This document shows, in pieces, positions 1 through 64,000 of a stretch of DNA of 64,000 nt. The first letter of the stretch is position 1. Each line of letters begins with the position of its first letter. The stretch is from an uncultured Litoreibacter sp. (GTDB lineage Bacteria; Pseudomonadota; Alphaproteobacteria; Rhodobacterales; Rhodobacteraceae): the NCBI GenBank assembly GCA_947492995.1, contig CANLOU010000003.1:682001-746000 (forward strand), in the 5' to 3' direction. Below the pieces are notes generated by a model. It had not been told where the DNA came from. It did not search any database and saw only the letters and a program-made list of their open reading frames with translations. Made by a program: the position numbers and the translations under genes.

Positions 1-395
1 TGGCAGAGAAGCTGCAAATGCCGTTGGAAAAGGTCCGCAAGGTGATGAAAATCGCCAAGGAGCCGATCTCCCTTGAGACGCCCATCGGCGACGAGGAAGA
101 CAGCCAGCTTGGCGATTTCATCGAGGACAAGAACGCGGTGCTGCCGCTGGACTCGGCCATTCAGGAGAACCTGAAAGAGACCACAACCCGCGTGCTGGCC
201 TCGCTCACGCCCCGCGAGGAACGCGTGTTGCGCATGCGCTTCGGGATCGGCATGAACACCGACCACACGCTTGAAGAGGTCGGCCAGCAGTTCTCGGTCA
301 CCCGCGAACGCATCCGCCAAATCGAAGCCAAGGCGCTGCGCAAGCTTAAGCACCCAAGCCGGTCGCGCAAACTGCGCAGCTTCCTGGATCAGTAG
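1..395 (+). CDS. rpoD: RNA polymerase primary sigma factor RpoD, C-terminal part (5' end outside window)
   Basis: This is the last 130 codons of the housekeeping sigma-70 factor; reading frame 3 is open from the window edge, so the gene begins upstream. The visible part covers the end of region 3 and all of region 4, with the run [17 protein letters not shown], then [14 protein letters not shown], and the helix-turn-helix of region 4.2 ([20 protein letters not shown]) that reads the -35 box. The ending [17 protein letters not shown] is characteristic of RpoD rather than of an alternative sigma factor. A hairpin that could end the transcript follows 28 bases after the stop codon. Identification is very secure; only the missing 5' part limits the entry. 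Confidence 0.97.
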
Positions 396-422
396 TCAGA
401 AACCACGACGCGAACGATATGC

Positions 423-449
423 ACGTCCCGGTCAGATTGGCCGGGACGT
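423..449 (+). terminator. Probable terminator hairpin after rpoD
   Basis: A perfect 9-base inverted repeat (ACGTCCCGG ... CCGGGACGT) with a 9-base loop lies 28 bases after the rpoD stop codon. Only a short T tract follows (TTTGCTATTTT), so termination may be partial. Confidence 0.6.
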
Positions 450-591
450 TTGCTATTTTGGCGGTGTGACCTCACGGGTCTTCACAATCAGAACAGATTC
501 CTGCGAAACGCGGGGTGAGCCATGGGACTTTTCGTGGGGCGTCCCTAGGTATCCGCCCAGACCACCCTTAATTCTACGCAGGACCTTCTCT

Positions 592-1032
592 ATGACCTCC
601 ACGACCTCAGTAACCTATGGCCTTTTCGCAACCCGCGTGACGCTCTTCATCTTTATGGCGATGTGGGCATTGCTCAAAATCACGACGCCTGGCTCCTACG
701 GCGTCAGCGAGAACGGAGCTGGTATTTTTGGCAATTTCTACGGTGTCAGCCTTGGCCAGACCGTCGTCATTATGACAGGTGTGGCACAGGTTGCCTTCCT
801 GCTGGCCTTTGTCGCCGGGTTTGCGAAATTTGTGACCACGGGTGGCGTCTTGCTGATGAACGCCGTGACGCTTTTGGTGTCCCTGCCGCAGATTGTTCCG
901 GCGGTTGCCGGCGGGGGAAACATGTTGTTTGTCGCCTCTTTGCCGGTCTTTGGTGCCTCCCTCATGCTGTTCCTCGCGCGGGAGCATGACACGTTCCTGA
1001 GCGTCGGAACTCAAAAAGTGAGCACAGCCTAA
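592..1032 (+). CDS. Small integral membrane protein, DoxX-like
   Basis: A 146-residue protein made almost entirely of hydrophobic segments. About four membrane helices can be seen (roughly residues 10-27, 47-70, 74-95 and 104-122), separated by short loops, and it ends with a short polar tail. The size and four-helix plan resemble the DoxX/DUF4149-like families, but no diagnostic motif was recognised, so the function is unknown. The reading frame stays open further upstream to 271, but that part overlaps rpoD in another frame and has no membrane character. The ATG at 592 is preceded by AGGACC and starts just before the first helix, so it was chosen. It stands alone between rpoD and hlyU. Confidence 0.7.
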   Translation: MTSTTSVTYGLFATRVTLFIFMAMWALLKITTPGSYGVSENGAGIFGNFYGVSLGQTVVIMTGVAQVAFLLAFVAGFAKFVTTGGVLLMNAVTLLVSLPQIVPAVAGGGNMLFVASLPVFGASLMLFLAREHDTFLSVGTQKVSTA

Positions 1033-1189
1033 CCTCGGCTGACTTGCCCGCGCGGCGTGTTCTGCGCAGGCACATTCAGGTCAATACATCGACTTGACGC
1101 AGCTCTCTGACCGGTTCACCATTCTCAGCCGTGGCGCCCAAACGGCACGGAATGAGGCCATTTAGAAAACCCCATCGGAAGCTATAGCT

Positions 1190-1465
1190 ATGTCCCTTCT
1201 GTCAAAACTCTTCGGCGGCGCGAAAGCCACTGAGACCGCCGCGAAAGGTGAGGACTATCAAGGCTTCACGATTACGCCTGCGCCGATGAAAGAGGGCTCC
1301 AAATATCGTATCTGCGCCGAGATCGGGAAAGAGGTCGACGGTGAAACCCTTACTCATACGCTGGTGCGGGCTGATGTGTTGGACGGGTTCGATGACGCGG
1401 TTGAGGCCTCAATACGCAAAGCCAAGCAGGTCATTGACGAGCAGGGCGAGCGCCTGTTCCGCTAG
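1190..1465 (+). CDS. hlyU: HlyU family protein
   Basis: A 91-residue protein matching the HlyU family found in many alphaproteobacteria. It opens with MSLLSKLFGG, has a central beta-rich part (YQGFTITPAP, YRICAEIGK) and ends with a helical part (DAVEASIRKAKQVIDEQGERLF). The name comes from a Vibrio haemolysin activator; in alphaproteobacteria the role is not established and it should not be read as evidence of a haemolysin. The length is typical of the family. It is a single gene, with 157 bases before it and 74 after it before the next gene. Confidence 0.8.
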   Translation: MSLLSKLFGGAKATETAAKGEDYQGFTITPAPMKEGSKYRICAEIGKEVDGETLTHTLVRADVLDGFDDAVEASIRKAKQVIDEQGERLFR

Positions 1466-1539
1466 GCGTCAGATTTCAAAAATTTTGGAATTTTCTGATC
1501 TTCTGCTAGCCTCCCGCTGTTACAAGGTCGGAGGCACAA

Positions 1540-2070
1540 ATGCGCATTTTGAAATGGGGTCTTGGCGGCATCGCCGTCTTGATCGTCGTCCTTGTCGCCG
1601 TGGGCATGCTGTTGCCACGACAAGTCACCGTCGCACGCAGCATCGAGATTGACGCGCCCGCGGCGGCGATATTTCCGTATATCAACTCGCTCAAGGCCAT
1701 GGGCGATTGGTCGCCTTGGCTTGAGCGCGATCCGAACGTTCAGGTGAGCTTCAACGAGATCGAGGCCGGTGAAGGCGCCAAGATGCAGTGGCAATCCGAG
1801 CAACGCGATGTGGGCAGCGGCCAGCAAGAGATCACAGAATCCAAGCTGAACGAGGCCGTGGTCACCGCACTTGATTTTGGCGAGATGGGCGTGGCGGAAG
1901 CGAAGCTGACCCTCACCGAAGCCGAAGGCCAAACGGAGGTCACTTGGACCCTCGACACCGATATGGGCGCGGGGCCGGTGGGCCGCTGGTTCGGACTGAT
2001 GATGGACGGTATGGTCGGCCCTGATTACGAAAAGGGCCTCGCCAATCTCAAGGCGCTGGTGGAGTCATGA
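1540..2070 (+). CDS. Membrane-anchored SRPBCC (polyketide cyclase-like) family protein
   Basis: A 176-residue protein. Residues 2-25 form one strongly hydrophobic helix (signal anchor), followed by a START/SRPBCC-type fold: the strand ARSIEIDAPAAAIFPYI, the segment MGDWSPWLERDP and the last long helix DYEKGLANLKALVE are typical of polyketide cyclase/dehydrase-like proteins that bind small hydrophobic ligands. The ligand is unknown. The start has a good ribosome site (GGAGG, 5 bases before the ATG). The stop codon overlaps the start of the next gene by four bases (ATGA), so the two are probably translated together. Confidence 0.8.
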   Translation: MRILKWGLGGIAVLIVVLVAVGMLLPRQVTVARSIEIDAPAAAIFPYINSLKAMGDWSPWLERDPNVQVSFNEIEAGEGAKMQWQSEQRDVGSGQQEITESKLNEAVVTALDFGEMGVAEAKLTLTEAEGQTEVTWTLDTDMGAGPVGRWFGLMMDGMVGPDYEKGLANLKALVES

Positions 2071-2576
2071 AGCACGTCGTCGTAGCCATCGCCGCCTGCG
2101 CGGCCACCTCCGCCGCGGCAGATTGCGGCACGAATGCAGGCCCGATCTTCGAATGCACTGTCTCAGGCGGCAAGAAGCAGGTGCAGGTCTGCTACGGCGA
2201 CAGGGTCGCCAGCTACGTGTTTGGCCGGCCCGGCCAAGCCCCGGAACTGGAACTCGCCTCATCCATCGAGGACCTGTTCTACCTGCCGTGGAACGGCGTT
2301 GGTCGCAGCATCTATGAAGAAGTCGCCTTCACAAATGGGGACTTCGACTACACGGTCTTCGCAGCCCTCGACCGCACCGTCCTAGAAGGCGACGCAGAGG
2401 AGCCGCTCACAGGCGGCATCAGCGTCACCAGCGGGGACGAGCTGGTCGCAGACCTGACATGCGACGCAGGCAGCGTCACCGGCAGCCTCGACATGCTCTA
2501 CGGGGAAAAGACCGATGCGGGCCAATGCTGGAGCTATGACAGCTTCGCGTGGTCCGCCGACTGCCCGCAGAACTAG
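2067..2576 (+). CDS. Secreted cysteine-containing protein of unknown function
   Basis: A 169-residue protein with a clear N-terminal signal peptide (MKHVVVAIAACAATSAAA, cleavage near residue 18). The mature part begins DCGTNAGPIFEC and has cysteines near both ends, so disulfide bonds in the periplasm are likely. No domain was recognised. Its start overlaps the stop of the SRPBCC gene by four bases, which suggests a two-gene operon working at the membrane or in the periplasm. The next gene, yjbQ, starts 42 bases later. Confidence 0.7.
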   Translation: MKHVVVAIAACAATSAAADCGTNAGPIFECTVSGGKKQVQVCYGDRVASYVFGRPGQAPELELASSIEDLFYLPWNGVGRSIYEEVAFTNGDFDYTVFAALDRTVLEGDAEEPLTGGISVTSGDELVADLTCDAGSVTGSLDMLYGEKTDAGQCWSYDSFAWSADCPQN

Positions 2577-2618
2577 GTGGCGCTTTTCCACGAGGCCTCC
2601 TTGCCCTAGGCTGGGCAG

Positions 2619-3038
2619 ATGCAAACGCAATTTGACATCACCACCTCGGGGCAGGGGCTTTATGAGTTCACGCGGCAGGTCACCGCTTGGGTCGCCGCGC
2701 AACACGCGTCGACCGGCCTGCTGACGCTTTTTGTGCGCCACACGTCCTGCTCGCTTCTCATTCAGGAAAATGCGGACCCCGAGGTGCAGACCGATCTGCG
2801 CGCCTACTTCGCGCGGCTGGTGCCGCCCACGACCGATCCGTCCATGTCCTACCTCACCCATACCTATGAGGGCCCCGACGATATGCCTGCCCATATCAAG
2901 GCGGCGATGATGCCGGTCTCGCTGTCGATCCCGGTGCAGCAAGGCAGGCCGGTGCTGGGCATGTGGCAGGGCATCTACCTGTTTGAACACCGCGACCGGC
3001 CGCATAACCGGCAGGTTGTGGCCCATCTAGGGGCGTAA
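2619..3038 (+). CDS. yjbQ: YjbQ/UPF0047 family protein (secondary thiamine-phosphate synthase enzyme)
   Basis: A 139-residue protein of the YjbQ (UPF0047) family. The family signature is present: RHTSCSLLIQENAD around residues 46-59, PSMSYLTHTYEGPDDMPAHI in the middle, and the C-terminal GTWQ-like segment LGMWQGIYLFEHRDR. Family members have a weak thiamine-phosphate synthase activity, but their main role in the cell is not settled. The histidines expected around the active site are present and the length is normal. Confidence 0.85.
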   Translation: MQTQFDITTSGQGLYEFTRQVTAWVAAQHASTGLLTLFVRHTSCSLLIQENADPEVQTDLRAYFARLVPPTTDPSMSYLTHTYEGPDDMPAHIKAAMMPVSLSIPVQQGRPVLGMWQGIYLFEHRDRPHNRQVVAHLGA

Positions 3039-3079
3039 AATCCCCTCTACCCAAACTCTAGCAGGTCCCCTATAGTGCC

Positions 3080-3088
3080 TGTGGATAA
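3080..3088 (-). promoter_or_regulatory. Perfect DnaA-box 9-mer upstream of nrdR
   Basis: TGTGGATAA on the plus strand is the reverse complement of the consensus DnaA box TTATCCACA. It lies 44 bases before the nrdR start, in the only non-coding stretch between yjbQ and nrdR. A functional link to DnaA is an inference from this match alone. Confidence 0.45.
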
Positions 3089-3131
3089 ATGGGGATGAAC
3101 ACCCATAAGGGCTTTGAGAGGGAATTTCGGG

Positions 3132-3599
3132 ATGCGCTGTCCTTTTTGCGGAAATGTAGACACTCAGGTGAAGGACTCGCGTCCGGCAGAGGATCATGTG
3201 GCCATCAGGCGGCGTCGGTTCTGTCCGGCCTGCGGCGGCCGTTTCACAACCTATGAGCGCGTGCAGCTGCGCGATCTGGTGGTCATCAAGACCTCTGGCA
3301 AGCGCGAAGATTTTGATCGCGATAAGCTGGAACGCTCGATCCGCATCTCCATGCAGAAGCGCCCGATTGAACCGGAACGCATCGACCAGATGATTTCGGG
3401 CATCGTGCGGCGGCTGGAAAGCATGGGAGAGACGGATATTCCGTCCACGTCCATCGGCGAGATCGTGATGGAGGCTCTGGCCCGCATCGACACGGTTGCC
3501 TATGTGCGCTTCGCCTCTGTGTACAAGAACTTCCAGGCGGCTGACGATTTCGAAGAATTCGTCTCGGAACTGCGCCCGCCTGTTCCAAGCGACGATTAA
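3132..3599 (+). CDS. nrdR: Transcriptional repressor NrdR
   Basis: NrdR is the zinc- and ATP-cone-containing repressor of ribonucleotide reductase genes. The N-terminal zinc ribbon is complete (Cys3, Cys6, Cys31, Cys34 in MRCPFC and FCPAC), and an ATP-cone domain follows (about residues 46-136, with [14 protein letters not shown] and [15 protein letters not shown]). The protein is 155 residues, the usual family length. An in-frame ATG at 3114 would add six residues, but the family starts at MRCPFCG, so 3132 is used. ribD begins three bases after the stop, and nrdR-ribD is a common pairing in proteobacteria. A DnaA-box match lies upstream at 3080. Confidence 0.95.
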
Positions 3600-3602
3600 C
3601 CC

Positions 3603-4700
3603 ATGAGTACGGGTGCGGCGGCGGACGCCGACGCACGGTATATGGCGCTTGCCCTGACGTTGGGCAGGCGCGGGATGGGGCGTGTCTGGCCCAATCCGGC
3701 GGTTGGCTGCATCCTTGTGAAAGATGGCCGCGTGATCGGGCGCGGATGGACGCAGGATGGCGGCAGGCCGCATGCGGAAACTGTGGCGCTGGCGCAGGCG
3801 GGCGCCGCGGCGCGCGGCGCAGATGTCTATGTCACGCTCGAACCTTGTGCGCATACCGGACAAACGCCGCCCTGTTGCGATGCGTTGATCGAGGCGGGCG
3901 TCGCCCGCGTCGTGGTGGCGTTGCAGGATCCGGACACGCGGGTTGCGGGGCGTGGTCTCGCGCGGCTGAAGGCTGCGGGCATTGCGGTTGTAAGCGGAGT
4001 TTTGCAAGAGGCCGCCGCCCGCGATCACGCGGGCTTCTTGTCGCGGATCGAGCGGGGGCGGCCATTTTTGACGCTGAAGCTGGCAACATCGCTTGATGGC
4101 AGGATCGCCACGGCATCTGGCGAAAGCCAGTGGATCACCGGCCCCGATGCGCGCCGCATGGCGCACGCGATGCGGGCCCGCCATGACGCGGTCCTTGTCG
4201 GGGCGGGGACGGCGCGCGCCGATCTGCCGTCGCTGACCGTGCGCGGCTTGGGCGTGTCGCGCCAACCCGTGCGGGTGGTTCTCAGTCGCACCCTTGATGT
4301 GCCGCAGCACGGCCCCCTGTTCGAGCGCGCGTCCGATGCGCCCGTTTGGGTGATCCATGGCGACGCGGCGCCCGCCGCGGCCAAAGCCGCTTGGGGCGCG
4401 GCAGAGGCGCGGCTGATTGATATAGGGCAGGGCGATGCAGCGGCTGCGGTTGGGGCTCTGGCGCAGGCGGGCCTCACGCGGGTGTTTTGCGAAGGCGGCG
4501 GCGGCCTTGCGGCCAGCCTGCTGGATGCGGGCCTTGTTGACCGGCTGGTGGTGTTTCAGGCCGGTTTGGCGCTTGGGGCAGACGGGCTTGCGGCCGTCGC
4601 CGGCCTGCCGGGCAGGGCGCTTGGCGATATCGCCCGCTTCCAGCTGGATGAGGTTGCGCGTGTCGGGGCTGATAGCGTCCAGATCTGGCATCGCCCGTAA
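3603..4700 (+). CDS. ribD: Bifunctional diaminohydroxyphosphoribosylaminopyrimidine deaminase / 5-amino-6-(5-phosphoribosylamino)uracil reductase RibD
   Basis: RibD carries out the second and third steps of riboflavin synthesis. The 365-residue protein has an N-terminal cytidine-deaminase-like domain with the zinc site His57-Ala-Glu59 and PCAHTGQTPPC (Cys82, Cys91), and a C-terminal reductase domain from about residue 150 (LKLATSLDGRIATASGESQW, then CEGGGGLAASLL). It lies directly after nrdR. The other riboflavin genes (ribE, ribB, ribH) are about 6 kb downstream, separated by the capsule block. No FMN riboswitch pattern was seen nearby. Confidence 0.95.
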   Translation: MSTGAAADADARYMALALTLGRRGMGRVWPNPAVGCILVKDGRVIGRGWTQDGGRPHAETVALAQAGAAARGADVYVTLEPCAHTGQTPPCCDALIEAGVARVVVALQDPDTRVAGRGLARLKAAGIAVVSGVLQEAAARDHAGFLSRIERGRPFLTLKLATSLDGRIATASGESQWITGPDARRMAHAMRARHDAVLVGAGTARADLPSLTVRGLGVSRQPVRVVLSRTLDVPQHGPLFERASDAPVWVIHGDAAPAAAKAAWGAAEARLIDIGQGDAAAAVGALAQAGLTRVFCEGGGGLAASLLDAGLVDRLVVFQAGLALGADGLAAVAGLPGRALGDIARFQLDEVARVGADSVQIWHRP

Positions 4701-5032
4701 CGCACCACAGCTGACCTTATTGAAAACCCCCAAGCCATAGGCTTGGACGTTTGCACGATTCTGCTCTTCGAGCGGGGCTTGAGAGGCGACGCCCATGGTC
4801 GACGACACGCTTTTTGCGGCGGGTCTCACGCGATGTGAGCGGTTTTTCACGCGGCTGTGACGCTGTCGGCCGGGTTGCGGATTTATATGTGCGTGAGCGC
4901 ACCAAAATGACCAAAAATGCTAAAATTAGTGCATTGATGGGGCAGCAGATAAGCAGCATATTCAACTCATCAAACGGCAACACCGCCGCACACACAACGC
5001 CGCAAGGCACATACCAAATTGGAGACCTAGAA
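4701..5032. other. Gene-free stretch between ribD and the small secreted gene
   Basis: These 332 bases hold no convincing gene. At 4730-4746, thirty bases after ribD, there is a perfect hairpin CCAAGCC-ATA-GGCTTGG, perhaps a weak terminator without a T tract. The right half (from about 4880) is clearly A+T-rich and is the likely promoter region for the gene at 5033; no single promoter stands out. Confidence 0.5.
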
Positions 5033-5329
5033 ATGAAAACTGTAATCGCATCCGCCCTCGTCGCCCTCGCATTTGCTGCCCCTGCAGCCGCGGACACATC
5101 GAACGCCCAAGCCTTCTTCGCGCTGGGCAATGACAGCGCCGCCGAACGCATCGTCGGCAACAGATCAACAGGCGACGTGGTCGGGACCACCCGTCAGCTG
5201 GCCTTGGTCAATGACAGCCCCGCCGAAAACAAGGTCAATTTTGACCGGGCACGCAATGTCGACGTCTCGGCGGTCCGCGCAATGCTGGCCTTGGACAACG
5301 ACTCCGCCGCGGAGCGTATCGTCCGCTAA
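5033..5329 (+). CDS. Small secreted protein with three internal repeats
   Basis: A 98-residue protein of unknown function. It has a textbook signal peptide (MKTVIASALVALAFAAPAAA, cleavage near residue 20). The mature part contains three copies of a motif of the form A-L-x-N-D-S-x-A-E: ALGNDSAAERIV, ALVNDSPAENKV and ALDNDSAAERIV. The start at 5033 has GGAGA about 9 bases upstream; the frame is open further upstream to 4751 but that part does not look coding. A good terminator follows at 5366. It appears to be a one-gene transcript producing an abundant periplasmic or exported peptide, but no function can be assigned. Confidence 0.75.
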   Translation: MKTVIASALVALAFAAPAAADTSNAQAFFALGNDSAAERIVGNRSTGDVVGTTRQLALVNDSPAENKVNFDRARNVDVSAVRAMLALDNDSAAERIVR

Positions 5330-5365
5330 CATTTTTCAGGTTTGCTCTCCCTCAAACCCGACATG

Positions 5366-5393
5366 CGGCCTTCCCTCAGGGGGAGGCCGTTTT
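5366..5393 (+). terminator. Rho-independent terminator of the small secreted gene
   Basis: Stem CGGCCTTCCC / GGGGAGGCCG with a TCAG loop, followed directly by TTTT; it begins 37 bases after the stop codon of the repeat protein. Confidence 0.8.
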
Positions 5394-5518
5394 GCTTGCC
5401 AGCCCCCGAGCCTCGCGAATATCCGCGAGATTAGATGCGAATTGATGGTTTCGCTTGCATTGAGCGGGCGCATGGTCGTCACTACATGTAAGCAAGCAGC
5501 AATAATCAGGCAGATCAA

Positions 5519-6316
5519 ATGAGCTTACTCGGCTCGCTACTGGGCAAAGGCAAAACCAAGGCGCCGTCGACGCCAAAGGCCCCGGCGACGTTGCCCGCGC
5601 CAACCCAACCCGTCTTCGTTATTGGCGACATTCATGGGCGCATTGATCTGCTGGAACGCATTTTGGAACTTGTCGACCACGAGATCGGACAAGGCAAGTT
5701 GAAGAACCCCAGGCTGGTCTTCGTCGGCAACCTGATCGACCATGGGCCGTCCAGCGCGCAGGTGCTGAGCCGCATGCGGGAGCTAACGGATGAATTCCCG
5801 GAAAACGTGTTTTGCTTGATGGGCAATCACGAACAGATGTGCCTCGATTTCCTTGAAGCGCCGGTGGCGCGGCACGCCCGGTGGCTGAAGGATGGCGCGG
5901 CGGCTACGTTTGCAAGCTTTGGGGTGGCCCTGCCAGAGGGGGGGCTGGATGGCAGCACCGCCGAGAACGCTGCTTTGCAGCTGCGCCACGCGATTGGCGA
6001 CGATATGTTGGCGTGGATGCATCGCCGCCCGCTTATTTTGTCCAGCGGCACATTGCATGTGGTGCATGCTGCCGCGGACCCGCGCCGCGATATGGATGAC
6101 CAGACGCCGCGCGTCCTGACATGGGGGCATCCCGAATTTCTGGGCGTTGCGCGCGGGGACGGGCAATGGGTGGCGCATGGGCATACAATGTTCGAGCGCC
6201 CGCATCTCAAAGACAGTCGGATTTCTGTGGATACCGGGGCCTGGCAGACAGGCGTTCTGTCTGCGGCGATGATCTTGCCCGATGGGCAGGTCGGCTTCGT
6301 GCAGGCCGTGGTCTAG
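5519..6316 (+). CDS. Metallophosphoesterase, PP1/ApaH-like, with altered metal motif
   Basis: A 265-residue calcineurin-like phosphoesterase. Most family motifs are present: GDIHGR (Asp37, His39), GNHE (102-105), a later His in LHVVHAA and VAHGHT near the C-terminus. The second motif, normally GDYIDRG, reads GNLIDHG, so the metal-bridging aspartate is Asn71 and the usual arginine is His75. This could lower or change activity. The first 30 residues are rich in Pro, Ala and Lys and look disordered. It converges with kpsC with one base between the stops. Similar phosphatases often sit near capsule genes in this group, but a link here is only inferred. Confidence 0.75.
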   Translation: MSLLGSLLGKGKTKAPSTPKAPATLPAPTQPVFVIGDIHGRIDLLERILELVDHEIGQGKLKNPRLVFVGNLIDHGPSSAQVLSRMRELTDEFPENVFCLMGNHEQMCLDFLEAPVARHARWLKDGAAATFASFGVALPEGGLDGSTAENAALQLRHAIGDDMLAWMHRRPLILSSGTLHVVHAAADPRRDMDDQTPRVLTWGHPEFLGVARGDGQWVAHGHTMFERPHLKDSRISVDTGAWQTGVLSAAMILPDGQVGFVQAVV

Positions 6317-6317
6317 C

Positions 6318-8363
6318 TCAGCGCCGCCAAAGGGGCGCAAGCCCCGCAAACCACCCTTGCAGCTTGGCCAATGCGCGGTTTTTGCCGCCCGGCGACGGGA
6401 TGTCGCCTGCGGCCAGCCGGTCCACCACAAGTTCGGGCGGGCAGGGTTGGTTGGTCACGGGGTCGTGGTAGCGCGGGTAGCCGATCAGGGCGGCGTGGGT
6501 CAGCTGCGCCAAGTCAGGCCGCGCCATGCGCCGGTCAGGGGCGGCCATTCGGTCATCGGTCAGCCCCCAACCCGCGTAGAACGGCATCCCGTAGCAGGTG
6601 ACGGACACCTCGCGTATCAGCGCCTCGAACCCCATCAGCGAGGTCATGGTGGCCACACGGCTCGCCACTTTTAGCAAAGCCACCGGGTCCGCATGGGTCG
6701 CGATCAAATCCACATCGGGGGCCGTGACCGCGCCCTCGCGCAGCCCCGCCTCAACGTCGGGATGCGGCTTGTAGATCACGAACGCATCCGGAAAATCCCG
6801 ACGCACCGCCGCGATCAGGGCGGCATTGGTCGAGACCGCATCAGTGCCAGTGCGGATCGAGGCATCGTCTTCCACCTGCCCGGGCACCAAGATCACCTGC
6901 CGCCCCTCGGCGTTGATCTGGGGGATGTCACCGCCCAGATTGTATTTGCTCACGCCCAGTTTTATCAGCTTGCGCCGCAGCCGGTCCGCGCGGTCCAGCG
7001 CGTCCTGAGGCAGCTCAACCGAGGCCGCAATCAGCGTCTCAAGGTCTGACGGCCCGCTTGGGTCGTAATAGATGCCGCTGCGATCTGTCACCAATGACAA
7101 GGGCGGGATCAGGTCCGCGCCAAGCCCGCGCGAGCGCAAGAAGCCGTCCTCGACCCGCGACACCGGTGCGTCCATTCGGTCCGCCAGCCCATCCGGTGTC
7201 TTGCCGGCCCAGACAAGCACGGATTTTTCGCAGGCCTTCGCCTCGGCCTCCGTCTTGGCGAATGCCAGCGGTTCAAATCGGCCAAACACATCTTGCAGAG
7301 GTTTGCGTTTCCACAGGCTCATGCCCATGGCCACATGGCCAAATTCGTCCTCGCGGTGGGCGCGGGTCAGCGCCTCCAGCGTGTCCAGCACATGCTCTAA
7401 CGCGCATAAACGGTCGCGGTAGGGGTCGTACCATTTCGGGTAAAGCATCATCGCGCCCGCAAAAAGCTGTGCGCGGGTCAGGCGGCGCTGGCGGCGATCA
7501 ATGGGGTTCATGTCATGGGTCAGGCCCCATCCGGCATAGAAGGGCTGCCCAAAGACAATGGGCTGATGGCCTGCCAAAACCGCCTCGAACCCCATGCCCG
7601 AGCTGACGGTGTAGACCGCAATGGCCCCCTCCATCAGCGCATAGGGCGAGACCGGGTCGGTCATCAACGTCATGCGATCGGTCAGATGTTCCGGCCCAAA
7701 ATGGCCGGGGCGGTGCCCGCCGGTGGTCTCGGGGTGGGATTTGATGATGATCCGCGCGGTGGGGTGGTCTTGCTGGGCATAGACCAGCATCTCGCGAAAC
7801 GCCGCGACCGAGCCTGCGCCATATTCAATCGAGGCGTCGCCGCGCGTCTGGTCAATCACCAGCACGTAGCCCGGCGCGGGCATCGGGGTGTCCGGGTCGA
7901 AATCGTTGTATTTGGACAGGTGCAGCGCTTTGATGCGGGCGATGTTGGCACGCGCGCGGGTCATCATGGCGGCGTCGTCCAACGGCGCCTCGGCCAGCAG
8001 CGTTTCCAGATCGGACGGACCTGCGCAGTCAAAATAGGGGCGTTTGTGGTCGACGGTCAGCCCCAGTGGCGGCTCCCCGTCGCGGCCCGGTTTGATGGAC
8101 CTCAGAAACGCGTCCTCGATATGGACCAGCTGCGCGCCGGTATACGCGCCCACGGTCTCGCCACGACCTGAGGTCGGGCTTTTGCCCCAGACGGCGATGC
8201 GGTCGTCCGCGCCGGGCTTGCCGAGGCTCAGGTCATAACCGGCAAGATCAAGGATGCGCCGCACCCTCGATTGCGTGAAAAAGCCGCCGTTAAAATAGAA
8301 AAGCCGCGAGCGGTGGGAGGACCCGCTCGCGGCCTTTGTTGGGACTTGCGCCCCGGTCGTCAC
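6318..8363 (-). CDS. kpsC: Capsule polysaccharide beta-Kdo transferase, KpsC family
   Basis: A 681-residue protein of the KpsC/LipB-type capsule family, which builds the Kdo linker that joins group 2-type capsules to lipid in the inner leaflet of the cytoplasmic membrane. It consists of two similar halves (about residues 20-330 and 340-640). Each carries VEDGFLRS- or IEDAFLRS-type segments, DPSGPSDLETL or DCAGPSDLETL, YKPHPD or IKSHPE, and FYAGWGLTDD or FYAGWGLTHD. That two-module layout is typical of KpsC. It begins with GTG directly after the wza-like stop codon (no gap), so the two are co-translated. The genes run kpsS, wza-like, kpsC on the minus strand. Confidence 0.9.
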   Translation of the reverse strand: MTTGAQVPTKAASGSSHRSRLFYFNGGFFTQSRVRRILDLAGYDLSLGKPGADDRIAVWGKSPTSGRGETVGAYTGAQLVHIEDAFLRSIKPGRDGEPPLGLTVDHKRPYFDCAGPSDLETLLAEAPLDDAAMMTRARANIARIKALHLSKYNDFDPDTPMPAPGYVLVIDQTRGDASIEYGAGSVAAFREMLVYAQQDHPTARIIIKSHPETTGGHRPGHFGPEHLTDRMTLMTDPVSPYALMEGAIAVYTVSSGMGFEAVLAGHQPIVFGQPFYAGWGLTHDMNPIDRRQRRLTRAQLFAGAMMLYPKWYDPYRDRLCALEHVLDTLEALTRAHREDEFGHVAMGMSLWKRKPLQDVFGRFEPLAFAKTEAEAKACEKSVLVWAGKTPDGLADRMDAPVSRVEDGFLRSRGLGADLIPPLSLVTDRSGIYYDPSGPSDLETLIAASVELPQDALDRADRLRRKLIKLGVSKYNLGGDIPQINAEGRQVILVPGQVEDDASIRTGTDAVSTNAALIAAVRRDFPDAFVIYKPHPDVEAGLREGAVTAPDVDLIATHADPVALLKVASRVATMTSLMGFEALIREVSVTCYGMPFYAGWGLTDDRMAAPDRRMARPDLAQLTHAALIGYPRYHDPVTNQPCPPELVVDRLAAGDIPSPGGKNRALAKLQGWFAGLAPLWRR

Positions 8364-9500
8364 TTAGCCGCCGCCTGCCGCGTTGGACAAGGCGTTGACC
8401 GAGCTCAGAGAGCCGGTCAGGGCGGAAATGGTCTTGTTCCAGGTCACAAACGGGGCCTCGGTCACGTAGACCGTGTCGTCGTCGCGCACGATGAAGTCGC
8501 GGGCCTCGAACATGCCGGTCGGTTCGGTCAGGTCCAGCACGTAGACCATGCGCTGCGCGCCCTCCAGGTCGCTGCGGCCCAGCACTTGGTTGGCAATTTC
8601 GCCCGGCTCGTTGCGGAACACGAACACGCCGGTCGGGTCGGCTAGGTTGGAGTTCAGCCCGCCCACCTGCGCAATGGCCTCAATGGCCGACAGTGTCTGG
8701 GTCTCAAATTCCAACCGGTTCTGGGCGCCGGTGGCCCCCAATACGGTGAAGGCGCGTTTGTCTTCTTCGATCAGGATGCGGTCGCCGCCGCGCAGGGCGA
8801 TGTCAAACTTGGGGTTGGTGTACAGGTCCTCGAACCAGATTTTGCAGCGATGCGCGCCGCGGATCACGGTGATCTGGGCGATCTCGGGTTCAATGGACAG
8901 CCCGCCCGCGCGGGCGATCATGGCCGACAGGGTCCGGGTGGGGCGTTCAATGGCGAACAAGCCTTGCTGGCCAACGCCGCCGACCAAGGACACCGTCGAG
9001 CCGTCGCCCGCCACGCGGCGCACGATGACCTGGGGGTCAGGGGTCTGGGTGTCCAGCTTGCCGGTGATGATGCGGCGCAGGCTTTCGGGGGTGTTGCCCG
9101 CGGCCTTGATGCGGCCCGCATAGGGCACAAAGATGAAGCCGGAGCCGTCGACCTGCACTTCGTCCAGGGGCGTCGCGTTGGCGCCCTCGGCGGCCAGAAG
9201 GCCGTCATCGACGTTTTCGTAGATCAGCAGGCCCAGCGTGTCGCCGGGGTTTATCGTGTCGGACCCCAAAATTCCTGCGTTCAGAAAGGCGTTGGAAAAG
9301 CCCAGCACCGGTTGCACGGCGGTGGCGCGGGTCACTCGGCTGTTGACGGCCACGATGAACGCGTCGCCCTTTTGCTGAACGGAGCCTGCGTAGATTTCGC
9401 GTTTGCCCGGGCCGGAGCGTGGCAAGCCGCAAGATGCGACAAGGGCCGCAACCAGAACAAAGGACGCAATGCGGGCGCCCTTTTTGGATAGAATAGTCAC
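8364..9500 (-). CDS. Polysaccharide export lipoprotein, Wza/KpsD family
   Basis: A 378-residue outer-membrane polysaccharide export protein. It has a lipoprotein signal with lipobox VASC (Cys24), then the polysaccharide-biosynthesis/export domain (NPGDTLGLLIYENVDDGLL, GSGFIFVPYAGRIKAAG, ARRIITGKL-like segment) and SLBB-type repeats (VSLVGGVGQQGLFAIERP, and FTVLGATGAQNRLEF). Such proteins form the channel through which capsule leaves the cell. It lies between kpsS and kpsC on the same strand. The ABC export pair kpsM/kpsT and the copolymerase kpsE are not in this window and must be elsewhere if the pathway is complete. Confidence 0.88.
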   Translation of the reverse strand: MTILSKKGARIASFVLVAALVASCGLPRSGPGKREIYAGSVQQKGDAFIVAVNSRVTRATAVQPVLGFSNAFLNAGILGSDTINPGDTLGLLIYENVDDGLLAAEGANATPLDEVQVDGSGFIFVPYAGRIKAAGNTPESLRRIITGKLDTQTPDPQVIVRRVAGDGSTVSLVGGVGQQGLFAIERPTRTLSAMIARAGGLSIEPEIAQITVIRGAHRCKIWFEDLYTNPKFDIALRGGDRILIEEDKRAFTVLGATGAQNRLEFETQTLSAIEAIAQVGGLNSNLADPTGVFVFRNEPGEIANQVLGRSDLEGAQRMVYVLDLTEPTGMFEARDFIVRDDDTVYVTEAPFVTWNKTISALTGSLSSVNALSNAAGGG

Positions 9501-9581
9501 TGCGTGAGCTCCTCGTTGGGAAACTGCCTCAAGTTTTTCTTTTAACCGTATAGAAACGCGGACAAAAAGATAGTCCCAGCC

Positions 9582-10865
9582 TTAGTTGACGACGTGTAAC
9601 TGTTGCCGTGGCGTCGCAGTGCCAGACGTCAGTGCGTCATAGGGGTCTTCGGCCACCAGCATCATGTCCACAACCTGGCGCAGCAATTGCCGCCGCCCAC
9701 GGGCCGAATAAAAGCCGCCGGGAATCTGCGATGTTTCAAGCAAATAATGCCTGTAATCCCTGTATGCTTTGCTGTCTGGCCGGGTCGGGGTGGTGAAGAA
9801 GTCGGGCAGGGATTGCGTCGAGACGAATTCCGGCTTGTTGTAGACCGCGTCGCCAAACACTTTCAGCGGAAATCCGCGCCACAGCACCTGCTGGGCGGCT
9901 GTTGAATTTACCGTGACCGCGCTGCGGGCGGTGTTCAAAAGGGCGGCCAGCTTGCCGCCACGCACGTAATGCACGCGGCCCTGAACGCCCTTTTCGCGGG
10001 CCAAACGCCGAATCTCGCGGCGCACGGGCACCCGGCCATCCTCCAAAGGATGCGCTTTCAGGACCAGATGGTGATGCGCGGGCGCGCCCTTGGCGAAGCC
10101 GTCGATGGTTAGGTCCAGAAAGTCGGTCATGGTGTCAAAAGGCGAATGCATCTGGAAGCTGCTGTCATGCTCAAGCTGCAGCAGGCACAGGTGATAGGGG
10201 AAACCGCCATGTTTGATGCGCAGCGTCGAGGCGGCGCGTTCCAACGCGGTAAAGGGCATGGTCACCAGACGCCGGAGATACAGTCGAAATTCCTTGGTCA
10301 CGGTGACCGAGCGATGCGGGCGGAAGTTGCGGTACTTCCAGTTCCGAAGGAACACGAAATAATGGTAAACCGCGCCGTAAAACACATGCTGGCGCATGTC
10401 GCCCCAGCGCGCAGGGGCGTCAGGCAGATCAAGATCCAGCCCCTCAAGCGCTTTGCGCATCTCGGCCACGTCCATATCCATGAGGCGCGAATTGCCGTTG
10501 GTCCCGCCACGCTCATAGGTCACCCAGTAGGGGCGCAAATACCCTTCCTCGAAGACATGAATGCCAAGGCCCAGCGCGCGGGCAATTTCGACCGCCTGTG
10601 CGTGGATCGGGCGCGTGTCGCCATAGAGCACAATGTCGGTGATGGATTTCTCGGCCACGATCTCGTGGAAGCGGTCGCGCCATTGGTCTTGCGGGGCGGT
10701 GAAGGGCAAGTAAGTCTTGTTGGAAAACCAGAACGCGTCGTCGCCTTTGTTGAAGCCCACGCGCCACACATCTGATCCGGCCGCTTGCAGCATCTTGCCC
10801 AAGCGGTAGAAAAACGGCCCATGGGGCCCTTGCAGAAACAGGAATGATCTTCCCTGTCCAGACAT
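9582..10865 (-). CDS. kpsS: Capsule polysaccharide beta-Kdo transferase, KpsS family
   Basis: A 427-residue protein of the KpsS family, the partner of KpsC, which adds the first Kdo to the lipid acceptor. Visible family segments are FLQGPHGPFFYRLGKML near the N-terminus, FEEGYLRPYWVTYE (about residues 103-116), VLKAHPLEDG and a C-terminal VNSTAAQQVLWRGFPLKVFGD. It is the first gene of the three-gene minus-strand capsule block, 81 bases upstream of the wza-like gene. The 176 bases between its start and ribE must hold divergent promoters; none was strong enough to call. Confidence 0.87.
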   Translation of the reverse strand: MSGQGRSFLFLQGPHGPFFYRLGKMLQAAGSDVWRVGFNKGDDAFWFSNKTYLPFTAPQDQWRDRFHEIVAEKSITDIVLYGDTRPIHAQAVEIARALGLGIHVFEEGYLRPYWVTYERGGTNGNSRLMDMDVAEMRKALEGLDLDLPDAPARWGDMRQHVFYGAVYHYFVFLRNWKYRNFRPHRSVTVTKEFRLYLRRLVTMPFTALERAASTLRIKHGGFPYHLCLLQLEHDSSFQMHSPFDTMTDFLDLTIDGFAKGAPAHHHLVLKAHPLEDGRVPVRREIRRLAREKGVQGRVHYVRGGKLAALLNTARSAVTVNSTAAQQVLWRGFPLKVFGDAVYNKPEFVSTQSLPDFFTTPTRPDSKAYRDYRHYLLETSQIPGGFYSARGRRQLLRQVVDMMLVAEDPYDALTSGTATPRQQLHVVN

Positions 10866-11041
10866 CGCACTCTTTCCCTCACGCGGCCAAAACGCTGACC
10901 TACACTACATATGTTCGCTTGAAACACGAAACTTAACATCGGGTTACCGGGGAATTTCGGCAGATTTGTGGCAGGGATGGCGGCTTGCGGCCTTTTCAGC
11001 CGCGCGTTAGGTCTGAGGCAACATTTAACGGAGCCGCCCTC

Positions 11042-11629
11042 ATGTTCACTGGCATCATCACCGATATTGGCACCATCACCGAGCTGGAACAGCGCGGCGA
11101 CCTGCGCCTGCGCATGGCCTGTGCCTATGACACAGGCGGCATCGACATTGGCGCCTCTATCGCCTGCAATGGCTGCTGCCTGACGGTGGTGGAACTGGGC
11201 GCGGACTGGTTTGACGTGGAAATCTCCGCTGAAAGCGTGTCCAAAACCAACATTGGCGATTGGGCCCTGGGCAGTCGCATCAATCTGGAACGCGCCTTGA
11301 AAGTCGGTGACGAGCTGGGCGGCCATATCGTGTCAGGCCACGTGGACGGGGTGGCCACCATTGTGAAAATGGTCGACGAAGGCGACAGCACGCGCGTCAC
11401 GCTGGAGGCCCCGGACGCTCTCGCCCGCTTCATCGCGCCAAAGGGGTCTGTGGCGTTGAATGGTACATCGCTGACGGTGAACGAGGTTGATGGCGCAAAG
11501 TTTGGCATCAACTTCATCCCGCACACCAAATCAGTGACCAATTGGGGCGACGCCAGGGAAGGCGACCGCATCAATCTGGAGATTGACACGCTCGCCCGCT
11601 ACGTCGCCCGCCTGCAGGACTGGGCATGA
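11042..11629 (+). CDS. ribE: Riboflavin synthase, alpha subunit
   Basis: Riboflavin synthase makes riboflavin from two molecules of 6,7-dimethyl-8-ribityllumazine. The 195-residue protein shows the expected duplicated lumazine-binding barrel: MFTGIITDIGTI at the start, SIACNGCCLTV and ISAESVSKTN in the first half, GGHIVSGHVDGVA in the middle, and GTSLTVNEVDG with FIPHT in the second half. The frame extends upstream to 10985, but the family starts at MFTGII, and the ATG at 11042 has GGAG nearby. The stop overlaps the next start by four bases. No FMN riboswitch was seen in the 176-base leader. Confidence 0.95.
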   Translation: MFTGIITDIGTITELEQRGDLRLRMACAYDTGGIDIGASIACNGCCLTVVELGADWFDVEISAESVSKTNIGDWALGSRINLERALKVGDELGGHIVSGHVDGVATIVKMVDEGDSTRVTLEAPDALARFIAPKGSVALNGTSLTVNEVDGAKFGINFIPHTKSVTNWGDAREGDRINLEIDTLARYVARLQDWA

Positions 11630-12222
11630 GCGGGCCAGCCTTGAAAGGGATGGGCCACAATAACGGCCCCACATTGGAGCCCGGGTTTGCGTGGCGCAAA
11701 CACAGCTGGGCCAAAGCCCGCCGCGATTTGTTGCCGAGCCTGCCCATAGAAGTCCTGCGCCGCCGCGTCGCCCGCGCCAAGGAATTGGGGCTGCCCTACA
11801 AAACCTACGCCTCCGTCCGCGCGGCCTCGGGCCACGACGTCGTGGCGTTTTTGTATTCCAGCAACGCATTGCGCGTTTTCCGCGATGGTGCGCCAATGCC
11901 CGCAGACCGCGCCGAAAAACTTCTCTGCGTCAAAGGGGCGGGCCTCACGACGCTGGCGCAACCGCCCCTTGATCCGGCGCGGCTTATCGCGACGCTGATG
12001 TCGGAGCACGCCATCGCCCTGAAAGCCGCGTCCCGAGCGCCGCATTTCGCGGCCAGCTGGTCGGAGATCGGCTCGGCTGTCGCCGCCCCTCTGATCGCCG
12101 CCCGACTTCCGCGCGACGGGGTCGTGGTGGTGGGCGACACCGACGCGGAACGCGACTGGTGCGCGGCCGGGCGGCTCGCTGGGTTCATCTCAAGTGATGT
12201 ACAATTTGGGTTGAGGGGCTGA
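11626..12222 (+). CDS. Uncharacterised protein coupled to riboflavin synthase
   Basis: A 198-residue soluble protein with no recognised domain. It opens with a conserved-looking segment MGHNNGPTLEPGFAW, then a helical stretch rich in Arg/Ala (WAKARRDLLPSLPIEVLRRR) and a segment YKTYASVRAASGHDVVAFLY; the C-terminal half has PRDGVVVVGDTDAERDWC. Its start overlaps ribE by four bases, so it is translated with riboflavin synthase and lies inside the ribE-ribB-ribH-nusB run, which makes a link to flavin metabolism plausible but unproven. Its last codons overlap the first arm of the TTTGTACAAA repeat element (12195-12270). Confidence 0.7.
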   Translation: MSGPALKGMGHNNGPTLEPGFAWRKHSWAKARRDLLPSLPIEVLRRRVARAKELGLPYKTYASVRAASGHDVVAFLYSSNALRVFRDGAPMPADRAEKLLCVKGAGLTTLAQPPLDPARLIATLMSEHAIALKAASRAPHFAASWSEIGSAVAAPLIAARLPRDGVVVVGDTDAERDWCAAGRLAGFISSDVQFGLRG

Positions 12223-12270
12223 AAATTCGTCCCCAATTTGTACAAAACTCCGTACAACTCTCTGAAACCC
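12195..12270 (+). repeat. Dispersed paired-palindrome element, copy A (TTTGTACAAA type)
   Basis: Two TGTACAA boxes (12198 and 12239) in inverted arrangement, TGTACAATTTGGG ... CCCCAATTTGTACAAAA, with a third GTACAA at 12252. A 22-base stretch starting CCCCAATTTGTACAAAAC at 12231 is repeated exactly on the other strand at 17339-17360, and the spacing of the paired boxes is the same in both copies. It covers the 3' end of the previous gene and lies 54-129 bases before ribB. It may be a double operator or a small dispersed repeat. Confidence 0.75.
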
Positions 12271-12323
12271 TTTAAAATCGGTGAATGCCGCGCTATCTCG
12301 CACAGGACATATAAAGGCTGCCC

Positions 12324-13418
12324 ATGACCGACTATTCCGACGCGATTTCCCCGATTGAGGAGATTTTGGACGACGCCCGCAACGGCCGTATGTTCATTCT
12401 GGTGGACCATGAGGACCGCGAAAACGAGGGTGATCTGGTCATTCCAGCGCAGATGGCCACCCCGGAAGCCATTAATTTCATGGCAAAATATGGCCGTGGC
12501 CTGATTTGTTTGACCTTGACGGGCGAGCGCATTGATGCGTTGGGGCTGCCGCTGATGGCGTCGTATAATTCCTCCCGCCACGAGACCGCCTTCACCATCT
12601 CTATTGAAGCGCGCGAGGGCGTCACCACCGGCATCTCCGCCCATGACCGCGCCCGCACCGTCGCCGTCGCCATCGACCACTCCAAGACCGCTGCCGACAT
12701 CGCCACGCCGGGTCACATATTCCCGCTAAGGGCCCGTAATGGCGGGGTTTTAGTGCGTGCGGGCCATACCGAAGCCGCCGTCGATGTGTCGCGTTTGGCG
12801 GGGCTGAATCCGTCCGGTGTGATCTGTGAAATCATGAATGAAGACGGCTCCATGTCGCGCCTGCCTGATCTTGTGGGCTTTGCGCAGCTGCATGGTCTGA
12901 AGATCGGCACGATCAGCGATCTGATCGCGTACCGTAGGCGTCACGACAATCTGGTGAAAGAGTCGTCAAATCAAAAGGTTACGTCCCAGTTCGGGGGTGA
13001 TTGGGACATGCGGATTTTCACAGATGAAACGCATGGCTCTGAACATATCGCGCTAACCATGGGCGATCTGTCAGACCCCGCGCCGGTTTTGACGCGCATG
13101 CATGCGCTGAACCCCATTGAGGACGTGCTGGGCCTTGGCCCGTCTCCGGCTGACGAGTTGCGAAATGCAATGAAAACAATCGCTTCTGAAGGGCGCGGCG
13201 CAGTGGTCTTGCTGCGCGACACAACAATGAAGCTGGTGACAGATGGCGAGATATCGCCGCAGACCTTGCGCCAATACGGGCTGGGCGCGCAGATTTTGGC
13301 GGCTTTGGGCCTGCATAAGCTGGAGCTGTTAACCAACAGTCCGTCGCCCAAAGTTGTAGGTCTTGACGCCTACGGGCTGGAAATTACCGGCACCCGCAAT
13401 ATTCCCACGGAGGGCTAG
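12324..13418 (+). CDS. ribB: 3,4-dihydroxy-2-butanone-4-phosphate synthase with degenerate GTP cyclohydrolase II-like domain (RibBX type)
   Basis: The N-terminal half (to about residue 205) is a complete RibB: DHEDRENEGDLV (29-39), SSRHETAFTISIEAREGVTT and HIFPLRARNGGVLVRAGHTEA contain the acidic and histidine residues needed to make dihydroxybutanone phosphate from ribulose 5-phosphate. The C-terminal half aligns in position with GTP cyclohydrolase II, but the zinc-binding cysteines of the real enzyme are absent (the matching stretch reads TRMHALNPIEDVLGLGP). It is therefore a RibBX-type fusion rather than a working RibBA, and a separate RibA is expected elsewhere. It is 364 residues long. 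It lies downstream of the paired TTTGTACAAA element and three bases before ribH. Confidence 0.9.
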   Translation: MTDYSDAISPIEEILDDARNGRMFILVDHEDRENEGDLVIPAQMATPEAINFMAKYGRGLICLTLTGERIDALGLPLMASYNSSRHETAFTISIEAREGVTTGISAHDRARTVAVAIDHSKTAADIATPGHIFPLRARNGGVLVRAGHTEAAVDVSRLAGLNPSGVICEIMNEDGSMSRLPDLVGFAQLHGLKIGTISDLIAYRRRHDNLVKESSNQKVTSQFGGDWDMRIFTDETHGSEHIALTMGDLSDPAPVLTRMHALNPIEDVLGLGPSPADELRNAMKTIASEGRGAVVLLRDTTMKLVTDGEISPQTLRQYGLGAQILAALGLHKLELLTNSPSPKVVGLDAYGLEITGTRNIPTEG

Positions 13419-13421
13419 ATC

Positions 13422-13961
13422 ATGGCCGGATCAGAGACGCATCATGTGATGGACACCCCCAAATTCGATCAGCCCACCAAACTGCTGATCGTGGTGTCGC
13501 CCTACTACAAAGACATAGCAAACAACCTGTTAGAGGGGGCCAAAGCCGAAATCGAGGCCGCTGGTGCCACCTATGAGGTCGCAGAAATGCCCGGCGCGTT
13601 GGAGATCCCCTCGGCCATCCGAATTGCCGACCGGCAGAGCGATTTTGATGGCTACGTCGCTTTAGGCTGCATCATCCGGGGGGAGACCACGCATTACGAT
13701 ACGGTCTGCAATGACAGCTCGCGAGGGCTCATGCTGCTGGGGCTTCAGGGCTGCAACATTGGCAACGGGATCTTGACGGTGGAGAACCGACAGCAGGCTG
13801 AAGTGCGGGCCGCCCCGAAAGATCAGAATAAAGGGGGAGGTGCCGCGGCTGCGGCCTTGCATCTGATCGCGATGCAGCGCAGATACGGGCCGAAATCGCG
13901 TGGGCTGGGGTTCCGGCCGGGCGGCAATGATGAAGACGACGGAAGTTTCCAGATCGCATGA
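13422..13961 (+). CDS. ribH: 6,7-dimethyl-8-ribityllumazine synthase
   Basis: Lumazine synthase, the penultimate enzyme of riboflavin synthesis, condensing the RibD product (after dephosphorylation) with the RibB product. The 179-residue protein has the substrate-binding PGALEIPSAI (about 57-66) and the catalytic RGETTHYD with His91, followed by LGLQGCNIGNGILTVEN. It is slightly long at the N-terminus; the MAGSETHH start is kept because it lies three bases after ribB. The C-terminal tail is polar and rich in Asp/Gly. The stop overlaps nusB by four bases. Confidence 0.93.
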   Translation: MAGSETHHVMDTPKFDQPTKLLIVVSPYYKDIANNLLEGAKAEIEAAGATYEVAEMPGALEIPSAIRIADRQSDFDGYVALGCIIRGETTHYDTVCNDSSRGLMLLGLQGCNIGNGILTVENRQQAEVRAAPKDQNKGGGAAAAALHLIAMQRRYGPKSRGLGFRPGGNDEDDGSFQIA

Positions 13962-14425
13962 CCACCTCGAACAACCAGAAACGGGCGATGAAATCGGCCT
14001 CCCGCCTCTACGCGGTGCAGGCCCTGTTCCAGATGGAGCATTCCAGCCAGTCGATTGATGATGTCCGCGCCGAGTTTGAGGATCACCGCTTCGGGGCGGT
14101 CTATGAGGGCGAGGAGATGATCGAGGGGGATGTCGACACGTTCCGCGCCCTGTTGGAAGGCGCGGTGGCTGAGCAATCGCAGATCGATCAGCTGGCGGAC
14201 CGGGCCATCGTGGAGACCTGGAAGATCGACCGGATTGACCCGACCCTACGCGCCCTATTCCGGGCGGCGGGGGCGGAGTTGGTGGCCAAGGCCACCCCGC
14301 CCAAGGTTGTGATCGTCGAGTTCGTGGACGTGGCCAAGGCCTTCTTCCCCGATGGGCGCGAGCCTAAATTCGTGAACGCCGTGCTTGACCATATGGCGCG
14401 CGAGGCGCGGCCCGAGGCGTTCTAG
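13958..14425 (+). CDS. nusB: Transcription antitermination factor NusB
   Basis: NusB binds boxA RNA with NusE (ribosomal protein S10) during rRNA transcription. The 155-residue all-helical protein shows the family pattern: RLYAVQALFQME near the N-terminus, a central helix pair, and IDRIDPTLRALFRAAGAEL, then VVIVEFVDVAKAFFPDGREPKFVNAVLDHM at the C-terminal end. It overlaps ribH by four bases; ribH-nusB is a widespread pairing. A 73-base dispersed repeat begins nine bases after the stop. Confidence 0.93.
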   Translation: MTTSNNQKRAMKSASRLYAVQALFQMEHSSQSIDDVRAEFEDHRFGAVYEGEEMIEGDVDTFRALLEGAVAEQSQIDQLADRAIVETWKIDRIDPTLRALFRAAGAELVAKATPPKVVIVEFVDVAKAFFPDGREPKFVNAVLDHMAREARPEAF

Positions 14426-14434
14426 GCGCGGTCC

Positions 14435-14507
14435 GACGCATGCGTCGGAACCTGCAACCCTTTGATTTCGTTGGAAACAACGTCAAAAATTAACCACTTA
14501 TTTACCC
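14435..14507 (+). repeat. Dispersed 73-base element, copy A (GACGCATGCGTC ... TTAA-N7-TTTACCC)
   Basis: It starts with a palindrome (18 bases here, TCCGACGCATGCGTCGGA at 14432) and ends with ATTAACCACTTATTTACCC. The second copy at 40969-41041 has the same two ends at exactly the same distance (73 bases), while the middle differs. Both copies lie in a gap where two genes converge, both in plus orientation after the plus-strand gene. Confidence 0.75.
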
Positions 14508-14511
14508 GGTC

Positions 14512-15018
14512 CTAGCTGGTGCAATCCGCGGCTTTGATAGCGGCGCGGCTGGTCGTGTCGAACACGCCGCGCGTGGTGTTTCCGCCGCTTTCCAGCATCA
14601 CTGATGCTCCGGCAATCTCGCTGCCGGCGACGCGGATTTGGCCCAAAGCCCCGTTTGTCACAGTGTCGTCCACATCAATTGTGAAGGCCACGCTTTGGCT
14701 GGGGGCAAGGCCCGTGAGGTCAAGCCGGATGACGGTGTCGCCATCCTTGACGGGGGCGACCGTGCCCAACACCTCGCCGCCGGACACGGTCTCGAACGGT
14801 TGGAACACCTCGACCCCTGCGCCGTTGCCGGTTGTGTCAAAGATCAGCCCTGCAGCGCTGTCCGCGAGGTTCAGCGTCAATGTTGCGGGGCCGAGGTCGC
14901 AGCCTGCGGTGTTGGTGAAGGTGAAGCGGTCCTTGGGGGCGCTTTCGGTGAAGGTGACGGCAATGTCGGCGGCTGCGGGCGTTGCGGCGAGAAGGGCCAG
15001 CGTGAGTACGGTTTTCAT
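14512..15018 (-). CDS. Secreted protein of unknown function
   Basis: A 168-residue protein with a signal peptide (MKTVLTLALLAATPAAA). The mature part is beta-rich and low in charge, with repeated short segments of the type AGLIFDTTGNG, GDTVIRLDLTGL and SVAFTIDVDDTVTNG, suggesting a beta-sandwich. Two cysteines (in AGCDLG near the start and DCTS at the very end) could form a disulfide. The frame is open to 15054, but the ATG at 15018 starts the signal peptide and has GGAGG upstream; that ribosome site lies inside a partial copy of a dispersed repeat (15031-15055). It lies after, and on the same strand as, the ClpP-like gene. Confidence 0.7.
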   Translation of the reverse strand: MKTVLTLALLAATPAAADIAVTFTESAPKDRFTFTNTAGCDLGPATLTLNLADSAAGLIFDTTGNGAGVEVFQPFETVSGGEVLGTVAPVKDGDTVIRLDLTGLAPSQSVAFTIDVDDTVTNGALGQIRVAGSEIAGASVMLESGGNTTRGVFDTTSRAAIKAADCTS

Positions 15019-15030
15019 CTGTGGTATGCC

Positions 15031-15055
15031 TCCGGCGGGGATATTTTCGAACATG
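15031..15055 (-). repeat. Partial copy of the ATATTTTTGGAAC-type dispersed element
   Basis: On the plus strand GGGGATATTTTCGAACATGG resembles the 3' part of the elements at 21928, 29864 and 37305. On the minus strand its other side provides CCGCCGGAGG, the ribosome-binding site of the gene starting at 15018. Confidence 0.45.
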
Positions 15056-15086
15056 GGAAGGGGGGTGCCTCTCAGTTTTTGGCGGG

Positions 15087-15947
15087 CTACTCGGTCGGTT
15101 CTGTCGCCATATTGTAGTCTTTCAGCTGTTCGGGCAGCAGCACGTATATTTCGTCGGGCGGTGTCACCAACGCGTGGCGCATAATGAGTGGATCAACGCC
15201 CATATCGTTGAGATAGGCCATGACCTCGCCCTGTCCACGTTGAATGTCTTCGACGGCCAGAAAGGCGGGCAGGGCGGAGTTGGTTCCGAAATAGTGTTGG
15301 TGCACGCCGACTTGGGCCTCGTCATGGATGGTGCGGTCGGTGCCGGAGGCGAGGATGTAGGGGCAGGCGGACAGGCAGATGTCGCCCGCGCCCAGCACTG
15401 TGTTGAAGTCTTTGTCGCGCAGCTGGCGGCCAATCGTCAGAGCGTCGCGCACCGATCCGCCGGGGGAATTGAGGCGGATATGGGTGAGGCTTTGCGGGTT
15501 GGCGCTGAGGTATTCGGTGAAGCGGTCGGCGTCACCCGGCGCGATGGTGCCCGTCAGCGTGAGCGTTTCGCCTTTGATTTCAAAGGAAATGCGCGACGGC
15601 ATATCGCCGGTGGAGCGGTAGGGGCGCGCGGGGTTGCCCTCATCTGCGGGGCGGAGCGGCGTGTCGCCGGGCGAGTAGCGCCGCGTCTGGTCGCCCGGGA
15701 TGACGGGCGTGTCAAAGCGCGGCTGGCTTGAGGGCCATGCGATATGGGGGATCGCGGCAAAGAGGTCGCGGCCCATCAGGAACAGGGCGATGCCCAGTTG
15801 CACCGCGAGGACCAGCTTGATGACGCCTTTGGCGGTGATCTGGCTTTTGGGCTGGTCCGCCTTGAGCGCCTGCTTTGCGGCCCTTTTGGCCGCACGTTTT
15901 TCGGCGCGGGTGGGGGGCAGCGTTGGGATGTCGGGTGCGGAGGTCAT
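15087..15947 (-). CDS. Membrane-anchored ClpP-like (COG3904-type) protein
   Basis: A 286-residue protein with a charged Lys/Ala-rich cytoplasmic start, one membrane helix (about residues 43-65) and a soluble C-terminal domain. That domain resembles the ClpP/crotonase fold of periplasmic COG3904 proteins: LNSPGGSVRDALTIGRQL (SPGG at 161-164, as in the oxyanion loop), CLSACPYILASG with Ser193 as candidate nucleophile, and VGVHQHYF with histidines near 216-218. Whether it is an active protease is not known; a full Ser-His-Asp triad cannot be proved by eye. Its start overlaps the stop of the upstream membrane/coiled-coil gene by four bases, so both are made together. Confidence 0.7.
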   Translation of the reverse strand: MTSAPDIPTLPPTRAEKRAAKRAAKQALKADQPKSQITAKGVIKLVLAVQLGIALFLMGRDLFAAIPHIAWPSSQPRFDTPVIPGDQTRRYSPGDTPLRPADEGNPARPYRSTGDMPSRISFEIKGETLTLTGTIAPGDADRFTEYLSANPQSLTHIRLNSPGGSVRDALTIGRQLRDKDFNTVLGAGDICLSACPYILASGTDRTIHDEAQVGVHQHYFGTNSALPAFLAVEDIQRGQGEVMAYLNDMGVDPLIMRHALVTPPDEIYVLLPEQLKDYNMATEPTE

Positions 15948-17263
15948 GCCTGTTTGTCAGGCTTCACTTCGGAGGGTACCGGCTTGATTTCAGGCGTTAT
16001 TTCTGGTTTTCGCGGCGGCGCGGGCGTCCATGTTTCGGAGCCTCTGAGAGAGTGTTCGACATCCTGGACTGCGTTCAATGCGGCGCGCAGTTCGGCCAGT
16101 GTCAACGTGTCCTCGACGCCGACGCGGGACTTGCCGGAGCGGATGGCGGCCTGCGTGATGGCGAGGATGAAAACCAGCACCGCAGGGAGCAGGTCGATGG
16201 CGATGGCACCCGCCCAGCTTGGCACGAAGTTCTCGGCGTAGCGGATCACGGCGTCGGCGGTTGAGATCGGAGTGTAGATGGTTTCCGACGGTGGCTCCAT
16301 CGCCATGACGCCGTCGGCGGCAATGCGCAACGTGTCGGCGCGCTGGCCAAGTAATTGTAATACCGAAGAAATTGTTGATTGCTGGCCTGCGCGATTTTCG
16401 GCTGTGCGACCATCGAGTTCGGGCAGGATGACGGAGGCCGAGAGGTCCTGGGCGGCGCGGGACACCAAGGGGGCGACCGAGAGCTGCCTGAGCTGGGTGA
16501 TGACGCCTGCGAGGCGGACGGCTTCTTCGGAAAACTGGACCGAGCGGGCCTCGATCGGGCCGGGCTCAACGGTGAGGGAGCGCATCCTGCTGAGGATGGC
16601 GTTTCCTTCGGTAAATGCTGCATTTACAAGGGGTTGCTGGGAGGCGATTTGGCGTTCCAAGCCCGCCAGCTCGTCGGATTTTTGCCGCAGCACGCGAAAC
16701 ACCGCGCCGCGACCGGCGAGGCCGGACAAATCGCCGGTGGCTTCTTGTTCTGACAGGTCCTCGAATGACTGGCGCACGCGGGCGACATCGCGGCCAAGCC
16801 CTTGAGCGGAAATGGTTATTTCGTTGGAGCGTTCCAATGCGGTCTGGTAGTCCTGCACCGTGCGGGCGAGGTGCTGCTCAACGGCCGCGGCCCCTGCCAA
16901 AGCGGCGGCATTCAGCCACGAGGACATGGCGATAATTGCCAATGATCCCAACAACATAGACACGAAAAGCCCGATGCGTGCGCCCATGGTGCGGACGGCG
17001 GGAAGCAGGCGCATGAGGTAGGACCAGAACACAAAGATGCCGACGGAGACGGCGATGGAGTAGCTGACGGCGGCAAAGAAGCTTAACGCGCCGTTGTCAT
17101 CGAGCAGGGAGGAGACGCCCAGATAGGTGTAAATGCCTGATGCGACTGCCAAAACTCCGAGTGCGGCGGCTGTAAAACTGTCGAGCCAAGAGACGTGGCC
17201 CTCCAATTCCTTGGCGTAGCGCAGGCCTTGCGCCTCGGCGCGGGTCAGTTTTTCGTCGTCCAT
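15944..17263 (-). CDS. Four-helix membrane protein with long coiled-coil region, unknown function
   Basis: A 439-residue protein. Hydrophobic segments lie at about residues 28-48, 57-79, 92-118 (MGARIGLFVSMLLGSLAIIAM) and 355-375 (IAIDLLPAVLVFILAI). Between the third and fourth is a long charged helical stretch (about 125-300) rich in Gln, Arg, Leu and Ser, probably coiled coil and probably outside the cytoplasm. The C-terminal tail is rich in Pro/Glu/Lys. The plan of paired membrane helices, a large helical loop and a final helix is similar to poorly known DUF-type envelope proteins; no family was recognised. It is the first gene of the unit with the ClpP-like gene, and copy B of the TTTGTACAAA element lies 62-133 bases upstream. 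Confidence 0.65.
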   Translation of the reverse strand: MDDEKLTRAEAQGLRYAKELEGHVSWLDSFTAAALGVLAVASGIYTYLGVSSLLDDNGALSFFAAVSYSIAVSVGIFVFWSYLMRLLPAVRTMGARIGLFVSMLLGSLAIIAMSSWLNAAALAGAAAVEQHLARTVQDYQTALERSNEITISAQGLGRDVARVRQSFEDLSEQEATGDLSGLAGRGAVFRVLRQKSDELAGLERQIASQQPLVNAAFTEGNAILSRMRSLTVEPGPIEARSVQFSEEAVRLAGVITQLRQLSVAPLVSRAAQDLSASVILPELDGRTAENRAGQQSTISSVLQLLGQRADTLRIAADGVMAMEPPSETIYTPISTADAVIRYAENFVPSWAGAIAIDLLPAVLVFILAITQAAIRSGKSRVGVEDTLTLAELRAALNAVQDVEHSLRGSETWTPAPPRKPEITPEIKPVPSEVKPDKQA

Positions 17264-17324
17264 GGGTCGCTCCCCTTAACCAGAGGTTAATATGGGGCTC
17301 GGGGAGGCGTTTGACCAGTGACGG

Positions 17325-17396
17325 TTCTGCGAGCTGTGCGGAGTTTTGTACAAATTGGGGATGATCTGGCGGGGCCAAAACCCAGTTTGTACAAAA
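17325..17396 (-). repeat. Dispersed paired-palindrome element, copy B (TTTGTACAAA type)
   Basis: Two boxes, TTTTGTACAAATTGGGG (17344-17360) and CCCAGTTTGTACAAAA (17381-17396), form a near-perfect inverted repeat. Read on the minus strand this copy has the same order, spacing and 22-base exact core as copy A at 12195-12270. It fills the gap between the PhyH gene and the membrane/coiled-coil gene, upstream of the latter. Confidence 0.75.
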
Positions 17397-17399
17397 TTT

Positions 17400-18527
17400 T
17401 CAGGGCCGTTTGCGGGCCGACATGGCGTCGAGTGCCGCGCCGAACTCAGCGGGCTCCATCGCTTGCGCGAGTGCGCGGGCCATGAACTCGGCCTGGCTTT
17501 CGGGGATGAGGCCGCCGACGGGGGGATCCGCGTCTAGATTGGTCGGGAAGGCGTAGCCCTCGGCGGCGGCGGCGATGATGCGGGCGGGGTTTTTGTGACC
17601 TTTGAGCACGGGATAGAGAGCGCGGCACATGGCGGTGCGGTCGACGGCCTCGATACTGCGGCCAAAGGGCGAGCCGATTTGCAGCAGGTTGGCGAGGCGG
17701 TAGCGGTCCTTGGTGGTGTTGGTGCCCGCGCCGTGCATGACGGCGGGGTTGAAGAAGACGGCGTCGCCTTTTTGGAGGGGGAGCTGGGTGCGGTTTTCGT
17801 CGAAGTAGCGTTGGAAGTTGTCGCGCTGGAAGGCGACATAGCCTTCGAGCATCTGGTGGGAATAGGGCAGGTAGAGCGTGGGACCCGTTTCCAGCGGCAT
17901 GTCGCAATGCGCGATGGCCCCTTGCAAGGTCAAGAGCGGCGACAGCGCGTGGACCTGCGCGGGGTAGGTGGCGACGCGGGCCGGCGGCATGAAGCCCAAA
18001 TGGTAGTCGCGATGCGCGGTCTGCGCGGCCCCGCCGGGATTGACGCGGTTGACCTGCGCGGTCAGCTGGTAGCCCTCCCCCAGCCAGGCTCGGCAGGGCA
18101 GGTCGATGGCGGGGGTGTCCATATAGGCCGCGAAATTGGCGGGGTTGGCCAGGCAGTGCTTTTGGGCCGCGTTCCAGACGCGGTCGTTGGCGCCGGGCTT
18201 GGCGAAGTGGTCGCCGCCGCCGGTGCCTTTCTCGGCGTCGATGATCGCCTCGAAGATTTGGGTGGCTTGATCGAGGGCGTGCAGGTCGGAGACCGCGCCC
18301 TTGATGGCCACAATGCCGGGGCCGGTGTCAAAAACGCGGTTCAGCTCGGTCATCAGCTCCAGCGGGTCGGCGGAGCGCAACGTGTCGCCTGTGTAGAGGA
18401 CCGTGTTTTGTTCAATCGCGCTGGCCAGCGGGTAGCTGGCCTTGTCGGTGTCGCGTTCCACCAGCGCTTTGAGCGCGTCGAGCGTGCCGGATGTGTCTGA
18501 CAGCCAGACGTTTGGATGTGTGCGCAT
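17400..18527 (-). CDS. Phytanoyl-CoA dioxygenase (PhyH) family protein
   Basis: A 375-residue Fe(II)/2-oxoglutarate oxygenase of the PhyH family, which hydroxylates small organic substrates. The iron site can be seen: His172-Arg-Asp174 in TAHRDYHLGFM and a distal His265 in NPAVMHGAGTN; Arg275 or Arg277 in KDRYRLANLL would hold 2-oxoglutarate. The double-stranded helix segment FNPAVMHGAG fits the fold. The substrate is unknown. A LacI-type regulator starts 51 bases away on the other strand, the usual place for a local regulator of a catabolic gene, so sugar- or inositol-related substrates are possible but not shown. Confidence 0.82.
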   Translation of the reverse strand: MRTHPNVWLSDTSGTLDALKALVERDTDKASYPLASAIEQNTVLYTGDTLRSADPLELMTELNRVFDTGPGIVAIKGAVSDLHALDQATQIFEAIIDAEKGTGGGDHFAKPGANDRVWNAAQKHCLANPANFAAYMDTPAIDLPCRAWLGEGYQLTAQVNRVNPGGAAQTAHRDYHLGFMPPARVATYPAQVHALSPLLTLQGAIAHCDMPLETGPTLYLPYSHQMLEGYVAFQRDNFQRYFDENRTQLPLQKGDAVFFNPAVMHGAGTNTTKDRYRLANLLQIGSPFGRSIEAVDRTAMCRALYPVLKGHKNPARIIAAAAEGYAFPTNLDADPPVGGLIPESQAEFMARALAQAMEPAEFGAALDAMSARKRP

Positions 18528-18578
18528 TGCGGCCTCCCTGCGTGTTGAGGTGAGTTTGAGCTTGAATGCGGGAGGGAT

Positions 18579-19595
18579 GTGAAGAAAATCACCTCAGAAA
18601 CACATCAGATTGGACGGGCGGTGCATTCACAAAAGGAGATCGCGTTTCAGGCGGGGGTGTCGCTGGCCACGGTGGACCGCGTGCAGCATGGCCGCGCAGG
18701 CGTGCGGGCGGTGACGCGGCGACGCGTGGAGGCGGCCATGCGGGAGCTGGACCGTCAGGCGGAGGCGCATGCGCTGGACGGCAAGCGGCTGGCGCTGGAT
18801 GTGATTGTTGAGGCGCCGGAGCGGTTTTCATCGGCCGTGCGCGACGCGTTCGAGGCGGAGCTGGAGGCGCTTAGGCCCGCCTCGCTGCGGCTGCGGTTTC
18901 ACATGGCGGAGCGGTTTGAGGAGCAGGACCTGCTGGCGCTTTTGCGCATGATCCGGCGGCGGGGGACGCAGGGCATTGTGGCGAAACTGCCGGACCGGCA
19001 GGCGGTTGTTGCCAGCGTGGCACGGTGCCGGGACGCGGGGATTGCGGTGGTGTCGCTGGTGACTGACCTGCCTGCGGCGCGGCCGCTGGCCTATATCGGG
19101 ATGGACAATGGCGCGGCCGGGCGGATGGCGGCGTTTCTTGTAAGCAAAGGCTGCCGCGACGGCGCGGTTCTGGCATCGCTGTCGAGCGACGGGTTTGTGG
19201 GGGAGGCGGCGCGGGTGGCGGCGTTCAGGGCGGCCTTGCCCCAGCGGGACGTGATTGTGGTGGCGGGCGGCATGGGCCGCGCGGGTGAGACGGAGCGGCT
19301 GGTGCGCGACGCCGTGGCGGGGCGTTCCGTGGGGGCGGTTTATTCGGCAGGCGGGGCGAATGGCGCGATTTTGGCGGCACTAGCCGCAAGGCCGGAGGTG
19401 TTTGTGGGGCACGATCTGGACCGCGACAATAGGCTGTTGCTGGCCGAGGGTCGGATTGATTTTGTGATCCACCACGACCTGCGGGCCGACGCGCGGGCGG
19501 CGTGCCACCACATCATGAAGGCGCAGCGGCTGCTGCCGCCTGACTTCGCCATTGCAGGCGCCCGCATTCAGCTGGCCACGCCGTTCAACATTTGA
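18579..19595 (+). CDS. LacI family transcriptional regulator
   Basis: A 338-residue regulator. The helix-turn-helix lies at about residues 18-45 (KEIAFQAGVSLATVDRVQHG), with the hinge-like RRRVEAAMRELDRQ after it. The rest is a periplasmic-binding-protein-type effector domain (IGMDNGAAGRMAAFLV, GAVYSAGGANGAILAALA, and FVGHDLDRDNRLLLAEGRIDFVIHHD). The HTH starts later than in most LacI proteins, because about 17 extra residues precede it; an alternative start inside these is possible. It is transcribed away from the PhyH gene, with a 51-base shared region that probably contains its operator. Confidence 0.85.
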   Translation: MKKITSETHQIGRAVHSQKEIAFQAGVSLATVDRVQHGRAGVRAVTRRRVEAAMRELDRQAEAHALDGKRLALDVIVEAPERFSSAVRDAFEAELEALRPASLRLRFHMAERFEEQDLLALLRMIRRRGTQGIVAKLPDRQAVVASVARCRDAGIAVVSLVTDLPAARPLAYIGMDNGAAGRMAAFLVSKGCRDGAVLASLSSDGFVGEAARVAAFRAALPQRDVIVVAGGMGRAGETERLVRDAVAGRSVGAVYSAGGANGAILAALAARPEVFVGHDLDRDNRLLLAEGRIDFVIHHDLRADARAACHHIMKAQRLLPPDFAIAGARIQLATPFNI

Positions 19596-19899
19596 GGGGG
19601 GCAGGTGGTGACGGAACCGCCGCAGGGGTCGAAGAACTTATTCCCGCAGACCTGTATATACAGGTGGGCGCCAGGTAACTGAACCAGGGTCCAGGCAGAG
19701 CCAGCTCCCGAGGAATTGCTTAAGGCCACCAGAATGTAGTCTTCATGTGTGACACAGAGGGCAGAACCGTCATCCTTGCAGATAGGGTGCAGGGGGGCCT
19801 GTGGCAAGGTGTGGTGTCACCGCCATGTCGCTTATCTGCTTTCACAACGGCCCCTGAGGCAGTAGGCCGTTGCAACTTCACCGTTTTAGGGGGCCCGAG
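19596..19899. other. Gene-poor stretch between the LacI gene and yaeQ
   Basis: These 304 bases hold no secure gene. On the minus strand a TTG-initiated frame (19568-19807, 79 residues, four cysteines) reads protein-like, but it has a stop codon just upstream, no ribosome site and overlaps the LacI gene; its third-base G+C is lower than that of the neighbours. It may be a decayed gene fragment. A perfect palindrome CCTGTATATACAGG lies at 19651-19664 and could be an operator. AGGGGG before 19900 serves yaeQ. Confidence 0.4.
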
Positions 19900-20448
19900 A
19901 TGGCGCAGAAAGCCACCATCTACAAAGTTGAGCTGTCCGTGTCCGACATGGACCGCCACTACTACGACACCCACAAGCTGACCGTGGCCAAGCACCCGTC
20001 GGAGACGGATGAACGCCTGATGGTGCGCCTGCTGGCCTTCGCGCTGAACGCCCATGAGCAGCTGGAAATGACCAAGGGCCTGTCCACCGACGACGAGCCC
20101 GACATCTGGCAAAAGAGCCTGAGCGGCGAGCTGGAGCTGTGGGTGGCCTTGGGCCTGCCCAGCGACAAGATTATCCGCCAGTCCTGCGGCAAATCAGACG
20201 CGGTCGTGATCTACGCCTATGGGGGCCGCGTGGCGGAGATGTGGTGGGAGAAGACCCAGAACAGCACCACCCGCTTTGACGCGTTGCAGGTTGTGAACCT
20301 GCCTGAGGCGGACACCGCCGGGCTGGCCGCGTTGGCGGACCGCGCGATGAAGATGCAGGTCAACATCCAGGACGGCGAGGTGATGGTGAGCGTCGGGGAC
20401 GCGATTGTCTATGTCACCCCGGTTGTTTGGAAAAGCGGCGCGCGGTGA
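19900..20448 (+). CDS. yaeQ: YaeQ family protein
   Basis: A 182-residue member of the YaeQ family, which has a restriction-endonuclease-like (PD-(D/E)XK) fold. Family segments are MAQKATIYKVELSVSDMDR at the start, HPSETDERLMVRLLAFAL (about 37-54), ELELWVALGLPSDKIIRQSC and VVIYAYGG. In E. coli YaeQ was proposed to compensate for RfaH loss, but its biochemical role is not established. The frame begins at 19870, but the family start MAQKAT and an AGGGGG ribosome site support 19900. Confidence 0.88.
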   Translation: MAQKATIYKVELSVSDMDRHYYDTHKLTVAKHPSETDERLMVRLLAFALNAHEQLEMTKGLSTDDEPDIWQKSLSGELELWVALGLPSDKIIRQSCGKSDAVVIYAYGGRVAEMWWEKTQNSTTRFDALQVVNLPEADTAGLAALADRAMKMQVNIQDGEVMVSVGDAIVYVTPVVWKSGAR

Positions 20449-20502
20449 GGGCCGCGCCCGGCCAGAGACGTGTCTGCTGGCGGGGCGGTGTTTGACGGGG
20501 GG

Positions 20503-20931
20503 CTAGTCCGCGTGGGCGTCGGCCCGCATGCGGGCGAGGTGGTCGTCCCAGCCCTTGTCCAGCGCCAGCGTCAGCCCGAACGCGTCCGCGCCTTGGGGCA
20601 GCCCGATATGGTCCAGCGAGAGGCGCGTGCCGCCGGGGACCGCCTCTAAGCGCCATTTGACGGTGCTGACGGCCTCGCCCATCGGCTTGATCGTGAACGT
20701 GTATTCCAGCAGGTCATGGGGGTCGCAGGCGGTGACGGTGCCCCACATCAGCTTGTCGCCGCTGTCAGTGCCATACATGGCGTAATCGGCGTCTTTGGCC
20801 AGCGTTTCTGCGGGCTTGTGGAACCAGATGCCGAGCTTGTCGGGGTCGGTGAGGTAGCCCCACACGGTCTGCTTGTCGGCTTTGAGGAAGATGGATTTCT
20901 GAATGATCGTGTCAGTCATCGTGTTGGTCAT
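20503..20931 (-). CDS. SRPBCC/AHSA1 family protein
   Basis: A 142-residue protein of the activator of Hsp90-like/START group: it starts with a strand-rich part (IIQKSIFLKADKQTVWGYLTDPDKLGIWFHKPAE), has EYTFTIKPMGEAVSTVKWRL, and a C-terminal helix GWDDHLARM. ArsR-AHSA1 pairs like this one are common and of unknown ligand. The ATG at 20931 is chosen because AAAGGA lies about eight bases upstream; a second ATG at 20919 is possible. The 5' end overlaps the end of the arsR gene by 20 bases, so its translation is coupled to that of the regulator. Confidence 0.82.
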   Translation of the reverse strand: MTNTMTDTIIQKSIFLKADKQTVWGYLTDPDKLGIWFHKPAETLAKDADYAMYGTDSGDKLMWGTVTACDPHDLLEYTFTIKPMGEAVSTVKWRLEAVPGGTRLSLDHIGLPQGADAFGLTLALDKGWDDHLARMRADAHAD

Positions 20932-21268
20932 TGGGGCGGTCCTTTTTTTTGGCTTCAGTGGCTTCAATGGCGGATTTCAGGGCGTCGAGTTTGTCGTCCC
21001 AGAACTGGTCGAAATAGGAGAGCCAGTCGAAGATGGGGGCGAAGCCGTCCTTGTTGATGGCGTTGATCTTCTCGCGGCCCCGGGCGCGGACGGTGATGAG
21101 GCCTCCGTCGTTGAGCACGGTGAGGTGCTTTTTGACAGCGGCCCGCGTCATGTCGAAGTTTTGCGCGACCTGCGCGATGGTCATGTCTTGGGTGGCGAGA
21201 TGTTTGAGGATGTCGCGGCGCGTGGGATCCGCCAGTGCGCGGAAGGGGCTTTGGGGTGTTGGCGGCAT
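20912..21268 (-). CDS. ArsR family winged-helix transcriptional regulator
   Basis: A 118-residue ArsR-type repressor. The winged helix covers about residues 9-75: FRALADPTRRDILKHLA, MTIAQVAQNFDMTRAAVKKHL (recognition helix) and LNDGGLITVRARGREK (wing). It has no cysteine pair of the metal-sensing kind, in line with the subgroup that accompanies AHSA1/SRPBCC proteins. It is the first gene of the pair with the SRPBCC gene. The promoter and GATACC-type inverted repeats upstream (21287-21335) suggest that it represses its own operon. Confidence 0.87.
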   Translation of the reverse strand: MPPTPQSPFRALADPTRRDILKHLATQDMTIAQVAQNFDMTRAAVKKHLTVLNDGGLITVRARGREKINAINKDGFAPIFDWLSYFDQFWDDKLDALKSAIEATEAKKKDRPNDQHDD

Positions 21269-21286
21269 GGTGGGCTCTGTTTTTGG

Positions 21287-21335
21287 GATACCATTGGGTA
21301 TCGCTTTTATATGAAACCTTATGGTATCATGTCAA
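21287..21335 (-). promoter_or_regulatory. Promoter and operators of the arsR-SRPBCC operon
   Basis: On the minus strand TTGACA (21335-21330), 18 bases, then TATAAA (21311-21306) make a good sigma-70 promoter. GATACCAT is repeated in it: ATGATACCAT between the -35 and -10 boxes, and the inverted pair GATACC-attg-GGTATC at 21287-21302 just downstream of the -10 box. Such placement fits repression by the ArsR protein. Confidence 0.65.
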
Positions 21336-21358
21336 GGGGGCTGGAGGGGTTGATTTTT

Positions 21359-21373
21359 GTTTACGTTTTGTTC
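21359..21373 (+). promoter_or_regulatory. LexA (SOS) box upstream of mmcB
   Basis: GTTT-N7-GTTC, one base off the alphaproteobacterial LexA box GTTC-N7-GTTC, 12 bases before the mmcB start. mmcB of Caulobacter is known to be SOS-regulated, which supports the call. Confidence 0.6.
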
Positions 21374-21384
21374 ACTATTTCAGC

Positions 21385-21849
21385 ATGCCTGATGACCTAA
21401 TGCCCCCCGTCCACACCCAACCGGGCCAGCTTCTGGCCCGCGGGGTCTGCCGCCATCTGGCGAGCCATGACTTTGTGTGCATCGAGGAATTCACGCCCGA
21501 ACGCGGCAAACGGGTCGACGTGATGGGGCTGGGGCCGAAGGGCGAATTGTGGGTGATTGAGTGCAAATCCTCGCGCGCCGACTTTCAGACCGACAAGAAG
21601 TGGGAAGGCTACCTGGACTGGTGCGACCGCTATTTCTGGGCCGTGGACGAGGCGTTCCCGACGGAATTGCTGCCCGAGGAGACCGGGCTGATTATTGCGG
21701 ACGCTTATGACGCGGAGATCATCCGCATGGCCCCCGAGGACAAGCTGGCCGCGGCGCGGCGCAAGGTGCTGGTGGCCAAGTTTGCCCGCCATGCGGGGCG
21801 GCGGCTGCAATCGCTGCGCGACCCGGAGTTTGTGCAGCCGTTCATCTGA
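21385..21849 (+). CDS. mmcB: MmcB family DNA repair protein
   Basis: A 154-residue protein of the MmcB (COG5321) family. MmcB is needed for resistance to mitomycin C in Caulobacter and is thought to be a nuclease-like repair protein. Family segments: GVCRHLASHDFVCIEEFTP, RGKRVDVMGLGPKGELWVIECKSS (the D...E-x-K pattern of a PD-(D/E)XK nuclease) and KWEGYLDWCDRYFWAVD. The frame is open from 21235, but the upstream part overlaps the arsR promoter; the ATG at 21385 fits the family. A near-perfect LexA box ends 11 bases upstream, consistent with SOS control. Confidence 0.87.
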   Translation: MPDDLMPPVHTQPGQLLARGVCRHLASHDFVCIEEFTPERGKRVDVMGLGPKGELWVIECKSSRADFQTDKKWEGYLDWCDRYFWAVDEAFPTELLPEETGLIIADAYDAEIIRMAPEDKLAAARRKVLVAKFARHAGRRLQSLRDPEFVQPFI

Positions 21850-21875
21850 TCTGACTGTGCTGCGCACGTGATGTT

Positions 21876-21949
21876 TTTGCGTTCTTGGGGAGGTTCCCTC
21901 CCCCGCCACGCGGGCATCCCCTAGAGGATATTTTTGGAACAATGATGGG
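21876..21949 (+). repeat. Structured dispersed element with hairpin, copy at mmcB
   Basis: Order of parts: TTTGC-GTTCTTG, hairpin GGGAGG-TTC-CCTCCC (21888-21902), CGCCACGCGGGC (21904-21915), TCCCC, then ATATTTTTGG (21928-21937) and AACAATGATGG. The copy at 37253-37324 has the same blocks but a hairpin of different sequence that still pairs. It lies between the converging mmcB and the membrane gene at 21958. Confidence 0.75.
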
Positions 21950-21957
21950 CGCCGCGC

Positions 21958-22719
21958 CTAGCAGGCCGGGACAAAGGCCGAGGGCAGGTTGGAGAGGATT
22001 TTGAGCGTCGCCCGGGCGTAATTCAGCGTGATATCCATCAGGAACGCGAAGATCACCACCATCATCGTGGCATAGGCCCAGCCATAATAGCTTTGGTACA
22101 GGATCGCGTAGAACCAATCCGTGTTGAACAGATAGAGCGCGGTGCAGATGCCCACCGAGACCAGCAAAAGCAGGCAAGGGTAGATCAGAAGCGGGCGCTT
22201 GGGGGTGGGCGCAAAACTGGCGGCGAGCACGGCCATGAAGGCTATGAGGTTGGTGGTGGCCATGATGATGACGTCCTGGCGGAGCGCGGCAAGGATCGCG
22301 TCATATTTGCCCTTGATGACATCAAAGATCACGCCTTGTTGCAGGCCAAGACGGGCGGCGTTGGCCTGCATCGCCGCGCGGACGAGGGCGGTGGAGCGGG
22401 CGACCTCTGCGTCCGTTGCGGGCGTACATTTGCAGTGATTGGCGATGACCTTGCCGATGAGGTCCGGCAGGTCGCTTTCGGCGGCGCGTTCTTTTGCGGC
22501 CTGGCGCGCGCCCAGCTGGTCGGCCAGCTTTTGCAGGCCTTGCGGGACAGCCCTGTCGGCAAGATCGGGGAAGCGGTCCTGCATCTCTGTGGTGATTTGG
22601 GATTTGGCAAAGCCCAGCGCCGTGCGTTCGAACTGCGCGGAGAAGAGCGTCAGGGCGAGCAGCAAGGCGCAAAAGGCGGCGGCGCCGATGGCGGCGGTGA
22701 TGCGGATGCCTGCGATCAT
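21958..22719 (-). CDS. Membrane protein of unknown function
   Basis: A 253-residue protein. The N-terminus holds one membrane helix (about 8-28), followed by a soluble helical part (30-145) with a cysteine pair in NHCKCTP, and three further helices near the C-terminus (about 152-172, 178-198 and 210-235). The soluble part probably lies in the periplasm. No family was recognised. It is transcribed after the 61-residue gene at 22730, with a 10-base gap, so the two may form an operon. A dispersed structured element lies directly after its stop codon. Confidence 0.7.
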   Translation of the reverse strand: MIAGIRITAAIGAAAFCALLLALTLFSAQFERTALGFAKSQITTEMQDRFPDLADRAVPQGLQKLADQLGARQAAKERAAESDLPDLIGKVIANHCKCTPATDAEVARSTALVRAAMQANAARLGLQQGVIFDVIKGKYDAILAALRQDVIIMATTNLIAFMAVLAASFAPTPKRPLLIYPCLLLLVSVGICTALYLFNTDWFYAILYQSYYGWAYATMMVVIFAFLMDITLNYARATLKILSNLPSAFVPAC

Positions 22720-22729
22720 GCCGCAGCGC

Positions 22730-22915
22730 TCATTTTACTGCGCGGGCGCGGGCGGCGGCGGCCTTGATTTCCTCGGCGATTTCCTCGGCCTCTTCGGGGT
22801 CAAAGTCGAAGGGCAGGTCGATGCCCTCGCCCTGAACATAGAGCCGCACCATGCCCTGATCGGTGGGGCCGATTTGCAGATTGGCCGCGATGTCGTTTTC
22901 TGAGTTGATGCCCAT
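22730..22915 (-). CDS. Small acidic conserved protein (DUF6324-like)
   Basis: A 61-residue acidic protein: a beta-rich first part (NLQIGPTDQGMVRLYVQGEG), the stretch IDLPFDFDPEEAEEIAEEI and a helical Ala/Arg-rich end. Small proteins like this are common in Rhodobacterales (grouped, as far as I recall, as DUF6324), with no known role. The frame is open to 23053, but the ATG at 22915 has a strong AAAGGAG ribosome site and starts the conserved part. It precedes the membrane gene at 22719 by 10 bases. Confidence 0.75.
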   Translation of the reverse strand: MGINSENDIAANLQIGPTDQGMVRLYVQGEGIDLPFDFDPEEAEEIAEEIKAAAARARAVK

Positions 22916-23086
22916 GGCCGGGGTCTCCTTTGGTGTGGGGTCGTTGCTACCCAGATGCGGCGGGGGAGGCAAGGGTCGGGCCGCGCGGCGGGTTTGCCCG
23001 CGTGGCTGCCAGGCCGGTGCGGCCCTTGGGGCAGGATTTGGTGGACTTGACATGGACCAGACTGGGACCAGAGCGCTTTAGGGGTC

Positions 23087-23115
23087 TTGCAATCACCTGC
23101 GGGCTTGGCTAAATC
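23087..23115 (+). promoter_or_regulatory. Promoter of tRNA-His
   Basis: TTGCAA (23087-23092), a 17-base spacer, then TAAATC (23110-23115); transcription would start a few bases before the tRNA at 23127. A further TTGACA at 23047 lacks a good -10 partner. Confidence 0.55.
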
Positions 23116-23126
23116 AGCGCCAGTGT

Positions 23127-23203
23127 GCCGCCTTAGCTCAGTTGGTTAGAGCACTGGTTTGTGGAACCAGGGGTCCCCCGTTCAAGCCGGGGAGGCGGTA
23201 CCA
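23127..23203 (+). tRNA. tRNA-His (anticodon GTG)
   Basis: A full cloverleaf of 77 bases including an encoded CCA. Acceptor stem GCCGCCT/AGGCGGT (G1 pairs with U72 as a wobble), D arm with AGCTCAGTTGGTTAGAGC, anticodon arm CTGGT-TTGTGGA-ACCAG with GTG at 23161-23163, and T arm CCCCG-TTCAAGC-CGGGG. The base before CCA is A73, and the base before G1 is T, so there is no G-1. This is the form reported for alphaproteobacteria, in contrast to the G-1:C73 of most bacteria. Confidence 0.97.
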
Positions 23204-23279
23204 TTCTTCCCTTTTCGCCAAGTCTTGCTACCTTTACCCCGCAAGCGGGTGCGCAAATACAATCTACGAGGGGGGCAAG

Positions 23280-24128
23280 ATGTCCGACCAGACTGCGGCA
23301 GAGGCCGAAGAACGGGCCGAAGAACAGGCCGAAGAACGGTCCATGGAAGAGGCGGCGACATTGTCGCCCAAGCTGATTTTCGAGGTGATCCGCCGCAACG
23401 GCGAGGAGGAGCTGGAGCGCACCAACCGGTCCTTGTTCTGGTCGGGGATTGCTGCGGGGATCATGATTTCGGCCTCGGTGCTGGGGGAGGCGATTTTCCG
23501 CACCTACCTGCCGGATGCGCCGTGGCGCTATTTGCTGGAAAATCTGGGCTATTCGCTGGGCTTCATCGTGGTGATCCTTGGCGGCATGCAGCTGTTTACC
23601 GAGAACACCATCACGACCGTTTTACCGCTGCTGCGCGACCCGTGCGGGCGGATGTTTTCGCGGGTGGGCCAGCTTTGGGCGCTGGTGCTGGCGGCCAATG
23701 TGGTGGGCGCGTTCGGGGTGGCGATGCTGTTTGCCTATACCTCGGCCATACCGCCGGACCTGCTGCCCGCGCTGACCGAACTGTCCGAGCATGCCACCGG
23801 CATGCCGGCGTTTCAGGGCTTCATGAAAGCCATCCCTGCGGGCGTTTTGGTGGCGGCCATCGTGTGGATGCTGCCGCAGGCGGAGGAATCGTCGTTTTGG
23901 GTGATCCTTGTCTTCACCTGGCTGATCGCGGCGGGGGACTTCACCCATATCGTGGCCGGCTCAGTGGAGATGGCGTTTTTGATGGTGCAGGGACAGCTGG
24001 GCGTCTTTGACGCCGTGTTGCGCTTCTTCCTGCCAGTGCTGGCAGGCAACATTGTGGGCGGCACCGTGATCTTCGCGCTGATTGCCTGGGGGCAGGTGCG
24101 CGACGACGTGAAGCCTAAGGCGTATTGA
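23280..24128 (+). CDS. Formate/nitrite transporter (FNT) family membrane protein
   Basis: A 282-residue member of the FocA/NirC/YfdC group, pentameric channels for small anions such as formate, nitrite or acetate. After an acidic, Glu-rich cytoplasmic start of about 55 residues come six membrane helices; typical segments are SGIAAGIMISASVLGEA, GYSLGFIVVILGGMQLFTENTIT and a GNIVGGTVIFALIAWGQV ending. The long acidic N-terminus and ELERTNRSLFWSG are more like YfdC than FocA. The substrate is unknown. The ATG at 23280 has GAGGGGGC upstream. It follows tRNA-His by 76 bases and overlaps the end of the converging gene at 24115 by 14 bases. Confidence 0.85.
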   Translation: MSDQTAAEAEERAEEQAEERSMEEAATLSPKLIFEVIRRNGEEELERTNRSLFWSGIAAGIMISASVLGEAIFRTYLPDAPWRYLLENLGYSLGFIVVILGGMQLFTENTITTVLPLLRDPCGRMFSRVGQLWALVLAANVVGAFGVAMLFAYTSAIPPDLLPALTELSEHATGMPAFQGFMKAIPAGVLVAAIVWMLPQAEESSFWVILVFTWLIAAGDFTHIVAGSVEMAFLMVQGQLGVFDAVLRFFLPVLAGNIVGGTVIFALIAWGQVRDDVKPKAY

Positions 24129-24432
24129 CCTGAATGGTCTGGATGACCTCGGAGGTGACGCGGTCATAGATCACGATTTGATTGTACGTGGTGACCACGG
24201 CGTACCAATCGCTGGTGGTGGTGAAGGCCTGCGCTGTGGCGCCTGATGGCAGTGTGATCTGATCCGGGATCGCCAAAGTTGGGGCGGGCTGCTGTACGCG
24301 GATGACAATCAGCGCGATCAGGACTAGAAGGCCCCCAATCATCACCGCGGTGAGGGTCGTCACAAGGCGGCGCAGAAACTTCAGGTTGGCAGGCTCGGGC
24401 CCGCCCTCTTCAGGATCGTTTATGTCTGACAC
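24115..24432 (-). CDS. Small membrane-anchored protein (DUF6476-like)
   Basis: A 105-residue protein with a short acidic start (SDINDPEEGGPEPANLKF), one membrane helix (about residues 22-44) and a small beta-rich domain that probably faces the periplasm (WYAVVTTYNQIVIYDR). I recall similar small proteins next to rluD in Rhodobacterales as DUF6476; no function is known. GTG at 24432 is preferred because GGAG lies six bases before it; ATG at 24438 is the alternative but is too close to that site. Its 5' end overlaps the 5' end of rluD on the other strand. Confidence 0.7.
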   Translation of the reverse strand: MSDINDPEEGGPEPANLKFLRRLVTTLTAVMIGGLLVLIALIVIRVQQPAPTLAIPDQITLPSGATAQAFTTTSDWYAVVTTYNQIVIYDRVTSEVIQTIQVNTP

Positions 24433-25447
24433 TGTCATCTCCGTCGAAATCTCGGAAAACCCCGTTGGGCGGCTTGATAAGGCATTGGCGCGGGACGTGC
24501 CAGTGGAGGCGAACCTGTCGCGGTCGCGACTGGCCAAACTGCTGGCCGAAGGCGCGGTGTCGCGCGACGGCGTGGTGATGACGGACGCGCGGGCCAAGGT
24601 CGTTGAGGGCGAGGTCTACCAGATCCGCGTGGCCGAGGCCGTGGATCTGGAGGCGCTGCCGGAGGACATCCCGCTGGACGTGGTTTACGACGACGACGCG
24701 CTGATTGTGGTCAACAAGCCTGCGGGCATGGTGGTGCATCCGGCGCCGGGATCGCCCTCGGGGACCTTGGTGAACGCTTTGCTGCACCATTCGGCGGACA
24801 GCCTGTCGGGGATTGGCGGGGCCAAGCGGCCCGGCATTGTGCATCGGATCGACAAGGACACATCGGGGCTGCTGGTGGTGGCCAAATCGGATGCGGCGCA
24901 TCAGGGGCTGGCCAAACAGTTCGAGAAACACAGCGTTGAGCGGCATTACCGCGCGCTGTGTTATGGGCGGCCCGACGCGGCGGACCCGCGTTTGCGCGGC
25001 ATGGCGGGCGTGGATTTCGAGGCGTCGAACCTGCTGCGGGTGAATGCGAACCTTGCGCGGCACAAGACGGACCGGCAAAGGCAGGCTGTTGTGAAGAACG
25101 CCGGACGCCACGCGATCACGCGGGCGCGGGTGGTGGAGAGCTACGGGCTGCCGCCGACCGTGTCTTTGCTGGATTGCTGGCTGGAGACGGGCCGCACGCA
25201 TCAGATCAGGGTGCATATGGCCTATTGTGGGCATTCGCTGATTGGCGACCCGGTCTATGGCGGCAAACGCAAATTGGCGAAAAAATCGCTGCCGGATGCG
25301 GCGATTGAGGCGATTGGCGCCTTCCCGAGGCAGGCCTTGCATGCCGCCACTTTGGGGTTCATTCACCCGGTTTCAGGCGAAAAACTGAGCTTCGAGGCCC
25401 CTTTGCCACCAGATTTTGCCGATTTAATCACGGACCTGTCGCGGTAA
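24422..25447 (+). CDS. rluD: Ribosomal large subunit pseudouridine synthase, RluD/RluA family
   Basis: A 341-residue pseudouridine synthase with an N-terminal S4 RNA-binding domain (about residues 16-65, RLDKALARDV ... SRSRLAKLLAEGAV) and the catalytic domain with HRIDKDTSGLLVVAK (catalytic Asp144), PAGMVVHPAPG and GRTHQIRVHMAYCGH. RluD modifies helix 69 of 23S rRNA. The frame starts at 24302, but the ATG at 24422 is where the family begins. It overlaps the divergent gene at its 5' end. rpoH follows 175 bases later, an order seen in related genomes. Confidence 0.92.
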   Translation: MSDTVISVEISENPVGRLDKALARDVPVEANLSRSRLAKLLAEGAVSRDGVVMTDARAKVVEGEVYQIRVAEAVDLEALPEDIPLDVVYDDDALIVVNKPAGMVVHPAPGSPSGTLVNALLHHSADSLSGIGGAKRPGIVHRIDKDTSGLLVVAKSDAAHQGLAKQFEKHSVERHYRALCYGRPDAADPRLRGMAGVDFEASNLLRVNANLARHKTDRQRQAVVKNAGRHAITRARVVESYGLPPTVSLLDCWLETGRTHQIRVHMAYCGHSLIGDPVYGGKRKLAKKSLPDAAIEAIGAFPRQALHAATLGFIHPVSGEKLSFEAPLPPDFADLITDLSR

Positions 25448-25622
25448 TTTCACACCTATGTGAAGCCTTATTACATTGGGTTTCGACGGAAATACTTTCA
25501 ACCTACGTTTAAGAAGAACTTAACGCGCACCGTTTATGTGCGCACCGACACCTTGAAAATGAACCGACCTGTTCATAATTCTTACGTAAAGCAACAAACC
25601 GACCTCAAAGGGGGGCAAAGAC

Positions 25623-26519
25623 ATGGCTAATTACGCAAATCTTCCCGCACCAAGCCCGGAGCAGGGTCTGAACCGCTACATGCAGGAAATCCGCAAGTTC
25701 CCGATGCTGGAGCCTGAGGAAGAATACATGCTGGCCAAGCGCTGGGTGGAGGAAGAAGACACCGAGGCCGCGCATAAGATGGTGACATCCCACCTGCGTC
25801 TGGCGGCCAAAATCGCCATGGGCTATCGCGGCTACGGCCTGCCGACAGCCGAGGTGATCTCGGAGGCGAATGTGGGCCTGATGCAGGCCGTCAAGAAGTT
25901 TGACCCGGAAAAGGGGTTCCGTCTGGCGACCTATGCCATGTGGTGGATCCGCGCCTCGATCCAGGAATATGTCCTGCGGTCCTGGTCGATGGTGAAGCTG
26001 GGCACGACCTCGGCGCAGAAGAAGCTGTTTTTCAACCTGCGCAAGGCCAAGAACCGCATTGGCGCGTTGGAAGAGGGCGACCTGCGCCCCGAAAATGTGC
26101 AGCGCATCGCCAACGACCTGAATGTGACCGAGGACGAGGTGATCTCGATGAACCGGCGCATGTCGGGCGGGGACGCGTCTTTGAACGCGGTGATCTCGGC
26201 CGATGGCGAGGGCGCCACGCAGTGGCAGGACTGGCTGGAAGACGAAGATGCCGACCAAGCTGGCGACTATGAAGCCAAGGACGAGTTGGATGCACGTCGC
26301 GAGATGATGGCGGAGGCCATGGAGGTGCTCAATGACCGGGAGAAAGACATTCTGATGCAGCGCCGCCTGATGGAGAAGGCCGTGACCCTGGAAGAGCTGT
26401 CCGGCCAATACGACGTGTCGCGCGAACGCATCCGCCAGATCGAAGTGCGCGCGTTTGAGAAGCTGCAAAAGAAGATGCGCGAGCTGGCCGCCGAAAAGGG
26501 CATGCTGGCAACCGCCTGA
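25623..26519 (+). CDS. rpoH: RNA polymerase heat-shock sigma factor RpoH (sigma-32)
   Basis: A 298-residue sigma factor of the RpoH type. It has region 2 (EEEDTEAAHKMVTSHLRLAAKIA, the RpoH-type YRGYGLPTAEVISEANVGLMQA, and RLATYAMWWIRASIQEYVL) and region 4 ([39 protein letters not shown]). The RpoH box region QKKLFFNLRKAKNRI is present. Rhodobacterales carry two RpoH proteins; the rluD neighbour suggests RpoHI. The 175-base leader has TTGAAA at 25553 with CATAAT/TAATTC downstream as a possible promoter, plus the inverted repeat GCGCAC/GTGCGC (25525-25543). A strong terminator follows at 26553. Confidence 0.95.
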   Translation: MANYANLPAPSPEQGLNRYMQEIRKFPMLEPEEEYMLAKRWVEEEDTEAAHKMVTSHLRLAAKIAMGYRGYGLPTAEVISEANVGLMQAVKKFDPEKGFRLATYAMWWIRASIQEYVLRSWSMVKLGTTSAQKKLFFNLRKAKNRIGALEEGDLRPENVQRIANDLNVTEDEVISMNRRMSGGDASLNAVISADGEGATQWQDWLEDEDADQAGDYEAKDELDARREMMAEAMEVLNDREKDILMQRRLMEKAVTLEELSGQYDVSRERIRQIEVRAFEKLQKKMRELAAEKGMLATA

Positions 26520-26552
26520 TTGCCGCCCAACTTCTGACGAATTGAAAATTTA

Positions 26553-26585
26553 AGCGTCGGGGTCAGATGATCCCGGCGCTTTTTT
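26553..26585 (+). terminator. Rho-independent terminator of rpoH
   Basis: Stem AGCGTCGGG / CCCGGCGCT with one G-T pair and a 10-base loop, followed by a run of T (26581-26585). Confidence 0.9.
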
Positions 26586-26622
26586 CATGCCCGGGACGGA
26601 TTTGACGCGGAGGGGCTTTGAC

Positions 26623-27642
26623 ATGACGCCGGATAAATTGATGGAACGCGCGATTTCGGGAACGCTGGGCGCGGACAACTTGGACTATACCGAGCTGTCT
26701 TCGGTGTTTCGCGACAGCCAGCAAATGCTGCAATCCGCGTTGGAGCAGGACCCCGGCAACGCCGAGCTGAAAAAGCTGCTGGACCAAAGCGTGCAGATGG
26801 AGGCGCTGCTGACCGCCAGCGGGCAGGCTGACGAGGCGGGTGATGCGGAGCGGCTGAGCGAGATTGCAGGCGAGATTTCCGTGCTGACTGGCACGGGCCC
26901 CGTGGATGAACAGCTCGAAGGTGACATTGGCGCGCTGGAAGCGGCCATTGACGAGGGCGACATTCTGGCGGCCAAGGCCGTGCTGGACAAAGGCGTGGAT
27001 TTGAATGCGCATTATGGCGAATTCAACGAATTCCCGCTGGGTTGGGCGATGGGGTCGGGGGTCCGCTCGGTCGAGATGGTGCGCCTGTTGTTGCAACGCG
27101 GCGCGGATGCCCGCTTTGCCACGCCGGAAGGCTACACCGCGCTGCACTACATCGCGGATTACATGTGGGGCGGGGACGACGCGGATCTGAGCCGCGAACT
27201 GGTCCGCATACTGGTGGCCGCAGGGGCCGACATTGAGGCGCGCAACCACTATGGCTGGACGCCGCTGTTGCGGGCGGTGATGGAAGGCTCCGTGGCTGAG
27301 ATGCAGGCGCTTTTGGCCCATGGCGCGGACGCCGATGCGGTCTACCCCGATCATTCGATGCCCGAATTTTCGCGCGGGATGACCGCCCTTATCAACGCGG
27401 CCTATGACCCGGAAAAGGTGGCGCTGCTGATCGCGCATGGGGCCGATCCGGCGGCCGTCGCGCCCAATGGACTGGATTTTGCCGCCCATGTCGCAGCCGA
27501 GATCGAGACTGTCACCACAACCCGCGAGCCGTTTCTGGCCAAACTGTTGCTGCGGGTGCTGGGTGTGAAGGGCATGAAGCAGGACATGGTCCGGGGGCTG
27601 GAACAGTCCCGCGATCTGGTGGCCGCAGCGGTGGGTCAGTAG
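26623..27642 (+). CDS. Ankyrin repeat protein
   Basis: A 339-residue protein. The first 110 residues are helical and acidic, of no known family. From about residue 115 there are five or so ankyrin-type repeats: NAHYGEFNEFPLGWAM, VEMVRLLLQRGADARFATPEGYTALHYIAD, LVRILVAAGADIEARNHYGWTPLLRAV, MQALLAHGADADAVYP and VALLIAHGADPAAVAPNG. No signal peptide is seen, so it should act in the cytoplasm by protein binding. The start at 26623 has GGAGG about nine bases upstream; an earlier ATG at 26587 overlaps the rpoH terminator region. Partner and role are unknown. Confidence 0.8.
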   Translation: MTPDKLMERAISGTLGADNLDYTELSSVFRDSQQMLQSALEQDPGNAELKKLLDQSVQMEALLTASGQADEAGDAERLSEIAGEISVLTGTGPVDEQLEGDIGALEAAIDEGDILAAKAVLDKGVDLNAHYGEFNEFPLGWAMGSGVRSVEMVRLLLQRGADARFATPEGYTALHYIADYMWGGDDADLSRELVRILVAAGADIEARNHYGWTPLLRAVMEGSVAEMQALLAHGADADAVYPDHSMPEFSRGMTALINAAYDPEKVALLIAHGADPAAVAPNGLDFAAHVAAEIETVTTTREPFLAKLLLRVLGVKGMKQDMVRGLEQSRDLVAAAVGQ

Positions 27643-27773
27643 CTTTCTTCCACGCCCGTTGGGCCCCATTTCACGGGCTTTTTGTATGTGCCAACCTGAC
27701 GTATTTTGGCTTGTTTGGACGAGAATAAAGGTATTATGGTACGTAATTACTGGCGTTGAAGCAGTTGTGTTGC

Positions 27774-28652
27774 ATGACGCCTAATTGCAAATTTATGACA
27801 TGCAACCATTGCGCTATGCCCATTACCGTTATCTCGCCTTACCAAGACCTCGTCAGCACCAAGTTGAATGTTGGCATAAAGCAATCGGGGGCAGACCAAG
27901 GCTACCCGGAACAAAAATATCATGACGCGGAGTTTCTTATCGGCACCGGAGGTGAACAAGAAAGCTCTTACGGGTTCTACATCGGGAAGAAGGCGAAAGA
28001 CGGGCTTAGCCTGCCGCTGCGGGTTCCGTTTACGGCGCGGATGGTAAATTACAATTGCTGGGAGCTTTTGGGCGTTCAACCCAACCCCTCGCAGGCCCCT
28101 GAACCGGTGAGCTGGGAGGTCCTTGAATGGTCATCCGACACCCAAGGCAGCGCGACTGAGGCCACGCAGGGCTATTCGGTGTCGGGTACGCTGTCGGCCG
28201 AAGTGTTCGGCTGCGGGGCTTCCGTGACGGTTGAGCAATCCGTGCAGTTCACAAAAACCTTGGAGCAGTCATCGGAGGAGGGGCGAAGCATTGCCCGGGA
28301 ATTCTCGGTAAAGCCGGGGCAACGCGGTCAGCTGTGGCAGAACCAGACCTTCATTCGGCTTACCGCGAATGCAACGAACGTATTGAACGAGGCTGCCGCA
28401 AGCCAACATGGCGCAAATGACTTCTTTGACACGGTTCTGGCCCCTGGCTACGAAGCTGGCGGCCATGACCCGGACAAACGGGTTCATCAAATGGGACTAA
28501 ACCGCATCTTCGCTGAGCGCAGCTCGGTAGATGATGTCAAAATGGACTTGGCAAAATTTGCGAAAGCGTATTTGCCGCACGCCCTATCGACCGATCTGGT
28601 GTTGGATGTGAAGATGATTTACGCGACCTACTCCGGCTTTGACACCGAATAG
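27774..28652 (+). CDS. Accessory protein with possible aerolysin-like beta-pore module
   Basis: A 292-residue protein from a visibly A+T-richer stretch. No signal peptide and no enzyme motif are seen. The middle (about residues 105-205) alternates Ser/Thr with hydrophobic residues over a long run, for example YSVSGTLSAEVFGCGASVT and VEQSVQFTKTLEQSSEEG, followed by VKPGQRGQLWQNQTFIRLTA. This is how the membrane-inserting strands and the following 'V-P-P-G'-like turn of aerolysin/ETX-MTX2 beta-pore-forming proteins look. That reading is inference from pattern only; it could be another all-beta protein. The start is unsure: ATG at 27774 or 27816 (MPITVISPYQ) are both possible and neither has a clear ribosome site. 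It stands alone between the ankyrin and oxidoreductase genes. Confidence 0.5.
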   Translation: MTPNCKFMTCNHCAMPITVISPYQDLVSTKLNVGIKQSGADQGYPEQKYHDAEFLIGTGGEQESSYGFYIGKKAKDGLSLPLRVPFTARMVNYNCWELLGVQPNPSQAPEPVSWEVLEWSSDTQGSATEATQGYSVSGTLSAEVFGCGASVTVEQSVQFTKTLEQSSEEGRSIAREFSVKPGQRGQLWQNQTFIRLTANATNVLNEAAASQHGANDFFDTVLAPGYEAGGHDPDKRVHQMGLNRIFAERSSVDDVKMDLAKFAKAYLPHALSTDLVLDVKMIYATYSGFDTE

Positions 28653-28795
28653 TCAGGCTTTGTCGGCCATGCCTCGGCCTGCCCGATATGTTCACTTTGA
28701 TTTGACCTTGCGTAAAACCTAGCGCAGTTTCGCAGCTGTGCTGGGCGCCGTCCGGGACCTGTGTTGCGTATGCTTTGGGCTTGGAGGAGATCGGT

Positions 28796-29770
28796 ATGAC
28801 ATCAGTCAATTGGGGCATTTTGGGCGCGGCCAAATTCGCGCGGGAGCATATGGGGCCTGCGATCCACGCTGCGCGTGGCGCCCGGCTTTACGGGGTGGCG
28901 TCGCGGTCGGGCGACGTGTCGGGGTTTCAGGCCTTCGCGCCCGATTGTGTGGGGTTTGACAGCTATGACGCGCTGCTGGCGTCCGATGAGATTGACGCGG
29001 TCTACATCCCGCTGCCCAACCATCTGCATGTGGAATGGGCCGAAAAGGCGCTGCGGGCGGGCAAGCATGTGCTGTGCGAAAAGCCGATTGCGATGAAGGC
29101 CGATCAGATCGACGGGTTGATTGCGCTGCGTGACGAGACGGGGCTGCTTTGCGCCGAGGCCTACATGATCGTCCACCACCCGCAATGGCAGCGCGCGCGA
29201 GAGATCGTGCAGTCTGGCGGCATCGGCGATCTGGTGCTGGTGGACGCGGTGTTCAGCTACGACAACTCCGCCGAGATTGGAAATATTCGCAACAAACCTG
29301 AGACGGGTGGGGGTGGGATACCAGACATTGGGGTCTACACCTTCGGGTCGGTCCGGTTCGTGACGGGGGAGGAGCCCTCGGCGGTGGCGGCCCAGATCAC
29401 TTGGGAGAACGGCGTGGACGTGTTTGCTCATGTCACGGCCGATTTTGCGTCCTTCCGCTATTCATCCGTGACGTCCATGCGGATGCACCCGCGCCAAGAG
29501 GTGACGTTTCACGGGCGCGACGGGGTGCTGAAACTGACCGCGCCGTTTAACCCCAACGTCTTTGGCGAGGCGCAGCTGCATTGGCATGGCGTGTCCGCTG
29601 CCGGCGCCCCTTCGGTGACGGTGGAACGCTGGCCGGGGGTGAACCACTACGTGCTGCAGGTGGAGGCGTTTTGCCGGTCCGTGCAGGAGGGGGCGGACTA
29701 CCCCGCGACATTGGAGTTCGCGAAGGGCACGCAGGCGATGATTGACCGGGTGTTTGAGGCGGCGGGCTGA
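28796..29770 (+). CDS. Gfo/Idh/MocA family NAD(P)-dependent oxidoreductase
   Basis: A 324-residue oxidoreductase. The N-terminal Rossmann domain begins NWGILGAAKFAREHMGPAI (glycine-rich nucleotide loop), and the family Lys motif CEKPIAM lies near residue 95, followed by EAYMIVHHPQW, where the His/Tyr residues near the substrate normally sit, and GGGIPDIGVYTFG (Asp-Gly-xx-Tyr type) in the C-terminal domain. Members oxidise or reduce sugars, inositols and related compounds; the substrate cannot be told here. The ATG at 28796 has GGAGGAG upstream. It stands alone, followed by a double-hairpin repeat element. Confidence 0.87.
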   Translation: MTSVNWGILGAAKFAREHMGPAIHAARGARLYGVASRSGDVSGFQAFAPDCVGFDSYDALLASDEIDAVYIPLPNHLHVEWAEKALRAGKHVLCEKPIAMKADQIDGLIALRDETGLLCAEAYMIVHHPQWQRAREIVQSGGIGDLVLVDAVFSYDNSAEIGNIRNKPETGGGGIPDIGVYTFGSVRFVTGEEPSAVAAQITWENGVDVFAHVTADFASFRYSSVTSMRMHPRQEVTFHGRDGVLKLTAPFNPNVFGEAQLHWHGVSAAGAPSVTVERWPGVNHYVLQVEAFCRSVQEGADYPATLEFAKGTQAMIDRVFEAAG

Positions 29771-29804
29771 GAGGTTTCGCCGCGGCTGCGCCGCGTCGAC
29801 CGGC

Positions 29805-29884
29805 TGGGGGCTCTGCCCCCAGACCCCCGCATTTAATGGGGGCTCTGCCCCCAAACCCCCGGGATATTTCTGGAACAATGATGG
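29805..29884 (+). repeat. Tandem hairpins plus ATATTTCTGG block (dispersed element, variant copy)
   Basis: Two identical hairpins TGGGGGC-TCT-GCCCCCA (29805-29821 and 29837-29853), 15 bases apart, followed by CCCGGGATATTTCTGGAAC (29859-29877) and AATGATGG. The 3' block matches those at 21928 and 37305. The element separates two converging genes and could end transcription from both sides. Confidence 0.65.
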
Positions 29885-29896
29885 AAAGCCTGTTGA

Positions 29897-30526
29897 TCAG
29901 TCGAGCCTGATCTTTCGAAGCTCTTTTGCTGATCTGGTTTTTTCGCCCTTTTTGATGCCGCGATGGCTCATTGCATGGCAGTTTGGGCAGAGCGGGATGA
30001 GGTCTTTGATTGGGTCCACCAAGTGTTCCTCTCGAAGGTTTCCGAGGGGGGCTTTGTGATGAATATGGATGAAGTTTGTGCCGACTTCTCCATACGTGAG
30101 TTCAAAGTCAAACTTACAAGACTCACATCTTAGGTGCCCGTCGTTCTTTTGCCGGTAGAACGCAATGCAAGCGTCTCTATTTTTTTTGCTCCGCTCGTGT
30201 CGGTTGATGGTGACTTGATCCACTTTGCCTTCAAGATCACCTTTGCCATCGTAAAACTTGGGGCTTACCGCGAGTTCATCCTTTGAATCTACGATTACGA
30301 AACCGGCTGCTTCAATTGCTTTCCGCGTGTTCGTTGCTGAAGGGCAATCCCTTTGACTTAAGTTTCGTGCAATTCCGTAGATTGCTTTTTGTGGGTAGAG
30401 TTCCTTCGTCTCGGGATGCTCAACGAAATATCTGACTGGGTCGCCATAGTCTGCTGGCAGCCCATTTTGGTCAAACTCAGAAAAAGCGCTCATAACCGCT
30501 TCATTCTTTACCGAAAACTGGTTCAC
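29897..30526 (-). CDS. HNH endonuclease family protein
   Basis: A 209-residue protein whose last third is an HNH nuclease domain: CESCKFDF, then FIHIHHKAPLGN and LIPLCPNCHAMSHRG, giving two Cys-x2-Cys zinc pairs and the catalytic HH...N...H pattern. The first 130 residues form an unknown domain with many Lys/Asp, perhaps for DNA recognition. HNH proteins of this build are often restriction or mobile-element nucleases. The gene is clearly A+T-richer than both neighbours, which suggests acquisition. No methyltransferase is adjacent. It is eight bases downstream of pepF on the same strand and is followed by the double-hairpin repeat. Confidence 0.8.
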   Translation of the reverse strand: MNQFSVKNEAVMSAFSEFDQNGLPADYGDPVRYFVEHPETKELYPQKAIYGIARNLSQRDCPSATNTRKAIEAAGFVIVDSKDELAVSPKFYDGKGDLEGKVDQVTINRHERSKKNRDACIAFYRQKNDGHLRCESCKFDFELTYGEVGTNFIHIHHKAPLGNLREEHLVDPIKDLIPLCPNCHAMSHRGIKKGEKTRSAKELRKIRLD

Positions 30527-30533
30527 CCGTGTC

Positions 30534-32378
30534 TCACCCCTCCATCGCCTCCAGCTCGTCGATCATGCCGGAGATCATGGACAGGCCTTTGTCCCAGAAT
30601 TTCGGGTCGGACGCGTCGAGGCCGAAGGGGGCCAGCAGCTCTTTGTGGTGTTTGGAGCCACCCGCCTTGAGCATCTCGAAATACTTGTCCTGGAAGTCGT
30701 CGCCGCCCTCCTCGTAGACCGCGTAGAGCGCGTTTACCAAGCCGTCGCCGAAGGCGTAGGCGTAGACGTAGAAGGGCGAGTGCACGAAATGCGGGATATA
30801 GGCCCAGAAGGTTTCATACCCGTCCATATATTCGAACGCGGGCCCGAGGCTTTCTGCCTGCACCGACATCCACAGCGCGTTGATGTCGTCGGGCGTCAGC
30901 TCGCCCTTGCCGCGGGCGTCGTGCAGTTTGCATTCGAAATCGTAGAAGGCGATTTGGCGGACCACGGTGTTAATCATGTCCTCCACCTTGCCCGCCAGCA
31001 TGACCTTGCGCTGCTCCTGCGTCTCCGCGCCGTCGAGCATTTTGCGGAAGGTGAGCATTTCGCCGAAGACCGACGCGGTTTCGGCCAGCGTCAGCGGGGT
31101 AGAGGACAAGAGCTCTCCCTGGCCTGCGGCCAAAACCTGATGCACGCCGTGGCCCAACTCATGCGCCAAGGTCATCACGTCGCGCGGTTTGCCCAAATAG
31201 TTCAGCATCACGTAGGGGTGCACGTCCGTCACAGTCGGATGCGCGAAGGCGCCGGGCGCTTTGCCCGGCTTCACCGCCGCGTCGATCCAGCCGTCAGTAA
31301 AGAAGGGCTTGGCGATTTCGGCCATTTCGGGCGCGAAGTCGGTATAGGCCTCCATCACGGTGGATTGCGCCTTGTCCCAGTGCACGAGCGTCGGGTCCTC
31401 CATCGGCAGGGGCGCGTTGCGGTCCCAGACCTGCATCACGTCGAGGCCCAGCCATTTGCGCTTCAGCTCATAGTAGCGGTGCGACAGCTTCGGGTAGGCG
31501 GCGACGACGGCGTTGCGCAGGGCCTCGACCACCTCCGGCTCCACATGGTTGGACAAATGACGGCCGGTTTGGGGCGTGGGCATGCCGCGCCAGCGGTCTT
31601 CGATCTCTTTCTCCTTGGCCAGCGTGTTGTGCACGCGGGAGAACAGCTTGACGTTTTGCCCGAACACATTGGCCAATTCGCGCGCGCCCGCCTCGCGCTT
31701 GGCGCGGTCGGGGTCTGTCATCAGGTTCAGGGTGCTTTCGATGTTCAGCTCTTCGCCGTCCACGGTGAAGGTCAGCCCGGCGATGGTTTCGTCAAACAGC
31801 CGGTTCCACGCGGCCGAGCCGACTGTGGACTGGTCATGCAGGAACTTCTCCAGCTCGTCCGAGAGCTGGTAGGGCTTCATCGCGCGCAGCCGCTCGAAGA
31901 CCGGTTTGTAGCGGCCGAGGTCGGAGTTTTCCGCCAGCCAGCCGTCGAGGACGGCGTCGTCGATGCGGTTTAGCTCCAGCGAGAAGAAGACCAGCGGCGT
32001 GGTGTAGGCGGTGATCTTGTCCTGCACATTGGCCATGAACTGCGCGCGTTCGGCATCGGTGGTGTTTTGGTAGTAGCGCAGCCCCGCGAAGGACATGATG
32101 CGCCCCGCGATCATGTCGATCTTTTCGTTGCGCAGCACGCATTCCAGCATGCCCTCGGCCCCCAGATTGGCCATTTTGCCTTCGTAATCCACCGCGAAAT
32201 CGGCGCAGGCTTTTTCCAGCCAGTCCATGTCGCGCTTTAGCTCTTTGGCGTCCTCGCCCGCGTAAAGGTCGCTCAGGTCCCATTCCGGCAGATCGCCCAG
32301 GTTTTTGCCAGCGCCCCCCGATGCGTCATGCGCGTCGCGCAAAATGGCGGGAGGGGTCGGCAGGAATGGCGTGTGCAT
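30534..32378 (-). CDS. pepF: M3 family oligoendopeptidase (PepF-like)
   Basis: A 614-residue zinc peptidase of family M3. The catalytic motif HELGHGVH is at about residues 397-404, with the third ligand Glu in the downstream LAETASVFGEML. Other family segments: WDLSDLYAG near the start, ADLTDPDRAKREAGA-like stretch in the middle, and a C-terminal FYVYAYAFGDGLVNALYAVY. It degrades short peptides in the cytoplasm. The length is standard (about 600). There is no operon partner on its 5' side, where MAPEG begins 70 bases upstream on the same strand. Confidence 0.92.
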   Translation of the reverse strand: MHTPFLPTPPAILRDAHDASGGAGKNLGDLPEWDLSDLYAGEDAKELKRDMDWLEKACADFAVDYEGKMANLGAEGMLECVLRNEKIDMIAGRIMSFAGLRYYQNTTDAERAQFMANVQDKITAYTTPLVFFSLELNRIDDAVLDGWLAENSDLGRYKPVFERLRAMKPYQLSDELEKFLHDQSTVGSAAWNRLFDETIAGLTFTVDGEELNIESTLNLMTDPDRAKREAGARELANVFGQNVKLFSRVHNTLAKEKEIEDRWRGMPTPQTGRHLSNHVEPEVVEALRNAVVAAYPKLSHRYYELKRKWLGLDVMQVWDRNAPLPMEDPTLVHWDKAQSTVMEAYTDFAPEMAEIAKPFFTDGWIDAAVKPGKAPGAFAHPTVTDVHPYVMLNYLGKPRDVMTLAHELGHGVHQVLAAGQGELLSSTPLTLAETASVFGEMLTFRKMLDGAETQEQRKVMLAGKVEDMINTVVRQIAFYDFECKLHDARGKGELTPDDINALWMSVQAESLGPAFEYMDGYETFWAYIPHFVHSPFYVYAYAFGDGLVNALYAVYEEGGDDFQDKYFEMLKAGGSKHHKELLAPFGLDASDPKFWDKGLSMISGMIDELEAMEG

Positions 32379-32448
32379 GAGGGGCGTCCTTTGAGAAGTT
32401 GCTTGGGTGGAACCTATGGCCCCCCTTGGCCAGTCTCAAGGCGATGCA

Positions 32449-32835
32449 TTAAAAAATCGCGTGAGCGAGCAGCCCCAACGCCATGACAAGGATCAAAAAC
32501 AAGGTGCTGCCCATGGTGACTTGCCGGGTGGCGATCACCTCGGGGGTGCGGGTCAGGAAATAGGCGTGGGCCGCGCGGCTGGCCACGATGGCAATGCCAA
32601 GGATGTGGATGGCGAGTGCAGGCGCGCCCTGCAGCTCGCACACCACCAACAAGATCAACATCAGCGGCACAAATTCCGCGAAATTGCCATGCGCGCGGAT
32701 GCGCTTGCGCAGCTCCTTGTCGCCGCCGTCGCCCAGCGTGGTTTGCGCGGCGACCCGCCTGCGCACCACATACATGGTCAGGAAAATGTAGATCAGCGCG
32801 CAGAGCGCCAGATAGACGGGGGAGGCGCTTAGCAT
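32449..32835 (-). CDS. MAPEG family membrane protein
   Basis: A 128-residue protein with four membrane helices typical of MAPEG proteins (membrane-associated proteins in eicosanoid and glutathione metabolism). The family Arg-rich segment RKRIRAHGNFAEFVPLML lies between helices one and two, and SRAAHAYFLTR follows helix three. Bacterial members are thought to be glutathione-linked; the substrate is unknown. It lies 18 bases downstream of the phosphodiesterase gene at 32854 on the same strand. Confidence 0.87.
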   Translation of the reverse strand: MLSASPVYLALCALIYIFLTMYVVRRRVAAQTTLGDGGDKELRKRIRAHGNFAEFVPLMLILLVVCELQGAPALAIHILGIAIVASRAAHAYFLTRTPEVIATRQVTMGSTLFLILVMALGLLAHAIF

Positions 32836-32853
32836 GGTTTGAACTCCTTCATG

Positions 32854-33675
32854 TTACGCCGAATACCCGTCACGCGACGGGGTGGAGGCCGCGGCAATGG
32901 CGAAATCCTCGCTATGCACGATGATGCCGTCGGGCCCGCAGAGCACGATGCCGTAAGCGCCCGGCTCGTCGACGGAATGCTCGGTCCCCGCGACGCCGAA
33001 CCCCATGGGCTGCTGGTGGCAGGGGCTTTTGAACAGGCTGAACGAGAGCCCATGGGCGCGGCCCGAAATGGTGCGGTGCACATGGCCGCAGAGCAGATGC
33101 ACGTGGCCCGGGTAGCTGCGCAAGATCTCGCGAAACGGTTCGGGGTCCTGCAAGGCGATGCCGTCCATCGCGGCAAAGCCGGTCATCAAAGGGGGGTGAT
33201 GCATGGCCACCACCACCTGCCGCCCGTTGGCCCATGTCAACGCCTGGGTCAGCCAGTCCAGCCGGTCCTGGCACAGCCTGCCGGAATGGTGCGGGTCCGG
33301 CCGCACCTCGGAGGTGTCCAGCGCGATCAGGCAGGTGTCGTCAAGATCGACCATCTCCTGCACGAAGCCGCCCGCGCTGGTCGCAGCCTCGGGGAACACT
33401 TTGCGGAACACGGCGCGGTTGTCATGGTTGCCCATCATGTAGGTCACCGGCATTGCGACATCTGCCATGATCGCCCTCAGCCGCTCATATTGCGCCGTGC
33501 GCCCGTGATGGGTGAGGTCCCCCATCATCACCAAGCGCGCCGCATCGGGATGCTGAGCCAGCGCATGACCCAGCCCCTCGCGAAACCGCGCTTCGGGGTC
33601 AAGGCCGATGATGTCAACGCCGTCGCTGACCAGATGCAGGTCGGTGAAGACGAGGAGTTTGGAGGTCATGCCCAT
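32854..33675 (-). CDS. Class III phosphodiesterase-like metallophosphoesterase
   Basis: A 273-residue calcineurin-like phosphoesterase with all the expected motifs: LVFTDLHL (Asp-x-His), MMGDLTHHG, YMMGNHDNR, VVVAMHHPP and LLCGHVHR. The order and spacing fit class III cyclic-nucleotide phosphodiesterases (CpdA type), but cAMP as substrate is an assumption. Two nearby ATGs (33675 and 33669) could start it; neither has a clearly better ribosome site. It lies 16 bases downstream of pyc on the same strand and upstream of MAPEG, so the three may be transcribed together. Confidence 0.85.
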   Translation of the reverse strand: MGMTSKLLVFTDLHLVSDGVDIIGLDPEARFREGLGHALAQHPDAARLVMMGDLTHHGRTAQYERLRAIMADVAMPVTYMMGNHDNRAVFRKVFPEAATSAGGFVQEMVDLDDTCLIALDTSEVRPDPHHSGRLCQDRLDWLTQALTWANGRQVVVAMHHPPLMTGFAAMDGIALQDPEPFREILRSYPGHVHLLCGHVHRTISGRAHGLSFSLFKSPCHQQPMGFGVAGTEHSVDEPGAYGIVLCGPDGIIVHSEDFAIAAASTPSRDGYSA

Positions 33676-33691
33676 GCCACGCCCATTGGGG

Positions 33692-36600
33692 TCACTCTAG
33701 CTCGATCAGCAGGTCCTTGGCGTCGATCTGGCCGCCGGGCGTGACGTGCACGGCTTTGATCACCGCGTCGCGTTCGGCGTGGATGCCGGTTTCCATCTTC
33801 ATGGCCTCGATGGTCAGCAGCAGGTCGCCCTCCTTGACCTCCATGCCCGCCTTGGCGGCCACGGTGGCCACAACGCCGGGCATCGGCGCGCCAATGTGGC
33901 TGGGGTTGCCGACCTCGGCCTTGGGCATCTTGGCGACCACGGCGGCGGCCTTGCGGTCGGGCACGCGGATGACGCGGGGCTGGCCGTTCAGCTCGAAAAA
34001 CACTTTGGCCTCGCCATCATCATTGGTGGCGGACCGGGCCTGCATGCGGACCTCCAACGTCTTGCCGGGGTCGATTTCGACGCTGATCTCTTCGCCGGGT
34101 TTCATGCCGTAGAAGAAGGTGTAGGTGGGCAGGGTGCGGACCGGGCCGTATGTGCGGTGGCGGCCCATGTAATCAAGGTAAACTTTGGGATACATCAGGT
34201 AGCCGTTCAGATCCTCGTTGTCGATGTCCTTGCCGTCCAAGAGGTTTGAAACCTCTTGGCGCACCTCTTCGAGATCGACAGGAGCAAGCTCCTCCCCCGG
34301 ACGTTTGGTCGAGGGTTTCTCGCCCTTGAGGATCTTCTTCTGGATGGCCTTCGGCCATCCGCCGGGCGGCTGGCCGAGCGAGCCGCGCATCATGTCCACG
34401 ACGCTGTCAGGGAAGGCCACGTCGGTGTCCTTGTCCTCGACCTCGTCGCGGGTCAGGCCTTGGGAGACCATCATCAAGGCCATGTCACCAACAACTTTGG
34501 AGGACGGGGTCACCTTCACGATGTCGCCAAACATCTGGTTCACGTCGGCATAGGTCTGCGCGACCTCGTGCCAGCGTTCCTCCAAGCCAACAGAGCGGGC
34601 CTGCGCTTTGAGGTTGGTGAACTGGCCGCCGGGCATTTCGTGCAAATAGACCTCGGATGCGGGGGCCTGCATGCCGGACTCGAAGGCTGCGTATTGGCCG
34701 CGTACCGCTTCCCAGTAGTCGCTGATTTGACGCACGGTTTTGATATCAAGCCCGGTGTCGCGCTCGGTATGGGCCAGCACTTCGACCACGGAGCCAAGCG
34801 TGGCTTGCGAGGTGTTGCCTGACAGCGCATCCATCGCGCAATCGACGGCGTCCACGCCCGCGTCAGACGCCGCGAGGATGGTCGCAACAGCGGTGCCTGC
34901 GGTATCATGCGTGTGGAAGTGGATCGGCAGGCCGACCTCTTCCTTTAACGCTTTGACAAGAAGTGTGGCGGAGGCGGGTTTCAGCAAGCCCGCCATGTCT
35001 TTGAGGCCCAACACATGTGCGCCGGCGTCTTTCAGCTGCTTGCCCATGTCCACGTAGTATTTCAGGTCGTATTTGGACCGCTCAGGGTTCAGGATGTCGC
35101 CGGTGTAGCAGATCGAGCCTTCGCAGACCTTGCCGCTTTCCACCACCGCATCCATCGCGACGCGCATGTTTTCGACCCAGTTCAGGCTGTCAAAGACCCG
35201 GAACACGTCGACGCCGGTTTCCGCCGCTTGGCGGACGAATTCCTGCACCACATTGTCGGGGTAGTTGGTGTAGCCAACACCGTTCGACGCACGCAGCAGC
35301 ATCTGCGTCATAAGGTTGGGCATGGCCTTGCGCAGGTCGCGCAGGCGTTGCCATGGGCATTCCTGCAAGAAGCGATAGGCCACATCGAAGGTCGCCCCGC
35401 CCCAACATTCCATGGAGAACAGCTGCGGCATGTTGGAGGCATACGTGGGTGCGACGCGGATCATATCGATGGACCGCATGCGGGTTGCGAGTAGCGACTG
35501 GTGCCCGTCGCGCATCGTAGTGTCGGTGATAAGCAGTTGTTTTTGCTCCGACATCCAGTCGGCCACGGCTTGAGGCCCGTGATCTTCGAAGATGTTGCGG
35601 GTGCCGTATGCAGGCTCCCCGACGGGGGCGGGGGCTTTGGGCGTGCGGACCTCGGCGGGCAGCGGGCGGCCTTCGGTTTCGGGATGCCCGTTCACGGTGA
35701 TGTCGGCGATATAGGTCAGGATTTTCGTCGCGCGGTCGCGGCGCTTTTTGAAGTCGAACAGCTCCGGCGTCTCGTCGATGAATTTGGTGTGGTATTCGTA
35801 GTTCAGAAAGGTCGGGTGCTTGAGCAGGTTTTCCACGAAGGCGATGTTGGTCGACACGCCACGGATACGGAATTCGCGCAGGGCGCGGTCCATGCGGGCA
35901 ATCGCGGCCTCGGGCGTGGGGGCCCAGGCGGTGACCTTTTCGAGCAAGCTGTCATAGTAGCGCGTAATCACCGCACCGGAATAGGCGGTGCCGCCATCCA
36001 GCCGGATGCCCATGCCGGTGGCCCCGCGATAGGCAGTGATACGGCCATAATCGGGGATGAAGTTGTTTTGTGGGTCTTCCGTGGTGACGCGGCATTGCAG
36101 CGCGTGGCCGTCGAGTTTGACGTCATATTGGGAGGCTGTGCCGGTGGCCTCCATCAGGGATTTGCCCTCGGCGATCAGGATTTGGGCGCGCACGATGTCG
36201 ATGCCGGTGACTTCTTCGGTGACAGTGTGCTCCACCTGCACGCGCGGGTTCACCTCGATGAAGTAGAACTCGCCCGAATCCATATCCATCAGGAATTCGA
36301 CGGTGCCCGCGCATTCGTAATTCACATGCTCGCAGATTTTCTTGCCCAAGGCGCAGATTTGTTCGCGCTGGGTGCCGCTGAGATAGGGCGCGGGCGCGCG
36401 TTCCACGACCTTCTGGTTGCGGCGCTGCACCGAGCAGTCGCGTTCCCACAGGTGGTAAATCTGGCCATGTGTGTCGCCCAGTATTTGCACCTCGACATGG
36501 CGGGCGCGCAGGATCATTTTCTCCAGATAGCCCTCGCCATTGCCAAACGCCGCCTCGGCCTCCCGGCGGCCTTCGAGGACTTTTTCTTCCAGCTCATCCT

Positions 36601-37129
36601 CGGACATGATCGGACGCATGCCGCGCCCGCCGCCGCCCCATGAGGCCTTGAGCATGAGGGGGTAGCCGACCGCCTTGGCTTCTTTCTTGATGGCGGCCAT
36701 GTCGTCGCCCAGCACCTCGGTGGCGGGGATGACGGGGACGCCTGCCTCGATCGCGACTTTGCGCGCGGAGGCCTTGTCGCCCAGCTTGCGCATCGTGGCG
36801 GCTTTGGGGCCGATAAAGGTGATGCCGTTGGCCTCGCAGGCATCGACGAATTCGGGGTTTTCCGACAGAAGGCCGTAGCCCGGATGGATCGCGTCCGCGC
36901 CCGACATTTTGGCGACACGGATGATTTCCTCGATGCTGAGATAGGCGGCGACGGGGCCGAGCCCCTCGCCGATGCGGTAGGCCTCGTCGGCCTTGAACCG
37001 GTGGAGGCCGAGCTTGTCTTCCTCGGCGAAGACCGCGACCGTTTTCTTGCCCATTTCATTGGCGGCGCGCATCACGCGAATGGCGATCTCGCCCCGGTTT
37101 GCGATGAGAATTTTCTTGAAATCGGCCAT
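33692..37129 (-). CDS. pyc: Pyruvate carboxylase
   Basis: A 1145-residue single-chain biotin enzyme that makes oxaloacetate from pyruvate, bicarbonate and ATP. Domains in order: biotin carboxylase (1-460, with KKILIANRGEIAIRVMRA at the start, the ATP-grasp loop GGGGRGMR and the EVNPRVQVEHTVTE stretch), the carboxyltransferase (about 535-810, ITDTTMRDGHQSLLATR and LPIHFHTHDT), the conserved PYC allosteric/linker region, and the biotinyl domain, whose Lys (about 1110) sits in IEAMKMETG. The length is normal (1145-1180). In marine Rhodobacterales it is a main anaplerotic enzyme. It has its own upstream region of 195 bases holding a dispersed structured element. Confidence 0.96.
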   Translation of the reverse strand: MADFKKILIANRGEIAIRVMRAANEMGKKTVAVFAEEDKLGLHRFKADEAYRIGEGLGPVAAYLSIEEIIRVAKMSGADAIHPGYGLLSENPEFVDACEANGITFIGPKAATMRKLGDKASARKVAIEAGVPVIPATEVLGDDMAAIKKEAKAVGYPLMLKASWGGGGRGMRPIMSEDELEEKVLEGRREAEAAFGNGEGYLEKMILRARHVEVQILGDTHGQIYHLWERDCSVQRRNQKVVERAPAPYLSGTQREQICALGKKICEHVNYECAGTVEFLMDMDSGEFYFIEVNPRVQVEHTVTEEVTGIDIVRAQILIAEGKSLMEATGTASQYDVKLDGHALQCRVTTEDPQNNFIPDYGRITAYRGATGMGIRLDGGTAYSGAVITRYYDSLLEKVTAWAPTPEAAIARMDRALREFRIRGVSTNIAFVENLLKHPTFLNYEYHTKFIDETPELFDFKKRRDRATKILTYIADITVNGHPETEGRPLPAEVRTPKAPAPVGEPAYGTRNIFEDHGPQAVADWMSEQKQLLITDTTMRDGHQSLLATRMRSIDMIRVAPTYASNMPQLFSMECWGGATFDVAYRFLQECPWQRLRDLRKAMPNLMTQMLLRASNGVGYTNYPDNVVQEFVRQAAETGVDVFRVFDSLNWVENMRVAMDAVVESGKVCEGSICYTGDILNPERSKYDLKYYVDMGKQLKDAGAHVLGLKDMAGLLKPASATLLVKALKEEVGLPIHFHTHDTAGTAVATILAASDAGVDAVDCAMDALSGNTSQATLGSVVEVLAHTERDTGLDIKTVRQISDYWEAVRGQYAAFESGMQAPASEVYLHEMPGGQFTNLKAQARSVGLEERWHEVAQTYADVNQMFGDIVKVTPSSKVVGDMALMMVSQGLTRDEVEDKDTDVAFPDSVVDMMRGSLGQPPGGWPKAIQKKILKGEKPSTKRPGEELAPVDLEEVRQEVSNLLDGKDIDNEDLNGYLMYPKVYLDYMGRHRTYGPVRTLPTYTFFYGMKPGEEISVEIDPGKTLEVRMQARSATNDDGEAKVFFELNGQPRVIRVPDRKAAAVVAKMPKAEVGNPSHIGAPMPGVVATVAAKAGMEVKEGDLLLTIEAMKMETGIHAERDAVIKAVHVTPGGQIDAKDLLIELE

Positions 37130-37252
37130 GTCAGCTGTCCCCGCTTCGTCGTTTATTGTGCAGTTGCAGCATGCATAAGCAGGAATTTGCGTGGCGTAAA
37201 CCAGTTACAACTGGGTAGGTCTGGTTTGAAGAGCGCTGCGCGCGCGTGAGGC

Positions 37253-37324
37253 TTTGCGTTCTTGAAGGGGCTTTGCCCCTTCGCCACGCGGGCAAATCCC
37301 CAGCATATTTTTGGCAAAAAGAAG
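37253..37324 (+). repeat. Structured dispersed element with hairpin, copy between pyc and lldD
   Basis: Same blocks as at 21876: TTTGC-GTTCTTG, hairpin AAGGGGC-TTT-GCCCCTT (37265-37281), CGCCACGCGGGC (37282-37293), TCCCC and ATATTTTTGG (37305-37314). The hairpin sequence differs from the other copy but keeps full pairing. It lies directly after the lldD stop codon. Confidence 0.75.
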
Positions 37325-38455
37325 CTAGAGCAGGCGGTGAGGGAGGTCCTTGAGGGTCTTGGTGCCGAGCTGACCCATATTGGCCTCCATGTCTTTTTTG
37401 AGCATGTCGGCGAGATGGGCGGGGCCCTGTTTGCCCGCCGCGCCCAACGCGTAATGCCAGGCGCGGCCGAGCATGACGAAATCTGCGCCCAGCGCCAGCG
37501 CGCGGAGGATGTCGAGACCGGATTCGACGCCGCTGTCGAAGATAACCGGCAGCGTGGTGGCAGTGCGGATTTGGGGCAGGGCCTTGATGGCCCCTTGCGC
37601 GCCGTCGAACTGGCGGCCGGCATGGTTGGAAATCCAGATCGCGTCGGCGCCCTCGTCTTGCAGGCGGGCCGCGTCATCGGCCTGCGTGACGCCTTTGACG
37701 ATGAGCGGGCCGTCCCATGCATCGCGCAGCCGCTTGAGATAGTCCCAATCGGGCGAGGTGCGCAGCAGGTAGCCAATATGTTCGGTGCTGGGCAGCTGGC
37801 CTTTGAAGTCGGAGTATTTGTCCAGCGTCTTCATGCGCGGCATGCCGGTTTGGCGGATGCCATTGAGCCAGACGGGGCATTGCGCGGCTTGCAGGGCGAG
37901 CCTTGGGGTCAGGCGCGGCGGCTGGGTCAGGCCGCCGCGGGTCTGGCGCTCGCGGCGGGAGGCGACGGGCACATCGACCGTCAGGACCAGCGTGGTGAAG
38001 CCCGCGGCTTTGGCGCGGGAGATCATGTCGTCGCGGATCGCCTCGTCCCTTGGGGGGTACATCTGGAACCATGCGTGTTCGCCCAGATGCGGCGCGATGT
38101 CTTCGGGCGTCTGCGTGGCGACAGTGGACATGGAATAGGGGATGCCGATGTCTTTGGCGGCTGTGGCCAGCATCGCCTCCGCACCGGGCCAGATCAGGCC
38201 GGACATGCCCACGGGCGAGATGCCGAAGGGCAGCGGGAAGCCGCGGCCAAGGAGGGTTGTTGTCAGATCGGGTGTGAACTCCCCATGCAGGATGGAGGCC
38301 TTGAACAGCACCTCGTCCAGGGCGGTGCGGTTGCGCTGTGCCGTCAGCTCGTCGCCTGTGGCACTGTCGAGGTACTCCCACACGAAATGCGGGATGCGTT
38401 TGCGGGCGGCTTTGCGCAGATCAGCGATGCCGGGATATTTGCTGTGCAGGTCCAT
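37325..38455 (-). CDS. lldD: FMN-dependent alpha-hydroxy-acid dehydrogenase (L-lactate dehydrogenase/glycolate oxidase family)
   Basis: A 376-residue flavoenzyme. Family features: FVWEYLDSATGDE (active-site Tyr), FGISPVGMSGLIWPGAE, TLVLTVDVP, LIVKGV (Lys) and ISNHAGRQFDGA (the catalytic His and Arg; usually SNHGGRQLD, here with Ala for Gly). Such enzymes oxidise L-lactate, glycolate or mandelate at the membrane, and lactate is most likely but not certain. A GTG at 38491 would extend the frame, but ATG at 38455 (MDLHSKYPGIADLRK) fits the family. It is divergent from uvrD. Confidence 0.87.
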   Translation of the reverse strand: MDLHSKYPGIADLRKAARKRIPHFVWEYLDSATGDELTAQRNRTALDEVLFKASILHGEFTPDLTTTLLGRGFPLPFGISPVGMSGLIWPGAEAMLATAAKDIGIPYSMSTVATQTPEDIAPHLGEHAWFQMYPPRDEAIRDDMISRAKAAGFTTLVLTVDVPVASRRERQTRGGLTQPPRLTPRLALQAAQCPVWLNGIRQTGMPRMKTLDKYSDFKGQLPSTEHIGYLLRTSPDWDYLKRLRDAWDGPLIVKGVTQADDAARLQDEGADAIWISNHAGRQFDGAQGAIKALPQIRTATTLPVIFDSGVESGLDILRALALGADFVMLGRAWHYALGAAGKQGPAHLADMLKKDMEANMGQLGTKTLKDLPHRLL

Positions 38456-38502
38456 ATCTTCGTTGTCAGGGCCTGCGCCGTGTTTGTCCACAGAAAGCTG
38501 CG

Positions 38503-38517
38503 GAACGAAAGTAGAAC
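38503..38517 (+). promoter_or_regulatory. Perfect LexA (SOS) box upstream of uvrD
   Basis: GAAC-GAAAGTA-GAAC, an exact match to the alphaproteobacterial LexA box (GAAC-N7-GAAC, the same site as GTTC-N7-GTTC read on the other strand), 43 bases before the uvrD start. Confidence 0.75.
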
Positions 38518-38559
38518 ACCCCCTTTCCCTGAAACGCGCTTCGCGCTATTGAGAAAGTT

Positions 38560-40959
38560 ATGAGCAGCTCTGACGAATTCGACGCCTTCGAGGCGGCGGC
38601 CACCACCCCCTTGTCGCAACGCGCCTTTGGCGCGGCGATGGCGTCCCGCGCCACGCCCTATATGGACGGGCTGAACGACGCGCAGCGCGCCGCTGTTGAG
38701 ACCCTGAACGGCCCCGTGTTGATGCTGGCGGGGGCGGGCACCGGCAAAACCCGGGCGCTGACGGCACGGATTGCGCATTTGCTGACCACGGGCTCGGCGC
38801 GGCCGAACGAGATTTTGGCGGTTACGTTTACCAACAAAGCCGCCCGCGAGATGAAAGAACGCGTGGGGCGCTTGCTGGGGGAGGCCGTGGAAGGCGTGCC
38901 TTGGCTGGGGACGTTCCATTCGATCTGCGTGAAGCTGTTGCGGCGGCATGCGGAGCTGGTGGGGCTGAAATCGAATTTCACCATTTTGGACACAGATGAC
39001 CAGCTGCGGCTGTTGAAGCAGCTGATCGCGGCGGAGGGGATTGACGACAAGCGCTGGCCCGCGCGGCAACTGGCGGGGTTGATTGACACGTGGAAGAACC
39101 GGGCCTGGACGCCGGAGACGCTGCCCGCGTCCGAGCATGGGGCGTATAACAACCGTGGCGGCGAGTTCTACGACGCCTACCAGCAGCGCCTGAAGACCCT
39201 GAACGCGGTCGATTTTGGCGATTTGCTGTTGCACATGGTGACGATTTTTCAGAACCATGACGACGTACTGGCGCAGTACCAGCGGTGGTTCAAATACATT
39301 CTGGTGGACGAGTATCAGGATACGAACGTGGCGCAGTATCTGTGGCTGCGGCTGCTGGCGGCGGGGCATAAGAACATCTGCTGCGTGGGCGACGACGACC
39401 AGTCGATCTATGGCTGGCGCGGGGCCGAAGTGGGCAACATTTTGCGGTTCGAGAAAGATTTCGAAGGCGCGAAGATTGTGAAGCTGGAACAGAATTACCG
39501 CTCGACGGAGCATATTCTGGGCGCTGCGGCGGGCGTGATTGCGGCCAATAAGGGCCGGCTGGGCAAGACGCTTTATACCGAGGCCAAAGGCGGCGAGAAG
39601 GTGCGGCTGATCGGCCATTGGGACGGCGACGAGGAAGCGCGCTGGGTGGGCGACGAATTGGAGGCCATGCAGCGCGGGACGCGCGGCATGGACCCGCTGT
39701 CGTTGAACGCGATGGCCATTCTGGTCAGGGCCTCGCATCAGATGCGGGCGTTTGAGGACCGGTTTTTGACCATTGGGCTGCCCTACCGCGTGATTGGCGG
39801 GCCGCGCTTTTATGAGCGGATGGAGATCCGAGACGCGATGGCCTATTTCCGGCTGGCCGTCAGCCCTGAGGACGATCTGGCGTTTGAGCGGATTGTTAAC
39901 ACCCCCAAACGCGGACTGGGCGACAAGGCGCAGCAGAAAATTCAGATGACGGCGCGCTCCAACGGGGTGTCGCTGCATGAAGGCGCGCGGCTGTTGCTGA
40001 TGAGCAAGGGGCTGGGCGGCAAGGGCGCTGTGGAGCTTCAGAAGCTGGTGGACGGCATTGACCGCTGGTCGGCGCAGGTGCGCGGCGAGGCGGATACTCA
40101 CATTGAGCTGGCCGAGATGATGCTGGAGGAGAGCGGCTACACCGAGATGTGGCAGAACGACAAGACGCCGGAGGGGCCGGGGCGGTTGGAGAACCTCAAG
40201 GAGCTGGTGAAGGCTTTGGAGGGGTTTGAGAACCTGCAAGGGTTCCTGGAGCATATCAGCCTGGTGATGGACAATGACCGTGGTGATGGGGGCGAGGAGG
40301 TCTCGATCATGACGCTGCATGGGGCGAAGGGGCTGGAGTTTCCGGCCGTGTTCTTGCCGGGTTGGGAGGACGGGTTGTTCCCGTCCCAGCGGTCGATGGA
40401 TGAGAGCGGGCTGAAGGGCCTGGAGGAGGAACGGCGGCTGGCCTATGTGGGGATCACGCGGGCGGAGAGCTTGTGCACGATTTCTTTTGCGGGCAACCGA
40501 AGGGTCTATGGCCAGTGGCAGTCGCAGCTGCCGTCGCGCTTCATTGACGAGCTGCCGGAAAGCCACGTGGAGGTGCTGACGCCGCCGGGGCTGTACGGCC
40601 ATCAGGGGGGCATGATGGCGCAGGCCAGCCCCGAGATGCAGGCGATGGGGGGCAGCGACCTGCATGACAAGGCGGCCAGCGCCAACGTCTATAATTCGCC
40701 CGGCTGGCGCAGGCTTCAGGAGCGGCAGGGGCAGCGGGGGATGAGCCAGCCGCGCGAGACCAAGAACATGGTGATCGACGCGCAGGCGGTGGCTTCGTTC
40801 ACCACGGGAGAGCGGGTGTTTCACCAGAAATTCGGCTACGGCGTGGTGGAGGCGATTGAGGGCGACAAGCTGGACATTGCCTTTGACAAGGCGGGCACCA
40901 AGAAGGTGGTTGGCAAGTTTCTGGTGGCGGCTGATGCGGCCGGAGAAGTGCCGTTTTAA
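38560..40959 (+). CDS. uvrD: ATP-dependent DNA helicase UvrD/PcrA
   Basis: A 799-residue superfamily 1A helicase that works in nucleotide excision and mismatch repair. Motifs in order: LNDAQRAAVETLNGPVLMLA, Walker A GAGTGKT (about 56-62), TFTNKAAREMKER (Ia), VDEYQDTN (II), GDDDQSIYGWRGA (III), QNYRST (IV), MTLHGAKGLEF (V) and RLAYVGITRAE (VI). A C-terminal Tudor-like segment (GERVFHQKFGYGVVEAIEGDKLDIAFD is split over the last 60 residues) fits PcrA/UvrD. The length is normal apart from a 30-residue polar start. A perfect LexA box upstream indicates SOS induction. A 73-base dispersed repeat follows the stop. Confidence 0.95.
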   Translation: MSSSDEFDAFEAAATTPLSQRAFGAAMASRATPYMDGLNDAQRAAVETLNGPVLMLAGAGTGKTRALTARIAHLLTTGSARPNEILAVTFTNKAAREMKERVGRLLGEAVEGVPWLGTFHSICVKLLRRHAELVGLKSNFTILDTDDQLRLLKQLIAAEGIDDKRWPARQLAGLIDTWKNRAWTPETLPASEHGAYNNRGGEFYDAYQQRLKTLNAVDFGDLLLHMVTIFQNHDDVLAQYQRWFKYILVDEYQDTNVAQYLWLRLLAAGHKNICCVGDDDQSIYGWRGAEVGNILRFEKDFEGAKIVKLEQNYRSTEHILGAAAGVIAANKGRLGKTLYTEAKGGEKVRLIGHWDGDEEARWVGDELEAMQRGTRGMDPLSLNAMAILVRASHQMRAFEDRFLTIGLPYRVIGGPRFYERMEIRDAMAYFRLAVSPEDDLAFERIVNTPKRGLGDKAQQKIQMTARSNGVSLHEGARLLLMSKGLGGKGAVELQKLVDGIDRWSAQVRGEADTHIELAEMMLEESGYTEMWQNDKTPEGPGRLENLKELVKALEGFENLQGFLEHISLVMDNDRGDGGEEVSIMTLHGAKGLEFPAVFLPGWEDGLFPSQRSMDESGLKGLEEERRLAYVGITRAESLCTISFAGNRRVYGQWQSQLPSRFIDELPESHVEVLTPPGLYGHQGGMMAQASPEMQAMGGSDLHDKAASANVYNSPGWRRLQERQGQRGMSQPRETKNMVIDAQAVASFTTGERVFHQKFGYGVVEAIEGDKLDIAFDKAGTKKVVGKFLVAADAAGEVPF

Positions 40960-40968
40960 AAGCGGGGC

Positions 40969-41041
40969 GACGCATGCGTCGAAACTTGTAAGCTCTTGCA
41001 ACAAATAGATTATCCGAATTTTATTAACTATATATTTACCC
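40969..41041 (+). repeat. Dispersed 73-base element, copy B (GACGCATGCGTC ... TTAA-N7-TTTACCC)
   Basis: Starts with the palindrome GACGCATGCGTC and ends with ATTAACTATATATTTACCC; the same ends at the same 73-base distance occur at 14435-14507, with a different middle. It begins nine bases after the uvrD stop codon, just as copy A begins nine bases after the nusB stop codon. Confidence 0.75.
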
Positions 41042-41088
41042 GCGTTTTTGCTGTGCAAAGGGCCGTTTCACCCCCGGTTCACCCTCGG

Positions 41089-42093
41089 TCAATGTGACTG
41101 AAATTGCGCGCGGTATTGGGAGGGTGTTGTTTTGATCTGCCGCAGGAATGAACGCCTCATGCGTTCATCATCTTGAAATCCGCACTCCGCAGCGATGGCC
41201 TTGATGCTTTTGTCTGTTGTGCCCAACAGGTGACGCGCGGCGTCGACGCGCATGGCCTCGATGGCCTTTGCGGGGGAGGTCCCCATGGTCGCGGTGTAGC
41301 GGCGCGAAAAGTTTCGCGCACTCATGCCGCAACGTTGGGCCATATCCGCGACGCAGAGAGAGGTCTGAAGGTTGCTGCCGAGCCAGTCATGCAAATTGCG
41401 AAAACGCCCTTCGGTGTCTTTTGCATGTCGGGCCAGTTCAGGGCTGAATTGCGATTGGCCGCCTGAACGGACCATGGGTGTCACCAATGACCGGGCCATT
41501 TCAATTGCGGCGGGGGGTCCCAAATCTTCCTCGATGATGGCCAAGGCCATGTCGATGCCGGCGGTGATGCCGGCGGAGGTCCATATCGCCCCGTCTTTGA
41601 CGTAGATTGGGTCAACCTCGACCGTCACGTCGGGATATTGCGCTGCCAGTTGGGCGCAATCTTCCCAATGGGTGACGGCACGGCGGCCATCCAACAGCCC
41701 TGCTGCCGCCAGAACGAAGGCACCGGAACAAACCGAACAGACACGCTGTGATCGCGCCGCCAATTGGCTGAACTGATCGACAAACTGCCGATTGCTTGCC
41801 GCGTGCGGCGCCCCATCGCCACCGATGACAACCAAAGTGTGAATGGGCGTGTCGGCAAGGTCTTCAAGCCACATCGCCAACGGATCACTGTTGATCGGCA
41901 GAATGGTGTTGGTCTTTGTCTGACCACCCTCAAAAGAGACCACATGGGTGCGGTAGGCAGGCCCCGAATGCGCGTCCTGTCTTGCATGGGTAAACACCTG
42001 AAGAGGGCCCGCGAGATCAAGCAGCACGATATCGGGATAGATGACAAAGACGACATTTGCCGGATCTGAGCGTTTGGCGCAAAAAGAGGTCAT
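41089..42093 (-). CDS. GlxA family transcriptional regulator (DJ-1/PfpI domain plus AraC helix-turn-helix)
   Basis: A 334-residue regulator. The first 190 residues are a DJ-1/PfpI-like domain (NVVFVIYPDIVLLDLAGPLQVF, VCSGAFVLAAAGLLDGRRAVTHW with the elbow cysteine), and the C-terminal part is an AraC-type DNA-binding domain with two helix-turn-helix motifs (VADMAQRCGMSARNFSRRY; IKAIAAECGFQDDERMRRSF). GlxA-type regulators control amino-acid or quaternary-amine catabolism in several proteobacteria. It is divergent from the DUF1272 gene 62 bases away; a separate DJ-1 protein is encoded just beyond that gene, so the regulator probably controls that pair. Confidence 0.88.
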   Translation of the reverse strand: MTSFCAKRSDPANVVFVIYPDIVLLDLAGPLQVFTHARQDAHSGPAYRTHVVSFEGGQTKTNTILPINSDPLAMWLEDLADTPIHTLVVIGGDGAPHAASNRQFVDQFSQLAARSQRVCSVCSGAFVLAAAGLLDGRRAVTHWEDCAQLAAQYPDVTVEVDPIYVKDGAIWTSAGITAGIDMALAIIEEDLGPPAAIEMARSLVTPMVRSGGQSQFSPELARHAKDTEGRFRNLHDWLGSNLQTSLCVADMAQRCGMSARNFSRRYTATMGTSPAKAIEAMRVDAARHLLGTTDKSIKAIAAECGFQDDERMRRSFLRQIKTTPSQYRAQFQSH

Positions 42094-42155
42094 GTTGTCA
42101 TTTATGCCAAGCCGGAGTCTGTTAATCTAGCCAAAATACACATGGAGGACGGCTT

Positions 42156-42410
42156 ATGCTGTTACTGAAACCCAATTGCGAATGCTGCGACGCGGATCTG
42201 CCGCCAGACAGCCAGAGTGCCCGCAGCTGTTCGTTTGAATGCACATTCTGCCAAAGCTGCGCCGACACGGTGTTTCAGGGCATATGCCCGAATTGCGGTG
42301 GCGAGCTGTTGCGCCGCCCCGTGCGCCCCGAGGCGCTGTTGAAGAAATATCCGGCGTCTACCGAACGGTTCGTCAAAGCCCATGCCGCATGCGCGCATCT
42401 GGTTCAATAA
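42156..42410 (+). CDS. DUF1272 family zinc-ribbon protein
   Basis: An 84-residue protein with four Cys pairs: NCECCDADL, SFECTFCQSCADTVFQGICPNCGGEL. This pattern is typical of DUF1272, small proteins expected to bind two zinc ions. The role is unknown. The gene is followed by the DJ-1 gene after 18 bases and lies divergently from the GlxA-type regulator, so it is probably co-expressed with the former and controlled by the latter. Confidence 0.87.
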   Translation: MLLLKPNCECCDADLPPDSQSARSCSFECTFCQSCADTVFQGICPNCGGELLRRPVRPEALLKKYPASTERFVKAHAACAHLVQ

Positions 42411-42428
42411 CCACAGGATTTTACCGAT

Positions 42429-43037
42429 ATGAGAACTCTTGCAGCCCTTGTCTTCCCCGGCTTTGAAACGCTGGACTATTTTGGCCCGATGGAAATGCTG
42501 GGCAGCGTTGATCCGGACATCAAGATTGTGACTGTTGCCAAGGGGGCCGACCCCGTTTCCAGTGTGCATGGGCAGCGCATTGTTGTTGATAAAACGATTG
42601 CCGAGAAGAACGACTACGACCTGTTGTTCATCCCGGGCGGGGATAGCGCATTGGACGCGGCCAAGGACGAGGCCCTTATGCAGTGGATCACTGAGGCGTC
42701 GGGCAACGCGGAACGCGTGATGGCCGTGTGTACCGGCACCGTGATGCTTGGCATGACGGGCGTGCTGGACGGGCGACGGGCGACGACCAACAAAATTGAC
42801 TTCACCGAAACGGTCCCGCTTGCGCCGAATGTTGAGTGGGTGAAGCAGGCCCGCTGGGTCGAGGACGGGAAATTTTTCACCTCGTCGGGGGTCTCTGCGG
42901 GGATGGATATGGCCCTTGCCGTGGTGGCCGACCTTTACGGAATGGCCATTGCGGACCGCATTGCCTTCGGGTGCGAATATGAATGGCACAAAGATGCCAG
43001 CCGAGATCCTTTCGCGATATCGGCTGGCTTGGTCTGA
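42429..43037 (+). CDS. DJ-1/PfpI family protein
   Basis: A 202-residue protein with the DJ-1/PfpI fold: LAALVFPGFETLDYFGPMEML at the start, LLFIPGGDSALDAAKDEALM, the nucleophile elbow MAVCTGTVMLGMTGVLDGRRATT with its cysteine (about residue 101), and FFTSSGVSAGMDMALAVV. Families with this build include isonitrile hydratases and amidase-like proteins, and the sequence is close to the sensory half of the neighbouring GlxA regulator. The reaction is unknown. It follows the DUF1272 gene and probably belongs to the same transcript. Confidence 0.83.
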   Translation: MRTLAALVFPGFETLDYFGPMEMLGSVDPDIKIVTVAKGADPVSSVHGQRIVVDKTIAEKNDYDLLFIPGGDSALDAAKDEALMQWITEASGNAERVMAVCTGTVMLGMTGVLDGRRATTNKIDFTETVPLAPNVEWVKQARWVEDGKFFTSSGVSAGMDMALAVVADLYGMAIADRIAFGCEYEWHKDASRDPFAISAGLV

Positions 43038-43054
43038 GACGCTTTGGCGTCCGC

Positions 43055-44494
43055 CTAGTTGGTGGGCGTTATGGCACCGCGGCTGATCGGGCCGTTGCCG
43101 TCGTTGCTCCAGTATTCCAACGCGTAGCGGCCCTGCTGGGTTTGGCCGCGATATTCGATGTAGTTTTCGATGGATTTGGTCAGCTGCATCGAGAAGTCCA
43201 TGCTGACGGCTTGCCCCTCGTCAAAGGCCTCGCCATCGCGGAAGTTGCGGAACCAGCGCATCCACTCGGCTGACGCCTGGGTGCCGTTTTCCGGGATCGC
43301 GACCTTGGGGCTGTTGAGCCATGGCATGATGGCCGAGATGCTGGCGACCTGACCGGTGGCGTGGCAGGACATACAGCTGGATGTCGGGTTGTCCGCCGGC
43401 CCGTTCAGCCGCGAATTGAAGCCCAGATGCATCGCAGGCATTGCCGGATCATCATTGATCCATGTCTCCGTCAGGTTGGCGTTTATCACCGTCTCGGTGG
43501 GGGTGGAGTTGATGAAGGTTTCCGCGTTGTCGGGGTCATTGCCCCACATCACGCCCACCGGCATCAGGTTGCACCAGTTTTTGCCCGGCCCCTCGATGCC
43601 CGCACAGGCGGCGGCGTATTTCTCGCCATGCGCCTTGGAGGACGCGGCATTGCCGTCATAGGTGAAGGTGCCAAAGACCCAGCCTGCGGCCTCGGTCGCG
43701 CGGCTGTCTTTGACCATCACATCCATCTGCAGCAGGTTCATCGGCTGGGCAGAACGCGGCGCGGTCGTCATGTCCCCGCAGGCCGGCGCCCCGCCGATGT
43801 CGCAATTGTAGATATAGGCCTGCCATTGCAGCGGGTTTGCGAGCCACGGCACCTGATCGGCCCCAAGCGCCGTGAACAGGAACTTGCCCACCACCGTGCC
43901 TTCGGGGAAGGCTTGCCCCTTGTCCATCGCCTCAATCATGTAGCTGAGGTCGGGGCCGCCATTTACCGACGGCCAGACCTGCCCGATGGTGAAGCCGCCC
44001 GGCCCGTTATAGAAACCCACCGCGTAGGCGTAGGAGGACTGGTCCTGCTCGGGGGCCAGCACCTTGGAGGCCAGCGGCCCCTCGCGGGTCAGGCCGTGAT
44101 AGCCCTCGCGCCCGGTGGTGCCCCAGTGCTGCCACGGCACGTGATACCACGCCCGGCCCTCGGAGTTGTTTTGCAAGATGAAGTCATCGGCGACGGGGCC
44201 GCCGTGGATATTGCCCTTGAAGACGTAATCGCGCACCGCCATCACGTAATCCAGCGGGTTGTTTTCGAAGTCCATTTTCAGGATGTCGACGACCTCGGGG
44301 TCGAGGTCGGGGAGCGTGGCGGGGAAGCTGTCGGACAGCGCGAAGACGGGGCCCTTGTAGGTGCCGGGGGCCTCCATGTAGCCGAAATCGGGGAAGCCGA
44401 TGTCTTGCTCAAGGAGGTAGCTTTGGGCGGTGACCGGCGCGGCTGCGAGCGCGAGGGCCGCGGCGAGGGCGGGCTGCCAGAATGGACGTTTCAT
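43055..44494 (-). CDS. Secreted c-type cytochrome-like protein of unknown function
   Basis: A 479-residue protein with a signal peptide (MKRPFWQPALAAALALAAAPVTA) and one haem c-binding motif CMSCH at about residues 373-377. The 350 residues before the haem motif belong to no family I recognise; they are rich in Trp, Asn, Pro and Gly (GFTIGQVWPSVNGGPDL, AYIYNCDIGGAPACGD) and look like a large periplasmic domain. It may be a periplasmic oxidoreductase that passes electrons to its own haem. ATG at 44494 has GGGGAGA upstream and starts the signal peptide; the frame is open to 44569. A perfect 16-base palindrome lies 57 bases upstream. Confidence 0.75.
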   Translation of the reverse strand: MKRPFWQPALAAALALAAAPVTAQSYLLEQDIGFPDFGYMEAPGTYKGPVFALSDSFPATLPDLDPEVVDILKMDFENNPLDYVMAVRDYVFKGNIHGGPVADDFILQNNSEGRAWYHVPWQHWGTTGREGYHGLTREGPLASKVLAPEQDQSSYAYAVGFYNGPGGFTIGQVWPSVNGGPDLSYMIEAMDKGQAFPEGTVVGKFLFTALGADQVPWLANPLQWQAYIYNCDIGGAPACGDMTTAPRSAQPMNLLQMDVMVKDSRATEAAGWVFGTFTYDGNAASSKAHGEKYAAACAGIEGPGKNWCNLMPVGVMWGNDPDNAETFINSTPTETVINANLTETWINDDPAMPAMHLGFNSRLNGPADNPTSSCMSCHATGQVASISAIMPWLNSPKVAIPENGTQASAEWMRWFRNFRDGEAFDEGQAVSMDFSMQLTKSIENYIEYRGQTQQGRYALEYWSNDGNGPISRGAITPTN

Positions 44495-44550
44495 GGAATG
44501 GTTCTCCCCTATGAATAAAGCAAAAGATGGATCAAAAGACACGATGTGAA

Positions 44551-44566
44551 ATACCGTTAACGGTAT
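44551..44566 (-). promoter_or_regulatory. Perfect 16-base palindrome, probable operator of the cytochrome gene
   Basis: ATACCGTTAACGGTAT is identical on both strands. It sits between the Kef-type gene and the cytochrome gene, 57 bases before the start of the latter. LacI- and TetR-type repressors use sites of this form. Confidence 0.6.
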
Positions 44567-44620
44567 CATGGTAGGCGCAGTTCGGCCCCAAAAGATAGCA
44601 ATTTTTGCGGGGGAGCCGCT

Positions 44621-46558
44621 TTAGTCGGAGGTCGGGGCGTCCGTCCGGCTGAGAATGTCGGCCATTTGCTTTTGCAGAGCGGGCTCCCATTCCTCCGTCA
44701 TTGCGCGGACCTGCGCCATGTAGGTTTCGTTCTCGATGGTGGGAATGGCCGGGTCATAATGCTGGGCCATGCGGAGCATGGATTTGCGGTCCATCTGGTT
44801 GAAGGCCTCCTTCATCTCCTCGGCCTTGGCGGGCGGGATGCCAAGGGATTCCAACGCGGAGCGGCCAAGGCGCAGGGAGCTGTCATAGGTGTCGCGGATG
44901 ATCTCGCGGCAGCCGGCCTGATAGAGGTCGTAGACATGCTGGCGGTCCACCGCGCGGGCCACGACCTTGAGGTCGGGATAGGTGGCGATGGCGTATTTCA
45001 CCAGCTGCGTGATCTGTTCCTTGTTGTCGATGGCCACCACCAGCAGCTTGGCCTCGGCGATGCCCGCCGAGTTCAGAAGGTCGGCGCGGGTGGCGTCGCC
45101 GTAATAGGCTTTGAAGCCGAATTTTGCCAGCATTTCGAGCTGCTTGGAGCTGTAGTCGATCACCGTGGGCGTGTGGCCCGCGCCTTTGAGCATGCGGTTG
45201 ATGATGCCGCCGACGCGGCCGTGGCCTGCGATGATGATGTGGCTGTCATTGTCGATGTCATCCGCTTCGCGGTCCTGATCGCCGTCATATTTGGGCGCGA
45301 TGACCTTGTCATAGAGGATGAACAGCGCGGGCGTCAGCAGCATGGAAAGGGCCACGACCAGCAGCAGCTGGTCGGCCACCCCGGTCGGAATGACCTGGTT
45401 TGCGACCGTAAAGGACAGCAGCACGAAGCCGAACTCGCCCGCCTGCGCGAGGCCGAGGGCGAAAAGCCACTTATCCGCGCCTTGCAGCTTGAAGATTATG
45501 CCAAGCGCATAAAGCACGCCCGCCTTCAGCGCGATGAGGCCGACAGTCATCGCAAGGATGGCGCCGAGATTGTCGAAGAGCAGCGCGAAGTTGATGCCCG
45601 CGCCAACGGTCATGAAGAACAGGCCCAGCAGCAGGCCCTTGAAGGGATCGATGTCGGATTCAAGTTCATGGCGGTATTCGCTATTGGCCAGCACAACCCC
45701 CGCAAGGAAGGTGCCAAGGGCAGGGGAGAGGCCCACGAGCGACATCAGCAGTGCTATGCCGATCACCATCATCAGGGCCGTGGCGGTGAACAGCTCCCGC
45801 AGCTGGGCGGCGGCAATAAAGCGGAAGATCGGGCCGGTGAGGAAGTTGCCGCCTAGGATGACAGCGGCGATGGCCGCGACATTGACGGCGGCGGTTTCCC
45901 ACGGACCAAGACCCGCGACGAGGCTCATTTGTGCGCCATGGCCATCGCCGTGGTCGTCGCCATGTGCATCTCCGTGGGCGTCCCCATGCGTGTCCCCATG
46001 GGCGTCAGTGGCGTGGGTGACCTCGGCCTCCAGCCCCATCAGCTCGGGCATGGCGAGGAGCGGGATCAGGGCCAGCATCGGGATAACGGCGATGTCCTGA
46101 AACAGCAGGACCGAAAAGCTGGATTGGCCGCCATCGCTTTTCATCAGGCCCTTTTCGCCCAGCGTTTGCAGCACGATCGCGGTTGAGGACAGGGCCAGCA
46201 CGAGGCCTACGGCCAGCGCGATGGTCCAGGGCTGGCCGAAGACCATCGCGATGCCCATAACCGCCAATGTGGTCAGCCCCACCTGACCGCCGCCAAGGCC
46301 CATCAACTTGGTCCGCATCTGCCAGAGCATTTTCGGCTCCAGCTCCAACCCCACGAGGAACAGCATCATCACCACGCCGAACTCGGCGAAATGCTGGATG
46401 GAGACCACGTCGACATTCAAAAGCGCCAGCACGGGGCTGATGACGATGCCTGCGATCAGGTAGCCAAGCACGGACCCGAGGCCGAACCGCGAGGCGATTG
46501 GCACGGCAATGACCCCGGCGATCAGGAAAATGAAGGCGAGCAGCAGGAAGTCGGTCAT
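44621..46558 (-). CDS. Monovalent cation:proton antiporter-2 (CPA2) family protein, KefB/KefC-like
   Basis: A 645-residue membrane protein. About twelve membrane helices (residues 1-410) form the antiporter part (LIAGIVISPVLALL, VGLELEPKMLWQMR, ALSSTAIVLQTLGEKG, LFQDIAVIPMLALIPLLA). A soluble TrkA-N/RCK domain follows (IIIAGHGRVGGIINRMLKGAG, NAD-binding). Between two helices, at about residues 180-209, there is an unusual His/Asp/Gly-rich loop built of repeats such as HGDAHGD, not normal for the family. Family members exchange K+ or Na+ for H+. The motif order and size (about 600-650) are normal apart from this loop. Confidence 0.9.
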   Translation of the reverse strand: MTDFLLLAFIFLIAGVIAVPIASRFGLGSVLGYLIAGIVISPVLALLNVDVVSIQHFAEFGVVMMLFLVGLELEPKMLWQMRTKLMGLGGGQVGLTTLAVMGIAMVFGQPWTIALAVGLVLALSSTAIVLQTLGEKGLMKSDGGQSSFSVLLFQDIAVIPMLALIPLLAMPELMGLEAEVTHATDAHGDTHGDAHGDAHGDDHGDGHGAQMSLVAGLGPWETAAVNVAAIAAVILGGNFLTGPIFRFIAAAQLRELFTATALMMVIGIALLMSLVGLSPALGTFLAGVVLANSEYRHELESDIDPFKGLLLGLFFMTVGAGINFALLFDNLGAILAMTVGLIALKAGVLYALGIIFKLQGADKWLFALGLAQAGEFGFVLLSFTVANQVIPTGVADQLLLVVALSMLLTPALFILYDKVIAPKYDGDQDREADDIDNDSHIIIAGHGRVGGIINRMLKGAGHTPTVIDYSSKQLEMLAKFGFKAYYGDATRADLLNSAGIAEAKLLVVAIDNKEQITQLVKYAIATYPDLKVVARAVDRQHVYDLYQAGCREIIRDTYDSSLRLGRSALESLGIPPAKAEEMKEAFNQMDRKSMLRMAQHYDPAIPTIENETYMAQVRAMTEEWEPALQKQMADILSRTDAPTSD

Positions 46559-46640
46559 TGGCGGGTCCCCCGGTGAGTTGGGTCCAGCCTATGAACACAA
46601 GCGGATCAGGAAAAGCCCAAAGCGCGGCTGGCGCGATATG

Positions 46641-47234
46641 CTAGGTGGCCAGCACCGGGTAAAGCGAGGCGATGAGCAGCGCCGCCATCACCCAGTTGAA
46701 CGCCCTGAGCCGGGTCGGGTTGGTCAGGATGCGCCGGACCTGCTGGCCCATGATGGTCCATGTGCTGACCGTCGGGCCGTTGACCATGCCAAACGTTGCC
46801 GCGACCGCCGCGACCGCCAAGGGCGTGGTGCCGAGCGAGTAGACGGTGACCGCCGTCAGCGCCATGGCCCAGGCTTTGGGGTTCACCCATTGAAAGGCCG
46901 CGGCTTGCAGGAAGGTCATTGGCGTGCCTGCGGCCTCGCCCTCTTTGGGAGGGGCGGCATTGGCGATTTTCCACGCGAGCCAGCACATATAGATGACGCT
47001 GAGCACCTTCAGCACGCTGTGCAAGACGGGGTAGGCGTCAAACACCTGCGCCAGCCCCATGCCGACCAGAAACACCATCAGCGTGAAGCCCAGCGCAATG
47101 CCCAGCATATGCGGGACGGTGCGCCAGAACCCGAAATTTGCGCCCGAGGCCATCAGCATCAGGTTGTTGGGGCCGGGCGTGATCGACGAGACGAAGGCGA
47201 AGACCACGAGGCCGTAGAGAATTTCCATATTCAT
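46641..47234 (-). CDS. LysE family amino-acid exporter
   Basis: A 197-residue membrane protein of the LysE/RhtB family with about six helices. The family signature SSITPGPNNLMLMASGANFG (about 16-35) is present, with the QWVNPKAWAMALTA segment in the middle. Members export amino acids such as lysine, threonine or homoserine. An Lrp/AsnC-type regulator lies on the other strand 83 bases away, a frequent arrangement in which the regulator senses the exported amino acid. Confidence 0.9.
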   Translation of the reverse strand: MNMEILYGLVVFAFVSSITPGPNNLMLMASGANFGFWRTVPHMLGIALGFTLMVFLVGMGLAQVFDAYPVLHSVLKVLSVIYMCWLAWKIANAAPPKEGEAAGTPMTFLQAAAFQWVNPKAWAMALTAVTVYSLGTTPLAVAAVAATFGMVNGPTVSTWTIMGQQVRRILTNPTRLRAFNWVMAALLIASLYPVLAT

Positions 47235-47317
47235 AGACGCAACATTATGCTGGGACTTGCGCAGTTTGATTGCGTTGTTTATGTGCGCGGCAATATTTTT
47301 AGCAATATGGCGGCGTC

Positions 47318-47761
47318 GTGGACCAGATTAACGAAAAAATATTGCGGCTGCTCTCGGTGGATGGGCGGTTGAGCAATATCGAGCTGGCCGACCGCGTCGG
47401 CCTGTCGGCCTCTGCGTGTTTGCGGCGGGTGCAGGATCTTGAAAAGCGGGGCGTCATAAAGGGCTATCGCGCCGTGCTGGACCGCGACCAGATGGGCGCG
47501 GGGTTTGTGGCCTATATCGCGGTGGGGCTGTCGGACCATTCCAAAGCCTCGCAAGAGGCGTTTGAGCGCTCCATCGGGCGCGCCAGCGAGGTGCGCGAGT
47601 GCCACAACATCACCGGCACCGTCGAATACATGCTGCGCATCGAATGCGCTGACCTGCCCAGCTACAAGCATTTCCATACGGAAATTTTGGGCGTGCTGCC
47701 GCAGGTCAATTCGATTACTAGCTATATTGTGATGGGGTCGCCCAAGGATGAGCGTGCATAA
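47318..47761 (+). CDS. Lrp/AsnC family transcriptional regulator
   Basis: A 147-residue regulator with an N-terminal helix-turn-helix (MDQINEKILRLLSVDGRLSNIELADRVGLSASACLRRV is the full motif region, residues 1-38) and a C-terminal RAM effector domain (AYIAVGLSDHS, ECHNITGTVEYMLRI). The start is GTG at 47318. It is divergent from lysE and is the likely local regulator of it; the shared 83-base region contains two direct GCAATAT repeats (47290 and 47303) that could be binding sites. The glutaredoxin-like gene begins 37 bases after its stop. Confidence 0.88.
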   Translation: MDQINEKILRLLSVDGRLSNIELADRVGLSASACLRRVQDLEKRGVIKGYRAVLDRDQMGAGFVAYIAVGLSDHSKASQEAFERSIGRASEVRECHNITGTVEYMLRIECADLPSYKHFHTEILGVLPQVNSITSYIVMGSPKDERA

Positions 47762-47798
47762 GGCGGGCCAAGACCTGACAGCAAAGAGAGACGCCCCC

Positions 47799-48068
47799 AT
47801 GCCCAAAGCCGTTTTGTACCGGATGGATTTACCAAACTACACCTGCGGCTACGGCACGGCGGCCCGTGACCTGCTACGCCGAGAAGGGTTCGAGGTCGAA
47901 GAACATGTGCTGCGCAGCCGCCGCGAAACCGACGCGTTCAAGGACAAGCACCACATCACCACCACACCGCTGATCTTTATTGATGGCGTCAAAATCGGCG
48001 GCTTCACCGATTTGAAAAAGCACATCAAGGCGCAAAAGCCCCGGAAGAAACGGTTCTGGCAGACATAG
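47799..48068 (+). CDS. Glutaredoxin-like protein
   Basis: An 89-residue thioredoxin-fold protein. The active site reads CGYG (in NYTCGYGTAARDLL), a single-cysteine version, and the cis-proline loop TTTPLIFIDGVKIGGFTDL is typical of glutaredoxins that bind glutathione. The basic tail (KAQKPRKKRFWQT) is unusual. It could reduce mixed disulfides or carry Fe-S clusters like monothiol glutaredoxins. The ATG at 47799 has GAGAG upstream; earlier in-frame starts overlap the lrp gene. It converges with the pirin gene, with 7 bases between the stops. Confidence 0.82.
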   Translation: MPKAVLYRMDLPNYTCGYGTAARDLLRREGFEVEEHVLRSRRETDAFKDKHHITTTPLIFIDGVKIGGFTDLKKHIKAQKPRKKRFWQT

Positions 48069-48075
48069 GCGGCGC

Positions 48076-49008
48076 TTAGGGCAGCGGGATGAACTCGTCC
48101 TTGTCGTCGGGCGGCAGCTTGAAGCGGCCGTGGTCCCAATCGCCCGCGGCCCATGCCACTTTGGCGGCCTCGATCTTGTCGCGGGACGAGGCCACGAAGT
48201 TCCACCAGATGTGGCGCGGCCCGTTCAGCGTCTCGCCGCCCAAGGCCATCAGGCGCGCGCCCTGCGGGCCGGCCTTGACCGAGATTTGGTCGCCGGGGCG
48301 GAAAATCATCATCTGACCGGCCCCAAACGTGTCGCCGGCCACGTCGATGCTGCCTTGGGTGACGTAAAGCCCGCGGTCCTCGTGGTCGTCGGGCAGGGGG
48401 ATGGCGGCGCCTGCCTCCAGCACGATGTCGGCGTAGAACATCTCGGAAAAGGTCTGGGTGGGGGCTTTCTCGCCCCAGGCGGTGCCCAGGATCAGGCGGA
48501 CCTGTTTGCCCTCGCCTTCAAGGAATGGCAGCGCGGCCTCGGCGTGGTGTTCGAAGCCTGCGTCGGTTTCCTCGTCCTCCTCGGGGAGCGCGACCCATGT
48601 CTGGATGCCAAAGAGCTTGCTTTTGCCTTCGCGGGTCCTGGCGCTGGTGCGTTCCGAATGGGTGACGCCGTTGCCTGCGATCATCCAATTGACCTCGCCG
48701 GGGTAGATCATCTGGTTGGTGCCAAGGCTGTCGCGGTGCTGGAACTCGCCTTGATACAGGTAGGTGACGGTGGCCAGCCCGATATGGGGGTGCGGGCGCA
48801 CGTCGATGCCCTGGTCGGTCAGAAACTCGGCAGGGCCCATCTGGTCGAAGAACACGAAGGGGCCAACCATTTTGCGTTCAACTGATGGAAGGGCGCGGCG
48901 GACCTCGAAATCGCCAATGTCGCGGGCGCGCGGCACGATCAGCGTTTCGATGGCGTCCATTTGCGTGGCGTCGGGGCAATGCGGCTCAAGCGCGGGGTTC
49001 CAGCTCAT
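48076..49008 (-). CDS. Pirin family protein
   Basis: A 310-residue bicupin of the pirin family. The N-terminal cupin carries the metal ligands in DVRPHPHIGLATVTYLYQG and EFQHRDSLG (His-x-His, His and a later Glu), and family segments VGPFVFFDQMGPAEF and WMIAGNGVTHSERT follow. Bacterial pirins have been described as quercetin 2,3-dioxygenases or as partners of pyruvate dehydrogenase; the role here is open. The length is slightly above the usual 290. It is a single gene. Confidence 0.9.
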   Translation of the reverse strand: MSWNPALEPHCPDATQMDAIETLIVPRARDIGDFEVRRALPSVERKMVGPFVFFDQMGPAEFLTDQGIDVRPHPHIGLATVTYLYQGEFQHRDSLGTNQMIYPGEVNWMIAGNGVTHSERTSARTREGKSKLFGIQTWVALPEEDEETDAGFEHHAEAALPFLEGEGKQVRLILGTAWGEKAPTQTFSEMFYADIVLEAGAAIPLPDDHEDRGLYVTQGSIDVAGDTFGAGQMMIFRPGDQISVKAGPQGARLMALGGETLNGPRHIWWNFVASSRDKIEAAKVAWAAGDWDHGRFKLPPDDKDEFIPLP

Positions 49009-49096
49009 TTCGGGCCTCCTGTTGGGATGCCCGATGAAAGATCAATCAAGCCATTTCGTCAACGGCCCACCTTTGCAGACACGAACCTGCAGACAC

Positions 49097-49135
49097 AAAA
49101 AAACGGTGGTGCCGGGAGGAGGTGGCACCACCGTT
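49097..49135 (-). ncRNA. CCUCCUCCC-loop ('cuckoo'/CcsR-type) sRNA hairpin with terminator
   Basis: A 12-base perfect stem (49102-49113 with 49124-49135) exposes ACCTCCTCCC in its loop on the minus strand and is followed by seven T. It is the last of a series of such loops downstream of the DUF1127 gene and also acts as the terminator of the transcript. In Rhodobacter sphaeroides the CcsR1-4 RNAs have this build and position. Confidence 0.8.
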
Positions 49136-49149
49136 CTTATTGTCACGAT

Positions 49150-49176
49150 CTAACCTCAGGGAGGAGGTTGGGTTAG
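49150..49176 (-). ncRNA. CCUCCUCCC-loop ('cuckoo'/CcsR-type) sRNA hairpin
   Basis: Stem CTAACC/GGTTAG (49150-49155, 49171-49176) with ACCTCCTCCC in the loop on the minus strand; an inner alternative pairing AACCTC/GAGGTT also exists. Confidence 0.75.
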
Positions 49177-49187
49177 ACCGTTCATTT

Positions 49188-49226
49188 GCGATGCGGGCCT
49201 CGGGAGGAGGTGAGGTCAGGCATCGC
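49188..49226 (-). ncRNA. CCUCCUCCC-loop ('cuckoo'/CcsR-type) sRNA hairpin
   Basis: Stem GCGATGC/GCATCGC (49188-49194, 49220-49226), inner stem CCTC/GAGG, and ACCTCCTCCC in the loop on the minus strand. Confidence 0.75.
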
Positions 49227-49237
49227 AGGTCTTGCGG

Positions 49238-49268
49238 TGGGGCATCAATCGGGAGGAAATCGGACCCA
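49238..49268 (-). ncRNA. Possible first member of the CcsR-type series
   Basis: TTTCCTCCC on the minus strand, a variant of the loop sequence, between TGGG and CCCA; the stem is short. It is the member nearest the DUF1127 stop codon (14 bases). Confidence 0.45.
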
Positions 49269-49281
49269 GCGCAAATTCGGT

Positions 49282-49488
49282 TTAATTCGTGTACGCGGCC
49301 TCATAGGCGATGCGCTTGATCTCTGCGCGGTGAATGCCCAGATCTGCCAGCTCGCGGCCGGACAGGTTGTTCAGTTCTTGCACGGTTGTGCGGTAGACCT
49401 TTGCTCGTGCTGCGCGGTCATTAAGCTCTGCCAATGCGGCGCGGACACGGTCCATGACGGAGATGTTTGATACTGCTACGTAAGCCAT
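49282..49488 (-). CDS. DUF1127 family small protein (CcaF1-like)
   Basis: A 68-residue basic protein of the DUF1127 family: the C-terminal signature TVQELNNLSGRELADLGIHRAEIKRIAYEAAY is complete (from about residue 34). In Rhodobacter sphaeroides the homologue CcaF1 (RSP_6037) is transcribed with the CcsR1-4 sRNAs from RpoHI/RpoHII promoters and takes part in RNA turnover and stress responses. Here the same order is seen: the gene is followed on the minus strand by three or four CCUCCUCCC loops. ATG at 49488 has AAAGGAA upstream; the longer frame to 49650 is not supported. Confidence 0.9.
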   Translation of the reverse strand: MAYVAVSNISVMDRVRAALAELNDRAARAKVYRTTVQELNNLSGRELADLGIHRAEIKRIAYEAAYTN

Positions 49489-49819
49489 TTCGTGTTCCTT
49501 TCGGGTTGTGCCGGTGTGGCGGGCGAACCCCGCTGCCGACGATCTTTGTTTCTGTTGTGATCCATATTTAGGGATATGCTGCGCTGCCGCAAGTGCCGCA
49601 ATTACAATGCTGCTATGCAGCAATTGCATAGCGTACCTCATTGTTTTCATTGGTTAACCTAGGGGCATCCTGTTCACGGTTTCGTCATAAAACGCGCCGT
49701 TTTGTCATCAATTTGCCAACTATATGTGCGCTGCGCGCAAACTGTCGCGCATCTGCAGCCTTGTTCTTTACTCCTGCGCCAGCCAAGTAGACATTAAGAC
49801 TAAAAATGGGGCGTTTCCG
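49489..49819. other. Divergent promoter region of the DUF1127/sRNA locus and mrp
   Basis: 331 bases without a gene. For the minus-strand DUF1127 transcript, TTGCGG with TAAATA 16 bases downstream (about 49592 to 49565) is a possible promoter; an RpoH-type promoter is expected from Rhodobacter but could not be pinned down. An inverted pair GCTATGCAG / TTGCATAGC lies near 49611-49631. The right part, near mrp, is A+T-richer (TTAACC at 49653). Confidence 0.4.
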
Positions 49820-50899
49820 ATGTCAGTTACCAAAGAGCAAGTTCTCGCCGCGATACAGAGTTTGGGGCTGCCGGATGGCGGCGATCTTGTGTCACGCGAC
49901 ATGATCCGGGCCTTGCAGGTCGAAAACGGCGCGGTGCGATTCGTCATCGAGGTGTCGCCCGAGCTGGCCCCGAAATTCGCGGGCGTGCGCGACGCGGTGC
50001 AGGCGGTGGTTGGCCGGGTTCAGGGCGTGGACAGTGTTTCGGCCATTTTGACGGCGCATGGGCCAGCTGCGAAAGCCGCGCCTGCAGGCGCACCACCTTC
50101 CCTGAAAATCGGCGGACATCCCAAGCCGCAGGCGGAGCCGACCAAACCCTCGGGCGTGGACCGGATTGTTGCCATTGCCTCGGGCAAGGGCGGGGTGGGC
50201 AAATCAACGCTGTCCTCCAACCTTGCCGTGGCGCTGGCCAAGCAAGGCCGCAAGGTCGGCCTTCTGGACGCCGATATATATGGCCCCTCGCAGCCGCGCA
50301 TGATGGGCGTGTCGGACCGGCCCAAATCGCCGGATGGCAAAGCCATCATTCCGTTGCACTCACATGGCGTCACCATGATGAGCATCGGCTTGATGATGGA
50401 CCCCGACAAAGCTGTGGTCTGGCGGGGCCCTATGCTGATGGGCGCGCTGCAACAGATGATGGGGCAGGTGGAATGGGGGGAACTTGATATTCTGCTCGTC
50501 GACTTGCCACCCGGCACGGGTGATGTGCAGCTGACTTTGTGCACCAAGACGCAGATGACGGGCGCGATTGTGGTGTCCACGCCGCAGGATGTGGCGCTGC
50601 TGGATGCGCGCAAGGCGCTGGATATGTTCAAGACGCTGCACACGCCTGTCCTGGGACTGGTTGAAAACATGTCCCATTATATATGTCCGACCTGCGGGAC
50701 CGAGGCGCATATCTTTGGCCATGGTGGCGTCAAGGCCGAGGCCGAGAATCTGGGTCTGCCGTTCCTGGGCGAGATCCCGTTGGAGCTGGACATTCGGCTG
50801 GCAGGCGATAGCGGCACACCCATTGCCGTGGGCGATGGCGGTATATCGGACGCCTATGCCGCGCTGGCCAAACGGCTTGTCGACGGGGGCATGGCTTGA
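49820..50899 (+). CDS. mrp: Iron-sulfur cluster carrier protein Mrp/ApbC (P-loop ATPase)
   Basis: A 359-residue protein that binds and transfers Fe-S clusters. The first 90 residues are a MIP18/DUF59-type domain ([22 protein letters not shown]...), followed by the deviant Walker A loop [10 protein letters not shown] (about 121-130), [31 protein letters not shown] and the cluster-binding CPTC in [18 protein letters not shown] at 49820 begins the family; the longer frame to 49724 runs into the promoter region. Two TTCTTCG-type palindromes lie between it and the converging aminotransferase gene. Confidence 0.94.
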
Positions 50900-50904
50900 G
50901 CAGT

Positions 50905-50951
50905 AAAAGTCTTCGTCGAAGACTTTTAAAATTTCTTCGGAGAAGAAATTT
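50905..50951. repeat. Two TTCTTCG-type palindromes in tandem
   Basis: AAAAGTCTTCG-T-CGAAGACTTTT (50905-50927) is followed at once by AAATTTCTTC-GGA-GAAGAAATTT (50929-50951). Both are perfect inverted repeats between the 3' ends of mrp and the aminotransferase gene; a third of the same type is at 60512. Flanking A and T runs let them work as terminators in both directions. Confidence 0.75.
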
Positions 50952-52155
50952 ACAACAGCATCGCGCGGGCGAGGCGCCCAACACCCTCTTGAATGGTGGT
51001 GGCATCAGCGCAAGAAAAGCTCAGCCGCAGACTGTTTGCGCCTGATCCGTCCGCAAAGAACGCGCCCCCCGGCACAAAAGCCACCTTTTGCTCTTTGATC
51101 GCTTTGGCCAGCAGGTCCGCGCCATTCATGCCTTTGGGCAGGGTCAGCCAGATGAACATGCCGCCATCGGGCCTGGTCCAGTCCACCCCATCCGGCATCT
51201 GATCTTGCAACGCGGCCAGCATCGCGTCGCGGCGGTCGCGGTAGCTGGCGCGGATTTTGGCGACATGGGCGTCGAAATGGCGGCTGGCAACGTGATGGAT
51301 GGCCATTTGGTTGATCGACGGCGTGTGCAGGTCCGAGGCCTGCTTGATAAGTTCCAGCTGATGGATCGCGGTCTTCGACGCGCAGACCCATCCGACGCGC
51401 AGGCCGGGGGTCAAGGTTTTTGAAAAGCTGCCACAATAAAGAGTGCGGCACCGCTCGATGCTTCCGGTGCGGTCCACCTCCAATGCCAGAACCGGGGCGA
51501 TCGCCTCCCCATCATAGCGCAGCTCTTGGTAGGCGGCGTCTTCTATAACCGCGATGTCCATGCGTTCCGCCTGATCCAGCCGCGCGTTGCGGTCCGGCAA
51601 GGACATGGTGCGGCCCGTTGGGTTGGCGAAATCGACGGAGGCATAGGCGAATTTCACCGCGCCGCCACGGGCCGCGGCGGTCTCTATATAAGTAGTGTCA
51701 TCGCGATTGGCCTGCGGGTCGAGGCGGTCGTAGTGCGGCTCGTAGGCGTTGAACGCGCCCAAAGCCCCCAGATAGGTGGGCCATGTGACAAGCGCCGTGT
51801 CGCCGGGCGACAGGAACAGCTTGCCGATATAGTCGAGCGCCTGTTGAGAGCCGGACGTTATCAAGATGTTGTCTCGGGTGCAGGGGATGCCCAGCTTGGC
51901 CATCTCATCTGCGATCCAGTCGCGCAAGGGCTTGTAGCCCTCGGAGGTGGAGTATTGCAACGCGCCGCCTGCAGTTTCGGGCGACAGCAGATCGGCATAG
52001 GCGTCTTGGAAGGCCTGCGCTGGGAACAGGGCAGGGTCGGGGATGCCGCCCGCGAAGGAGATGATGTCGGGTTGGTCCAGCAGTTTCAGCAGCTCACGGA
52101 TTTCCGAGGCCTTCATGCGCGACGCGCGGCTGGCGAAGATGTCTTTCAGGTCCAT
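50950..52155 (-). CDS. PLP-dependent aminotransferase, class I/II (2-aminoadipate/MocR-like)
   Basis: A 401-residue fold-type I aminotransferase. The pyridoxal-binding Lys lies in YCGSFSKTLTPGLRVGW (about residue 243), with ITSGSQQALDYIGKLFLSPGD (phosphate binding), DFANPTGRTMS and VIEDAAYQELRYDG (the cofactor Asp and Tyr). The start MDLKDIFASRASRMKASEIRELL and FSFAGGIPDP-like segment are typical of the LysN/2-aminoadipate group without the GntR domain. The amino-acid substrate is unknown. Its ribosome site GGGAGG lies inside a hairpin (52164-52180). Confidence 0.9.
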   Translation of the reverse strand: MDLKDIFASRASRMKASEIRELLKLLDQPDIISFAGGIPDPALFPAQAFQDAYADLLSPETAGGALQYSTSEGYKPLRDWIADEMAKLGIPCTRDNILITSGSQQALDYIGKLFLSPGDTALVTWPTYLGALGAFNAYEPHYDRLDPQANRDDTTYIETAAARGGAVKFAYASVDFANPTGRTMSLPDRNARLDQAERMDIAVIEDAAYQELRYDGEAIAPVLALEVDRTGSIERCRTLYCGSFSKTLTPGLRVGWVCASKTAIHQLELIKQASDLHTPSINQMAIHHVASRHFDAHVAKIRASYRDRRDAMLAALQDQMPDGVDWTRPDGGMFIWLTLPKGMNGADLLAKAIKEQKVAFVPGGAFFADGSGANSLRLSFSCADATTIQEGVGRLARAMLL

Positions 52156-52163
52156 TGCGGTGC

Positions 52164-52180
52164 CCTCCCTGTCAGGGAGG
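52164..52180 (-). promoter_or_regulatory. Hairpin covering the ribosome site of the aminotransferase gene
   Basis: CCTCCCTG-T-CAGGGAGG, a perfect 8-base inverted repeat. On the minus strand the 3' arm CAGGGAGG is the Shine-Dalgarno sequence, 8 bases before the ATG at 52155, so it could be hidden in the folded mRNA. Confidence 0.5.
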
Positions 52181-52261
52181 ATGCACTGGGCGCAAACTAA
52201 GTCAATAAGGCTGACCTTGTTGTAGCAAAGCGTGATATGCGCGGATTTTGGCTGGGTTGCC

Positions 52262-52270
52262 TGTGGATAA
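52262..52270 (-). promoter_or_regulatory. Perfect DnaA-box 9-mer upstream of the dcw leader
   Basis: TGTGGATAA is the reverse complement of TTATCCACA. It is one of only two exact matches I saw in the window; the other is upstream of nrdR (3080). Confidence 0.45.
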
Positions 52271-52324
52271 CCTTGAAACGCGAATCAAAATGACTCAAAT
52301 ACAGGTGATTCGGTGGGCCGGAGA

Positions 52325-52380
52325 TGGGAAATTACCCCCCAAACAGGCCAAAAGCCGAAAAATTGTGGGAAATTATGGGA
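52325..52380 (+). promoter_or_regulatory. Distal MraZ-type TGGGA boxes
   Basis: TGGGA at 52325, 52366 and 52376, on the plus strand; the last two are exactly 10 bases apart and the first is 41 bases away. They have the form of MraZ boxes (TGGGN repeats with 5-base spacers). Confidence 0.5.
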
Positions 52381-52503
52381 AAAGTTGCCCCAAATTTTAA
52401 CCACTACATCTAGTGTTTGGTCGGGGCCGACCCACCATCACGTCCGTATTTGGGCCGCCAAGGTCAATGGTTGTGGGGTATTCGACCCACTGCTGACCAT
52501 GCT

Positions 52504-52539
52504 TGCCCATAATTTTCCATTGCTTCCCATAATCTCCCA
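52504..52539 (+). promoter_or_regulatory. Promoter of the dcw leader embedded in four MraZ boxes
   Basis: TTGCCC (52504-52509), 18 bases, CATAAT (52528-52533) form a sigma-70 promoter, with transcription expected near 52540. Read on the minus strand the same bases are four boxes TGGGA, TGGGA, TGGAA, TGGGC (ending at 52539, 52529, 52519 and 52509), each 10 bases apart, the exact pattern bound by MraZ. MraZ binding would block this promoter. Confidence 0.7.
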
Positions 52540-52751
52540 TGTCACAACAGTTCCACGATGAGGACGGGCCATAACAAGGGGCGCTCAAGAACCCCAAAGG
52601 CGACCAAAAGGTTTCATACAGGCACCCTTTCACATCGAAAGACGTCGGACCCTGCGCGAGCAGACATCCCCCCAGGTGGCGCGGGTCCGACACCTCCCCA
52701 AGTGGGAACACGCGGCGAGTTGATCAGTGGCAGCAGATCAACTCGCCGTTT
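52540..52751 (+). ncRNA. upsM: UpsM-like sRNA / 5' leader of the dcw cluster
   Basis: About 210 bases between the promoter (52504-52533) and a strong terminator hairpin (52713-52751), without a reading frame. It has a large stem-loop GTCGGACCC / GGGTCCGAC (52644-52652 with 52683-52691, inner GCGC pair). Rhodobacter sphaeroides makes an abundant sRNA of about this size, UpsM, from the same place upstream of mraZ by early termination. The start point is inferred; the similarity is of position, size and structure, not of checked sequence. Confidence 0.65.
52713..52751 (+). terminator. Terminator/attenuator hairpin upstream of mraZ
   Basis: Perfect 13-base stem CGGCGAGTTGATC / GATCAACTCGCCG with a 10-base loop, followed by TTTCCATTTCT. 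It lies 54 bases before the mraZ start, so only read-through transcripts reach the dcw genes. Confidence 0.85.
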
Positions 52752-52804
52752 CCATTTCTAAAGACTGGCTGGGCGGGAAACGAACGGGACAAGGGGTCAC
52801 TTGA

Positions 52805-53317
52805 GTGGCACAGCGGTTCAGAGGTGAAAGCGTCCACAAGGTGGACAGCAAGGGCAGGGTGTCTATCCCGGCCCTCTTTCGTCGTGTTCTGGAAGCCGCT
52901 GACGCCGAGTGGACCGTCGGGCTGCAGCCAAACGTTGTGATCGTTTACGGCGGCGCGTCCCAGAACTACCTTGAATGCTACACCCAGGAGGCGATCACCG
53001 AAGTGGACGCCAAGATCAGCGCCTTGCCGCGCGGCTCCAAACGCCGCCGCGCGCTGGAACACATCTTTAACGGGCAGTCGCTGCCCACGCAGACCGATGA
53101 CACGGGCCGTCTGGTTCTGCCCGCGAAGCTGCGCGAAAAAATCGGGATCACCGGCGAGGCCTATTTCAAGGCCGCAGGCGACACGTTCCAGATTTGGGCG
53201 CCTGACGCCTATGAGGCCCGCAACGCCGATATTGAGGATTGGCTGTCCGAGCAGGGGGATGATTTCGATCCTTTGACCCTGCTGGAAGACGATCCTGCCG
53301 AGCTGGCGGGAGAGTAA
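52805..53317 (+). CDS. mraZ: Division/cell wall cluster transcriptional repressor MraZ
   Basis: A 170-residue protein with two SpoVT/AbrB-like DNA-binding halves: HKVDSKGRVSIPALFRRVLE (about 11-30) and QTDDTGRLVLPAKLREKIGI (about 95-114). MraZ binds TGGGN repeats and controls its own cluster. The start is GTG. The C-terminal tail (DDFDPLTLLEDDPAEL) is acidic and longer than in E. coli (152 residues), as usual in alphaproteobacteria. Suitable TGGGA boxes lie at the leader promoter (52505-52539). rsmH begins three bases after the stop. Confidence 0.93.
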   Translation: MAQRFRGESVHKVDSKGRVSIPALFRRVLEAADAEWTVGLQPNVVIVYGGASQNYLECYTQEAITEVDAKISALPRGSKRRRALEHIFNGQSLPTQTDDTGRLVLPAKLREKIGITGEAYFKAAGDTFQIWAPDAYEARNADIEDWLSEQGDDFDPLTLLEDDPAELAGE

Positions 53318-53320
53318 GGA

Positions 53321-54319
53321 ATGGCACCTTCCGTGCGCGAGCCTCAGAATGATGCACCGCACCTGCCGGTCCTTATTGACGCTATTCTGGAGCATGTGAA
53401 CGCGTCCGGCACGTGGTTGGACGGCACATTCGGGGCGGGCGGCTATAGCCGTGCATTTCTGGAGGCGGGGTCCGACAAGGTGATCGGCGTCGATCGCGAC
53501 CCGATGGTGTTCGACATGGCCGAGCCATGGCTGGGCGATTACGGCGACCGGCTGACGCTTGTGGAGGGCACGTTCTCCGATTTGGACGCCTTGGCGGGCG
53601 ATTTGCTGCCCTTGGACGGCGTTGTGCTGGATTTGGGCGTGTCGTCGATGCAGCTGGACCAGCCGGAGCGCGGCTTTTCGTTCCTGCGCGACGGGCCGCT
53701 GGATATGCGGATGGGGCAGGACGGCGTGTCTGCGGCTGATCTGGTGAATAGCGCGGACGAGGCCTTGCTGGCCGACATTCTGTTTCAATACGGCGAGGAG
53801 CGCGCCTCGCGCCGCATTGCGCGGGCGATCTTGTCGGCGCGGCCGATGACCACCACGGGCGAGCTGGCGGCGGCGATTGAGAGCGTGTTGCCAAAATCGA
53901 AACCCGGTCAGAGCCATCCGGCGACGCGCAGCTTTCAGGCGATCCGTATCGCGGTGAATGACGAATTTGGCCAGCTGATTAAAGGGTTGGAGGCCGCAGA
54001 ACGCGCTTTGAAGCCCGGTGGTCAGTTGGCCGTCGTCAGCTTCCATTCGCTGGAAGACCGGGTGGTGAAGAAGTTTCTGGCGTCGCGGGCCGGGGCCACG
54101 GGTGGCGGCTCGCGCTACGCGCCAGCGGTCGAGGCGGAAGAGCCCACATTTGATTTGACGCCCCGCCGCGCCATTGCGGCGGATAAGGACGAGCTGGCAC
54201 GCAATCCGCGCTCCCGTTCGGCCAAATTGCGGGTGGCGACCCGCACCGAGACCCCGCCGCGCGACAGCGACCGCGCGGGGCTTGGATTGCCTAAACTTGT
54301 CGGGAAGGACCTGCTCTGA
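53321..54319 (+). CDS. rsmH: 16S rRNA (cytosine(1402)-N4)-methyltransferase RsmH (MraW)
   Basis: A 332-residue SAM-dependent methyltransferase that modifies C1402 of 16S rRNA. Motifs: [13 protein letters not shown], the SAM loop [15 protein letters not shown] (about 28-42), [31 protein letters not shown] (positions about 104-134) and the C-terminal [14 protein letters not shown]. The insert region [12 protein letters not shown] is typical. The length is normal. The stop and the ftsL start share one base (TGATG). Confidence 0.95.
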
Positions 54320-54699
54320 TGCGTGGCGTGTTGTTTGGATTGTTTGCCTTGGTTGTGATGGGTTTGGCCTATTGGTCCTATTCCGAGAACTACAAAACGC
54401 GCGATAGTCTGCGCACGGCGGCGTCGCTGCAGCGCGAAATTGGTTCCTCCCGCGAAACGTTGAGCGTTCTGCAGGCCGAATGGGCCTACCTGAACCGCCC
54501 CGACCGTCTTGCCGATCTGGCGGACCTGAATTTCGACCGTTTACAACTGCTTCCGATCACCAGCGCGCAGTTTGGATTGGTCACGCAGGTGGGCTTTCCG
54601 CCTGCAACCTTCGACATAAATGAGCTGACCGGCTCTGTTGATGTGCGTGGTCAAATTGACCCCGCCGAGATGACATCGCCTGACAAGGACTACCCATGA
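54319..54699 (+). CDS. ftsL: Cell division protein FtsL
   Basis: A 126-residue bitopic protein. One membrane helix (about residues 2-22, GVLFGLFALVVMGLAYWSY), then a periplasmic coiled coil (ENYKTRDSLRTAASLQREIG, SVLQAEWAYLNRPDRLADLA) and a short tail. The coiled coil includes the conserved EWAYLNRPDRL, typical of alphaproteobacterial FtsL. It should bind FtsB and activate FtsWI. It overlaps rsmH by one base and ftsI by four. Confidence 0.88.
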   Translation: MRGVLFGLFALVVMGLAYWSYSENYKTRDSLRTAASLQREIGSSRETLSVLQAEWAYLNRPDRLADLADLNFDRLQLLPITSAQFGLVTQVGFPPATFDINELTGSVDVRGQIDPAEMTSPDKDYP

Positions 54700-56474
54700 T
54701 CCGCACGCCGCTTCGCCCGCTTGCCCGCATTTTGCCCGCGCGTCTGCGCGGGGAGAATACTGACCGCATTGAGGCGGAAAACATCCGCGTCCGCCATGAG
54801 GAAATGCGCGACCGCGCCCGCGCCCGCGCGGAGTCGCGGCTGCTGTTCGTGGCGATCCTGTTTTTAGCAGGCTTTTTGACCGTTGGTGCCCGCATGACCG
54901 TTCTGGCCTCGACCGAGGCCGTGGAGCCGCAAGCATCCGCGTCATCTGCCAGCATCGTGGCGCAACGCGCCAACATCGTTGACCGCAATGGTCGCGTCCT
55001 GGCGACCAACCTTGTGACCAACTCGCTTTACGCCCAACCCAAATTGATGGTGGAGCCTGAACGCGCCGCAAAAGAGCTGGCCGCGATCTTTCCCGACCTG
55101 AAAGAAGAAAAGCTGCTGAAGGACTTCACCGGCAAGCGTAAGTTCCTGTGGATCAAGAAGAAAATCAGCCCCGAGCAATTGCAGGCGGTCCATGACATTG
55201 GCGACCCCGGCCTGCTGTTTGGCCCACGCGAGATGCGCCTGTACCCCAATGGCCGACTGGCCGCGCATATTCTGGGCGGCGCGTCCTTCGGGCGCGAAGG
55301 CGTGCATTCGGCCGAGGTAATCGGCACCGCCGGCGTCGAGAAAGCATTTGACGACTTTCTGCGCGACCCCGCTTTGGAAGGCGCGCCGCTGCAATTGTCC
55401 ATCGACATGACCATCCAGTCGGCCATGCGCCGGGTGCTTTACGGCGGCATGAAGCTGATGAACGCCAAGGGCGCCACGGCGGTGTTGATGAAGGTCGACA
55501 CGGGCGAGGTGGTGTCGATGGTGTCGCTGCCCGACTTTGACCCCAACACGCGACCCCGTGGGCTGATTGAGGGCGACCCGTCCGACAGCCCGCTGTTCAA
55601 CCGCGCGGTTCAGGGCGTGTACGAGCTGGGCTCGACATTCAAGATTTTCACCGCCGCGCAGGCGTTGGACCTGAAGCTTGTGAACCCCAGCACCATGCTG
55701 GACACCAAAGGCCCGATGCGCTGGGGCCGCTACAAGATCCGCGACTTTTCGAACTACGGCAGCTCGCTAAGCGTGACGGATGTGATCGTCAAATCCTCCA
55801 ACATCGGCACGGCGCGGATGGCGTTGAACATTGGCGCGAAGCGGCAGAAGGAATTTCTGGGTGCGCTTGGCTTCTTTGAGCCATTGCCGGTCGAACTGGT
55901 CGAGGCCCCGGGGGCCAAGCCGCTGCTGCCGAAGAAATGGTCGGACATCTCGACGATGACCGTCAGCTACGGCCACGGCATGGCGGCAAGCCCGCTGCAT
56001 CTGGCCTCTGCCTATGCCACGGTTGTGGGCGGCGGGACGTTGGTCAAACCCACGCTCTTGAAGGTCGACAGCGTCAAACCCGGGCCACGCGTGATGTCCG
56101 AGCAGACGTCGCGCCAATCGCGCGAGATGCTGCATCAGGTCGTGGAACGCGGCACCGCGTCCTTCATGAAGGGCACCGGCTATATGGTGGGTGGCAAGAC
56201 CGGCACCGCCGACAAGCCCAAGCGCCGCGGCGGCTACCACAAGGACAAGGTCATCGCGACCTTCGCCAGCGCCTTCCCGATGAATGACCCGCAATATGTG
56301 TTGATCGTCACGCTCGACGAGCCGTCCGAGAACTCAGGCACCAAACCGCGCCGCACCGCCGGTTGGACCGCCGTGCCGGTGGCCGCCGAGATCGTCAAAC
56401 GCACCGCGCCTTTGCTGGGGCTAAGACCGATTGAAACCGGCCCCGCAACCGGAGTAACAACAGTCAAATACTAA
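54696..56474 (+). CDS. ftsI: Peptidoglycan D,D-transpeptidase FtsI (PBP3)
   Basis: A 592-residue class B penicillin-binding protein that cross-links septal peptidoglycan. A charged start of about 45 residues precedes one membrane helix (about 48-68). Then come the pedestal domain (NIVDRNGRVLATNLVTNSLY) and the transpeptidase domain with the three catalytic motifs STFK (Ser about 313), SSN (about 368-370) and KTG (about 501-503). The length is normal (560-600). It overlaps ftsL by four bases and precedes murE by 21. Confidence 0.95.
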   Translation: MIRTPLRPLARILPARLRGENTDRIEAENIRVRHEEMRDRARARAESRLLFVAILFLAGFLTVGARMTVLASTEAVEPQASASSASIVAQRANIVDRNGRVLATNLVTNSLYAQPKLMVEPERAAKELAAIFPDLKEEKLLKDFTGKRKFLWIKKKISPEQLQAVHDIGDPGLLFGPREMRLYPNGRLAAHILGGASFGREGVHSAEVIGTAGVEKAFDDFLRDPALEGAPLQLSIDMTIQSAMRRVLYGGMKLMNAKGATAVLMKVDTGEVVSMVSLPDFDPNTRPRGLIEGDPSDSPLFNRAVQGVYELGSTFKIFTAAQALDLKLVNPSTMLDTKGPMRWGRYKIRDFSNYGSSLSVTDVIVKSSNIGTARMALNIGAKRQKEFLGALGFFEPLPVELVEAPGAKPLLPKKWSDISTMTVSYGHGMAASPLHLASAYATVVGGGTLVKPTLLKVDSVKPGPRVMSEQTSRQSREMLHQVVERGTASFMKGTGYMVGGKTGTADKPKRRGGYHKDKVIATFASAFPMNDPQYVLIVTLDEPSENSGTKPRRTAGWTAVPVAAEIVKRTAPLLGLRPIETGPATGVTTVKY

Positions 56475-56495
56475 CGCGCACGCGCTGGGGGCGAC

Positions 56496-57977
56496 ATGGG
56501 GCAAAAGACGGAACGGCTAAGCGCCCTGGGACTAACCGCAGTGGGCGGCACTGACGCCCAGATCACCGGGCTTTGCGTCGACAGCCGTCTGGTCAAGCCG
56601 GGGCATCTGTTTGCGGCCTTGCCGGGGTCCAACTCCCACGGCGCCGATTTCATCAAATATGCGCTGCGCATGGACTGCGCGGCCGTGCTGACCGACCCCG
56701 CCGGGGCGGAGATCGCGTCGGAGGAATTGGCCGAGGCAGGCGTGGCCGTGGTGGTGACCGAGGACCCGCGTCAGGCCTTGGCCTACGCCGCCGCGCTTTG
56801 GTTCGGCGCGCAGCCGGGCTCGATGGTGGCCGTCACCGGGACCAATGGCAAAACATCGGTTGCCAGCTTTACCCGCCAGATTTGGACGGAACTTGGCCTC
56901 GCCGGTGTAAATTTGGGCACCACCGGCGTTGAAGGCGCGTTCACCGCGCCGATGACCCACACCACGCCGGAGCCGATCACCTTGCACGGGCTGCTGGCGG
57001 ACATGGCGGGCGAGGGCGTGACCCATGCCGCGATGGAGGCGTCCTCGCACGGGTTGGAGCAGCGCCGGCTGGACGGCGTGCATCTGATGGCGGCTGCATT
57101 TACCAATTTCACGCAGGACCATTTGGACTACCACGCCACATTTCAGGAATATTTTGACGCCAAAGCGGGCCTGTTCCGCCGGGTGCTGGCTCAGGACGGC
57201 GTCGCGGTTATCAACATGGATGACCCGCGGGGGCGCGACATGGCCTCGGTCGCCAAGACGCGCGGGCATCATTTGCTGCGCGTGGGCCAAGCCGAGGGCT
57301 GCGAATTGCAGCTGCTCAACCAGCGCTTTGATGCCACGGGCCAAGAGCTGCGCTTCGCGTATGGCGGCGAGGTGCATCAGGTGCGGCTTGATTTGATTGG
57401 CGGGTTTCAGGCGTCCAACGTTTTGGTTGCGGCGGGTTTGGCGATCGGCTGCGGGGCCAAACCGGCAGAGGTGTTTCAGACCCTGCCGATGCTGCGCACC
57501 GTGCGTGGCCGGATGGAAAAGGCCGCCACCCGCGACAATGGCGCGGCGGTTTTCGTGGATTACGCCCATACGCCAGCCGCGCTCGAGACCGCGCTCAAAG
57601 CGATGCGCCCGCATGTGATGGGCCGCTTGATCGTGGTTTTCGGGGCAGGCGGCGACCGCGACACCGGCAAACGCCCCTTGATGGGCGAGGCCGCGCGCGA
57701 CCACGCGGATGTGGTCTTTGTCACCGATGACAACCCGCGATCAGAGGAGCCGTCGGCCATTCGGGCCGCCATCATGGCGGCGGTCCCGGACGCCACCGAG
57801 GTCGGCGACCGGGCCGAGGCGATTTTGCGCGGGGTGGACGCTTTGGGGGCTGGCGACACGCTGTTGATTGCGGGCAAGGGCCATGAGACCGGCCAGACCG
57901 TGGGCGACGATGTGCTGCCCTTTGACGATGTAGAACAAGCCAGCGTGGCCGTGGCCGCGTTGGACGGGAGATTGTAG
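56496..57977 (+). CDS. murE: UDP-N-acetylmuramoyl-tripeptide synthase MurE (meso-diaminopimelate-adding)
   Basis: A 493-residue Mur ligase that adds the third residue to the stem peptide. The ATP loop is TGTNGKT (114-120), the carbamylated-Lys and Glu/His regions are MEASSHGLEQRRLDG and VFVDYAHTPAALETAL, and the substrate-selecting motif is DNPR (about 412-415), which is the sign of meso-diaminopimelate rather than lysine. The length is normal. murF follows with no gap. Confidence 0.95.
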   Translation: MGQKTERLSALGLTAVGGTDAQITGLCVDSRLVKPGHLFAALPGSNSHGADFIKYALRMDCAAVLTDPAGAEIASEELAEAGVAVVVTEDPRQALAYAAALWFGAQPGSMVAVTGTNGKTSVASFTRQIWTELGLAGVNLGTTGVEGAFTAPMTHTTPEPITLHGLLADMAGEGVTHAAMEASSHGLEQRRLDGVHLMAAAFTNFTQDHLDYHATFQEYFDAKAGLFRRVLAQDGVAVINMDDPRGRDMASVAKTRGHHLLRVGQAEGCELQLLNQRFDATGQELRFAYGGEVHQVRLDLIGGFQASNVLVAAGLAIGCGAKPAEVFQTLPMLRTVRGRMEKAATRDNGAAVFVDYAHTPAALETALKAMRPHVMGRLIVVFGAGGDRDTGKRPLMGEAARDHADVVFVTDDNPRSEEPSAIRAAIMAAVPDATEVGDRAEAILRGVDALGAGDTLLIAGKGHETGQTVGDDVLPFDDVEQASVAVAALDGRL

Positions 57978-59381
57978 ATGGCGCTTTGGACAGCATCGGA
58001 GGCGGCTGCGGCAACCGGCGGCAAAGCGGTTGGCGAATGGTCTGTGGACGGCGTGTCGATTGACACGCGCACCATCGAGGCGGGCGATTTGTTTGTGGCC
58101 CTGAAGGACGTGCGCGACGGGCATGATTTTGTGGACCAGGCGTTGCAGGCCGGTGCTGGCGCGGCCTTGGTGTCCCGGGTGCCTGATGGCGTGGCCGCCG
58201 ACGCGCCGCTGTTGATCGTGGATGATGTGCTGGCAGGGCTGGAAAAGCTGGGCCGCGCGGCACGCGCACGGACCGGGGCCAAGGTCATCGGGGTGACAGG
58301 CTCGGTCGGCAAAACCTCCACCAAGGAAATGCTGCGGACCTGCCTTGAGGGGCAGGGCGCGGTGCATGCGGCCGAGAAAAGCTACAACAACCATTGGGGC
58401 GTGCCGCTGACGCTGGCACGGATGCCTGCCGCGTCGGATTTCGCGGTGATCGAGATCGGGATGAACCATCCCGGCGAGATTTCCCCCTTGGCGCAGATGG
58501 CAGATCTGGACGTGGCCCTTATCACCATCGTGGCCCCCGCGCATCTGGAGGCGTTCGACAATGTCGAAGGCATCGCGCGCGAGAAAGCCGCGATCTTTGA
58601 CGGGCTGCGCGACGGTGGGGTGGCGATTGTGAACGGGGACCTTGCGGTCACTGACCTGCTGATCGGCGCGGCCCCGGCGGGGTGCCAGCGTTTTGGCTAC
58701 GCGGATGGGTGTGACTGGCATCTGCTGTCGGCTGAGCAAGGGCCTGAGACCACCGTGTGTCGCGCCGAATTTGGCGGGGAGGCGGTCTTGTTCAAGCTGG
58801 ACGCGCCGGGAAAACACTTTGCCATGAATGGCTTGGCAGCACTTGCTGCCTGCGTGGCGGCGGGGGCCGATCTTGGGCAATCCGTGGTGGCCTTGGGCCA
58901 GTGGCAACCCCCAAAGGGGCGGGGGCGGCGTCATTTTATCCAGCTGGACGTCACCGATGACAGCGTGGGAATTGATCTGTTTGATGACGCCTACAACGCC
59001 AATCCGGCCTCGGTCGGGGCGGCGATGAATGTGATTTCGGTCATCAAACCGCCCAATCCGCGCGGACGCCGGGTGGCGATTTTGGGCGACATGAAAGAGC
59101 TGGGACCGACGGAGGCCGACCTGCATGCCCAGCTGTCGCGCCATGAGGCGGTAGAGGGGATCAGCGTTTTCCACTGTGTTGGCCCGTTGATGAAACATCT
59201 CTACGATGCCCTCCCCTCCGAGAAGCGCGGGCTGTGGGCGGAGACCTCGGCGGAATTGGCGGCGATGCCCTCTAAGCTGGTGCATGGCGGCGATGTGGTG
59301 ATGGCGAAAGGGTCTTTGAGCATGAAAATGGCTCAGATCGTTGACGCCATCACAAAATTGGGTCACTCCGTAGACAACTAA
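57978..59381 (+). CDS. murF: UDP-N-acetylmuramoyl-tripeptide--D-alanyl-D-alanine ligase MurF
   Basis: A 467-residue Mur ligase that adds D-Ala-D-Ala. Motifs: [25 protein letters not shown] is the N-terminal substrate domain (residues about 28-52), the ATP loop [15 protein letters not shown] (about 105-115), [34 protein letters not shown] and [16 protein letters not shown]. It starts at the base after the murE stop and precedes mraY by 32 bases. Confidence 0.95.
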
Positions 59382-59413
59382 GAATAGATGAACGGGACGG
59401 GAGACACCGCCAC

Positions 59414-60499
<1,086 letters not shown>

Positions 60500-60511
60500 T
60501 TTTCGGCGGGG

Positions 60512-60534
60512 AAAATTCTTCGACGAAGAATTTT
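60512..60534 (+). repeat. TTCTTCG-type palindrome between mraY and murD
   Basis: AAAATTCTTCG-A-CGAAGAATTTT, a perfect 11-base inverted repeat with a one-base centre. The same type occurs twice at 50905-50951. In the mRNA it would form a hairpin between two essential genes, possibly a partial terminator or processing site. Confidence 0.75.
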
Positions 60535-60551
60535 GCGCCGGGAGCTGCGTT

Positions 60552-61955
60552 GTGATCCCGGTTCAGGGGTTTCGCGACCGCAGGGTCGGCGTGCTGGGGC
60601 TGGGCCGGTCCGGCCTATCAGCCGCCCGCGCGCTGCGCGACGGCGGGGCGGACCCGCTGGTCTGGGACGACAATGCCGACGCCCGCGATCGCGCCAAAGC
60701 CGAAGGCTTTGCGTCGCATGACTTGACAAAACACGGCGCGTTTGAGGATGTCGCGGCGCTGATCGTCTCGCCCGGCATCCCGCATCTCTACCCCACGCCG
60801 AACAAGGTGATCGCGGCCGCCTGGGCCGCGGGCGTGCCGGTCGACAATGACATCTCGCTGTTCTTCCAGTCATTTGCCACCCGCGATTGGGAGAGCTTCG
60901 ACCAGATGCCCAAAGTCATCGCGGTGACGGGGTCGAACGGCAAGTCCACGACCTCCGCCCTGATCCACCACATCTTGCAAGAGGTGAACCGGCCCACGCA
61001 GCTGGCGGGCAATATTGGCCGCGGCGTGCTGGATCTGGAGCCTGCAATTGACGGTGAGGTCGTGGTGTTGGAACTGTCATCCTACCAGACCGATCTGGCG
61101 CGCAACCTGACACCCGATGTGGCGGTGTTCACCAACCTCAGCCCCGACCATCTGGACCGCCATTCGGGCTTTGGCGGGTATTTTGCGGCTAAGCGGCGGC
61201 TGTTTGCGGAAGGCGGGCCAGACCGCGCTGTGATCGGCGTGGACGAGCCAGAGGGGCAGTATTTGGCCAACCAAATGTCAGGCGGTAACGGCGATGATCG
61301 CGTTATCCGGATGTCGTCGGGCACCAAGTTAAGCGGGCCGGGCTGGAACGTCTTTGCCAAGAAAGGCTTTCTGGCGGAATGGCGCAAGGGGCGGCAGGTG
61401 GCCAACATAGACCTGCGCGGCGTCGCGGGATTGCCCGGCGCGCATAACCATCAAAACGCCTGCGCGGCCTATGCCGCGTGCCGGACCCTGGGGCTGGCGC
61501 CGAAGGTGATCGAGAAGGCGTTTCACAGCTTTGGCGGGCTGCCGCACCGCTCGCAACGGATCGCCGAGGTGGGTGGCGTGAGCTTTGTAAATGACAGCAA
61601 AGCCACCAATGTGGACAGTGCCGCAAAGGCCTTGCAGGCCTTCAAGAACATCCGCTGGGTTTGTGGCGGGCTGGAGAAAGAGGGCGGATTAGACGGGCTG
61701 TTGCCGCATTTGAGCGGCGTCAAGAAAGCCTATGTGATCGGGCGGGAGGCGCAGGCCTTTGCGCTGCAGCTTGGCGACTTGCCCCATGAGGTCTGCACCA
61801 CGATGGAGGTCGCAGTGGCCAAAGCCGCGTCCGAGGCAGATGCTGGCGACACAGTGCTGTTGGCACCTGCGGCGGCGAGCTTTGACCAATATGACAGCTT
61901 TGAAAAGCGGGGCGATGACTTCGCGGCTCAGGTGGCCAAAGTCGGGAAGGCGTAA
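60552..61955 (+). CDS. murD: UDP-N-acetylmuramoyl-L-alanine--D-glutamate ligase MurD
   Basis: A 467-residue Mur ligase that adds D-glutamate. The start is GTG, with GGGAG upstream. The N-terminal Rossmann-like domain has [17 protein letters not shown], the ATP loop is [12 protein letters not shown] (about 126-137), and the central and C-terminal domains show [34 protein letters not shown] and [19 protein letters not shown]. The length is slightly above E. coli (438). It is followed, tail to tail, by an unrelated gene on the minus strand. Confidence 0.95.
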
Positions 61956-61965
61956 GCAAAGACCA

Positions 61966-62559
61966 CTATTGCGCGTAGGCGGCCTGTTTTTCTGCCAATG
62001 TGAGGACGCGCGGCTCTGCGATGGGCTGCAAGGTGGTGAGGTCAAAAAGCGGCGTTTTCTTCCACCGCCCGGACAAGCGTGCTGCTCCGATGTTTTTGAC
62101 CGACCGCGCGATGAAGGCCAACATGCTGCCTTGGCTGCCCTCTACCGGCCCCGTGGCCTGGTCGACCTTGTAGCGGAAATTCAGGGGGCCGAGCGCACCG
62201 TCCGGCGCCTCCATATTTGCGGCAATCACGCCGACAAAGGGTATCTTCGGGCTAGCCATGGTGTTGAACAGCGGCGTGTTGCAGCATGACGCGTACCAGC
62301 GAAACAGCCCCTTGGGGCTCAGACGCAGCAGCGCGAGGTGATGCTGGCCAGCCAACAACTGCACGTGGGACGGGTCTATCTGATAGACCTCCGTCCCGCC
62401 GGAGGCATCGGTGGTTTTGCCGAACGCGCTCAGATGGCGCGCGAAGGCCTGACAATCGACGCAGTAACACATCCCATGATTGCTGTGGCGTGGGCCTGCG
62501 TCATTGATAACAGCCTGAAAGCTGCCGCAATGGCATGAAAAGGGGATGTCTGTCGGCAT
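61966..62559 (-). CDS. GFA-like zinc-binding family protein (DUF6151-like), inserted in the dcw cluster
   Basis: A 197-residue protein with a CHCG motif near the N-terminus (FSCHCGSFQAV), CYCVDCQAF (about 31-39) and a later WYASCCNTPLF; these cysteine groups are arranged as in GFA/CENP-V-type zinc proteins. The family name DUF6151 is from memory. The function is unknown; some GFA-fold proteins act on glutathione adducts. It lies on the minus strand between murD and ftsW, interrupting the otherwise continuous plus-strand cluster, so ftsW needs its own promoter or read-through across it. Confidence 0.75.
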   Translation of the reverse strand: MPTDIPFSCHCGSFQAVINDAGPRHSNHGMCYCVDCQAFARHLSAFGKTTDASGGTEVYQIDPSHVQLLAGQHHLALLRLSPKGLFRWYASCCNTPLFNTMASPKIPFVGVIAANMEAPDGALGPLNFRYKVDQATGPVEGSQGSMLAFIARSVKNIGAARLSGRWKKTPLFDLTTLQPIAEPRVLTLAEKQAAYAQ

Positions 62560-62711
62560 GGGGAGCTCCTGACGTTGACGTCACATCACGATACCGCCGA
62601 TTTACCCTTTCGAACAGCGAAACTGAGGCTGGATTCGCGCTTCAAATAAGGCTACTCTGACCTGATAGACCCGAACAATCGGGCGTTGAGGCAGTAAACG
62701 GCGGTATTTTC

Positions 62712-63881
62712 ATGACTGAAATGGTGTATGGCACCGTGACGGCACGCGTGGGCGAGCCGATCCTTCCCAAATGGTGGCGGACGGTTGACCGCTGGTCGAT
62801 GGCCTGCGTGTTTGCGCTGTTTGGCATGGGGCTTTTGCTGGGGCTGGCGGCCTCGCCGCCCTTGGCCGCCAAGAACGGGCTGGACCCGTTCCATTACGTT
62901 TCCCGCCAGGCTTTCTTTGGCTGTCTGGCGATGACCACGATGGTTGTGGTCTCGATGATGTCGACCAATCTGGTGCGACGGCTGGCCATTCTGGTCTTCT
63001 TCGTGACCTTCGCGGCGCTGGCTTTGCTGCCCGTCTTTGGCACAGATTTCGGCAAGGGCGCGACGCGGTGGTATTCGCTGGGCTTTGCCTCTGTGCAGCC
63101 GTCCGAGTTTCTAAAGCCTGTCTTCATCGTGTTTTCCGCCTGGCTGATCGCCGCCAGTTCCGAGATCAACGGCCCGCCGGGCAAAACATTCTCCTTCGCG
63201 CTGACCTGCGTCGTTGTGGGGTTTTTGGCGTTGCAGCCTGATTTCGGTCAAGCGTGCCTGATCCTGTTTGGCTGGGGCGTCGTTTATTTCGTCGCCGGAG
63301 CCCCCTTGACCTTGCTGGTCGGCATGGCGGGCGGCGTCGTCGCGGCCGGGGTCAGCGCCTACAACATGTCCGAACATTTCGCCCGCCGCATTGACGGCTT
63401 CCTGTCGGCGGAGGTCGATCCGACCACCCAGCTGGGCTACGCCACCAACGCGATCCGCGAGGGCGGTTATTTCGGCGTGGGCGTGGGCGAGGGGTCGGTC
63501 AAATGGTCCCTGCCGGACGCGCATACAGATTTCATCATCGCCGTGGCGGCGGAAGAATATGGGCTGGTGATGGTCATCGCGATCATCGCGCTTTACGCGG
63601 TCTTCACCATCCGGTCCCTGCACCGTTTGATGAAGGAACGAGACCCGTTCATCCGGCTGGCCGGCACTGGTCTGGCCGCGATGTTTGCGATGCAGGCGAT
63701 CATCAATATGGGCGTGGCGGTGCGGTTGCTGCCTGCCAAGGGCATGACCTTGCCGTTTGTGTCGAACGGCGGCTCGTCCTTGATTGCGGGGGGCATCGCG
63801 TTGGGGATGCTCTTGGCCTTCACCCGCAGCCGCCCGCAGGGCGACATGCGTGACATCATGATCCAAAGAGGCCGGGGATGA
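62712..63881 (+). CDS. ftsW: Peptidoglycan glycosyltransferase FtsW
   Basis: A 389-residue SEDS-family membrane protein that polymerises septal peptidoglycan together with FtsI. About ten membrane helices. Signatures: [21 protein letters not shown] (about 117-137), [24 protein letters not shown] (the catalytic Asp region, about 254-277), and [18 protein letters not shown] near the C-terminus. The start has no strong ribosome site. It overlaps murG by four bases. Confidence 0.94.
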
Positions 63882-64000
63882 GCCAGCCTTTGCTGGTCAT
63901 AGCCGCAGGCGGCACCGGCGGGCATATGTTTCCCGCCCAAGCGCTGGCGGAGGCGATGTTGGCGAAGGGCTGGCGGGTCAAGCTGACCACCGATGCGCGC
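63878..64000 (+). CDS. murG: UDP-N-acetylglucosamine transferase MurG, N-terminal part (3' end outside window)
   Basis: The first 41 codons of MurG, which turns lipid I into lipid II. The N-terminal glycine-rich loop [21 protein letters not shown] is characteristic (residues 7-27). The ATG overlaps the ftsW stop by four bases and has GGGG upstream. The gene continues beyond the window, as expected for the ftsW-murG-murC-murB order. Confidence 0.95.

Follow-up and report, generated by a model that had tools for sequence, protein, structure and literature searches.

The paired palindromic boxes that stand before ribB in the window (a 64,000-nucleotide stretch of an uncultured Litoreibacter genome) belong to an element with about 36 copies in that genome, which looks like a chromosome-level site or a tamed mobile repeat and no switch for ribB. 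The best explanation we can offer, tentatively and as close to an even call, is that a domesticated repeat has been kept as a set of dyad sites for a putative trans-acting factor with a chromosome-level role; we infer both the factor and the function. Specifically, the palindromic dyads, their near-constant spacing of four helical turns, the retention of both dyads and a coordinated change of the boxes argue for a dimeric protein that would bind duplex DNA at both dyads, and the strand polarity of the copies, together with their behavior as inserted DNA, argues for a mobile origin of the single-strand type. As far as sequence searches reach, the element family appears nearly confined to one genus.

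Architecture and distribution of the element

The element is about 55 bp long and reads TTTTGTACAAA-n-TGGGTTTTGGCC...CCCCAATTTGTACAAAAC, that is, two TGTACA dyads 41 bp apart, with GGG and CCC facing inward and a directional spacer. In the window's own genome (G000, 3.84 Mb; other G handles denote further genomes of the same genus, 21 in total), the consensus of the 30 copies with exactly this distance is TTTTGTACAAAnTGGGTTTTGGCC-n-AAA-n-CCCCAATTTGTACAAAAC. Because the spacer consensus is partly conserved the element has a direction, and because 41 bp is about four helical turns both dyads would lie on the same face of the helix. Two copies lie in the window. Element A (12195..12252, plus strand) stands before ribB and has its core at 12198-12244, its dyads at 12198 and 12239 and a right-hand tail, AAACTCCG, at 12245-12252. 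Element B (17339..17396, minus strand) lies in the reverse orientation, with its core at 17347-17393, dyads at 17347 and 17388 and a tail that runs to 17339. A sequence-only model, R1, built from 88 copies of which 29 come from G000 and match by construction, finds element A at G000:C3:694197-694248 (window 12197-12248, E 2.8e-12) and element B at G000:C3:699343-699396 (window 17343-17396, E 1.3e-14). The initial annotation had reported that the 22-mer at 12231-12252 is the exact reverse complement of 17339-17360, which it is. It had also reported equal box spacing in the two places, which holds, at a distance of 40 bases, which does not: the TGTACAA starts (12198, 12239, 17347 and 17388) give 41. 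Its statement that the bases between the boxes are not conserved is right only in part, since the consensus GGGTTT.GGCC...AAA...CCCC is present in the spacer. A third, half box (GTACAA, 12252..12257, plus strand) lies in the right-hand tail of element A and is seen in some of the G000 copies, where a weaker GTACA box follows the two dyads on the right and the column profile has a tail AAACTCCGTACAAAAC; this half-box tail is absent from the consensus of the copies of other genomes.

Both elements in the window lie at or near genes, as called by a simple codon-score script of our own making and no published gene finder. The first 25 bp of element A overlap the 3′ end of an ORF at 11626-12222, which lies between the gene for riboflavin synthase and ribB and has no Pfam match at E 0.001. 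On its other side, element A adjoins a ribB/ribA-type fusion of DHBP synthase and GTP cyclohydrolase II (12324..13418, plus strand; PF00926 3.5e-83, PF00925 1.7e-31), and the Pfam matches around it mark lumazine-binding, DHBP synthase/GTP cyclohydrolase II and DMRL synthase genes. Control of the fusion gene by element A is not part of our best explanation. Element B lies 6 bp past the stop codon of a PhyH-like gene of the phytanoyl-CoA dioxygenase family (17400..18527, minus strand; PF05721 6.6e-28), whose 3′ end it adjoins.

The pattern TTTGTACAAA, with at most one mismatch, occurs three times in the window against 0.58 expected (as many in 1 of 100 shuffles). The 3.84-Mb genome has 55 occurrences, compared with 4 of a control pattern read backwards. 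A genome-wide search for paired boxes, proposed in the initial annotation, returned 35 instances of TGTACA-N20-50-TGTACA against 7 in the control, and in 30 of the 35 listed pairs the dyad starts are exactly 41 apart. When R1 matches on both strands are merged by hand, G000 has 36 places, among them one partial, one weak and one rearranged copy, so that further copies beyond the window do exist and elements A and B are two among about 36. A stretch with a single box (L109) was excluded from these counts, and one without the spacer consensus (L042) from the alignment.

Among the 21 genomes of the genus, three of which are less than 90% complete, R1 matches (E up to 0.001) occur in eight, one of them, G017, with a single weak match; seven carry clear sets and 13 have no match, hence the genus can do without the element. 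A pattern scan of named genomes, which may omit the window's own, gave 59 stretches: 56 in Litoreibacter, two convincing ones in other Rhodobacteraceae (L050, L075) and one false (L042). Across 394 sampled genomes (393 genera of the family), the only genome with a match was the window's own, under stricter filters that yielded just 14 matches there, so weak or rare copies elsewhere are possible. No title or abstract describing the element was found among the matches listed in a literature search, and five longer box strings had no occurrence in the literature searched; TTTGTACAAA occurred once among the matches listed, as a Gateway primer.

A sister form shares the architecture, with TGTCCC/GGGACA replacing TGTACA, and in relatives takes some of the places where the TGTACA form stands elsewhere. 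Searched in the 21 genomes with at most three mismatches, TTTTGGGACATTTTGGGACAAA matches in four (G016 15, G006 9, G019 5 and G015 1), where some matches are paired at one place and the single match in G015 is equalled by one in the reversed control. Hybrids of the two forms occur in G006 (L223, L227, L229). One of these is the ribB site, with a left dyad TGTACA and a right dyad TGTCGC; a sister species thus has an intermediate form of the site before ribB. In G016, GGGACA-type boxes also lie directly beside TGTACA elements (L049, about 229-356; L061, about 1357-1440).

Gene context and the operator reading

The initial annotation proposed a double operator for one cooperative transcription regulator that would tie riboflavin synthesis to other genes. 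Perfect dyads at a four-turn spacing would suit such an operator, as would the position before ribB in G000, the TGTACA/TGTCGC form before ribB in G006, and copies just upstream of start codons (for example L079, L085 and L102). The 36 copies of G000 taken together point elsewhere: 25 lie between co-directional genes, six between convergent genes, one between divergent genes and four inside ORFs. Divergent gaps make up 26% of the intergenic room (1.08 Mb examined) and hold 1 of the 32 intergenic copies (P=0.0009 for one or fewer). The neighboring genes, which from their sequences we take to be recJ, rpsO, leuC/leuD, thioredoxin, glyS, parC, gmk, aat and others, look unrelated to one another, and no set of sites in promoters of functionally linked genes was found among the 36 copies. 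Nor does orientation follow the transcribed strand (15 of 25 in G000, no bias). The operator reading fails because divergent gaps hold 1 of 36 copies and the neighbors are unrelated. The annotation itself had named copies inside genes or between converging genes as what would speak against a regulatory role, and copies do fall between convergent genes, inside ORFs and close behind stop codons. An ordinary regulon is therefore ruled out by gene context as a general explanation, with room for effects on single neighbors, and we regard a cooperative double operator as improbable. One copy (L101) overlaps the start of a called gene that follows a gmk-like gene.

Apparent insertion, drift and orientation of the copies

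At two loci the element can be compared with relatives that do not have it. The 5′ end of recJ was read in 18 genomes, leaving out G009 and G010 (no motif) and G019 (no recJ match). Five have the element there, in the TGTACA form in G000, G020, G018 and G016 and in the TGTCCC form in G006; in the remaining 13 the genes abut, overlap or leave a short gap. Relative to these nearly abutting genes the element is extra DNA, in which a target-site duplication could not be delimited. The variable loop of an mccB-like gene was likewise read in 18 genomes, leaving out G015 (not read) and G011 and G019 (no close match): the TGTACA form lies in frame in G000, G020, G018 and G005, the TGTCCC form in G016 and a degenerate one in G017, and 12 genomes have a shorter loop. 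In L094 (3679-5304), where a copy lies in frame in a mccB-like carboxyltransferase, the loop exceeds that of the shortest relatives by about 10 residues. Since relatives without the element have short or no intervening DNA at recJ and mccB, the element looks like inserted DNA there. The other suggestion of the initial annotation, a small mobile repeat, is thus largely borne out as to origin by some 36 dispersed copies and by relatives that do not have the inserted DNA at two places; shared places and a species-by-species shift of the boxes hint at more than mere parasitism.

At least 14 of the 36 G000 copies share their place and orientation with a copy of another species. The comparison covered 95 copies from eight sources with flanks of at most 2 kb and scored the same orientation only, and the count is a lower bound because the partners came mainly from exact-pattern copies; one copy (L083) linked to its orthology group only via another member was excluded from it. 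Along a stretch that is collinear save for one inversion, G000 and G018 share 208 reciprocal best hits, of which every third pair was scored and gave 82% identity in protein and 50% at 4-fold sites. Four of the five G000 copies in this stretch have an orthologous place, and at all four both dyads are kept in G018, with the right half inverted in one. One half inverted in place is seen in TGTACA and TGTCCC forms alike (L092 4475-4530, L211, L232, L233, and G018 near C1 1367 kb).

The exact-pattern searches fix the letters of TGTACA and GGG/CCC, and conservation was scored at unfixed positions only. On this basis, orthologous copies (51 pairs at 21 places) have an identity of 0.79 at unfixed box positions, 0.64 in the spacer and 0.65 and 0.70 in the flanks. 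Paralogues within a genome reach 0.78 in the boxes and 0.61 in the spacer, while for non-orthologous copies taken from different genomes the values are 0.72 and 0.54. That copies of the same genome are about as alike as orthologues points to a shared drift of all copies in each genome, and the consensus differs by genome: AAGTTGGG occurs in six of the seven G020 copies, and position 32 is T in 17 of 29 copies in G000, A in 24 of 28 in G018 and G in 8 of 13 in G016. The spacer values count against our best explanation, in that spacer identity between orthologues is not above that of the flanks and hardly above that between paralogues.

Measured against uniform placement within contigs, copies are more evenly spaced than chance in G000, G018 and G016. 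In G000 the effect is strong for short gaps, where 10.7 of 31 would be expected below 40 kb and 3 are observed (P=0.0002), but not strong for the CV (P=0.05). Among the matches listed, the CV is 0.57 in G018 against 0.95 expected (P=0.0001; short gaps P=0.004) and 0.57 in G016 against 0.88 expected (P=0.014; short gaps P=0.04). G000 contig 1 has parS at 831 kb, within a copy-free stretch that runs from 625 to 988 kb. A gap in the matches listed for G006 (C1 2519-3090 kb) also contains parS. Because a G018 copy lies 28 kb from its parS, a copy-free gap around parS is no general rule.

Orientation agrees with the sign of the local 4-fold GC skew for 29 of the 33 script-recognised copies of G000, or 31 of 36 when three copies added by eye are included (L081 and L092 agree, L089 does not), where the sign is scored even near zero (as in L020, L051, L087 and L090). 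The agreement extends to G018 (25/28), G016 (11/13), G020 (7/7), G019 (5/5) and the copies outside the genus (2/2), with 2/4 in G005. For the TGTCCC form it is 23/25 with L207, L224 and L235 dropped and L211, L232 and L233 re-oriented by their spacer, and 20/25 without re-orienting. Element B agrees with its local skew and element A opposes it, as one of the four G000 exceptions. It is tempting to see in this strong orientation, and in the even spacing, a polar signal of current replication or segregation, such as a fork-arrest or FtsK-type orienting site. Against the present arms as placed by parS, on the two contigs that allow the test (one parS-bearing contig each in G000 and G018), there is however no agreement (5/14 and 4/12), and we consider such a signal most improbable. 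We suppose instead that polarity was fixed at insertion and that later rearrangement would have moved copy and skew together. The orientation relative to present replication, the exceptions to the skew in element A and in G005, and the 13 of 21 genomes without a match all count against our best explanation as well.

The skew itself is a mosaic in 680 kb of G000 C1 and 400 kb of G018, mostly alike on plus- and minus-strand genes. Over G000 C1 1-680000 and G018 C1 1180001-1580000, its sign flips every few tens of kb, with local values up to 0.4. The element-free G002, in twenty 20-kb samples, has two plain arms with a change of skew sign at parS; in G017 and G014 (one weak match or none), each read in eight samples of 4 kb, clear arms were not seen either, which leaves a link between mosaic skew and element unproven. 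At recJ the skew is −0.26 to −0.40 in the five genomes with the element and −0.21 to +0.12 in 12 without it, and the mccB loci show no such contrast between genomes with and without it. We considered whether the elements cause inversions or anchor the skew and do not claim it, because the visible edge of the G000/G018 inversion lies about 10–17 kb from the nearest copy, the association of orientation with skew has faded at about 25 kb (12 copies), and the skew of G000 C1 correlates with itself over about 20 kb only (longer in G018). The terminus was not placed by dif, since the search gave one site with three mismatches in G000 and none in four other genomes. The word TGATCA is strongly depleted in G000 (C1 1-680000 and C2 430001-830000: 38 against 515 expected from sub-words) and less so in 400 kb of G018 (203 against 317), perhaps an effect of restriction-modification or methylation.

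Possible domestication or selfish spread, and known systems

The explanation that we favor runs as follows. Copies would first have inserted at new places in one fixed orientation relative to the replicating strand, an outcome expected of single-strand transposition on the lagging strand. They would then have been kept in place by a putative trans-acting, dyad-binding protein, probably as two dimers, that may use them as chromosome-level sites, for example in bridging or marking the nucleoid. Had the specificity of this protein drifted, copies at unchanged places would have shifted together, as in AAAATGGG, AAGTTGGG and the change from TGTACA to TGTCCC. A further version of this idea, which we think unlikely, is a new chromosome-maintenance system with about one double-dyad site per 100 kb, in which a domesticated strand-polar repeat serves a putative protein, a TGTACA-to-TGTCCC switch occurs at the same places and the G006 hybrids are intermediates. 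If the element is bound by a dedicated protein, this would be a chromosome-organising system, largely restricted to a single genus, caught while its recognition sequence changes, and the evolution of a genome-wide protein-DNA code would be readable from orthologous sites.

The element could also be a selfish REPIN- or MITE-like repeat that forms a hairpin in single-stranded DNA and that a trans-acting transposase, since lost or unrecognised, copies onto the template of the lagging strand; conservation would then reflect vertical descent and homogenisation within genomes rather than use by the cell. This is a serious contender, to which we lend somewhat less belief than doubt. The inverted doublet TTTTGTACAAAnTGGG...CCCAnTTTGTACAAAA around a spacer speaks for it, as do places without the element in relatives (recJ, mccB), copies with one half inverted in place, the likeness of same-genome copies, and an orientation that is strand-polar and fits the local skew rather than the parS-based arms. 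Insertion into the lagging strand, which would give such polarity, is documented for IS200/IS605 elements in the part of the source drawn on here (PMC6006769). The single strands also fold better than shuffles under DNA parameters; the difference is clear in element B (z −3.6 and −3.5) and weak in element A (z −1.9 and −2.1), with only 0 to 7 of 200 shuffles as good for the four strands. Compensating pairs between the arms are modestly over-represented (25 cells versus 18.2, a level that 7 of 500 shuffles attain), an excess that can arise from relatedness of the copies alone. This same excess would be in keeping with a hairpin rather than a duplex site and to that extent goes against our best explanation. 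On the other side, all 88 aligned copies are distinct, the arms mismatch at one pair in 36 of the 88, and dyads are kept at four of four orthologous places despite 50% 4-fold identity. The spacing of the Litoreibacter element is over-even, unlike that of REPINs, whose distances above 200 bp are described as random in the portion of the source considered here (PMC3116915). In addition, Y1_Tnp (PF01797) matches in none of the 21 genus genomes, in a search that was positive in 5 of 14 control genomes. As we take PF01797 to cover RAYTs, no Y1/RAYT transposase was found in the 21 genomes by this family, and we rejected a RAYT-driven REPIN on that ground. If the element is selfish nonetheless, it would be a palindromic repeat that is strand-polar, is spaced with unusual evenness and lacks a recognisable Y1 transposase, and the persistence of palindromic repeats without a RAYT becomes testable.

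A foldable inverted repeat (by DNA parameters) with a modest excess of compensating pairs, 25 of whose 36 copies lie between co-directional genes, might act in RNA as a terminator, a processing site or a small RNA. The five weak Rfam matches in 12000-17600 reach no gathering score and overlap neither element, RNAalifold gives 10 pairs with no double change, and orientation to transcription is 15/25. With no match at gathering score and arm pairing only modestly above shuffles, we rejected an RNA-level element, to which we give very little credence.

How does the element compare with known systems? It is best filed among short interspersed palindromic elements, as a directional, double-dyad family at genus level that has a sister form. 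Rickettsia palindromic elements insert in frame into genes, and one copy of our element likewise lies in frame, in the variable loop of the mccB-like carboxyltransferase, whereas 32 of the 36 copies are intergenic. The inverted units, spacer and hairpin ability of REPINs are all present in the Litoreibacter element; a cognate RAYT and a random long-range distribution were not found (the latter in G000 and, among the matches listed, in G018 and G016). Like the REPINs and REP doublets described in the consulted part of PMC3116915, it is a short doublet of inverted units around a spacer, lies mostly outside genes, can form a hairpin, and is dispersed and different between relatives, but unlike them it has only about 36 copies, a near-fixed 41-bp distance between dyads, no Y1_Tnp match and box shifts at shared places. 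With the GTAG- and CGTC-tagged palindromic repeats, as far as the available part of PMC3733652 describes them, it shares the palindromic form, an occurrence of some copies in genes and, for the CGTC class, the absence of a dedicated transposase; it differs in being a pair of TGTACA dyads with no GTAG or CGTC end tag in the consensus and with strong strand polarity. The orientation relative to present replication direction that marks Ter- or KOPS-type sites was not found on the parS contigs of G000 and G018. SlmA-, Noc- or MatP-type sites are dispersed short palindromic binding sites on the chromosome. Although the Litoreibacter element differs from these in having two dyads per site, a direction, insertion as a unit and no known protein, it resembles them in that each chromosome carries tens of short palindromic sites, dispersed and with no tie to promoters.
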